From positions 1 through 33,016 of IMG/VR virus record IMGVR_UViG_3300036791_000927: 33,016 nt of DNA. One strand, given 5' to 3'. The notes beneath the pieces are model-generated. The model saw only the letters and a list, made by a program, of their open reading frames with translations. It was not told where the DNA came from and ran no database searches. The position numbers and the translations under genes were made by a program. This stretch comes from a virus. Position 1 is the stretch's first letter. The number at the start of each line of letters is the position of its first letter. This document shows, in pieces, positions 1 through 33,016 of the stretch.

Positions 1-1
1 A

Positions 2-2356
2 CCGAACTCCACTCAAGGAGATCAGTCCTATCATGTAACCACGACCCTCACCGGCCACACCTATGGTCCGATTACCGCCGGCATCAGTGGGGCGACCATG
101 ACTGTTACGGCCGGGGCGGGCAGCCTTCAGCCCGGCCAGATTGTCGTTGGCGGCGGCGGTTCGCCTGTCTCGACAACGACGACAGCGGCTTTGACGATTG
201 GCGAATATGCGAGCATTCCCGTGGCGTCGTGCGCCGGCGTCACATCGGGGATGTATGTCGTTGGTTTTTCCGGCGGCAATTCCGTCTTTCCTTTCCAATC
301 GAATGTGTCGGATTGCACCGGGACATCATTGACACTTGCATCAAGTCCATCCGGAACAGTTCCCTTTTCCTATGCGGGCGTCGCAACCACAACCGGCTCG
401 CCGGTTATCACTGTCCCAACTGCGACCGTCAATGTGTTTGGGTTTTGGAGTGGGATGCCGGTAAACGCCGCCTCCGGTAATTTTCCTGCGGGCACTACCG
501 TCGCCAGCATGCAGGTTCAGCCTTGGAACAGCCTGTACGCTGATGTGACACTTAGCGCCAATGCCACGGTGACGGGCTTCGACACCCTGACATTCGGCGG
601 CGCGCAGTTCGCGGCCCCTTCGGGTACGACTCTCACTTTTCTTAATGGCAGCGCAATCATTGACTTTTTAGGCACCGGGACTGGCGGCAACGGCACTTAC
701 ACCCTTGATACGTCTTACACGCTTGCTCCCGGTTCGACTGTCTATGCGTACGACACGCCGTGGACGGTCTATGTCACTCAGGGACCGCGCGCCATCCGAC
801 CGATGGACCTCATCGCAAGCGACGCCTTCCCCTTAGGAACTGCGGCTTTTCAAGATTATTACACCTCGGACAATCAGCAAACAATCGTCATGAGCCAATC
901 CAATGGAGCATTCTATTGGATGCGGTCGACTGTCGCTCATGCTGGTGGCGCCGGCAGAATGTGGGTGCTTCCCTCCGGCATCTGGCGGCCTGCTCCTGGC
1001 AACACTTTCGGGGATTTAATATTGAATTGGGCCGGGGCGGGGCTCAATATGCCCTGCGGCGGCGGGGCTTATCCAGAGACGGGTTGCGGTCGCGTCCTCG
1101 ATTCCAATAACTTTTTCTATAACAACGGAGTTGGGAGGTACGTCACTGGAGACAATTCCGGCGGTAGCTCCTCCGAATATAACGAATATGATCACAATTG
1201 GCTTGGCGATGTTTACGAAGTCGCCGGCGTCGGTTCGAATTACATTGGAGAAATGCTACAGGGCCAGGACGAGTCCACCAACGCCCATGTTTGGTCGCAG
1301 GAGTGCGGGACCAATGGTTCGGCGGTTTACGGCTCTTATGCCTCTGGGTCGCAATGGGAAGCATCCTGCGTTGGGCCGGCGGCGGGCGGAATGCTCAGCG
1401 TCCAGACATACACAGCGAACGGCGGCGTGCCTTGGTACGGGTCGCTTTTTCAGCAGCCTTACGACGCGATCTACGGCGGGTTCGAGCTCTCCTTCCCGAT
1501 TGCCGCAGCTTACAACTTCTCTGCTGGAGGCATCCCTTACTTCAACGGCATCAATGAGATGGCGTCTTCCGCCACCATGGCGGCCAATTCCTTCATAATT
1601 GGCGGCGGCTCGGGCAATGCTCCTACGAGTTCCCCTGCCGGCGCAAGCGTCCTCACAGCTCTAGGAAATCCGGCAGGCCAACCCAAAGGCGTCGCCATCG
1701 CCAACCTCAATATTCAAAGCGGCCTTATCACGCTCGCAAGCGGCACGGCGACGATCCCACTCAATGGACCGCTGACATCTGGGCCGATTTGTCTGACGGC
1801 GGACAAGACCACCCCAACGAACAACAGCTTCGCCGTTGAGGCTCTCTCCGGATGGACGGGCACGGCGTCCGCCTCTGAAACCTATTCCGTGAGTTCGCCC
1901 GCCGCAGCTTTCCCGGGCGGGGCCGGTTTTCCAAACCAGGGTTGGGGCAACAATGGCACCATTCCCGTACAGTTGGAGTATGATTTCACCTCTAGCACTT
2001 ATGTTGTCACCTCATACACAATCAGTCGCTCTTCGTCGCAACCTGGAGGCTGGTTCAGCATAGAAAATTCACCAACTGCGTGGACATTCGAAGGGTCTAA
2101 TAACAATTCCACTTGGACCACATTGGACACCGAAACTGGACAAGGAATCGTCTCAGACTCATCTGCAACATATAATTTCTCCAATGCCACTGCGTATCGT
2201 TATTATCGTATCAACATCAGCGCAGGACACTCAGGCGGTAGTAATTTTGTCAACATTACCACCTTGAATATGTCCGCCTCTGGTCTTGGCATGCCCTCAG
2301 CCACCGCTCACGGGACTGGAAGCGATGTTATCAAATATCAATGCATGGGAGGATAA
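2..2356 (+). CDS. Tail spike/fibre protein with discoidin-like C-terminus (5' partial)
   Basis: The frame is open from base 2, so the first in-frame ATG at 98 is probably not the true start and the N-terminus lies outside the window. At least 784 codons remain. The body is low-complexity and rich in Gly, Ser, Thr and Ala, as in beta-rich phage fibres. Roughly residues 580-745 (counting from the ATG at 98) look like an F5/8 type C (discoidin-like) carbohydrate-binding fold, with PTAWTFEGSNNNSTWTTLDT followed by an AYRYYRINI strand. The inferred role is host-surface sugar recognition at the tail tip. A signal-peptide protein starts 4 nt after the stop and fibre genes follow, which supports a tail module. 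The enzyme-like alternative, a depolymerising spike, cannot be excluded because no catalytic motif is recognisable. Confidence 0.75.
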   Translation, partial: PNSTQGDQSYHVTTTLTGHTYGPITAGISGATMTVTAGAGSLQPGQIVVGGGGSPVSTTTTAALTIGEYASIPVASCAGVTSGMYVVGFSGGNSVFPFQSNVSDCTGTSLTLASSPSGTVPFSYAGVATTTGSPVITVPTATVNVFGFWSGMPVNAASGNFPAGTTVASMQVQPWNSLYADVTLSANATVTGFDTLTFGGAQFAAPSGTTLTFLNGSAIIDFLGTGTGGNGTYTLDTSYTLAPGSTVYAYDTPWTVYVTQGPRAIRPMDLIASDAFPLGTAAFQDYYTSDNQQTIVMSQSNGAFYWMRSTVAHAGGAGRMWVLPSGIWRPAPGNTFGDLILNWAGAGLNMPCGGGAYPETGCGRVLDSNNFFYNNGVGRYVTGDNSGGSSSEYNEYDHNWLGDVYEVAGVGSNYIGEMLQGQDESTNAHVWSQECGTNGSAVYGSYASGSQWEASCVGPAAGGMLSVQTYTANGGVPWYGSLFQQPYDAIYGGFELSFPIAAAYNFSAGGIPYFNGINEMASSATMAANSFIIGGGSGNAPTSSPAGASVLTALGNPAGQPKGVAIANLNIQSGLITLASGTATIPLNGPLTSGPICLTADKTTPTNNSFAVEALSGWTGTASASETYSVSSPAAAFPGGAGFPNQGWGNNGTIPVQLEYDFTSSTYVVTSYTISRSSSQPGGWFSIENSPTAWTFEGSNNNSTWTTLDTETGQGIVSDSSATYNFSNATAYRYYRINISAGHSGGSNFVNITTLNMSASGLGMPSATAHGTGSDVIKYQCMGG

Positions 2357-2359
2357 ATC

Positions 2360-2599
2360 ATGAAATATGCGGCAATCGTCCTTTGCTTGTTCACTAGCAC
2401 AGCTATGGCGCAGACTGTGCCCAAGCCAGTTCCTGGGCCGCAGTTGCATGCGCCGATTCTGCTTAATCCGGAGGGAGCGACTCCAGAGACCAGACAAGGC
2501 GTCATGAAGAGTTTGACGATGCGTCGTGGTCAGCTGAAATCGCAAATGGATGCAATAGATGCCCAACTGGCGACCCTTAAAGCATTAGAAAATAAGTAA
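2360..2599 (+). CDS. Small secreted hypothetical protein
   Basis: A 79-residue protein begins with a classical signal peptide: Lys2, a hydrophobic core at about residues 4-14, and a likely signal peptidase site after AMA (MKYAAIVLCLFTSTAMA|QT). The mature part is short, Pro-rich at first, then a charged helix (about residues 50-79) with LKSQMDAIDAQLATLKALENK-type heptads that could form a short coiled coil. A strong ribosome-binding site, GGGAGGA at 2347-2353, sits inside the end of the preceding fibre gene. It lies between two fibre genes and may be a periplasmic or envelope factor, but I recognise no family. Confidence 0.7.
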   Translation: MKYAAIVLCLFTSTAMAQTVPKPVPGPQLHAPILLNPEGATPETRQGVMKSLTMRRGQLKSQMDAIDAQLATLKALENK

Positions 2600-2600
2600 G

Positions 2601-3854
2601 ATGGCCGATACCCTCACCACAAATTATGGCTGGACAAAACCGGATATTACTGGGTCTGATTTCACGTGGGGGTCGAAACTCAACGCTGATCTCGATGGAA
2701 TCGACACTCAGGTCTTCAACAAGCTGCCGTTGGCTGGCGGAACGCTAAGCGGACCGCTGACACTGGCCGCCGACCCTATGACAAATTTACAGGCGGCGAC
2801 GAAACAATACGTCGACGCTCATAGCGGCGGCGGGCCGGGTGCTGGCGTCACCTCATTCAACACCCGGACTGGCGCGGTCACGCTCAGCAGCGCCGATGTT
2901 ACCGGCGTCGGCGGCGCATTATTGGCTTCCCCGGCTCTTACCGGCGCGCCGACCGCCCCAACGGCGACGGTCGGCACCAACACGACGCAGCTCGCCACGA
3001 CAGCTTTCGTCATTGCCAATGCTGGGACCGGCGGAGGACCGTCTCCATCGTCGACGACTCCAGCAATGGACGGCGTGGGCGCCGCGGGGAGCCTTACGAC
3101 TTATTCCCGAGGTGACCATGTCCATCCAAGCGATACGAGCCGCGCTCCGCTCACTTCGCCGACGTTCACTGGAACAGTCACCATTCCGGCGGGCGCCTCA
3201 ATATCCGGATTTGCGCCGCTAGCTGGGCCTATCTTCACAGGCGTCCCGGCAGGCCCAACAGCAGCCGTCGACACCAACACCACCCAATTGGCCACCGCAG
3301 CCTTTGTCATAGCCCAGGCGGCCTCTGCGACGCCTCTTATCGACGGAACGGCCGCAGTCGGCACGAGCACGCGGTTCGCGCGCGGCGATCATGTTCACCC
3401 GACAGATACGACGCGCGCGCCCGTGGCCTCGCCGACCTTCACCGGCGCAGTCACCCTGGCCGCGGATCCGGCGAGCGCGCTCCAGGCGGCGACGAAGCAG
3501 TATGTCGACGGCAAGACCCAGCACATTTCAACATCATGGCTCGCCGGTTCGGACCCCGGCGGGAGCACAATATTCATTGCGACCCGGGCAATGACGATTG
3601 TCGCGCTGAGCTTCGTGCCTGATGTTCTTGCGGGTTCGGCAGTGACTCTCAGCGTTGTCAAGGCGGCCAGCGGGACCGGGATTAGCGCTGGGACCGCCAT
3701 TCACAGCAGTTCATTCAACGCCAACACAGGGCTCAACACAGTTCAGACTTTGACGCCTACAACGACCACGCTAGCGATTGGCGACCGGCTTGGCATCATC
3801 ACAACAGGCAGTTCGACGATATCACGAGGCAATGTTACCGTGTCGGTGATTTGA
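2601..3854 (+). CDS. Tail fibre protein with repeated DHVHP/FTG modules
   Basis: A 417-residue tail fibre. The N-terminal 73 residues are an anchor nearly duplicated in the collar protein at 5812 (about 70 percent identical by eye). After it come repeated shaft modules: two copies of a segment of the type GDHVHPxDTxRAPxxSPTFTG, two copies of a GxPxxPTAxxxTNTTQLAT(T/A)AFVI segment, and two [10 protein letters not shown] segments. Such modules are common in phage tail fibres and probably trimerise. The last ~120 residues form a distinct, repeat-free domain that would be the receptor-binding head. It begins 2 nt after the small secreted protein and is followed 2 nt later by another virion-like gene. 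The ribosome-binding site is weak, so translational coupling is likely. Confidence 0.85.
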   Translation: MADTLTTNYGWTKPDITGSDFTWGSKLNADLDGIDTQVFNKLPLAGGTLSGPLTLAADPMTNLQAATKQYVDAHSGGGPGAGVTSFNTRTGAVTLSSADVTGVGGALLASPALTGAPTAPTATVGTNTTQLATTAFVIANAGTGGGPSPSSTTPAMDGVGAAGSLTTYSRGDHVHPSDTSRAPLTSPTFTGTVTIPAGASISGFAPLAGPIFTGVPAGPTAAVDTNTTQLATAAFVIAQAASATPLIDGTAAVGTSTRFARGDHVHPTDTTRAPVASPTFTGAVTLAADPASALQAATKQYVDGKTQHISTSWLAGSDPGGSTIFIATRAMTIVALSFVPDVLAGSAVTLSVVKAASGTGISAGTAIHSSSFNANTGLNTVQTLTPTTTTLAIGDRLGIITTGSSTISRGNVTVSVI

Positions 3855-3855
3855 G

Positions 3856-4491
3856 ATGCTTATTCTTAGTGCAGGAGCGGCATCTCCTGGCGTTGTGACG
3901 CTTGACGCCAATGCGACATTAACTTCCGGAAGCCTCGCCTCTCCTGTAACGAATAATGGCTTAACTATCGGGAGTGGGTCCAATCGCGTTCTTGTTGGAG
4001 TTGCTGCGTTCTATAACACGCCAACAGGTCCGGTGACCATGACGTGGAATGGCGTATCAATGACTCAGATAGGTACGGCCATCAACAATGGAGCCATTAT
4101 TCTTTATTTATTTGGTTTAGTGAACCCGGCGAGCGGTAATCATCCATTGGTTCTGTCTTGGGCATCTGCTGTAAATATATTCCTTGATTTGAATGGGACG
4201 TCTTTTACAGGATGCAACCAAACTGGCGGCACGACGACATTTGTAAATTTCAGTTCACTTACAGGATCAGGGAATCCAACAACTCTATCCGTTACGACGC
4301 CTGCAAATGACTTAGCTGTAGACGCTATAATCGCTGCATCTGTCGCTCCAACAACGCCGACACAAACCGCGTTGTTTGATGACACAACCAGCGCCTTTGC
4401 CGGCTCCAGTTATGGCTCATCGGGGTCGTTTGGATGGTCAGTAACGAGTGGGCCTTGGGCGCATGTCGGAATCGCCATCGCGCACGTCTGA
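3856..4491 (+). CDS. Putative tail-associated beta-rich protein
   Basis: A 211-residue protein of low charge, rich in Gly, Ser, Thr, Asn and Val, without a signal peptide or membrane segment. Alternating hydrophobic/polar stretches such as SNRVLVGVAAFYN, VTMTWNGVSMTQIG and WAHVGIAIAHV suggest a beta-sandwich fold. It starts one base after the stop of the upstream fibre and precedes the lysis region, so a tail or receptor-binding accessory role is inferred from context. I do not recognise a specific family. A 77-nt gap follows with a small GCCGC/GCGGC hairpin and no convincing gene. Confidence 0.6.
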   Translation: MLILSAGAASPGVVTLDANATLTSGSLASPVTNNGLTIGSGSNRVLVGVAAFYNTPTGPVTMTWNGVSMTQIGTAINNGAIILYLFGLVNPASGNHPLVLSWASAVNIFLDLNGTSFTGCNQTGGTTTFVNFSSLTGSGNPTTLSVTTPANDLAVDAIIAASVAPTTPTQTALFDDTTSAFAGSSYGSSGSFGWSVTSGPWAHVGIAIAHV

Positions 4492-4568
4492 GAGGAAATG
4501 TGTCTTTTCGCAGTCGCTGAATAGGCGCATGTTGAAATGCCGCAAGTCGCGGCCCGAAGGAGGAGAAA

Positions 4569-5066
4569 ATGGGTCGTCAAGTAATTTTTATCGGAGAAGT
4601 TCACGATATCAGCTCGTCTGGCCAGCCGCCGGGCATCTGGGGAGGTAAGCCGCCGAGTTACGTGGACATTGGCGGCCCGCCGCCGCAGCCGGGCGTGTGG
4701 CCGGGTCCAGGCTATCCGACACATCCGATTGCGCCGGGTGGTCAGCCTCCAGGCATCTGGGGCGGAACACCGCCGAACTATCCAGACATCGGCGGGCCGC
4801 CGCCGCCAACCCCGTCACATCCTATCGCGCCGGGTGGCGCTCCTCCGGTGATTTGGCCTCCGGACGGAACCCCGACGCATCCTATCGCGCCGGGTGGAAC
4901 ACCACCGCTCGAAATCTGGGGAGGCGCTCCGCTTCCCCATCCAGACCAAGGGCTTCCGGAAGGCGAGCGCGTACCCAAGGTCGAATGGAAGACAGCTTGG
5001 TCGCCGACAACGGGTTGGGTGGTAGTCGGGGTTCCGACTGTCCCGGTCCCGACGCCATCCGCATAA
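4569..5066 (+). CDS. Proline/glycine-rich repetitive phage protein
   Basis: A 165-residue protein made of loose repeats of PPGIWGG, HPIAPGG and DIGGPPPP type. Three HPIAPGG blocks are visible, and the C-terminus is non-repetitive and Trp-rich (WKTAWSPTTGWVVVGVPTV). Proteins of this repetitive PPGIWG kind occur in the structural/lysis region of several phages, but I know of no established function. The start is well supported: GGAGGAG at 4559-4565 precedes the ATG. The hydrophobic C-terminal beta-like segment could be the folded part and the repeats a flexible linker. A large alternative frame overlaps it on the plus strand, but only the downstream part of that frame (the holin-like gene) is convincing. 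Confidence 0.7.
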   Translation: MGRQVIFIGEVHDISSSGQPPGIWGGKPPSYVDIGGPPPQPGVWPGPGYPTHPIAPGGQPPGIWGGTPPNYPDIGGPPPPTPSHPIAPGGAPPVIWPPDGTPTHPIAPGGTPPLEIWGGAPLPHPDQGLPEGERVPKVEWKTAWSPTTGWVVVGVPTVPVPTPSA

Positions 5067-5082
5067 GGCCAGCACACGGCCT

Positions 5083-5134
5083 TAACGCCAGCCGACGGGG
5101 CGTTAGTCCCCCTCTCTCGTCTCGCCGGCTGGCG
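5083..5134 (+). promoter_or_regulatory. Two mutually exclusive hairpins ahead of the lysis cassette
   Basis: TAACGCC (5083-5089) pairs with GGCGTTA (5099-5105). CGCCAGCCG (5086-5094) pairs perfectly with CGGCTGGCG (5126-5134). The two stems share 5086-5089, so they cannot form together. The second stem ends 18 nt upstream of the GTG of the holin-like gene. The layout resembles a leader that could tune lysis-gene expression. Function is inferred; only the pairing is seen. Confidence 0.45.
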
Positions 5135-5152
5135 GCATTGAAGGAGAACAAA

Positions 5153-5344
5153 GTGACCCTTGGCGGAGCCGCAAGTGACACGGTCAGCGCGCTCAAAAGC
5201 TCGCCAGCGCTCTTGGTCATCGTGGTCTTGAACGTCCTCCTGGTCGGCGGAGTCGGCTACGCCATGCTGAACGCCATCTCCAGCAATAAGCACCTGATGG
5301 AGCTCCTCATCGCCAAGTGCGTCGACGGCAATGCCCAGCCCTAA
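5153..5344 (+). CDS. Putative holin (single-TM small membrane protein)
   Basis: A 63-residue protein from a GTG start preceded by AAGGAGAA (5141-5148). One membrane segment is visible at about residues 19-41 (ALLVIVVLNVLLVGGVGYAM). It is flanked by a short N-terminal polar part and a C-terminal tail of about 22 residues with Lys, Glu and Cys. Size, topology and position immediately upstream of the endolysin, with a 14-nt overlap, fit a holin that opens the inner membrane for a signal-less endolysin. The longer upstream extension of this frame runs through the repeat gene and has no ribosome-binding site, so I rejected it. An antiholin or membrane accessory role is possible. Confidence 0.6.
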   Translation: MTLGGAASDTVSALKSSPALLVIVVLNVLLVGGVGYAMLNAISSNKHLMELLIAKCVDGNAQP

Positions 5345-5810
5345 CGAATACATGCGGCTGTCTGACAAAGGCTACCAGGTGTTACGGGAACGCGAGGACA
5401 TCAAGCTCGTCGCCTATCTCGACAAGGCGGCGACGCCGCATGTCTGGACGATTGGCCTCGGGCACACGTCCGCCGCTGGCCCGCCAAAGGTCGTCGCCGG
5501 CATGCGCGTCACTCAGGCCGAAGCGGAAGAGATTTTTCGCTGCGACGCCTACCGGTTTCGTGATGAAGCGCTCAAGCTTGTCCATGTTCCGCTTGAACAG
5601 CACCAGTTCGACGCTTTATGCAGCTTTCTGTTCAACATCGGGTCGCGCAACTTCAGCCGCTCGACAATGCTCAAACGGCTCAATGCAGGCGACGTTGCCG
5701 GCGCTGCGGAAGCGCTGTTGATGTGGAACAGGCCGGCTGCAATCATGAGTCGCCGCCGAGGAGAATACGACCAATTTACCAAGGGAACCTACATCGCGCG
5801 AGTGACTTGA
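5331..5810 (+). CDS. Endolysin, GH24 (T4-type) lysozyme
   Basis: A 159-residue muramidase cleaving the N-acetylmuramic acid/N-acetylglucosamine linkage of peptidoglycan. The GH24 catalytic region is clear: E22 (REDIKL), then VAYLD with D31, then WTIGLGHT with T40, matching the Glu-Asp-Thr triad of T4 lysozyme with a three-residue longer loop between Asp and Thr. The C-terminal RRRGEYDQF is the usual GH24 ending. There is no signal peptide or SAR-type N-terminal membrane helix, so export should need the holin upstream. The start overlaps the holin gene and has a weak ribosome-binding site, suggesting coupling. Confidence 0.92.
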
Positions 5811-5811
5811 A

Positions 5812-6384
5812 ATGGCCGACAGTCTGACGACGCATTACGGCTGGACGAAGCCAGAGGTTGGCGCTTCCAACGCGACTTGGGGTGGAAAGCTCAACACTGA
5901 TCTCGACAGCATCGATAGCCAAGTCTTCGGGGCGTTGCCGAAATCTGGCGGGACAATGACGGGCCCAGTCACGCTCGCCGCTGATCCAACAACAGCGCTT
6001 GGAGCAGCGACGAAACAATATGTCGATGCTCAAATCGCCGCGGCTATCGCCAGTTCGACTCCAGCCCTTCCGCCGATTGGATCCATTGTGTTTAGCGGAA
6101 TTGTCAGCGGTCCTGCCAATCCAAATTGGCTCGACTGCGACGGGAATTCTTATCCGACCGCGACATATCCGGCATTGTTCGCGGTCATTGGTTATACGTT
6201 TGGCGGCAGCGGCGCGAATTTCAGTGTTCCTTTCTTGGGAGGCCTACTTCCGGTTGGTGAAGACCCTCCAGTTGGGTTTAGCATTGGCGATACGAATTTC
6301 GGCGTCGCAGGCAGGACGGACTTCTCTGGTCAATCAGGATATTTTGGCGCTTTAGCTTTGGGGGCTCAAATCCGCGCGCTATGA
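5812..6384 (+). CDS. Tail collar domain protein (anchor paralogue)
   Basis: A 190-residue protein. Residues 1-73 are the same anchor as in the fibre at 2601 ([15 protein letters not shown] versus MADTLTTNYGWTKPD; both contain GGT(L/M)(S/T)GP(L/V)TLAADP and ATKQYVDA). Residues ~95-160 match the phage tail collar domain: [11 protein letters not shown], then [22 protein letters not shown]. The C-terminus is short and lacks the repeated histidine/glycine tip of long collar fibres, so this may be a short fibre or plug. It ends overlapping the next gene by 4 nt (ATGA). The shared anchor suggests both fibres attach at the same type of site on the tail. Confidence 0.85.
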
Positions 6385-8249
6385 CCAACTTCACGCCAGT
6401 TCAAATTCCACCCGGCGTCGTCTCGCTGCCAACGAAAACGATGTGGTCGAACAATTTTTTCCGGACGAGCTATTGGGCTGAAGCAAACCTCATGCGCTGG
6501 GTCGAAGGCGAACTTGCGCCAATCGGCGGTCAGGCGCAACTTGCTTATCCTGCTTTCGCCTCACGCTGTCGCGCGATCCATGGTTGGTATGATCTGCAAA
6601 ACAATCACTACATCGCCTATGTCTGTGAGCAGAACATCTACGTTGACGTCGGCGGCACGCTCACCGAGATCACGCCGACCGGCGGCTGGGCAGGAGTCAC
6701 GCCGCCGGGTGAGGGCGGCTACGGCGATCTGCTTTATGGCGCGGACAATTACGGCACGCCGCGCGCCACCTCCACAATCCTGCCGATCGACGCTCTGCCG
6801 CCTGTCTGGTCGGTCGATAATTTTGGTCAGATCCTTCTTGTTATGAGCAGCATTGACGGGCGCTTGCTTCAATGGAACCCATCCGTAAGCACCAACACAA
6901 ATGATGTTCAAGATCTGACCTTGTTGGGCAGCCCGACCGGCGGGACCTTCTCCCTCAATTTCAACGGCAAGATCAGCGATCCGATCGCCTTCAACGCGGC
7001 GGCGGCAGACGTGCAAACTGCGATCGCCGCGCTATCCAATGTTGGCTCTGGCAATGTCATTTGCGCCGGTGGACCTTTGCCCGCCGACATCACGATCACT
7101 TTCCAAGGGACATTGGCGGCGGCGCCGCAGCCGACGTTTGGGTGGGCCAACAATGCTTTGACTGGCGGGACGGGCCCGCAACCCAACATCAATCATACGA
7201 CGACTGGCGCTGGCCTTCTTTTGACGCGCGTTGGCGGATCGCCGTTCGCGCGTTGCTTCGTGGTGACTCAAGAACGATTCGTGATCGCGTTCGGCGTCAC
7301 CGGCGACGGCACGTTGGATGGCGGCTCGCCGCGGCGGTTCGCTTGGTGCGATCAGGAGAACATGACGGCCTGGGACTTCGCCAACGTCGTTAGCCAAGCG
7401 GGCTTCCTCGACATCGAACCAGCGAGTCCGATCGTCACTGCTCATACGGGTCGCTATGGTACGCTCATGTTCACCGCGCACAAAGCTTATCTGGTGAGCT
7501 ATCTCGGACTGCCGTACATCTACAATTACAAAGAGCTTGCCGATGATTGCACGCCCTGGTCGCCGGCGTCGATCACCTCAACATCAAGCATCGTCTTCTG
7601 GATGTCTGAGCAGGGCATGTTTTCGTTCGATGGCTCGGCCATCGCGTCGCTCGCTTGTCTCGTGCGGCCCTGGATCACCGACGACCACGATCCGGTGAAT
7701 GTGAGACAACAAGCGACTGCGGTTCACGTCGCCGATTTCAATGAATTTTGGTGGTTCTTTCCACAGCTCGGCCAGCCCTTCAACACTCGTTGCGCCATCT
7801 TCAACTATAAAGAGGGCTGGTGGAGTCAGGGCCAAATGTCCCGCTCAGCCGGCATCACGTCATCATACGTCAAGCATCCCGTCATGGCTGATGGAACAGT
7901 CGTCTATCAGCACGAATTGGGCAATGCTTATTCCTCCGGGCCGCCATGGGCTGAGACGTTCGATCTGAATCTTACCAACGGCGTGCGTTTGGTGACCGTG
8001 AAGCAGCTGATGCCGGACGTCAAAGGCGACGTTGGGAATGTTCAATTTCAGTTCTACACGCGGCTGTCACGCTCGGGCGTTGCGGAGGTTCTCGGGCCGC
8101 CACTGCAGATCCGGCCGGATGGATATGTCGACACTCGGCTGACCGCGCGCGGCGTTCGCATGAAGATTTCGACCATCAATTCGACGATCATCAATCCGTT
8201 CACAGTCGGACAGCATCTTTTCGACATTGCGCCGAGAGGTGATCGCTGA
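6381..8249 (+). CDS. Tail nozzle/DNA stabilisation protein (P22 gp10-like)
   Basis: A 622-residue structural protein. The pattern resembles podovirus nozzle or packaged-DNA stabilisation proteins of the P22 gp10 kind: an N-terminal segment near [14 protein letters not shown], a repeated beta-blade body with [56 protein letters not shown] and [15 protein letters not shown], and a C-terminal strand region ending in [13 protein letters not shown]. These would form a beta-propeller ring closing the tail channel. Residues ~180-278 look like an inserted Ig-like module ([10 protein letters not shown], then [21 protein letters not shown], then [11 protein letters not shown]). It overlaps the upstream gene by 4 nt and the downstream gene by 1 nt. 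Confidence 0.75.
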
Positions 8250-8497
8250 TGCCGAACACGACTCCTCCGCCCGAAATGCCTACGAATATGCCTCCGGTGG
8301 TCGCCGCTTATTTGCGACAACTGCGGATTTGGGCGCATGGCGAACTTGAAAAGAAAACCACTCAGGACACCGTGGCGCCCTATGTCCTGCTCGCGCCGCA
8401 TGACGTCAAGCGCCCGAATCAAGCTTTTATGGTCAGGGTGGATTCGGCCGGTGTTTTGACCGCGGTCCCCGCGCCGCTCGGGCAGGGCAAGCCATGA
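8249..8497 (+). CDS. Small conserved-looking phage protein
   Basis: An 82-residue protein translated from a TGATG junction with the nozzle gene. It has a Pro-rich N-terminus (PPPEMPTNMPPVVAAYLRQL), a short helix with WAHGELEKKTT, and a C-terminal strand pattern (APYVLLAPHDVKRPNQAFMVRVD, then VLTAVPAPLG). No signal peptide, membrane segment or catalytic motif is visible. It lies between the nozzle and the ejection-protein genes with overlapping ends, so a virion assembly role is plausible but unproven. Confidence 0.65.
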   Translation: MPNTTPPPEMPTNMPPVVAAYLRQLRIWAHGELEKKTTQDTVAPYVLLAPHDVKRPNQAFMVRVDSAGVLTAVPAPLGQGKP

Positions 8498-8853
8498 ACG
8501 CGCATCCCTATCATCGGCATTTGGCGCGCGCGCTTGATCGCATGGGCGCAGTCTATGTGGTCAGCGATATCCTGAACGCGATCTCCAAGGGCAGGATGCA
8601 GTCTTTTGCCGAGAGCGACAGCTGGGCGATCACTCAGGTGATCAACTATCCGCGCGCCCGGGTGCTTGAGATTTTGATCGCCATCGGCGATCTGACCCAA
8701 TGCCGCAAGCTGCACGACCGTATTCTTCAATATGCCGACGACAATGACATCAGTCTTATTCAGGCTTATGGTCGCCGAGGGTGGATCGACGACGCTGCGA
8801 AGCGCGGCTGGAAGGTGAAAACAACCTCATATCTCTATCAGCGAGAACTCTGA
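8494..8853 (+). CDS. Phage structural-region protein with GRRGW motif
   Basis: A 119-residue alpha/beta protein. The ending GRRGWIDDAAKRGWKVKTTSYLYQREL, together with an ITQVINYPRARVLEILIAIGDL segment, matches a small family often found beside tail and internal virion genes of podoviruses. Its biochemical role is unknown to me; the fold has been likened to acyltransferases in related proteins, but I see no catalytic residues that prove this. The ATG overlaps the previous stop by 4 nt and its TGA overlaps the next ATG (TGATG), so it is tightly coupled in the structural operon. Confidence 0.65.
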   Translation: MNAHPYHRHLARALDRMGAVYVVSDILNAISKGRMQSFAESDSWAITQVINYPRARVLEILIAIGDLTQCRKLHDRILQYADDNDISLIQAYGRRGWIDDAAKRGWKVKTTSYLYQREL

Positions 8854-10274
8854 TGGGCGGCAGCTCCACCACGAACACCACTGGATCCCAGCAGTCGATC
8901 AATGAGATTCCGCAGTGGGTCCAGAACGCCGGGCAAGCCAATTATGGCCTCGCCCAGCAAGTCGCCACACAGCCGTTGCAACAGTACCAGGGCCAGATGG
9001 TCGCCGATGTCTCGCCGCAAATGCAGCAGGCCTGGAACCTCGCCGCTAATTCCGGAAACGTCGGAGTCGGAGCGCAGAACGCGGCGCAGTCAGGCTTTAT
9101 GAACGCGGCGAATTATCAGCCGCAGCAAGTCACTGCTGGCCAGCTCTCGAATACCAATCTAGCGCCTTACGAGAATCCCTACACGCAGAACGTGATCAAT
9201 CAGACTTTGCCGATCATGCAGCAGGCGCTTGGTGTCAACCAGATCGGCAACCAATCGCAAGCCGCGGGGGCTGGCGCGTTCGGCGGGTCGCGGCAAGGTA
9301 TCCAGCAAGGCGTGACGCAAGCCCAAGGCGCGATGGGCATGGGCCAAATGGCGGCTCAACTCAATGCCGCGAATTTTCAGCAGGCGCAGGCCGCAGCTCA
9401 GCAAGATATTCAAAGCCGGCTGACCGCCGCGCAAGCCAACCAGGGCGCCGGTCTCACCGCCAATCAGCAGCAAATCTTGGCGTCGAGCGGGCTCGGACAA
9501 CTCGGTACGCAGCAGATGCAAAACAACATCGCCAATTACGGGATGCTGCTCTCTGCGGGCGGTCTTGAGCAACAACAACAGCAGAATCAAATCAACGCGC
9601 AAATGGCCAAGTTTCAGCAGGCTTGGCAGTACCCGCAGCAAGAACTTGGCATGCTGGAAAGCGCGCTCGGCATGACGCCGTACAACACTGGGACGTCAGG
9701 CAGCTCGGCCACGACCAGTGAGACGCAGACCAGCAATCCGATGGCCGCAGCATTGAGTGGGGCGCAAATTCTTGGCGGTATTTTTAGCGCGCCAGCCGGA
9801 GGGACGAGCGCCGCCGCGGGGCTCGCCGGTATATTCTCCGATCGGCGGCTGAAGACCGACATTAAACGTGTCGATACGCATCCGACCGGACTCCCGATTT
9901 ATGCATATCGCTACAAGGGCGATCCGAAATCTTATCCGAAGGTCGCTGGGCCGATGGCGGAGGATGTCGCCAAGATTGCGCCGCATGCGGTTCGTCCAAT
10001 GGGCGTCGGGGGCAGGCTTGCGGTTCACATGCCTACCCTCGACGCACTGAGTCCGGGGGCGACTCCGTCCTCGACGCCGGGGGTGGCGCGGGCGATCGGG
10101 ATGCTAGGGCCTTCGGCTACTCCCGGTCGCTTGTCGCCCAACGCCACGCCGCCGACGAAGTATCCGCCCGCCGCGATACCGTTGCGATCGATGATGCCGA
10201 AGATGCCAAAAGTGCCGGGACAGCATGGCCGGCGCTCGCCCGTGGTAGGGATGCTCGCTGGTGCCGGACGATAA
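8853..10274 (+). CDS. Internal virion protein with S74 chaperone/peptidase segment
   Basis: A 473-residue protein; the start is set at the TGATG junction rather than the in-frame ATG 72 nt upstream inside the previous gene. Residues 1-280 are Gln/Ala/Asn-rich and helical, typical of podovirus ejection proteins. Residues 329-395 carry an intramolecular chaperone/peptidase S74 signature: SDRRLKTDIKRVDTHPTGLP, then YAYRYKGDP, then VAGPMAEDVAKIAPHAV. In this family the Ser (S329) of SDRRLK marks the self-cleavage site and K334 is the usual partner. A Pro-rich tail of about 78 residues follows, with repeated SP(G/N)ATP motifs, so the S74 segment is internal rather than terminal. The inferred role is DNA ejection channel assembly. 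Confidence 0.75.
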   Translation: MGGSSTTNTTGSQQSINEIPQWVQNAGQANYGLAQQVATQPLQQYQGQMVADVSPQMQQAWNLAANSGNVGVGAQNAAQSGFMNAANYQPQQVTAGQLSNTNLAPYENPYTQNVINQTLPIMQQALGVNQIGNQSQAAGAGAFGGSRQGIQQGVTQAQGAMGMGQMAAQLNAANFQQAQAAAQQDIQSRLTAAQANQGAGLTANQQQILASSGLGQLGTQQMQNNIANYGMLLSAGGLEQQQQQNQINAQMAKFQQAWQYPQQELGMLESALGMTPYNTGTSGSSATTSETQTSNPMAAALSGAQILGGIFSAPAGGTSAAAGLAGIFSDRRLKTDIKRVDTHPTGLPIYAYRYKGDPKSYPKVAGPMAEDVAKIAPHAVRPMGVGGRLAVHMPTLDALSPGATPSSTPGVARAIGMLGPSATPGRLSPNATPPTKYPPAAIPLRSMMPKMPKVPGQHGRRSPVVGMLAGAGR

Positions 10275-11706
10275 TCCGCTTTACGGGGTTTCTCCTCCTG
10301 GTCAGGTCGTCGACACCGGCTTCGATCCGCTATTCGGCGACCCCTTGCGGCGCTTCATTGCCGCCGCCAATGCGCAGGGAATTGGGACTCGGCTCCTCTC
10401 TGGGGCGCGCACTGACGAAGATCAGCGGCAGCTCGTCGCCAACGCCGCGGCGACGCGCGCCGGGACGCCGTTGCCGTATCCGAAGCGCGGAGCCGTGCCG
10501 CGCGCTGCGCCGGTTGGCTCTTCGGCGCATGAATATGGGCTCGCAGCTGACGTTCAGGCGACTGATCCTGCCAATCAAGCGCGGTTGAAGGCGCTTGCGT
10601 CGCAGTTCGGACTGACTTCGAACATCCCAAACGATCCGAATCATTTTCAGTTGGCCGACTGGGGCCAGACCGCCGCGGGTCAGACGCCGGGAATGTCATG
10701 GGATCAAGCAAAGCTGATGCAGCCGTCGAATGTGCCGTCAGCCTACGCCCAGAACATGGACGTTTCGGCGGCGCCGGCCGCGCAGGCGATCGCCGCCGCG
10801 TCTCCTGCCGGGACGCTCAGGGTTCCGGGCAAGACGCTCTATTCGCTGCCCGACATGGTTGGGATGGCTCAGAACGCCGGATTCCAAGGCCAGGATGCCG
10901 CGCACATGGCGGCGATCGCCATGGCGGAGAGCGGCGGCAATCCCGGCGCGCACGGCAAGGCGGGCGAAGTTGGGTTAACCCAGATCAATCCGCATGCTTG
11001 GGATTTCGCTAGCATGGCGGCCAATCCGCAGGGGGCATTCAACGCCGCGCGTCAGGTATATGACAAACAAGGCTGGGGAGCGTGGTCAACGGATCCATCG
11101 AGTTCCAATTTCACGCCGAAGAATTCGATGGCTCAATTCCTCCCGCAAGCACAGGCGGCGTTGACCCCGACGCCGGCCAATGTCGGACCCGGCCCGGGCA
11201 ATGTCGGCCCGGTGACCGGCTTCCTGCCGGGAACGCCGACTGGCCAAGGCGCCATTGGCGCGGACGTCAATGCGACAGTCCCACCTCCGCCTCAGACGCC
11301 GGCGGTTCCAGCGGCCGCTGTGGCTTCTCCCGCCATGACTGCGCTCTCGAAAGCCGCCGACGCGGCGAACCAAGAAACCGCCAATATGGGTCAAACGAGC
11401 CAAAACGCAGCGGCGCAATCGCAACAACAGCTCAGTCAGATGATGGCCCAGTCCGCGGCGATGGGGCAGGCGAGGCAGCAGGCTCAGGCGCAGGCCGCGG
11501 GGCAGCTGATGGCGACGGTGATGCAGCGAGGCGCCATGCCGTTGCAGACAAGATTGAATGCAGGGCCGCCTGGAGGCGGGCCGCCGGTTGGCGCGGGGCC
11601 GCCGCCTGGGGCCGGCCCGCAGCTCTCCATACAAGATTTGGCGGCGCAAGCTATGGCGGGCGCGCCAGGTCTAACCTTGAATTCTACGGGAGGCCTTTAT
11701 GGCTAG
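10261..11706 (+). CDS. Virion peptidoglycan hydrolase: M15 peptidase + lytic transglycosylase
   Basis: A 481-residue protein from GTG, with AGGGATG about 9 nt upstream. Later ATGs would remove the first domain. Residues ~20-135 resemble a VanY/M15 D,D- or L,D-carboxypeptidase: SGARTDEDQ, SSAHEYGLAADV with H90 and D97 as predicted zinc ligands, and DPNHFQLADW with H128. Residues ~190-290 resemble an SLT lysozyme-like domain: AIAMAESGGNPGA with E223 as the probable catalytic acid, then GEVGLTQINPHAWDF. The C-terminal ~180 residues are a Pro/Gln/Ala-rich tail. The pair of activities would cut both cross-links and glycan during genome delivery. It overlaps its neighbours by 14 and 8 nt inside the ejection-protein block. 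Confidence 0.82.
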   Translation: MPDDNPLYGVSPPGQVVDTGFDPLFGDPLRRFIAAANAQGIGTRLLSGARTDEDQRQLVANAAATRAGTPLPYPKRGAVPRAAPVGSSAHEYGLAADVQATDPANQARLKALASQFGLTSNIPNDPNHFQLADWGQTAAGQTPGMSWDQAKLMQPSNVPSAYAQNMDVSAAPAAQAIAAASPAGTLRVPGKTLYSLPDMVGMAQNAGFQGQDAAHMAAIAMAESGGNPGAHGKAGEVGLTQINPHAWDFASMAANPQGAFNAARQVYDKQGWGAWSTDPSSSNFTPKNSMAQFLPQAQAALTPTPANVGPGPGNVGPVTGFLPGTPTGQGAIGADVNATVPPPPQTPAVPAAAVASPAMTALSKAADAANQETANMGQTSQNAAAQSQQQLSQMMAQSAAMGQARQQAQAQAAGQLMATVMQRGAMPLQTRLNAGPPGGGPPVGAGPPPGAGPQLSIQDLAAQAMAGAPGLTLNSTGGLYG

Positions 11707-12559
11707 CGATCCGCTCGCCGACATGCAGAACATCCTTGGGTATCAAGGGCTGGTCGGGAATAATCCGTATCTCGCCTATCAAGGTCAGATTCCGCTAGCT
11801 GGCTACGCCCTGCCGCCGGGCTCGCCGACGATCTCGACGCCGCAGGGCAATGTTGCGGTCCCGACTGACGCGATGGGTAATCCGATTCAGATTCCGCCGG
11901 GGATGACACTCAACAGTCCGCCCCCGCCGCCGGCGCCCGCTCCGCCCCCAACCGCTCCCGCAGCGCCGGCCCAAAGCCCCATCGTCAGCCAGCTCGCCAG
12001 CAATGCGGCGATGCAGCGTGTTCTGCAAAACCAAGCGCAGGGCATGAGCGGCGGCATGGGCGGAACGACGGGCAGCGGGAACCAAGCGCCCACGAGTTAC
12101 GGTGATCCAATCGGGCTGGCGATAGGGGCGCATGGGCCGCTAACGAGTCCCTATGCTTTCGCCAACAACGCCGCGGCGATGGGCATCACTCCGCAGATCA
12201 TGGCGGCGCGGCAAGCTGCGTTCATGGCGCCCGGCGCGAGCGCCTCGTCGATCGCCGCCCAGGAGCAGCCGGGCGGCCCGCTTTACGCTGCGCCGCCGGG
12301 ATCGGCGCCCGCCGCTACGGCTGCGCCTGCTGCGCCTGCCGGCCCGCCGGGTCCTCCGGTTCTGACGCGCGAGCAATATCTGACGTTGTTGGCCAATCCG
12401 GGCAAGCCGGCGGCCACTGGGGCTCAGCCGCCTCTTCCCGGGCAGACGCTGACTGGAACGCCAGGACCGAATATCGTCAACGCCTTTTTGGCGGCGAATA
12501 AGAACGCCAGCACGCCGTTCTTGAACACGCTGCGGGCGACACAACAGGGACAAAGCTGA
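11699..12559 (+). CDS. Pro/Ala-rich putative internal virion protein
   Basis: A 286-residue protein with a strong ribosome-binding site (GGGAGG, 5 nt before ATG) inside the end of the upstream gene. Long Pro/Ala stretches (about residues 75-95 and 195-220) alternate with short Gln/Asn-rich helices; there is no membrane segment or enzyme motif. Composition and position between the hydrolase and two further low-complexity proteins suggest an ejected virion protein. Function is inferred only from context. Confidence 0.6.
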   Translation: MASDPLADMQNILGYQGLVGNNPYLAYQGQIPLAGYALPPGSPTISTPQGNVAVPTDAMGNPIQIPPGMTLNSPPPPPAPAPPPTAPAAPAQSPIVSQLASNAAMQRVLQNQAQGMSGGMGGTTGSGNQAPTSYGDPIGLAIGAHGPLTSPYAFANNAAAMGITPQIMAARQAAFMAPGASASSIAAQEQPGGPLYAAPPGSAPAATAAPAAPAGPPGPPVLTREQYLTLLANPGKPAATGAQPPLPGQTLTGTPGPNIVNAFLAANKNASTPFLNTLRATQQGQS

Positions 12560-13896
12560 TGGTCGGCCAGCTGCTCCTGAATATGCTATACGGTGATCCG
12601 CTGCGGCAGCTCAATCCAAATCCGCCGGTCAATCCTGGACAGCAGGGAGGGCCGCCAGGGGCTCAGGGAGGGCCGCCAGCAGGAAACGTGGTGCCCACAG
12701 GTCCTGGAGGCCAAGCGACCGCTCAAGTCCCTCCACCGGGCCCGCAAATGGCTCCAGCGCAGGCGACGGCGCCAGCCCCGGATCTGACCCGGGCCTATCT
12801 GGAGTTGATGCAGCGCAACCGGGCCGCCGACGAGATCGATCGGGGCATGGCGGGGCTGGCGGCGGCGTTTGCCGCGCCGGGGACGGCTGGGGCGGTGTCG
12901 GCGCCCTTGATGCCGCACGAGCAGGACGCCGGGGCGCAGATCAAGAATTTGATGGAGTTGCAACAGTACGGAATTCAGCAGCAGGCGATGGCTCGGGGGT
13001 TGATGCCGGGCGGGGGGATCGACCAGATGGGAATAAATATGGGGCTCAAGCCCGGCGCGCTACCCGACATGATACGAATGAACCCCGCAATACTTGACGA
13101 CGTGATTAAGTCTTCAACTGGGATGAGCCTGCCATTGGATCAACGTCAATACCTTCAACAACAAAGAGAAGCGCAAGCTTCAGGCAAGCCGTTCCCGACC
13201 TATCCTGAATGGGCCAGTTCTAATGCAGCTGTCGGAACGGCGAAGGAGACTCAAGCGAGAGAGGCTCAACAGTTTAAGGACACTGGGAGCGAAGATTTTA
13301 CAGCCGCTAATCAAAAACTGAACGAGAATGAAGCCAGGGTCGCTCAATTGCTTAAGAACCCGGACGCAACCATGGAGGCTCTTTCGAAGCCTGATGTATT
13401 GACAACCAGTAAGGCGGCTTCCTGGATTCCATCGGGAACGCCTATTGTCGGCGCAAGTGACGCTGCAAAACAACAGGCCATCGCAATACAGAAACTCATG
13501 GCCGAGCTGACGGGCGAAGGATTGCAGAGTGCGAAGAATGTTCGAACTCAACGTGAATTCGGCACCTTGGGAGAGGCGCTTACGGCCGGACTCAATGTAA
13601 ACAACGGGAAACAAGGGGTTATTGACGCGCTCGCAGATATTCAGAAGAAATTCGCAACGGCTCATGCGCAGGTTTATGCAGTTGCTGGTAAGCAAATTCC
13701 TTATCAATACGGAGGATTGGCCGATCCGAAATACACATCCCCCACGTGGGACGGCCAGCCTAATCCGTACTATACCGGCGCAACTTATGAAGAGCCGCCG
13801 AAGGAAGAGAAAGACAAAGTATCGTTTAAATCAGTTGAGCAGCCGACCGCAACTCATAGATACAATCCGGCTACCGGGAAAATTGAGCCATTCTGA
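12559..13896 (+). CDS. Putative internal virion (ejection) protein
   Basis: A 445-residue protein starting at a TGATG junction. Residues 1-85 are Pro/Gly/Gln-rich. The remainder is mainly helical and polar, with a KLNENEARVAQLLKNPDATMEALS segment and a KQQAIAIQKLMAELTGEGLQSAKNVRTQREFGTLGEAL-type region that recurs in phage ejection or internal core proteins. The C-terminus is charged (PPKEEKDKVSFKSVEQPTA). From roughly 13050 onward the base composition is less GC-rich than in the first part, suggesting a mosaic joint inside the gene. No catalytic motif is visible. Its place in the ejection-protein block supports a virion role. Confidence 0.6.
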   Translation: MVGQLLLNMLYGDPLRQLNPNPPVNPGQQGGPPGAQGGPPAGNVVPTGPGGQATAQVPPPGPQMAPAQATAPAPDLTRAYLELMQRNRAADEIDRGMAGLAAAFAAPGTAGAVSAPLMPHEQDAGAQIKNLMELQQYGIQQQAMARGLMPGGGIDQMGINMGLKPGALPDMIRMNPAILDDVIKSSTGMSLPLDQRQYLQQQREAQASGKPFPTYPEWASSNAAVGTAKETQAREAQQFKDTGSEDFTAANQKLNENEARVAQLLKNPDATMEALSKPDVLTTSKAASWIPSGTPIVGASDAAKQQAIAIQKLMAELTGEGLQSAKNVRTQREFGTLGEALTAGLNVNNGKQGVIDALADIQKKFATAHAQVYAVAGKQIPYQYGGLADPKYTSPTWDGQPNPYYTGATYEEPPKEEKDKVSFKSVEQPTATHRYNPATGKIEPF

Positions 13897-15503
13897 TGAA
13901 CGTTCAAGCGCCAGATGGAAAGGTAATTCAATTTCCCGACACAATGTCGCAAAGCGATGTTGAAGGGTCGATGGGCAAGCTTTATCCGCAGCCGTCCGAG
14001 ATCGCACAGCCGACTGATAGCCTGCCGCCGCTCGATCCGCGCACCGCAACGACAGGGGATTATCTCGCACATCTACATCAATTGGGAAGTGGGCTGGGGC
14101 AGATTGGATCAGCTCTAGGCAATATGGGTCGCGTCGCGGCGAATGTTTACGGCATAGGCGATCAAACCTTGGCAAGCACGGGAGCCTTGGGTCAGGATTT
14201 AACCGGCCAACGGAGCGATTTATTGGCCAATCTCGCCGCGGAGAGGGCCAAAACGGAAGCAGCTGCGGCTGCGCTTCCGCCTGAAGCTCGCGTCGCCGCC
14301 AGCATGGCCGGCGCCGGCCCAGTAGGCGCGCTGGGGATTGGCAAGGGCGTCGCCGGCGCGGCTGCGCCTTACATTCCCAAGATGCTAGGCGGCAATTGGC
14401 TGGCGGGTGTGCTCGGAGGCGGAACTGAGGGCGCGACGCTCGCCGGCGCGGGCGCCTTCATGCGCGGCGATCCGGTCATGCCGGCGGTGAAGGCGGGAGG
14501 AATTGGGGGAGCGGCTTTTGCGCTCCCTGGCGGCGTCACGAATCGTGGCGTATTGCCGGCGACGCCAACCGCAGACAATTTTGATCAAGCTGCAAATTCA
14601 GTCTATAAAGATATGAGACAAGTTGGATTTCATCCGCCCTATGTCAACAATTCTATTAATCAGGCCAGACCAACTTTAACCGCCAGCCAGGATGCCGGCC
14701 TAACTCCTGGATTTCTGAGAACAGTTAGGAATCAACAATCGGCTATCGCCCAAAGCAAGCAAACGACCGCCGACGATATCAATGGATACGCACGCAATAT
14801 CAAGGGCGCTGTTTCATCGGCTCCAGATAGCGTATTAGCGGCTAGAATCGCCGCAAATTTGAGAGGGACAATGGAGAATGTCCCGCCCGTGACCGGACAT
14901 TCAACCGGATATGCCGCCGATTTGCAGGATGAGGCCAATCAGTACATCGGTCAACGTAACGATCTTCAGCGCTTGAGCGGCTTTCAACAAAAGGCCGACG
15001 TTGCTAGAGGGAAAGACGTCGCGACTCAAACGAGCGATTGGTTGCAGACAGCTCAGGGGCAGCGGTTCGCTCCACCGGGATCGCCTCAATACGAGGCTTG
15101 GAACACATTAGGCGGGACAACGGCTCGCCCCGGCCTGCTGCCGAATTGGGCGAAGCACTACGTGTTGGCTCCAATCGTCGGTTTTGGGGCGAGCGAAGGC
15201 GTTGGGGCTCTGACCGGCGACACCAATTCTCCCCCCTCTCGCATAGCTGAAGATATTGGCATGGCGCTAGCGTTCGGCGGCGGATCGAAGGCTTACGCGG
15301 CAGGCTCCGGCGCGCGGCGCGGCGCAGAGCAGCAGCGGGCTATCGATGCGGTGCGAGCGACGATCGGGACCGGGCAGCTTTATAAGCCTCTCGGAGCGCC
15401 CGCACCCGTGCGCGGCTTGCTTCAGGGTCTTTATCGGCAAGCCGCGCCCTCAATGCCTCTTTCCTCAACGTCTCTTCCCTCGTTGCCTTTGCAATGGCGT
15501 TGA
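13896..15503 (+). CDS. Putative internal virion protein with FPD N-terminal motif
   Basis: A 535-residue protein from a TGATG junction. The N-terminus (VQAPDGKVIQFPDTMSQSDV, then MGKLYP) matches a short motif common at the start of large phage internal proteins. Residues ~120-220 are Gly/Ala-rich hydrophobic repeats (GPVGALGIGKGVAGAAAPYI, GGNWLAGVLGGGTEGATLAGA) that could insert in or cross a membrane during ejection. The rest is helical and polar. It is the last plus-strand gene of the block. Its last 164 nt lie opposite the 3' part of a minus-strand membrane-protein frame. Confidence 0.65.
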   Translation: MNVQAPDGKVIQFPDTMSQSDVEGSMGKLYPQPSEIAQPTDSLPPLDPRTATTGDYLAHLHQLGSGLGQIGSALGNMGRVAANVYGIGDQTLASTGALGQDLTGQRSDLLANLAAERAKTEAAAAALPPEARVAASMAGAGPVGALGIGKGVAGAAAPYIPKMLGGNWLAGVLGGGTEGATLAGAGAFMRGDPVMPAVKAGGIGGAAFALPGGVTNRGVLPATPTADNFDQAANSVYKDMRQVGFHPPYVNNSINQARPTLTASQDAGLTPGFLRTVRNQQSAIAQSKQTTADDINGYARNIKGAVSSAPDSVLAARIAANLRGTMENVPPVTGHSTGYAADLQDEANQYIGQRNDLQRLSGFQQKADVARGKDVATQTSDWLQTAQGQRFAPPGSPQYEAWNTLGGTTARPGLLPNWAKHYVLAPIVGFGASEGVGALTGDTNSPPSRIAEDIGMALAFGGGSKAYAAGSGARRGAEQQRAIDAVRATIGTGQLYKPLGAPAPVRGLLQGLYRQAAPSMPLSSTSLPSLPLQWR

Positions 15504-15579
15504 AAACCGCATCGATAATCGCGCCGATGATCGCTATGAGCGGCAAGGAAAGCAGATAGGCGACAATAAGCTCGTTCAT
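15340..15579 (-). CDS. Small membrane protein, antisense-overlapping the last virion gene
   Basis: A 79-residue frame. An N-terminal membrane helix (LIVAYLLSLPLIAIIGAIID) is followed by a strongly charged helix rich in Arg, Lys, Glu and Ala. The start is well supported: AGAGGAAAAACGACC precedes the ATG, the same leader motif found before several early genes at 29-30 kb. The stop lies inside the plus-strand gene, giving a 164-nt tail-to-tail overlap. Function is unknown; topology would allow a superinfection-exclusion or membrane-anchoring role, which is speculation. The overlap lowers certainty about how much of the C-terminus is real. Confidence 0.5.
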   Translation of the reverse strand: MNELIVAYLLSLPLIAIIGAIIDAVFNAIAKATREETLRKEALRARLADKDPEASRARVRALREAYKAARSRSSLAPHR

Positions 15580-15656
15580 GGTCGTTTTTCCTCTTTGTTG
15601 GGCGGAGATGGAGCGCGCGGTCGAACATGCTCTAATTCAATTTTGTGGACTTTCAT
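15576..15656 (-). CDS. 26-codon micro-ORF bridging helicase and membrane protein
   Basis: The frame ATG..TGA encodes a basic, Pro-containing 26-residue peptide (begins MKVHKIELEHVRP). Its ATG overlaps the helicase stop by 4 nt (ATGA) and its own TGA overlaps the ATG of the membrane protein (ATGA), so it could carry ribosomes from one gene to the next. It contains the ribosome-binding site of the downstream gene. It may be only a coupling device rather than a functional peptide. Confidence 0.35.
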   Translation of the reverse strand: MKVHKIELEHVRPRAPSPPNKEEKRP

Positions 15657-17062
15657 GTTACAGGCTCCGCCACGCGCAGATTTTTGAACACTGACTGATA
15701 AAGTGCGTCCTTGCGCTGCAACGCCTTGACGATCCGCCGGTCGAGCGGCGAGCCCGAGAGATCAATGTACAGGACATTCTCGCCCGTCTGGCCGCGGCGG
15801 TGAATCCGGTCTTCGATCTGGTCGCGTGTGTCGGCCGAATAGCTGTTCTCGAAAAAGATCATCGTCCGACACAGATCGTCCTCGTCCGGACCACCGAGCA
15901 GGGTGTGCCCGTACTTGGCCGCGTCGCATTGCAGCAGGATCACCCGGCAGTGCGGATCCTGATTGAAACGATCCTTCTGCTCGCTGACTTCCGCCGGCTT
16001 CATTGAGCCCTTGATCCAAGCCGGATCGTACTCGGCGAGCACGCGCAGCAGAATGTCGAGCACCGCGCGGTGTTTGTAGACGACGCAAGCCTTGCCCTCG
16101 ACCTCGCTCTCCAGCATCGCCAAGAGAAGATTGAGCCGCGGATTCTCTTCGACTGGCACAAGCTGGTGAGTGCCGCCGTGCTCGTCATAGATGAAGCCGG
16201 TCTGGATCTGCGCCAGCTTGGCGTATTTCGCGATCGCCACCTCGACGGTGATCACGCCCGTCTCGACTTCCAGCAGAAATTTGTGCTCCATATCGGCATA
16301 CTGGCTAAGCTGGTCGGCCGACATCAGGTAGTCGCGGATGGTGTAGTCCTTGCGCGGCAGCGCCACGAGCCAGTCCTTCTTCTTCGCCTGAAACACCACT
16401 GGCGCCATGGCCGCGGCGAGCGCCTCGGTGTTCTTCGCCCGGATCACTTCTTTCTGCATCCAGCCACCCATTTCACAGAACGAGCCGCGGAAAGCATAGA
16501 AGTTGGTGAAGGGGAAAAGGCCGATCGTTCGGAGCTGGCCCCACAGGTCATGCGGGCCTTGCGTCTGCGGCCGGCCGGTCAGGAGCCGGACATAGGCGCA
16601 CATTGGCGCCAGCCTATGCAGCGCCTTGGTCTGCTGCGTGCGATGCCCCTTGATCTGAATGCTCTCATCGATCGCGAGGTAGGCGCGGCCGCGCTGCAGC
16701 CACGCTCCCAGCGCCCGCTGTACGTTGGGCATCCGAATCGCTTCATAATTGATCACAAACACCGGCGGCTTGGCATGGCCGTGAGAAACGAACCGCGACG
16801 CCTCGGCGCGCTTGGCTGACTGGAAAATGTGAACGTCGAAGTCGAGCGCGTGCTTCTCGATTTCGTCGAGCCAACCTTGCTTGAAGGTGTTCGGGCAGAC
16901 CGCGAGCATCCGGTCGGCGAGGCCGCTTTGCCAGCAAGTGAAGTATTCGGCCAGCGCCGTGAGTGATTTGCCGAGCCCGGGCTCCATGAACCAGCCGACG
17001 CCGGGCTTGCCTCGGGCGAAGTCGAGCGCGGCAATCTGGACAGGGTCTAGGGAGCTGCTCAT
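15653..17062 (-). CDS. SNF2-like superfamily 2 DNA helicase/translocase
   Basis: A 469-residue ATP-dependent DNA translocase. Visible SF2 motifs: Q-motif region DPVQIAALDF, Walker A MEPGLGKS (K32), Walker B AIDES at 132-134 (a DEAH-box variant), VRLLTGRPQTQGPHDLWGQL (motif III with the SNF2 feature), and motif VI RDQIEDRIHRRGQ near residues 413-425, the hallmark of SNF2 proteins. It is shorter than cellular SNF2 enzymes, as in phage versions. The start is ATG at 17062 in a TGATG junction; a GTG one codon upstream is possible. Its neighbours are a VRR-NUC-like nuclease and an SSB-like protein, so a role in replication, recombination or fork repair is inferred. Confidence 0.88.
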   Translation of the reverse strand: MSSSLDPVQIAALDFARGKPGVGWFMEPGLGKSLTALAEYFTCWQSGLADRMLAVCPNTFKQGWLDEIEKHALDFDVHIFQSAKRAEASRFVSHGHAKPPVFVINYEAIRMPNVQRALGAWLQRGRAYLAIDESIQIKGHRTQQTKALHRLAPMCAYVRLLTGRPQTQGPHDLWGQLRTIGLFPFTNFYAFRGSFCEMGGWMQKEVIRAKNTEALAAAMAPVVFQAKKKDWLVALPRKDYTIRDYLMSADQLSQYADMEHKFLLEVETGVITVEVAIAKYAKLAQIQTGFIYDEHGGTHQLVPVEENPRLNLLLAMLESEVEGKACVVYKHRAVLDILLRVLAEYDPAWIKGSMKPAEVSEQKDRFNQDPHCRVILLQCDAAKYGHTLLGGPDEDDLCRTMIFFENSYSADTRDQIEDRIHRRGQTGENVLYIDLSGSPLDRRIVKALQRKDALYQSVFKNLRVAEPVT

Positions 17063-17421
17063 CACGCTACGCCGCCTTCTTCCCCGTCATTCTGTGTCAC
17101 TCGCGGCATGATCGTCGGGCGAAACTTCCTCGCGATCTTCGCCATGCCGTCCTCCACCGATATGTGCTGGGTCAGGCTGTTGGACCGCAGTCGCAGATAG
17201 CCCGCTGCGCCGTTCCAGTGTTTTGGGTCACTGGCGTCTCCGTTGAGGATGCGTGCGATCAAAGTGGCGACTTGTTCGAGCGCTTCCTTAGATTCGTGCC
17301 CCAAGCCCTCCCAATTGCGCCCGCGCCGCATCAGGCTCTTGAACGTCTGGGCGATCGTCGCCGTGTCGGTGAATGTTCCATGCGCCAACTCTTTGTCGTG
17401 CAGAAAATCATCGATGTTCAT
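17062..17421 (-). CDS. DUF6378-like small phage protein
   Basis: A 119-residue protein with the pattern HGTFTDTATIAQTFKSLMR, then SKEALEQVATLIARILNGDASDPKHWNGAAGYLRL. This resembles the small phage proteins grouped as DUF6378, which look distantly MazG-like (helical nucleotide pyrophosphohydrolase relatives) with a conserved HG, an IARILNGD segment and a HW..AAGY segment. Assignment is by eye. Nucleotide-pool housecleaning is a possible role, not shown. It overlaps the helicase start by 1 nt and the nuclease gene by 14 nt. Confidence 0.6.
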   Translation of the reverse strand: MNIDDFLHDKELAHGTFTDTATIAQTFKSLMRRGRNWEGLGHESKEALEQVATLIARILNGDASDPKHWNGAAGYLRLRSNSLTQHISVEDGMAKIARKFRPTIMPRVTQNDGEEGGVA

Positions 17422-17806
17422 GCGATTGGGCCCTGGTTTGATGGAAAATCATGAATTCATGCAAGGCAAGCACTTGTTTAAGGCCGCTCGTACGACAAGT
17501 CGGATCGCGAATGTCGGCCCAGCGCGCCCACGGCGCGATGTAAAGAGCGCCATTCTTCCAGCCAAGCAGAAACACGTCGACGCCAGCCGCCAAAATTCGT
17601 TGGCCTTCAAGATATTGCAGCTCGGTTGGAGTGAACACGTTGCCGGTGAACATTTTGGCTTCAGCAAAAAAAATCGGCAGCGCCGGCAGCTTGATAATCA
17701 AATCAAGCCGCCCGACGCCGAACTTGTCCTCGAACCGGCGGGCGTACCCGCCGGGCAAGGCGTTCACCTCTTTAACGAGATTGCGTTTGTAATCCGACTC
17801 TCTCAC
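17408..17806 (-). CDS. VRR-NUC-like PD-(D/E)XK nuclease
   Basis: A 132-residue protein from GTG at a GTGA overlap with the winged-helix gene. The core ARRFEDKFGVGRLDLIIKLPALPIFFAEAKMF holds the expected nuclease residues: D35 in GRLDL and E49-A-K51 in FAEAK, with an N-terminal acidic residue (E3 or D5). VRR-NUC enzymes often neighbour SNF2-type helicases in phages; here the helicase is one gene away. It would process branched or flap DNA in replication and recombination. The residues after ~110 are poorly conserved-looking. Holliday-junction resolvase activity is possible. Confidence 0.72.
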   Translation of the reverse strand: MRESDYKRNLVKEVNALPGGYARRFEDKFGVGRLDLIIKLPALPIFFAEAKMFTGNVFTPTELQYLEGQRILAAGVDVFLLGWKNGALYIAPWARWADIRDPTCRTSGLKQVLALHEFMIFHQTRAQSHEHR

Positions 17807-18183
17807 GCCGCCATCCGATAGGTTCCATCGACCGACTTCTCGACTTCGCCTTTTTCGATCATCTGCGCCAAGCTGGTCGACAGCGAGCCGCTCGAAAAGC
17901 CGGCATTTTCCAGCGTCGAGCGAAGCTGCTTCGGAGTTTGTGGACCGCCGGTGAGGACGGCTCGCAGCGTGTCCTGGACCTTCGAGCCGCGCGGCCCGCG
18001 CTGGCCGCCACGCTTCTTTGCGGGCTCTGGCACGGAGTCCAATTGCTCGGGAACGAATTCAGGCAGTCCGGCAATCGGAGTTGGATGGACGCTTATCTTG
18101 ATCATGGTGTCGCCTTCGAGCAAGCCGAGCAGCTCCACTGCTTTATTTGCGTCAACTGTAATACGCACATCATACATTTTCAT
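17803..18183 (-). CDS. Winged-helix-like DNA-binding protein
   Basis: A 126-residue protein with a very good ribosome-binding site (GAGAGGTGAAACACG before ATG). Residues 1-45 form a small beta-rich part (MYDVRITVDANKAVELLGLLEG), followed by a basic linker (KKRGGQRGPRGSK) and a predicted winged helix at about residues 70-126 (VLTGGPQTPKQLRSTLENAGFSSGSLSTSLAQMIEKGEVEKS). It would bind DNA and could regulate this block or act in replication. Its gene directly precedes the nuclease gene with a 4-nt overlap. Confidence 0.65.
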   Translation of the reverse strand: MKMYDVRITVDANKAVELLGLLEGDTMIKISVHPTPIAGLPEFVPEQLDSVPEPAKKRGGQRGPRGSKVQDTLRAVLTGGPQTPKQLRSTLENAGFSSGSLSTSLAQMIEKGEVEKSVDGTYRMAA

Positions 18184-18189
18184 CGTGTT

Positions 18190-18399
18190 TCACCTCTCTG
18201 AAGTTTTGCACCCGATTCTCTCTTGATACATCAGTAGCGCGCATTGAATAGCCACAGAGGCCATTTTTAGATGCACGCCCTGACCGAGCGGGCTATCCTT
18301 GCGCCGAACGGTTTCGAGGTGCTCAATCGCAATGAGCAGCACCTCGTTCATCGTATCGGCATAAGCGAAATCGCTCAGCCCTCTTCCATGCTCGCCCAT
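18190..18399 (-). CDS. Small helical hypothetical protein
   Basis: A 69-residue frame with a mostly helical sequence (NEVLLIAIEHLETVRRKDSP, then KMASVAIQCALLMYQERIG). The start overlaps the upstream gene by 25 nt and lacks a good ribosome-binding site; an internal ATG at 18351 would give 53 residues. It sits 6 nt upstream of the winged-helix gene. No family is recognised. Confidence 0.5.
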   Translation of the reverse strand: MGEHGRGLSDFAYADTMNEVLLIAIEHLETVRRKDSPLGQGVHLKMASVAIQCALLMYQERIGCKTSER

Positions 18400-18764
18400 G
18401 CCGTTTCTAGCGCCTCCCTAAGATTTTTGCTCACTGATGATATTTCTTTGTCGCCATGTTTGCGCGACCATCGCCAGTAACCATTACTGATTTTGAAGAT
18501 TGTGAATATATAAACCCTACCTTGATACACAGAAGTATGACGCAATGGGCCGTCACGCGTGCGGCGCTTCCAGTTATTTGCATCCATGAAAATGAATTTG
18601 ACATATTCCGATGTGCGTTCGATCCCGGCGACGCGGCCGAGTTTGGGCTCCGGCTTTGGCTCAGGGAAGCGGTCAAGCAATCGCTGAGCCATGGCGCGCA
18701 TTTGCGAATCGCCGCGCTCATCATTGGCGAGAGCCTTGATTTTAGTGCGACGAGTGGGGGTCAT
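18375..18764 (-). CDS. Hypothetical protein with DUF2786-like N-terminus
   Basis: A 129-residue protein. The first 30 residues (RRTKIKALANDERGDSQMRAMAQRLL) resemble the short helical repeat seen at the start of DUF2786-type proteins. The rest is a mixed alpha/beta region with aromatic strands (VKFIFMDANNWKRRTRDG, VYIFTIFKISNGYWRWSRKHG), possibly nucleic-acid binding. It overlaps the Cys-rich gene upstream by 23 nt. The function is unknown. The local base composition is less GC-rich than the flanking genes. Confidence 0.55.
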   Translation of the reverse strand: MTPTRRTKIKALANDERGDSQMRAMAQRLLDRFPEPKPEPKLGRVAGIERTSEYVKFIFMDANNWKRRTRDGPLRHTSVYQGRVYIFTIFKISNGYWRWSRKHGDKEISSVSKNLREALETAWASMEEG

Positions 18765-18969
18765 TTACTTCAAACCAACGACCGTCCGGACCACAGAGAT
18801 CAGCATGTAACCTGGATCGAAGCCAACTCGGATTGTAGCGAGTCATGACGCCAAACACCGGATCAAAATTCCCATTCTTCGGATTTACGCATTCCGTTTC
18901 TCCAGTGGACATGATTGGCTTGTAAGGCCACCTGAACCATCGACAATCCTTGCATAGAGGCTGGGGCAT
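18742..18969 (-). CDS. Cys-rich small putative zinc-binding protein
   Basis: A 75-residue protein with four cysteines arranged as CKDC (residues 6-9), ECVNP and LCGPDGRWFE near the C-terminus. This is the layout of a small Cys-rich family frequent in phages and proteobacteria that probably binds one zinc ion. It starts in a TAATG junction with the SSB-like gene, so the two are translationally coupled. The function is unknown; coupling suggests a helper role in DNA metabolism. Confidence 0.65.
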   Translation of the reverse strand: MPQPLCKDCRWFRWPYKPIMSTGETECVNPKNGNFDPVFGVMTRYNPSWLRSRLHADLCGPDGRWFEVNDPHSSH

Positions 18970-19832
18970 TAGAAGGGAATTTGGTCGATGTCGTCGTTCG
19001 TCTCTGCGGCCGAAACCGGCGCCGCGGGCCGCTCTTCGCTCGCGCCATCAGCTTCGTCCCAGGTCTTAAGATTCTGAAACCAATCCTTGGCGTAGTTGTT
19101 ATACACAGCCAGATATTGGCCTTGCTCCTCTTCTTTGACCGAACCGATGTACTGATATTCATAAGTGAAATAAGGATCGCCGGTGGGCCCGGTCTTCTTT
19201 TTGACCACGATCCGGTATCGTTGATAGATTTGGTCGATCCCCAACGATCTGACCGTCGAGAAGAAGTTTTGCGTCGGCGTCGCCCCGGTGCGGCTGGAGG
19301 TGAAGAGACACGGCGCTCGGCCCCCATCAGGAAGATCGATCAGCCACAAGACATCGTAGGTCAGCGTGGCGACGGGCTTCGACTTGGGGTTTTCGGGTTG
19401 CTGCGTACCGAAACGATGCAAGCCATTTTCGAATACCGTCCGCTTCGTCTCCCAGACATATTTGCGCCCGTCGAGCCACACCTCAAACTTTTGATTCGGC
19501 GTGTCCCAATGCTCGCCGTCAGAAGCGACCGCGAGCGGGCCTTTCTGGTCGCTGCCGGCCATGCGCGGCGCCCAGATGAAATAGCTCTTGCGATGCAAGA
19601 TCGGCGTCCCGGTGACTTCCTTGCCGAGATTGACGTTGAGGATGGTCATCCAGAAATTGCCGGGCACCGCCCCGGGCGTTCCATCCATGACTTCCGGACT
19701 TTGGCCAGCGAGCACCTTGAGCCGCGGCGGTTTCAGATCGTCCTTGCCGATATTGCCGAAGCTAATTCCGGTCGAAGCTTTACGCGCCCAGTCAGGGACG
19801 CCGCTTCCAGTAATAGCGATGTCATTGCTCAT
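18969..19832 (-). CDS. Putative phage single-stranded DNA-binding protein
   Basis: A 287-residue protein. I place the start at ATG 19832, preceded by AAGGA, rather than the longer frame from 19880. The C-terminus is acidic and ends NDDIDQIPF, the classic SSB tail (DDDIPF) that docks replication partners. The body is beta-rich with many aromatic/basic segments (YFIWAPRMAGSD, FEVWLDGRKYVWETKRT, RYRIVVKKKTGP), compatible with ssDNA binding. Its block also holds a SNF2 helicase and a nuclease. The family is not recognised by name; the call rests mainly on the tail, size and context. Confidence 0.65.
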   Translation of the reverse strand: MSNDIAITGSGVPDWARKASTGISFGNIGKDDLKPPRLKVLAGQSPEVMDGTPGAVPGNFWMTILNVNLGKEVTGTPILHRKSYFIWAPRMAGSDQKGPLAVASDGEHWDTPNQKFEVWLDGRKYVWETKRTVFENGLHRFGTQQPENPKSKPVATLTYDVLWLIDLPDGGRAPCLFTSSRTGATPTQNFFSTVRSLGIDQIYQRYRIVVKKKTGPTGDPYFTYEYQYIGSVKEEEQGQYLAVYNNYAKDWFQNLKTWDEADGASEERPAAPVSAAETNDDIDQIPF

Positions 19833-19883
19833 GATGGCGATTGTCCTTAGTGTGATGCGGGGCTTGACGGTGTCGCGCATGGG

Positions 19884-20372
19884 TCAGACCGCCGTGATGG
19901 AGACATATGGTTTAGTCGAGATTTTGAATACGTCATCGGGCAGCGGCCGCCCGGCGAGCGCCTCGGTTTTGGCGAATGCGCCGAGCGTCTGAGCATTGAC
20001 GGTTTCGATGATCAAGCCTCCGTTGCCGGTATCGTTGAGCCACTGAAACCCACGCTCTTTGTCGAGTATCGAAGCGGTCCAGCGATTGTTGATGGTGACG
20101 CGGCCGACGTCGAGGACGTTGATGGTCTTGACACGCTGTTTGTCGAACAGGTTTGGCAGCGACTCTTCCGAAAGCGTCTCGACGTGCTTCGTCAGAGCGG
20201 TCACTTTAACGACCAGATCGCGCACGACGTCGCGCAACTGGTCGAAATGTTTGACGACTTTCGAGATCTCGCCTTCTTCGGTGACCGTAGCGCTGTCTCG
20301 GACGGCGCGGGCGAGCAGAAGGTCCAGTTTTTCCCCAGCGTACCGGGCTGCGGTTCCCGTATCGAATTCCAT
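19884..20372 (-). CDS. Conserved phage protein upstream of the SSB-like gene
   Basis: A 162-residue protein, first in the left minus-strand block, with AAAAAGGACG before the ATG. The N-terminal half is helical (KLDLLLARAVRDSATVTEEG, then VKHFDQLRDVVRDLVVKVTALTKHVE) and looks coiled-coil. The C-terminal half is a compact domain (INVLDVGRVTINNRWTASIL, then FQWLNDTGNGGLIIETVNA, then KISTKPYVSIT). I have seen this pattern as a conserved phage protein next to replication genes but know no function. It lies 46 nt downstream of a promoter-like site at 20418-20446. Confidence 0.62.
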   Translation of the reverse strand: MEFDTGTAARYAGEKLDLLLARAVRDSATVTEEGEISKVVKHFDQLRDVVRDLVVKVTALTKHVETLSEESLPNLFDKQRVKTINVLDVGRVTINNRWTASILDKERGFQWLNDTGNGGLIIETVNAQTLGAFAKTEALAGRPLPDDVFKISTKPYVSITAV

Positions 20373-20417
20373 GATTCATCGTCCTTTTTGGGGAGCCTAT
20401 GAGGAGGCTCGAAGGAA

Positions 20418-20446
20418 TGGCTAGAGGAAAGATTATGGGTTGTCAA
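20418..20446 (-). promoter_or_regulatory. Predicted sigma70-like promoter, leftward
   Basis: TTGACA on the minus strand (20446-20441) is followed after 17 nt by TAGCCA (20423-20418). The -35 context, GTCCACTTGACAACCC, is shared with the site at 31657-31685, also with a 17-nt spacer and CTAG at the -10 edge. It lies upstream of the gene starting at 20372. The -10 box is weak. Confidence 0.45.
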
Positions 20447-20460
20447 GTGGACAAGTCGGC

Positions 20461-20489
20461 TTGACATTGGTTTTCCCGAGCTTCAAATT
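20461..20489 (+). promoter_or_regulatory. Predicted sigma70-like promoter, rightward
   Basis: TTGACA (20461-20466) with a 17-nt spacer and CAAATT (20484-20489). The -35 boxes of this and the leftward site form an inverted repeat TGTCAAG-N12-CTTGACA (20441-20466), so the two promoters are back to back. Transcription would start close to the ATG at 20498, implying a very short leader or another promoter. Confidence 0.4.
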
Positions 20490-20497
20490 GCGAGGCG

Positions 20498-20812
20498 ATG
20501 CGGACCCTGGTCAAATACGGCGGAATCATCGCCCTTGTCGTCCTGACTTCGCCGCAGGCGGCGGCATGCCATCGGTTTTCAGTTTGGAAATACCCTTGGC
20601 GTCAAGCGTGCGCGCATGGCGTTTGGCGCTCTCCTCAATGGAAGGGAGGTGATGCCCATCTTGAAGCTAGATTCATCGGAAAAGCCCCCGTCGCATCGCA
20701 CTCGGGCGACGGGGGCGTGCTGCCTTCACTTTTGCCGGTTGACTGGGGGAGTTGGGCCGACGATGAAACTCAAGGCCGGATCAAACTACGGCTGGAACTA
20801 GAAGGAAAGTGA
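20498..20812 (+). CDS. Small secreted Cys/Trp-rich protein
   Basis: A 104-residue frame opening the plus-strand island. A signal peptide (MRTLVKYGGIIALVVLTSPQAAA) is followed by CHRFSVWKYPWRQAC, a pattern seen in small exported proteins of rhizobial phages and bacteria. The C-terminal part (LPSLLPVDWGSWADDETQGRIKLRLELEGK) looks coding and stops one base before the next gene. A different frame with GGGAGGTG immediately before ATG 20653 (49 codons) overlaps it and cannot be fully excluded. An 11-bp perfect hairpin lies within it. The role is unknown. Confidence 0.55.
   Translation: MRTLVKYGGIIALVVLTSPQAAACHRFSVWKYPWRQACAHGVWRSPQWKGGDAHLEARFIGKAPVASHSGDGGVLPSLLPVDWGSWADDETQGRIKLRLELEGK
20684..20716. 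repeat. 11-bp perfect GC-rich hairpin with GTGCGAT loop
   Basis: GCCCCCGTCGC (20684-20694) pairs with GCGACGGGGGC (20706-20716). The loop on the minus strand contains GTGCGAT, the same loop motif as the four early-gene leader hairpins near 29-31 kb. Here it lies inside a plus-strand frame and has no downstream start codon at the usual distance. Confidence 0.6.
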
Positions 20813-20813
20813 G

Positions 20814-21203
20814 ATGAAACACGATCAAGCCATCATCAAAGACGCCGAAGTCATCGACGTCGCCATCCTGCTCAAGGAGACGATCCGCGAGTTGCGCGAT
20901 GAGATGGACGCATTGCGCGAGCGCGAAATGAAACGCGATATCGAACTCATCGAGATGCGCCGCGAACGCGACGCGCTGCGGCGCGAACTGGCGCAGAACA
21001 GCGCGCAGGCGCTATACGCGCAGATGGCGCAGGCGCAAAACGCGATGGCCAATCAGATGGCCCAGCAAAGCCAACTCGGACAGCAGGCCGCCATGGAGTT
21101 TCACGACTGCACCTGCGTTCCCGGCCGCGCCGCCGCGCTTAGGGAAGAGCCGCAACCGACGACATTGGCGCGCTGGGCGCGAGGTGTCGGTCTTATGCGA
21201 TGA
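20814..21203 (+). CDS. Coiled-coil protein
   Basis: A 129-residue protein with a good ribosome-binding site (AAGGAAAG, then ATG). Residues ~18-65 form a long highly charged coiled coil (LKETIRELRDEMDALRERE, EMRRERDALRRELAQ). They are followed by a Gln/Ala/Met-rich helix (YAQMAQAQNAMANQMAQQSQ) and a short tail with two cysteines. Such proteins often oligomerise. It overlaps the next gene by 4 nt (ATGA). No family is recognised. Confidence 0.65.
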   Translation: MKHDQAIIKDAEVIDVAILLKETIRELRDEMDALREREMKRDIELIEMRRERDALRRELAQNSAQALYAQMAQAQNAMANQMAQQSQLGQQAAMEFHDCTCVPGRAAALREEPQPTTLARWARGVGLMR

Positions 21204-21697
21204 CCGATCTCACCATCGCCGAACTCGACGCGATCATCGAAACTGCGAAGCTGGCTACGCCAGGGCCGTGGCCGGTTCCAGTCGATAATCAGGCGCCTGG
21301 AACAGGTATACCAGACTGCATCGTCGTCGGCATCGGTAATGACCAAGACAAGCGTGACGCCGCCCACATCGCCAACTGCGACCCCGACACCATCCGCAAG
21401 ATGGCGGAAATGGCGAAGGCAAGCCTTGGACCGGCAGCGGCGCCAACATTAAGCGGAACTCAGTCCAAATCCGGCGATCCGATTGCCGACCTCCGCGAAG
21501 CCAATATCGAACTGGCGAAGCAGCTTGATATATTACAGGTCGTTCGAGGCATGGCTATTGGGCGACTGGATGTGGCCGAAGAAGCCAACGCCGAGCTGAT
21601 CGTAGCGATGAGGGCAGCGCACGAGGCAGTCATGGACTCGCCAGACAAGGCCGAGATTATATTGCGCATCGCCATCGCCAGAGCAGGAGTGAAGTGA
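21200..21697 (+). CDS. Ead/Ea22-like phage accessory protein
   Basis: A 165-residue protein. The N-terminus (LDAIIETAKLATPGPWPVP, then RDAAHIANCDPDTIRKMAEMAK) matches the Ead/Ea22-like family of phage accessory proteins, with the ATPGPW and DAAxIAxxxP signatures. Residues ~90-165 are a helical segment (DLREANIELAKQLDILQ, then AEEANAELIVAMRAAHEAV). These proteins sit in non-essential early regions of temperate and virulent phages and their role is unclear. The end of the gene carries the first copy of a 39-bp direct repeat. Confidence 0.7.
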   Translation: MTDLTIAELDAIIETAKLATPGPWPVPVDNQAPGTGIPDCIVVGIGNDQDKRDAAHIANCDPDTIRKMAEMAKASLGPAAAPTLSGTQSKSGDPIADLREANIELAKQLDILQVVRGMAIGRLDVAEEANAELIVAMRAAHEAVMDSPDKAEIILRIAIARAGVK

Positions 21698-21707
21698 TGG
21701 CCTACGA
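21669..21707 (+). repeat. 39-bp direct repeat, copy 1
   Basis: It matches 21924-21962 at 35 of 39 positions by eye, with a period of 255 bp (85 codons). Each copy holds GCAGGAGTGAAGT directly before an ATG and then CCTACGA, so both the ribosome-binding site and the first codons are duplicated. Confidence 0.75.
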
Positions 21708-21813
21708 CGCGAAGGCTGAGGCCAATCGCATGGCCAACTTGCGCAAAATGGCACATGAGTTGGCAAGGGACAGCATTGTCGTGGAAAGTCCTGACGGTCG
21801 CTGTCGAGTATGA
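21697..21813 (+). CDS. 38-residue small ORF
   Basis: A 38-residue frame from ATG in a TGATG junction with the Ead-like gene, preceded by CAGGAGTGAAG. It begins MAYDAKAEANRMANLRKMA. Its first codons resemble those of the gene at 21952 (MTYDFKGEA), so it looks like a remnant of a duplicated gene start. Its end overlaps the zinc-ribbon ORF by 4 nt (ATGA). Confidence 0.45.
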   Translation: MAYDAKAEANRMANLRKMAHELARDSIVVESPDGRCRV

Positions 21814-21947
21814 GCGCGAGAAACGCGCCTTTTTGCATACTCTGCGGGAATGGAAACGACTTACCGGAGGGCGAACGCTGCCTAAACTGCGGGCGACGCG
21901 GTCTTGACTTGCACTCTGCCCCGTCGCCCTCGCCAGGGCAGGAGTGA
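21810..21947 (+). CDS. 45-residue zinc-ribbon micro-protein
   Basis: The frame encodes two CxxC knuckles in a compact layout: FCILCGNGNDLPEGERCLNCG (C9, C12, C24, C27). Such a pair is enough for one zinc ribbon. The ATG overlaps the previous stop by 4 nt, so translation is likely coupled. It ends before the ATG at 21952. Zinc ribbons of this size in phages often bind nucleic acid or an RNA polymerase partner, which is only an inference here. Confidence 0.55.
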   Translation: MSARNAPFCILCGNGNDLPEGERCLNCGRRGLDLHSAPSPSPGQE

Positions 21948-21962
21948 AGTCATGACCTACGA
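21924..21962 (+). repeat. 39-bp direct repeat, copy 2
   Basis: The second copy of the ribosome-binding/start segment found at 21669-21707. It spans the end of the zinc-ribbon ORF and the start of the gene at 21952. Confidence 0.75.
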
Positions 21963-22212
21963 TTTCAAAGGCGAGGCTGCGTTGGCTTACTTAAAGGCTA
22001 GCGGCTCTGAGAGTGGTGAATTACCAGAAGACTTCATCGAGCGCGCCCTGCGCGCCTGCGCCAAGGCCACGGCGGAGGAATGCGCGAGGATGGCTGATCC
22101 GATATTGCGCGAGATAGGGGCTCTTCCCGCATCGTCAATTGATGCCGCGCTAGGGCGATATCAATTCGCCATCCGCGCGCTGGCCGAGCGCATCGAGAAG
22201 GGAGCGCCATGA
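21952..22212 (+). CDS. Small helical protein, tandem paralogue A
   Basis: An 86-residue protein; the start at 21952 follows GCAGGAGTGAAGTC. A longer frame from 21904 has no such site. The segment RALRACAKATAEECARMADP followed by AIRALAERIEKG matches the next gene (RALRAAARATAEECAQVAF, then AIRTLADRIEGE), showing tandem duplication. All-helical, no known family. It ends with an ATGA overlap. Confidence 0.62.
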   Translation: MTYDFKGEAALAYLKASGSESGELPEDFIERALRACAKATAEECARMADPILREIGALPASSIDAALGRYQFAIRALAERIEKGAP

Positions 22213-22484
22213 CCGACATCGAGGCACGCTCTTTGCGGCGCTGTGCCCAACATATTGCTGCTCTGGTTAACGACGGAGACTTCGATGAGGCGGACGCCGT
22301 TCTGCAGCGCGCGCTCCGCGCCGCCGCCAGGGCCACGGCGGAGGAATGCGCGCAGGTGGCGTTTATGGAACAGCCGATGATCCCCTGCGGGGAACTGGAC
22401 GATGCTGTTTGCCGCGCGTGCGACAACATTGCCGCCGCTATCCGCACGCTGGCCGACCGCATCGAAGGGGAAAGAACGAAATGA
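22209..22484 (+). CDS. Small helical protein, tandem paralogue B
   Basis: A 91-residue paralogue of the preceding gene, sharing the ATAEECA core and the C-terminal AIR(A/T)LA(E/D)RIE helix, with two extra cysteines (C60, C68). It starts with a 4-nt ATGA overlap. Tandem copies of a small helical protein in an accessory island suggest recent duplication. No function is known. Confidence 0.62.
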   Translation: MTDIEARSLRRCAQHIAALVNDGDFDEADAVLQRALRAAARATAEECAQVAFMEQPMIPCGELDDAVCRACDNIAAAIRTLADRIEGERTK

Positions 22485-22606
22485 GGCAGGGGGCCAAGTC
22501 GCGCGCCGCTCAGAAAAGCACAGCAATAGGCCGATTGAGTTGCGCCGCATATCTTGGAGAAATGATCAGCGCACGAGGGCGCCGCCCCACAAAACAAGCC
22601 CGATGA
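22481..22606 (+). CDS. 41-residue basic small ORF
   Basis: A frame of 41 residues (begins MRQGAKSRAAQKSTAIG) starting at an ATGA overlap with the previous gene. It is very basic (11 Lys/Arg), with no motif. Its 3' end overlaps the convergent membrane-protein gene by 41 nt. It may be real by coupling, but composition alone does not support it strongly. Confidence 0.35.
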   Translation: MRQGAKSRAAQKSTAIGRLSCAAYLGEMISARGRRPTKQAR

Positions 22607-22742
22607 TGACGAAAAGAATAAAATATACAATGGGATTAGCGACCGGCCACCAAGGGAAATTGTTCGGCGAGGCGGCTGAGCCGAAAACTCCCACCAGCAA
22701 CAAAATCATAATCACAACATAGATGATTTCCAGCAAGCCCAT
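22566..22742 (-). CDS. Two-TM small membrane protein
   Basis: A 58-residue protein from ATG 22742 with GTGAGGG 5 nt upstream; a GTG 12 nt upstream is less likely. Two membrane helices (LLEIIYVVIMILLLVGVFG and NPIVYFILFVIIGLVLWGG) are joined by a short loop with SPNNFPWWPVA. Size and shape resemble DUF3309-like membrane proteins, without a firm match. It is the last gene of the minus-strand block that meets the plus-strand island tail to tail. Confidence 0.65.
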   Translation of the reverse strand: MGLLEIIYVVIMILLLVGVFGSAASPNNFPWWPVANPIVYFILFVIIGLVLWGGALVR

Positions 22743-22750
22743 GGGAGCCC

Positions 22751-22942
22751 TCACGGCGGAGTGCGGTGTCGCTCGGCGCGCGTCATAGCGCCACGAGCGA
22801 CGCCTTTCTTGGTCGGCGTGTTGTGGCCTTTCTTCAAGTCGCCCGCTTTCTGTAGCGCGCTGGTCGCCATCGCGTAAGCCGAGCTGGTCGACGCGCCGCG
22901 GGCTTTGATGCGCTTCACTGCGTCTTCTAAAATCTTCGGCAT
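22751..22942 (-). CDS. Small basic phage protein
   Basis: A 63-residue protein from ATG 22942 with GAGGTGA 7 nt upstream; an upstream in-frame ATG at 23005 has no such site. It contains an ARGASTSSAYAMATSALQKAGDLKKG segment typical of a family of very small phage proteins, followed by a basic tail (TPTKKGVARGAMTRAERHR). It is probably helical and nucleic-acid binding or structural; the function is unknown. Confidence 0.65.
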   Translation of the reverse strand: MPKILEDAVKRIKARGASTSSAYAMATSALQKAGDLKKGHNTPTKKGVARGAMTRAERHRTPP

Positions 22943-22961
22943 GATTTTCACCTCAAAAAGC

Positions 22962-23039
22962 GCGAGGGCGGCGACATTGGAAACGACCAAGAAACCATGC
23001 CGCACGCGAGCTGAAAGGAAACAAAAGCTCGGCCCTCGC
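22962..23039. other. Intergenic stem and inverted relic of the leader motif
   Basis: GCGAGGGC (22962-22969) pairs with GCCCTCGC (23032-23039). Within it, on the plus strand, lie GGAAACGACCAA (from 22977) and AAAGGAAACAAAAG (23012-23025), which resemble the ribosome-binding leader motif of the minus-strand early genes but point the other way and lead to no gene. The minus-strand gene at 22942 is served by its own GAGGTGA. Confidence 0.35.
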
Positions 23040-23044
23040 TTTCC

Positions 23045-23632
23045 TTAGGCGACGGAGATCCCGTTCGAAACCGCCGTGCCAAACCCTGCTTGATTGCTCG
23101 CCGCCACCATGCACGTGATCAGATTGCCGCCGGTGTCAGCCGTTTGCACGATATAGGTTGGATTGATCGCGCCCGGAATGGCCAAGCCCGCGCGCTGCCA
23201 CTGATAGCGATAACTGACCGGGGCGAAATTCCATGTTCCGTTAGTGACGCTCAGCGTCTGGCCGACGGTGCCGGTGCCGCTCGCCACCGGCGCGGCGGAG
23301 CTCGTCGGCGGCAAAATATTGGTGAGCGCACTGGTGATCGCGCTTCCCATCGCGGCCGCGGTCAGACCCGACGCTTTGCCCTCGTTGACATGCAACAAGA
23401 CGTCATTGACCAGCCGGCTGTGCGGCGTCACGCCGGGCTGTTTGCCATAGCCGGGGATCAGCGCAGTCGGCGCTGTCTGCAATGTGGTGTCCTTGACGCT
23501 GGGATCAGTGCCGAGCGCGGTGGCGAGCGCCGTGAGATCGCTGACAACGTTCGGGTCCCAACGATGCGTCCTTGCTTCGCGCATGACGTCGGTTTGAAAT
23601 AAAGCGATGCTCAATCCGGGAGTCGTGGGCAT
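23045..23632 (-). CDS. Protein with C-terminal Ig-like domain
   Basis: A 195-residue protein; ATG 23632 is preferred because it sits just after the upstream stop. Residues ~1-115 are unfamiliar and helical. Residues ~117-195 form an immunoglobulin-like domain of the type found on phage virions: SVTNGTWNFAPVSYRYQWQRAG, then PTYIVQTADTGGNLITCMV, then AASNQAGFGTAVSN. Such domains often decorate capsids or tails and bind host surfaces. It would be a virion protein encoded on the opposite strand from the main structural genes. Its neighbour upstream is Pro-rich. Confidence 0.68.
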   Translation of the reverse strand: MPTTPGLSIALFQTDVMREARTHRWDPNVVSDLTALATALGTDPSVKDTTLQTAPTALIPGYGKQPGVTPHSRLVNDVLLHVNEGKASGLTAAAMGSAITSALTNILPPTSSAAPVASGTGTVGQTLSVTNGTWNFAPVSYRYQWQRAGLAIPGAINPTYIVQTADTGGNLITCMVAASNQAGFGTAVSNGISVA

Positions 23633-23636
23633 TGGA

Positions 23637-24320
23637 TCACCCGTAGTACGGAGTGCGATTGCCACCGGTGGTCATGGGCCCGCGGTAGATCGGCGGCGCT
23701 GTGGTCTGGCCTTGGGGCACGAACACGGGCGAGCGCGCGTTGCCGACGCCGGCGCGGTAATAGCCCAGATTGGCCGTCGCCGGATTGATGGCTGGCGTCG
23801 CCGCGGCGGGCGTCGCGGCCGGGCGAATCGGCGGCGTGATGGTCGGCGTGGACGGCAAACTCATTCCTGGACCACCAGTCGCTGGCGTGACGACGTTTGG
23901 CATTGGTGGTGTGGGCTGACTCATTCCTGGGCCGCCAGTCGGCGGTGTGACCACATTCGGCGTGGAAGGTTGAGGGGGCGGAACATATGGCAGCGTATCG
24001 TTCGAAGCGGTTGGCGTTGATTGCATCGCCAATATGAAAGCTTTCAAAAGAGGATTGCCGCCGCCCTTCAAGAGATTGAGAAGGCCCGGCATCCCGCCGC
24101 CAGCTGCTGCGAGTTCACGCGGATCGATGGTTGTCGCTGGATTGGTCCATTGCCCGACTTGCTTGCCGGGCGGGATCGTCGAGTAGGGCGGCGGGAAAAT
24201 ATCGCCGTAGCTGCCGAGCGCGCCGCCGCCGGGCGGTCGTGCCGCGACAGGCCCGACAGTGCGCCCGGTTAAAGAATTGCCGAGCGGATCGTCGTCAGGA
24301 CTTGGAAGGAGTGGAGGCAT
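23637..24320 (-). CDS. Pro-rich repetitive putative virion protein
   Basis: A 227-residue protein, rich in Pro, Gly and Thr, containing two tandem copies of a PNVVTPPTGGPGMSQP-type block (copy two PNVVTPATGGPGMSLP) and a hydrophobic segment (GGGMPGLLNLLKGGGNPLLKAFILAM). It overlaps the upstream gene by 26 nt and has no clear ribosome-binding site, so coupling is likely. Composition resembles the virion proteins at 11-13 kb. The function is unknown. Confidence 0.55.
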   Translation of the reverse strand: MPPLLPSPDDDPLGNSLTGRTVGPVAARPPGGGALGSYGDIFPPPYSTIPPGKQVGQWTNPATTIDPRELAAAGGGMPGLLNLLKGGGNPLLKAFILAMQSTPTASNDTLPYVPPPQPSTPNVVTPPTGGPGMSQPTPPMPNVVTPATGGPGMSLPSTPTITPPIRPAATPAAATPAINPATANLGYYRAGVGNARSPVFVPQGQTTAPPIYRGPMTTGGNRTPYYG

Positions 24321-24522
24321 GAGCGCCGGGAGTGCTGGGCGTATGGGGAATGGTGACCGGCGCGTTGGCTCGCTTGTCGGCTTCTAGTTCGTCCGAACGG
24401 CGCCGCTGTTCGTCGGCGACCGTCTCCATGTCGGGCGGCGTCGCTTTGGGCGCGGCTTTGGTTGGCGCGGGCGGGGGATGGTCGGTGTTCTTGTCGACGG
24501 GTTTTTGAGGAGTCGTGGCCAT
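24295..24522 (-). CDS. Small charged Pro-rich protein
   Basis: A 75-residue protein from ATG 24522 with GGAGGA 6 nt upstream, a strong site. The longer frame from 24627 would read through the parS palindrome and has no such site. The sequence is disordered-looking (PQKPVDKNTDHPPPAPTKAA) with one charged helix (DEQRRRSDELEADKRA). It heads the minus-strand block downstream of the parS segment. Confidence 0.6.
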   Translation of the reverse strand: MATTPQKPVDKNTDHPPPAPTKAAPKATPPDMETVADEQRRRSDELEADKRANAPVTIPHTPSTPGAHASTPSKS

Positions 24523-24551
24523 GAGATTCCTCCATTCGATGGGCCACTTTA

Positions 24552-24571
24552 CCTGTTTCACGTGAAACAGG
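24552..24571. promoter_or_regulatory. parS: parS-type ParB-binding site (perfect palindrome)
   Basis: A 20-bp perfect palindrome whose 16-bp core TGTTTCACGTGAAACA (24554-24569) is identical to the canonical bacterial parS. It sits in the 126-nt gap between the small-protein gene and the primase-helicase gene. By chance an exact given 16-mer is expected about 8 times in a million windows of this size at equal base frequencies. No parA or parB gene is visible in the window. Confidence 0.85.
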
Positions 24572-24599
24572 CTAGAGAACCTTTTGATCCCTATTTGTC

Positions 24600-24640
24600 C
24601 TGGCAAAAGCTGGCGCAAAGCTGGCACGCGCTGGCACGCG
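24600..24640. repeat. Phased TGGC repeats beside parS
   Basis: Four TGGC units start at 24601, 24611, 24622 and 24632, with 10, 11 and 10 bp between them. The last two are identical GCTGGCACGC units. Helical phasing resembles iterons or tandem protein-binding sites. The array ends 8 nt before the 3' end of the primase-helicase gene. Confidence 0.4.
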
Positions 24641-24648
24641 TTCGCGGT

Positions 24649-27162
24649 TCATTCCGGCTCCATCTCATCCGGATCGTACTCACGTCGCGCGACATAGGGT
24701 TTTTCCTTTTGTCGCATCTGTTTCGCGCCGCGCCATTCCGGACCTGATTCCCATGGGGAAAGATCGTTGTCCTCCCAATCGATGCCCGGCTTCGTCGACC
24801 AGATTCCCGCCAGCGGAAGCGCGTGCGCCTCGCCGACTTTTTGCAGCAATTTGCCATAACCCCATTTGAACTTATACATATCGCCGGTGTCTTTCTTTTC
24901 GATCAGGCCAGCGCGTTCGAACTCCATCAAGACTTGGCCCTCTTCGAGCTTGGTCCGCGGGCCCTCCTGGCGCCGGATCGCCTCACGGAGGTGCACGCGG
25001 CCGAACCATGCGGTAATGTCGAGGTTCTGCATCACGCGCGCGTCGGCGATGATCCGGCGGGCGACGTCGCGCGCCTTGGACATCGTGGCGCGCACCACAT
25101 TTTCGTCGTCGCGTGACGAAAATCGAAGGTCTTCCAGCTCTTCGCGATTGACTTCAATCTCGCTGAAATAGCGCATGAGATGCTGCTTGACCGCAACCGT
25201 CTCCAAAGCCGTGACGAACTTGCTATAGAACGGCTTCAGCTCCAGCGACCAGTTGAGAAACTCGCGGTCGCTCATGTGCTTGTTCTCGGCGGTCCAGGAC
25301 ACGATGAAAAAGAAAGCCCGATCGGCGGCGTCCTCGGGGCTCAATCCGATGTTGGCCTGATTGGTGGCGCAGATCAGCCGCGACGGAATGTAATAGTCGC
25401 GCTGATGCCCGAACTTCACTTGGCCTGAAACGAAATCTGAGCGGACCAGTTTCTTGATGGTGTTAATCGATCCGATCGATTCGAGCCGCACCTCGTCGAT
25501 GAAGGTGATCAGCTTGCCGAGAAAGGGCGTGATCAGGAATTTATTCTCCACGAGAGAGGCCGAATCAGCCGAACCCGCCATTCCGGAGAACAGGGCCGAC
25601 ATGAGCTTCTCGCCAAAGATCGATTTGCCAATTCCCTGGCCGCCGACGATGATCGGGCAGACTTGCGGCTTGATCTCCGGGCGCTGGGCGATCCAGGCGA
25701 CAAATTTTTTTAGCCACAGCATCTGATCGTCGTTGTCGCGCGTCAGTAGGCCCAGCATCCGGTCAAGCATGCTCGTAGCCTCGCCCATGACCGCGGGATC
25801 GACCGTCCCGATTGGCCGGATCGAAAAACCCGGAAAGGTATTGAGCAGCCGGTATTCGTCGGCATGCCTGTCCTCGCCATTGAGAAGCCCGTGGACGGGC
25901 GAATGACGCAAAACGGCTCCTGGGACCGCGCCGGGATAAAAGTCCCGCCGTTGGACGTCTGTGCGCAGCTGAGAGGTGGCGTAAAGCTTGAAAGGGTTAT
26001 GCGGCTTGGTCTGGAGAAAAACCGGCTCATTGTCCCATTGCTTGATCAGGTCGTCATATTTGTGCTCGTAACGGAGTCCTTTGAGCAAGGCTTCACGGTC
26101 CAAATAGACATGATCACTTTGGTCATAGGCGTAGCGTTCGCTCATCCTTTCGATCGCGTCGATGTCAAGCCCGGCGCGGAACGCCCGCCGAATCCCGACT
26201 TTGGCGTGGCTGCCGAACAGGCGTTCGATCGCCGTCCAGCCTGAAATTGGCGCAGCCGAATTGTAGTCCAGCGCGCGATCGGCGCTGACAAAGACATGCT
26301 CCAACGCCTTGGGAGCTCCAAACCGAGCAAGGAAGGCGATCAGCTCGCGGGCGTTCGAAGCGGCGTCAATCGGCGACCAGCACACGTTTTCGAGGCTCTT
26401 GCCGCGGGCGTTGATGTCCCGGCCCTCGCGGATCAGCCGGGCGATCCAGCCGCCGATGGCGCGGATCAGGATCTCGTCCCACTGGGTTAGGCCATCGAGA
26501 TAAATCCGGATCCAATAGGCAAGCGTGGCGAAGGCGATCGCCCGTATCACCGACTCCATCGTCGTCGATCCGATCGGCCGCCGCTCAAGGTCTTCGAGCC
26601 CTAGCTCGATATCGTCCGCCGCCGGCTTGCCGAGCGGCCGCCAACGAATGAGCTGGCCGCCGAAGCGCGAGCCCGGCAGGGGCGAACTGTCGCGCCACAG
26701 CATCTTTTTGGCGATCGTTAGGGAATAGGCGAATTCCGTCTCTACCCAACCATGCGCCCGGTCGAAATGGCCGCGCGGCCAGCGCGCGCGCCAGCTGTCA
26801 ATTGACGTTGGATCTTCAATCTTCAGAATGATGGAGGAGATTGTTCGCCCGCCGTAGGCGGCGCGAGCATCGACGCGCAGCGCGGCGCAGGCGTCAAAGA
26901 AATTGCGAATCCAAACGTCGTCGGGGGATTTGATTCTCAGCTCGATATAGCCATCGACCAACCGGATCGCGGCGTTGTTTTCCTCGTCTGGGGAATTCCA
27001 ATCGGCGAGGTTGGTTTCGAGCTTCTCCGGCGCGCGCGCGGCGTCTTCCGTACTGGCGATTCCGGTTTCCGGCTTGAGCCAGACGGCCGGGGCGGTGATT
27101 CGACGTTTGGCGAGAAAATCTACTGTCAGAAATCGTTGGGTTTTTATTGGCTCTGACGGCAT
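24649..27162 (-). CDS. SF3 helicase / DUF5906-type primase-helicase
   Basis: An 837-residue replication protein. The ATPase core shows Walker A GGQGIGKS (507-514, K513), Walker B ITFIDEV with D556-E557, and a sensor-like RLICATNQANIG segment, typical of superfamily 3 helicases in the DUF5906 group of phage primase-helicases. The ~480-residue N-terminal part is not a recognisable primase; a catalytic primase motif is not obvious. It probably unwinds the phage origin and loads the replisome. The start ATG has GAGGTG 8 nt upstream. Its 3' end adjoins the parS segment. No DNA polymerase is present in the window. Confidence 0.85.
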   Translation of the reverse strand: MPSEPIKTQRFLTVDFLAKRRITAPAVWLKPETGIASTEDAARAPEKLETNLADWNSPDEENNAAIRLVDGYIELRIKSPDDVWIRNFFDACAALRVDARAAYGGRTISSIILKIEDPTSIDSWRARWPRGHFDRAHGWVETEFAYSLTIAKKMLWRDSSPLPGSRFGGQLIRWRPLGKPAADDIELGLEDLERRPIGSTTMESVIRAIAFATLAYWIRIYLDGLTQWDEILIRAIGGWIARLIREGRDINARGKSLENVCWSPIDAASNARELIAFLARFGAPKALEHVFVSADRALDYNSAAPISGWTAIERLFGSHAKVGIRRAFRAGLDIDAIERMSERYAYDQSDHVYLDREALLKGLRYEHKYDDLIKQWDNEPVFLQTKPHNPFKLYATSQLRTDVQRRDFYPGAVPGAVLRHSPVHGLLNGEDRHADEYRLLNTFPGFSIRPIGTVDPAVMGEATSMLDRMLGLLTRDNDDQMLWLKKFVAWIAQRPEIKPQVCPIIVGGQGIGKSIFGEKLMSALFSGMAGSADSASLVENKFLITPFLGKLITFIDEVRLESIGSINTIKKLVRSDFVSGQVKFGHQRDYYIPSRLICATNQANIGLSPEDAADRAFFFIVSWTAENKHMSDREFLNWSLELKPFYSKFVTALETVAVKQHLMRYFSEIEVNREELEDLRFSSRDDENVVRATMSKARDVARRIIADARVMQNLDITAWFGRVHLREAIRRQEGPRTKLEEGQVLMEFERAGLIEKKDTGDMYKFKWGYGKLLQKVGEAHALPLAGIWSTKPGIDWEDNDLSPWESGPEWRGAKQMRQKEKPYVARREYDPDEMEPE

Positions 27163-27360
27163 GGGGATCGCACCTCGGGGAAAAAGGTTTCCTCTCGTTC
27201 GACCCTGCTGTCAAACTTCGTTGTGGACAAAGTTTATCTGGGAATGGTAGGAGAATCAGACCCTGAAAGGAGAGCGATCGCTTCGCACCCGATTTCGTTC
27301 TGTATTCAGGCGTCGTCGGTGGCTCTCTGCGTGCTCAGAGGGCCCCCCTTTTATTTTCAT
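27163..27360. other. Non-coding leader region of the primase-helicase gene
   Basis: This gap of 198 nt contains no convincing gene. A CTCTG/CAGAG hairpin with flanking GGC/GCC lies near 27320-27344; on the plus strand it is followed by C and T runs and looks like a terminator facing right, where no plus gene ends. A minus-strand TTGACA at 27214-27209 lacks an acceptable -10 box. Confidence 0.3.
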
Positions 27361-27537
27361 CTAGAATCCCAAATCGTCGCACGCGCCATTTTTCTCGCCG
27401 TGGCCGCTCTCGTTGTCGGACTCGCAGTTATACGAGCCCTTGTCGGCATAGGCAGGATGGGCGAGCGTGATGAAAACTATCATGAACAGGACGACGACAC
27501 TGGCCGCCATCATGAAAAGAGCGAGCAGAATACGCAT
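27361..27537 (-). CDS. 58-residue secreted Cys-containing protein
   Basis: A short frame missed by length filters. A hydrophobic signal sequence (MRILLALFMMAASVVVLFMI, then VFITLAHPAYA) is followed by a small acidic mature part with two cysteines (NCES and ACDD). It has a good ribosome-binding site (GGAGA, 5 nt before ATG) and starts 2 nt after the stop of the upstream gene. It may be a periplasmic or membrane-anchored protein; there is no family match. Confidence 0.6.
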   Translation of the reverse strand: MRILLALFMMAASVVVLFMIVFITLAHPAYADKGSYNCESDNESGHGEKNGACDDLGF

Positions 27538-27539
27538 TT

Positions 27540-28037
27540 TTAGTCTCCGTCGATTGCCTTGATTGCCTCTAACATCGATACAGCCGCTTCAATATATTTG
27601 TCCCATTTCGCCCTGCCGAGATCGATTTGTTTCGTCTCGGGCGCGTCGCTGAAGCCGCGTTCAAGCAACAACATGCGATCTTCGATCGCCGTGATGCGCC
27701 ATTGCTCACCGGCGATCGACAGCCACATATGGTCGTCCGCTTGAAAGCCGGCCACGCCGTCGCGCGGGACATCCTTGATCAGGTTGCGCGGCGGGAAAAT
27801 GCGGAGCTTGGCCAGCGCAATCATGCCGTCAACTGCGGGCGCCGGCTTGGTTTTGGTCTTGCCTTCAACCACAATCGGCGTACCGTGAAACCGTCGCCAG
27901 TCCGTAAGGGTTGCTTCGAAGGCGCTATCCTCGGCCAAGTAACGCGGTAAGTTTGGCCATCTGAGGCAGTGGTCTTCGAAGCGCTCTGGCCAATCCGGCT
28001 CCTCGAATTCGATTTGGCCGGCTTCGAACGGAGTCAT
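27540..28037 (-). CDS. Hypothetical early protein
   Basis: A 165-residue acidic protein starting at an ATGA overlap. The N-terminus is Trp/Pro/Glu-rich (FEEPDWPERFEDHCLRWPNL). The middle contains a strand-rich part (DDHMWLSIAGEQWRITAIED) and the C-terminal helix is amphipathic (AKWDKYIEAAVSMLEAIKAI). No catalytic motif or family is recognised. It lies between the secreted protein and a conserved phage protein in the early operon. Confidence 0.58.
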   Translation of the reverse strand: MTPFEAGQIEFEEPDWPERFEDHCLRWPNLPRYLAEDSAFEATLTDWRRFHGTPIVVEGKTKTKPAPAVDGMIALAKLRIFPPRNLIKDVPRDGVAGFQADDHMWLSIAGEQWRITAIEDRMLLLERGFSDAPETKQIDLGRAKWDKYIEAAVSMLEAIKAIDGD

Positions 28038-28300
28038 GCGTGGCCTGTCTGTTCCGGATGGCCTTCGAAGCGCGCAATCATTTCCTTCATCAGCGTAACA
28101 ACATCGCGGCGATCCGCTCCGTTAGAGATGAAGTTGCAACGGCCGGCGTCAGCTTCTCCGAAAGGGAATACCAAGAGAACGAAGCCGGTTTTACGCGCAT
28201 CGCCTCTTACGTTTCCATTGAAAATAACATCTAAATCCCGCGCTATCGCGTTCATATGTTCGCGATAAGTCGCCTCAATCGGCGTGTCGCCAAGCTTCAC
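28034..28300 (-). CDS. Conserved small phage protein (NGxxxG..FGE..GRCNFISNGADR)
   Basis: An 88-residue protein from GTG at a GTGA overlap with the HTH gene. The central motif TGFVLLVFPFGEADAGRCNF followed by ISNGADRRDVVTLMKEMIARFEG is a pattern seen repeatedly in small phage early proteins. The function is unknown. The gene ends with an ATGA overlap, so three consecutive genes are coupled. Confidence 0.68.
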   Translation of the reverse strand: MKLGDTPIEATYREHMNAIARDLDVIFNGNVRGDARKTGFVLLVFPFGEADAGRCNFISNGADRRDVVTLMKEMIARFEGHPEQTGHA

Positions 28301-28665
28301 TCGGCCGCCTCTTTCGTCGCGCGGCGCTGCGCGCGGCGCGCTTGGAGGCGCTGAAGGCGGGCGTAGGCTTCGACTTTGTTTTCAAGGTTCACCCGATCGA
28401 CCATGTCCTGGGTGACGAATTCGTTCCAGGCGCGTCTTGGTCCGATCTTCTCAATGAGGGCGTCGGCTTCCTTGGCGAGGCCATCAGCGCCGGTGAGCGC
28501 TTTGTTGTAAATCGAGTTTTTGCACACGCCAAAGGCGCGCATCAGCACTTGCACGCGAACGTCGCGGCGCCGGAAGAGATTGATGGCGACGCATTCATCC
28601 GGCGTGAGCTTGCGGCCTAGCCGTTTGGTGCGGAACAGAGTGATTTCGTCAAGGGTCACGGTCAT
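28297..28665 (-). CDS. HTH DNA-binding protein (paralogue of the 32-kb regulator)
   Basis: A 122-residue protein. ATG 28665 is chosen; the longer frame runs through another small gene. The predicted helix-turn-helix is RVQVLMRAFGVCKNSIYNKA. Then comes a helical part with AKEADALIEKIGPRRAWNEF and VTQDMVDRVN. The same order (VM-V(S)-(T/S)I HTH, then G-x5-F/Y, VT-D-x-N) occurs in the regulator at 31682, so they may share ancestry. The basic C-terminal helix (RLQRLQARRAQRRATKEA) suggests nucleic-acid contact. The leader has a run of nine A residues and a weak AAGG site. Confidence 0.6.
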   Translation of the reverse strand: MTVTLDEITLFRTKRLGRKLTPDECVAINLFRRRDVRVQVLMRAFGVCKNSIYNKALTGADGLAKEADALIEKIGPRRAWNEFVTQDMVDRVNLENKVEAYARLQRLQARRAQRRATKEAAE

Positions 28666-28700
28666 AGCCTTTTTTTTTGTACAGTTCGCTGTCCCAAAGG

Positions 28701-28859
28701 TCAAGATAATGGACGGCCAAAGGCGCGCGCGATCGCGGCGCGCTGCGCCTCGGTCTCTCGCTCTTCGGCCTCGATGGCTTGGCTCGCGGCCGCCAAGAGA
28801 GCCTTGTCGATCTCCCGGCGCCGCTTGCCAAAGCGCTTTTGCCAATTGTTATTTTTCAA
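28701..28859 (-). CDS. 52-residue charged helical protein from TTG
   Basis: A frame too short for routine tracking, starting TTG 28859, just before the stop of the upstream gene. It encodes MKNNNWQKRFGKRRREIDKA, then LLAAASQAIEAEERETEAQR, then AAIARAFGRPLS. It looks like a genuine helical protein, and the two alternative frames through the same DNA give only Arg/Pro-rich noise. It fills a gap that is otherwise 190 nt. There is no strong ribosome-binding site, so coupling to the upstream gene is assumed. Confidence 0.42.
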   Translation of the reverse strand: MKNNNWQKRFGKRRREIDKALLAAASQAIEAEERETEAQRAAIARAFGRPLS

Positions 28860-29001
28860 CGGGCTTGTCCCATTTTAGCTTTTTGAGTTGCGCTTTTGCC
28901 CGTTCCAAGGCTTCCGCGACGATTGCGGCTTGTTCAGGCGTGAGCGGGATCGCCAAACGCGGCTTGCGCCGCTTCACGGGTGAAACTTTTTGAGCTTCCA
29001 T
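28849..29001 (-). CDS. 50-residue basic small protein
   Basis: The start at ATG 29001 is preferred over the longer Arg-rich extension from 29100, which runs through the previous gene. It has a basic N-terminus (VSPVKRRKPRLAIPLTPEQA) and a single long helix (IVAEALERAKAQLKKLKWD). It overlaps its neighbours by 28 and 11 nt. It may bind nucleic acid. No family is recognised. Confidence 0.5.
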   Translation of the reverse strand: MEAQKVSPVKRRKPRLAIPLTPEQAAIVAEALERAKAQLKKLKWDKPVEK

Positions 29002-29243
29002 CGCTCGCCCAGCGCCTCGACATAGGCGTAGGGATCGATTCCAGCCCCGTGGGCGGCCTCTGCGTCTCCCGGCAGGGTGTCGGGTAGGTCGGGCAGGCAA
29101 TACCAGTACACGGCCGCCCTACGGGCTTCTGTGAGCCATTTGGAAAAACCCAAAGGTCTTTCGGTCCTATCCGCGCGACGATCCATTTCGGCGCCGCTCG
29201 CGATGTCGAGCTGGCGCTGTTCCCAATCAGAGTAGGTGGCCAT
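28974..29243 (-). CDS. Small early protein behind a leader module
   Basis: An 89-residue protein with the conserved leader GAGGGAAAACGACCA directly before ATG. It is helical with a Tyr/Trp-rich middle (SKWLTEARRAAVYWYCLPDL) and an end KLKKFHP. I recognise no family. The hairpin module at 29244-29303 lies directly upstream, so it shares regulation with the other module-preceded early genes. Confidence 0.62.
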   Translation of the reverse strand: MATYSDWEQRQLDIASGAEMDRRADRTERPLGFSKWLTEARRAAVYWYCLPDLPDTLPGDAEAAHGAGIDPYAYVEALGERWKLKKFHP

Positions 29244-29303
29244 TGGTCGTTTTCCCTCAGTTTTCGAGCATGAGCGCCCGCGACTGCCCGTCGCACTCGG
29301 GCA
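29244..29303 (-). promoter_or_regulatory. Leader module 1 (hairpin with AGTGCGA loop + GGAAAACGACCA)
   Basis: Minus strand: TGCCCG (29303-29298), loop AGTGCGA, CGGGCA (29290-29285), then 41 nt ending in GAGGGAAAACGACCA before the ATG at 29243. It starts 11 nt after the stop of the gene ending at 29315. The flank also holds a 12-bp palindrome, GCAAGCGCTTGC (29301-29312). Confidence 0.65.
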
Positions 29304-29314
29304 AGCGCTTGCGT

Positions 29315-29662
29315 TCAGTCCAAAACTAAACTTCGTTCGTCATCGGAATCGTAGTCCTCGCATGTCGGAGTCCATCCCACCGGCGCCATGAGACAATCGA
29401 GCGATGGAAAGAAGGACAGCGGCAAGGTTTGCGTGACCGTGTGAAGGCGCCCGCGCCGCATTTCGCGCATGGTGATGACGATATCGCCTGCAATCTCGCA
29501 GCGTTGAAAGTCGCCATCGTCAGTCAGATCCTTGACGGCGTCATAGAAGCCTCTGCGGCGCCGCGTGCGGGTGATGTCGGCATGCAGGGGTTTCCAGCCA
29601 TGGCCGCCCCAGAGAGCGCCCACGAGGTAACCGTGAATGAAGATTGATTGTGTGGTCAGCAT
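29315..29662 (-). CDS. Conserved-looking early phage protein
   Basis: A 115-residue protein; ATG 29662 follows GAAAGGAAAACGACCA. It contains WGGHGWKPLHADITRTRRRR, GFYDAVKDLTDDGDFQRCEI and a strand-rich middle with VITMREMRRGRL. This pattern recurs among small phage early proteins. A longer frame from 29956 would cover the preceding gene and is rejected. The function is unknown; the arginine-rich centre may bind nucleic acid. Confidence 0.62.
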   Translation of the reverse strand: MLTTQSIFIHGYLVGALWGGHGWKPLHADITRTRRRRGFYDAVKDLTDDGDFQRCEIAGDIVITMREMRRGRLHTVTQTLPLSFFPSLDCLMAPVGWTPTCEDYDSDDERSLVLD

Positions 29663-29684
29663 TGGTCGTTTTCCTTTCGTGAGT
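29663..29684 (-). promoter_or_regulatory. Reduced leader (RBS motif without hairpin)
   Basis: GAAAGGAAAACGACCA occurs before ATG 29662, as in the full modules, but only 22 nt separate this start from the upstream stop, so the hairpin part is absent. It shows that the ribosome-binding part can occur alone. Confidence 0.55.
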
Positions 29685-29900
29685 TTAGATGTTGAGATAG
29701 TTGCAGCGGTCCTTTCCCCAACGAATGGCTTCAGCGCGGACTTTCCGGCCGTCGCGCCCATAGAAACTGCAATGCGCTTGAAACCAAGGCGTATCGTCGC
29801 GCGCAACATCATTCTCATAAATGAGCGCTTGGATTCCAAAGTGCGTAAAATCAGCGCGTTTTCGCAGCAAACGAAATGTAAACTTTGAAGTGTAGGACAT
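29685..29900 (-). CDS. 71-residue early phage protein
   Basis: The start at ATG 29900 follows GAAAGGAAACGACCA. It is an aromatic, basic protein (SKFTFRLLRKRADFTHFGIQ, then PWFQAHCSFYGRDGRKVRAE) ending in RWGKDRCNYLNI. It is compact and strand-rich. No family is recognised. It is preceded by leader module 2 and directly followed by the gene at 29662. Confidence 0.6.
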   Translation of the reverse strand: MSYTSKFTFRLLRKRADFTHFGIQALIYENDVARDDTPWFQAHCSFYGRDGRKVRAEAIRWGKDRCNYLNI

Positions 29901-29966
29901 TGGTCGTTTCCTTTCATTCCGAGCGTTTGGCGCTCGCCGTTGCCCTCGCATCGCACGCAAGGGCAA
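29901..29966 (-). promoter_or_regulatory. Leader module 2 (hairpin with CGTGCGAT loop + GGAAACGACCA)
   Basis: TTGCCCT (29966-29960) pairs with AGGGCAA (29946-29940), the loop containing GTGCGATG. A second hairpin CGAGCG-CCAAA-CGCTCG follows, then GAAAGGAAACGACCA before ATG 29900. The first stem starts 9 nt after the upstream stop and ends 39 nt before the ATG. Confidence 0.68.
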
Positions 29967-29975
29967 GAGCTCGCG

Positions 29976-30191
29976 TCAATCCGCCGCGACGCGCCTTGCC
30001 CATTGAGCGCGCAAGCGCGCGCCCCGTTCGCTTGCGAGATTCATCTTGCTGAGATAGGCTATCGCAATGGCGTTCAGCTGACCCCAACTAGGGTTTTCGA
30101 TATCCCGGATGCGATTGTCCCATTCATCTTGGATGGCCGTCACCACGTGGTTCGTGGCGCGAATAATGCGAAGCTCTCTTCGTCCTTGCAT
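29976..30191 (-). CDS. 71-residue helical early protein
   Basis: ATG 30191 is chosen because AAAAGGAAACGACT lies directly before it. The sequence is basic and helical (RRELRIIRATNHVVTAIQDE, then WGQLNAIAIAYLSKMNLASE, RGARLRAQWARRVAAD). It may be nucleic-acid binding. No family is recognised. It is preceded by leader module 3. Confidence 0.58.
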   Translation of the reverse strand: MQGRRELRIIRATNHVVTAIQDEWDNRIRDIENPSWGQLNAIAIAYLSKMNLASERGARLRAQWARRVAAD

Positions 30192-30250
30192 AGTCGTTTC
30201 CTTTTCATCGAGCTTGGTGCTAGCCAAGTCCGGCCCATCGCACGGGCTGG
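30192..30250 (-). promoter_or_regulatory. Leader module 3 (hairpin with GTGCGAT loop + GGAAACGACT)
   Basis: CCAGCCC pairs with GGGCCGG (one G-U) at 30250-30244 and 30236-30230, loop GTGCGAT. A second hairpin CTTGG-CTAGCA-CCAAG follows, then AAAAGGAAACGACT before ATG 30191. The spacing hairpin-to-ATG is 38 nt. Confidence 0.68.
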
Positions 30251-30262
30251 CATAAACTTGCG

Positions 30263-31291
30263 TCAGACCAGGGCCGGAACCTTGTCCTTGACCAGCGGCA
30301 GCAGCAGCGCCATCGCCTTGCCCTTCAGATCATCGCCGGAACCGAACACGCCGCTGTCGAAGCGGCCGATGATCGGATCGGCGGCGCCCTTCACCGAGCG
30401 ATCATGATCGACGTAACGCGTGACCGCCTGCAGCGCGCTCCAAACGTCGTCGGCGTTCGAATTGCGCTCTTGCTTGGTCACGGTGTAGGCGTGCGACAGA
30501 TCCGCGTACTGGTTAAGCTTGCGTGTCGAGACGTCGTCCTTTTTGGACTCTAGCGGAATTTCGAGGACGTTGCGGAAAAACTGCCGTACCGAATCATACG
30601 ACATGTTCACCTGCGCCATGGCGTCGCCGAGCTGTTTGTAGGCGGCGAAGGATTGGGCGATTTGCGCCAGCTCCTTGGCCACGCGATCGCCTTGGAACAC
30701 GGTGGAGTGTCTAGTCTTGATCGCGGCGCGTTTGTCGCTGTGAGCCATGCGGAGGGTATTGGAGCACACGGCGCGGGTCATGGTGGCTTGGTTGGTCGTC
30801 GGCGCCGTCTGATCGAAGGATGTAGACATCAGGAGGTAGGCGCGGTGGGCGTCGCCCGCGACCGTGACATCACCGTTGAAACGCGCCGTGGCCCAGAGAC
30901 GTTCTCCGCCGTGCAGGACGCCGGCGGCGGAGATATGGAAACGCGGATCGACGGTGATGTAGCGATCGAACCAATCCCAGACGTCGGCGGGCTGGACAAC
31001 TTGGTAACCATCAGAGGCGAAGCCAAGCACGGCGCCGGTATCGGTGCGCACGAGGAAGCGCTTGTCGCTTTCCACGTAAGGGTTGTTGAGGTGATTAAAG
31101 GCTTCGTTGCGGCTCAGGTCCGCGATGGCCGGGACCTTTTCCACCCGGTAGTTGAAGCCTGCAGCGGCGATCCATTCGGCCGCTGGCGCGTCTGAGGCCA
31201 TTTCTTGGCCAAGCTTGTGCCAGATTTCGCCGCGATCGCCGGTGAAGGCGAAGCTATAGCGGCCATTGGCGAATTCGAGTTCATGGGCCAT
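30263..31291 (-). CDS. DUF932 family protein (phage/plasmid-like)
   Basis: A 342-residue protein; ATG 31291 is preferred, as AAAAGGAAAC lies 9 nt upstream. The family is recognised by its N-terminus (GEIWHKLGQEM), the LVRTDTGAVLGFASDGYQVVQ segment, RLWATARFNGDV, AYLLMSTSFDQTAP, AVCSNTLRMA and RHSTVFQGDRV. DUF932 proteins are common on plasmids, phages and integrative elements. The precise role is unknown, though they are suspected of acting on DNA or in element maintenance. It is the largest protein of the right early region. It is preceded by leader module 4. Confidence 0.88.
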   Translation of the reverse strand: MAHELEFANGRYSFAFTGDRGEIWHKLGQEMASDAPAAEWIAAAGFNYRVEKVPAIADLSRNEAFNHLNNPYVESDKRFLVRTDTGAVLGFASDGYQVVQPADVWDWFDRYITVDPRFHISAAGVLHGGERLWATARFNGDVTVAGDAHRAYLLMSTSFDQTAPTTNQATMTRAVCSNTLRMAHSDKRAAIKTRHSTVFQGDRVAKELAQIAQSFAAYKQLGDAMAQVNMSYDSVRQFFRNVLEIPLESKKDDVSTRKLNQYADLSHAYTVTKQERNSNADDVWSALQAVTRYVDHDRSVKGAADPIIGRFDSGVFGSGDDLKGKAMALLLPLVKDKVPALV

Positions 31292-31355
31292 TTTTCGAGT
31301 TTCCTTTTGGTGTTTCCGGCGGGATCGCCGTTCAAGCCCGTCGCACACGGGCTTG
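31292..31355 (-). promoter_or_regulatory. Leader module 4 (hairpin with TGTGCGA loop + GGAAAC)
   Basis: CAAGCCCG (31355-31348) pairs perfectly with CGGGCTTG (31340-31333), loop TGTGCGA. A second hairpin GGCG-ATCC-CGCC follows, then AAAAGGAAACTCGAAAA before ATG 31291. The first stem starts 14 nt after the upstream stop and ends 41 nt before the ATG. Confidence 0.68.
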
Positions 31356-31369
31356 GGCTGGGATCCGTT

Positions 31370-31591
31370 TCAGAGTTTATGAGATTTGTAGAAGAATGTG
31401 CGGCTATTGTCAGAACCGGGAGAACCGTAGGGCTGGACATAACCAAAGCCAGAATAGATCTTTGATTTGTGGAGCAAATCAGCCACGAAATAATGGACGG
31501 CGATACGCTCCATACGCGCGTCTGCGGGTGATTCGGTCAGATAGTTATTCGCGCGGTCAATCAAGTCCGCGATTTTCAGTGTCCTTGCCAT
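31370..31591 (-). CDS. Small conserved phage early protein
   Basis: A 73-residue protein with AAAGGTG upstream of the ATG. The pattern IADLIDRANNYLTESPADAR, then RIAVHYFVADLLHKSKIYSG, then FGYVQPYGSPGSDNSRTFFY recurs in small phage proteins of unknown role. It lies 66 nt downstream of the promoter-like site at 31657 and just upstream of the DUF932 gene. Confidence 0.65.
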   Translation of the reverse strand: MARTLKIADLIDRANNYLTESPADARMERIAVHYFVADLLHKSKIYSGFGYVQPYGSPGSDNSRTFFYKSHKL

Positions 31592-31656
31592 TTATTCGCA
31601 CCTTTCCAATTCGTTAGCCGTTTTCAAGGCCAGCGCGCATCGGCCGGCCTGTCCTC

Positions 31657-31685
31657 TATCTAGTTTGCAAAAGAGGGATTGTCAA
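31657..31685 (-). promoter_or_regulatory. Predicted sigma70-like promoter
   Basis: TTGACA (31685-31680), a 17-nt spacer and TAGATA (31662-31657) on the minus strand. The extended -35 context, GTCCATTTGACAATCC, closely matches the site at 20418-20446. It would transcribe the gene at 31591 and onward. Its upstream edge overlaps the stop of the HTH gene. Confidence 0.5.
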
Positions 31686-32392
31686 ATGGACTTTTCGAGA
31701 TCGATTTTATAATCGCGTGGATCAAGATTGAATTCCCGCAGCGCTGCGTCATAAGCGCCGTTTGGGCGATCGAAGCGCAAATGGAGGCGTGGGAACGGAC
31801 CTTTTCCGGCGTCTGATCCGGTTAGGGGCGCGATGCTATAAGTCCACCCTTTGCGATCGTACCAGAACACGTTGACTTCGATCGTCACGCCTCCGTTCGG
31901 CAATTCGAATTGATGTTTGCCGGCGTACTGGTTTGGTTTGGAGTTTGGGCCGAACGATCGCTTGATTTTGTCGGACGGCGTTGGGGCGCCGACGCGGAGA
32001 CGGTTCATTTTGTTGATGAGATCACGTGTCACGTATCGATAAATGAAGATGGCTTCGCCCAAGCGCTGGAATTCCTCAGCGACGGCTTTGTAGCGCGGCG
32101 ATCCATCGATTTCGCATTGGCTGATCCAATGGATGGTTGGACGGCTCACGCGCATCACGCTTGCGACCTGATCGCGCGGATAGGTCATTTTGAGGAAGCC
32201 ATAGGCTGCGCATTGCTCTTTGAAGGATAGGCGCGGCGAGCGGGGGGTATTGCCGTCATTGAGCATGGCGACTAATTCGGCGTAGGTCCGCTCGGCGGCG
32301 GCCGCTTCCTCCTCGGCTGAGAGATTGGGGGAATCCGAGGGAAGGCTGTCCTCATTCTGCTTTTCAGCATCTTTCTGGGTTGTGATAGACAT
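31682..32392 (-). CDS. Putative early HTH regulator
   Basis: A 236-residue protein, the first gene of the right minus-strand operon. GGAGATAG lies upstream of its ATG. Residues 1-45 are acidic and disordered. A helix-turn-helix is visible at about residues 70-92 (YPRDQVASVMRVSRPTIHWI). A helical region follows with YKAVAEEFQRLGEAIFIYRY and VTRDLINKMNRLR. The C-terminal part is strand-rich (GVTIEVNVFWYDRKGWTYSI). It would be a good candidate to bind the inverted repeat upstream (32433-32575), but this is inference. Confidence 0.65.
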   Translation of the reverse strand: MSITTQKDAEKQNEDSLPSDSPNLSAEEEAAAAERTYAELVAMLNDGNTPRSPRLSFKEQCAAYGFLKMTYPRDQVASVMRVSRPTIHWISQCEIDGSPRYKAVAEEFQRLGEAIFIYRYVTRDLINKMNRLRVGAPTPSDKIKRSFGPNSKPNQYAGKHQFELPNGGVTIEVNVFWYDRKGWTYSIAPLTGSDAGKGPFPRLHLRFDRPNGAYDAALREFNLDPRDYKIDLEKSI

Positions 32393-32432
32393 TTATTCTA
32401 TCTCCAGTTGTGAGAAGTTATAGTTGTTTCTC

Positions 32433-32575
32433 ATGTTACACTAGGTAATGTATGACGGGTGTTATAGGACTGCGTATCCCATTGCGTGCGCGAAGCAAAG
32501 CATTTTGGGGTTCTTTTTTTATATTGGTATAAACCGAAACCCTTAACACCCGTCATACAATATCTACTGTAACAT
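32433..32575. repeat. 32-bp inverted repeat around an AT-rich spacer
   Basis: The left arm 32433-32464 and right arm 32544-32575 are inverted copies matching at 29 of 32 positions, with a perfect 16-bp inner half TGTATGACGGGTGTTA. The 79-bp spacer includes a seven-T run and TATATTGGTATAAACC. It could be an origin, a repressor operator pair or a recombination site. It lies just upstream of the HTH gene. The frame crossing it on the minus strand is not convincing. Confidence 0.75.
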
Positions 32576-32676
32576 ATGCCACAAGCTGTGACAAGCGTTG
32601 AGTTGAAGGGGGGAATCGGCCGCTCGCGACCCCTCGAAGTCCCAAACAATTATCACAAACGCAACGCACTACTGCT

Positions 32677-32709
32677 GCGCAGAAGCGCTAGCATGTTAGC
32701 GTGCTGCGC
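32677..32709. repeat. Two-part hairpin in the right control region
   Basis: GCGCAG (32677-32682) pairs with CTGCGC (32704-32709), enclosing an inner stem CGCTA/TAGCG (32686-32690 and 32697-32701). It is followed by a 9-bp tandem ACCATGGTG ACCATGGTT (32713-32730). The role is unknown. Confidence 0.45.
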
Positions 32710-32766
32710 TGCACCATGGTGACCATGGTTGTGATGTACAATCCAATGTTCAGGATATGTCTCAGC

Positions 32767-32799
32767 CCGAGCGAAGCGCTGGCGAAGCGCTTCGCTCGG
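32767..32799. terminator. 14-bp perfect GC-rich hairpin
   Basis: CCGAGCGAAGCGCT (32767-32780) pairs perfectly with AGCGCTTCGCTCGG (32786-32799) around a 5-nt loop, GGCGA. There is no T-run on either side, so an intrinsic terminator is only one possibility. It could also be a structural element of the origin or a barrier between the divergent units. Confidence 0.4.
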
Positions 32800-32908
32800 C
32801 GAATCCCTATTGGCGGGATCGCATTCGGCCCCCCTCCCAGGGCCCATCAGATGGGGTCCCGGAGCCGGGGTGGTCACCTATCTTGCTATCTGCTAAAATA
32901 TATCACAC

Positions 32909-33016
32909 ATGCACAACGTAATTGACATTTCTGATCAGGAAAACCAAGAGTTTTTGCCGCTTCCCGAGTATCACTGGGATGAGCGGCCTTACACGGTTCC
33001 GATTGATTACGACGAG
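32909..33016 (+). CDS. Unknown protein, partial at right edge
   Basis: The frame begins at ATG 32909, after a stop at 32894-32896, and stays open to the last base, giving 36 codons (begins MHNVIDISDQENQEFLPLPE, then YHWDERPYTVPIDYDE). It is acidic and aromatic. No ribosome-binding site precedes it; the upstream TAAAATATAT is AT-rich, so the message may be almost leaderless. It would be transcribed away from the minus-strand operon. There is too little sequence to name it. Confidence 0.45.
   Translation, partial: MHNVIDISDQENQEFLPLPEYHWDERPYTVPIDYDE

Follow-up and report, generated by a model that had tools for sequence, protein, structure and literature searches.

Orphan chromosomal-type parS sites in phage genomes as candidate mimics of the host centromere

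Two ways of combining a mobile element with bacterial partition machinery are already known: phages that encode their own ParA and ParB, and an element whose parS mimic makes use of the partition system of a resident helper plasmid. The phage-plasmids P1, N15 and RedRock belong to the first kind, each encoding ParA and ParB with a cognate parS, which in RedRock consists of 8-bp direct repeats (PMC7157519). Partition functions of a phage with its own ParA and ParB have also been described for Mic1 (PMC7156551). SGI1 represents the second kind, with parS-like sites that hijack the ParABS system of IncC plasmids (PMC10954446). A survey of the open-access literature, subscription papers lying outside its scope, found no report of phages, lytic ones included, that have a host chromosomal parS but no ParB. 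Such an arrangement is described here for a soil virus contig of 33,016 bp, referred to below as the window.

The 16-bp inverted repeat TGTTTCACGTGAAACA at 24554-24569 of the window matches chromosomal-type parS with 0 mismatches in a pattern search, and it forms the centre of a perfect 20-bp palindrome, CCTGTTTCACGTGAAACAGG, at 24552-24571. Both features agree with the original prediction made for this DNA, as does the single copy, since a pattern search of the whole record returned no second parS with up to three mismatches. At the base composition of the window, the number of exact parS sites expected by chance is about 3 in a million (arithmetic), and shuffled sequence gives 0.07 expected matches even at three mismatches. 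The site is held in a 126-bp gap (24523-24648; no strand is assigned to the gap, the palindrome or the parS) flanked by two minus-strand genes. Its limits are the stop of a primase-helicase gene at 24649 and the ATG at 24522 of a small ORF of 75 aa (24295-24522, minus strand), in which a GGAGG Shine-Dalgarno precedes the start. The gap is non-coding provided that this downstream gene starts at the ATG at 24522. The frame upstream of the ATG is open, and an ORF with a GTG start (24295-24627) would read LFHVKQ across the palindrome; a longer gene running through the palindrome in this way is unlikely. The primase-helicase itself (24649-27162, minus strand, 837 aa) matches DUF5906/VapE-like and PHROG DNA primase profiles; the original prediction had called it an SF3 helicase.

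Few other signals are recognisable in the gap. The promoter scan found no sigma-70-like promoter near the parS. The palindrome was also considered as an intrinsic terminator, an assignment rejected because no T run follows the stem-loop and the terminator scan lists none there. Adjoining the parS on the plus strand, at 24600-24640, are four imperfect CTGGC-type direct repeats of 10-11 bp, two of them exact, for which repeat detection reports 2.1 copies of GCTGGCACGC. These repeats are weak candidates for the iterons of a replication origin.

The site has no partition genes in view, as had been anticipated. Profile searches for ParB_N (PF02195) and for the ParA-type AAA_31 (PF13614) gave no match at E≤1 in the window, which is a fragment, nor in nine relatives or the Ochrobactrum phage vB_OspP_OH; control genomes were positive in the same search. 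Larger relatives of 39-49 kb are likewise without ParB_N or AAA_31, though the missing part of the window could hold them. The phage-encoded ParA and ParB that characterise phage-plasmid ParABS are thus found neither in the window nor in the nine relatives and vB_OspP_OH, and what the window presents is the arrangement of an SGI1-type hijack, in which an element with no ParAB of its own bears a mimic of a resident system's parS.

Terminase, portal and capsid genes, all present in the relatives and in vB_OspP_OH, are absent from the window, which is for this reason taken to be one part of a genome whose full length is roughly 40-50 kb. Among named phages the nearest relative is vB_OspP_OH (MT028492), with a syntenic genome and 33% identity between the primase and the primase-polymerase. 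A primase search with a single sequence gave no matches; with profiles built from relatives, nine IMG/VR contigs were recovered by primase and 42 by the SNF2-type helicase (15653-17065, minus strand), which served as the marker gene for these clade relatives. The tail/stabilization protein (6381-8249, plus strand) is common to vB_OspP_OH and, distantly, to the pelagiphages HTVC023P and HTVC027P. The early region also encodes a DUF932 protein (30263-31348), for which there is no known link to parS. The primase profile found no relatives among the bacterial and archaeal genomes searched, which represent about 85,000 species, as expected for a non-integrating phage. Megablast returned no plasmid relatives, and no integrase was recognised among the ORFs scanned, which are part of those in this incomplete record.

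The closest named relatives infect Alphaproteobacteria (Ochrobactrum, Sinorhizobium), and a genome scan located the identical 20-mer on contigs of Afipia, Pseudolabrys, Bauldia, Methylobacterium and other Hyphomicrobiales, and also on contigs of Streptomyces and Burkholderiales. The probable hosts of the window phage are deduced from these two sources, the hosts of named relatives and the occurrence of the 20-mer. On the Hyphomicrobiales contigs inspected, the 20-mer or 16-mer is found by mnmE, gidA, gidB or parA (genes read from translations), and the mnmE-gidA-gidB-parA cluster is the chromosomal parS neighbourhood. On several of them the chromosomal site encodes VSRET or FHVK. The same sequence, as an identical 20-mer near parA, therefore serves as parS in plausible hosts, where plausible means inferred for the window phage.

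Occurrence of parS in phage DNA is not a matter of chance, because the site is enriched over matched controls in three data sets, in keeping with what had been proposed for the window alone. The control in IMG/VR was the palindrome TTGTTCACGTGAACAA, which has the same core and dinucleotide content as parS; exact parS occurs in at least 120 contigs and the control in 5. Among the matches listed, 64 of 146 parS sites are wholly non-coding where about 10% would be expected (P about 6e-26, independence assumed), and ParB_N is absent from 46 of the 50 larger contigs. The possibility that parS entered the viral contigs through host contamination was considered and rejected on this last count and because terminase forms the largest gene cluster at parS loci. 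The named phages of INPHARED give the second comparison, in which a parS query with A/T flanks matches 315 of 50,697 records and two matched control palindromes match 0 and 0. The third was carried out on 32 genomes or fragments related to the window, the window itself being left out, with all 840 palindromes of the same half-site composition as parS for comparison. There parS ranks first of 840 at 0, 1 and 2 mismatches. Exact parS is present in 2 genomes and every other palindrome in 0; with up to two mismatches parS reaches 9 genomes (mean of the other palindromes 0.19, best 6), with 5 of the 9 matches sitting in one shared gene and hence not independent. The remaining 23 of the 32 records, some of them fragments and several longer than 40 kb, are without any parS of up to two mismatches.

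The position of the exact site in the window is not conserved among relatives. The region downstream of the primase in relatives with 53-63% primase identity is occupied by another small ORF and lacks the palindrome, and because the gap itself has been remodelled, retention in place cannot be scored. In vB_OspP_OH, GTTTCACGTGGAAC is present in both annotated 55-bp terminal repeats (L122:27-42 and 41199-41214), that is, at the genome ends, although the repeat could alternatively be an assembly overlap. One relative (G089) has an exact parS within the SNF2 helicase gene, whose protein reads LVSRETNPRL there against LVxPxxNPRL in others. Two more, G025 with an exact parS and G086 with the core intact, have the site inside a probable homologue of a small window gene (17062-17421, minus strand), where it is read as VSRETL; the window copy of this gene has no parS. 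A gene adjoining the capsid gene bears a parS-like word in six relatives (G008, G006, G080, G082, G069 and G068), 4 of them having it in the FHVK frame (with three mismatches in the case of G006) and the other 2 in the VSRET frame, elsewhere in the gene. These capsid-neighbour cases partly share ancestry. The near matches in G006 and G008 were examined as possible chance coding matches, but the wider set shows the same gene with the motif in two frames, and they were kept as non-independent cases. That a single DNA word is translated in two different frames and turns up at loci unrelated to one another argues for selection acting on the DNA and not on the protein, and parS in the window clade, to judge from these sequence comparisons, fits DNA-level selection with site turnover.

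Four related records also contain hybrid sites, TATTTCCCGTGAAACG, which at 3 mismatches were left out of the parS counts. This hybrid palindrome, whose two halves resemble a Noc-binding site and parS respectively, is conserved (G002:19652, G003:1765, G066:5712 and G067:9496).

Orphan parS sites recur well outside this clade. In marine viral contigs that are otherwise diverged, an exact parS precedes the genes of one terminase (TerL) family by 18-97 bp (L019, L027, L029, L042, L066, L083, L093, L097, L101, L111, L119, L120 and L088). The TerL-family search was blind to parS; its best 80 matches provided 73 loci with enough upstream sequence, and parS lies within 400 bp upstream of TerL in 13 of the 73, the control palindrome in 0. 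At one of these loci, L097, TGTTCCACGTGGAACA stands beside the parS. In the cultured pelagiphage HTVC027P, which has no ParB, the parS core lies within a non-coding gap of 290 bp. Named phages with parS in INPHARED come from Listeria, Microbacterium, Arthrobacter, Gordonia, Bacillus, Lactobacillus, Enterococcus, Ruegeria and other hosts; phages of the first four dominate the matches, which often lie in gaps, and a microvirus, Spiroplasma phage 4, is among them. ParB_N is absent from 11 of the 12 named parS phages checked, and the number of copies runs from one to four, with two copies 19 bp apart in Glutamicibacter phage Voltaire and four within 1 kb in Bacillus phage vB_BcoS-136. Phages that are generally considered virulent are also among the carriers of orphan parS.

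The distribution of host names bears on the likely partner of these sites. Escherichia, Klebsiella and Salmonella are outside the ten commonest names in the list of parS matches; the collection has hundreds of Escherichia and Klebsiella records. Hosts of these three genera are not known to have a chromosomal ParABS, and the absence of their names from the ten commonest is no more than suggestive of host ParB as the partner. Mycobacterium, with a parS similar to the chromosomal type, is likewise outside the ten commonest names, an observation that counts against recruitment of ParB.

An orphan host-type parS that is not due to chance, and that recurs both in relatives and in unrelated phages, points to use of host ParB. 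For the window, the somewhat favoured reading is that the palindrome mimics the host centromere site and would load host ParB onto the phage DNA in cis. The unconserved position of the exact site, and its absence from most of the relatives compared, count against this reading. The predicted binding of ParB to the phage parS would begin after injection, when host chromosomal ParB would recognise the site, load as a CTP-dependent clamp and then spread along the phage genome. The benefit in cis is less certain and may be that ParB-coated phage DNA is handled as nucleoid DNA, which would mean docking to ParA/SMC, retention in the nucleoid zone, and condensation or shielding. The setting would be lytic infection and not plasmid-prophage partition. 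The broader proposition, on which the balance is even, is that phages of many lineages and many hosts, including virulent phages and single-stranded DNA microviruses, mimic the host centromere by DNA alone: each would retain chromosomal parS sites in small number, from one to a few, that evolve anew at changing positions, and host ParB clamps loaded there would mark the genome as nucleoid, with consequences for positioning, for SMC loading or as a "self" mark against nucleases. If host ParB does load on such genomes, chromosome segregation proteins would be a general phage host factor.

The main rival to recruitment in cis is titration, by which replicating phage genomes would soak up host ParB and stall chromosome segregation and division, the site acting in trans as a decoy for takeover. 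Titration would account equally well for sites that are independent of position and are carried by virulent phages, and the two to four parS copies of some phages speak in its favour; the window and most site-bearing relatives have a single parS, however, though a decoy would be easily multiplied. This low copy number mildly favours a role in cis, and titration is judged unlikely. Local regulation is less probable again. According to it, host ParB, or a phage repressor of the same specificity, would bind the palindrome and thereby silence the genes around it or set their timing, in line with the frequent location of parS in short gaps near gene starts and with the reported repression by Pseudomonas aeruginosa ParB of promoters near parS3 and parS4 (PMC5521831). 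Yet the neighbouring genes vary among relatives, many sites are intragenic and the window copy has no promoter-like site nearby. Such indifference of parS to the genes around it argues against regulation of one promoter.

Partition of a plasmid-like prophage by host ParABS during lysogeny, one of the forms that the original prediction gave to its proposal of host-partition use, is quite improbable. SGI1 offers a precedent in which parS without ParAB is likewise paired with a resident ParABS (PMC10954446), but neither an integrase nor a partition gene was recognised here, no relatives were found in bacterial genomes (about 85,000 species) and the identical orphan site is carried by phages regarded as virulent. 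The virulent phages that carry the site, and the failure to find kin in bacterial genomes, together argue against lysogenic partition as a general role. Of that proposal the recourse to host ParB, to which the recurrent orphan parS points, is supported and the plasmid-like prophage is not. Least probable of all is that the palindrome has no function and either arose by chance or is left over from host DNA, since the unconserved position and the many relatives without the site, which would suit it, are set against enrichment over matched controls in three data sets and the lack of any recognisable host gene beside the site.

The window compares with known systems as follows. It has the 16-bp inverted repeat of chromosomal parS in the Bacillus and Caulobacter ParABS systems, with the 20-mer near parA in Hyphomicrobiales chromosomes, but on a phage genome that has no parA or parB and offers no oriC context. 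Phage-plasmid ParABS systems also have parS on a phage genome; unlike them, the window has no detectable ParA or ParB. Its syntenic relative vB_OspP_OH carries the site, as GTTTCACGTGGAAC, in terminal repeats, differing in that the site is an asymmetric variant at the genome ends and in that its primase is only 33% identical. HTVC027P and its TerL relatives share a parS core in a non-coding gap and the absence of ParB, but their lineage is another one and the genome is larger (57.6 kb), and the sites in the marine contigs are near packaging genes. The resemblance to SGI1 lies in a mobile element with parS mimics exploiting a resident partition system, as the window phage would do; in SGI1, an integrative mobilizable element, it is the parS of a plasmid that is mimicked, whereas the window phage has the chromosomal parS of its probable hosts.
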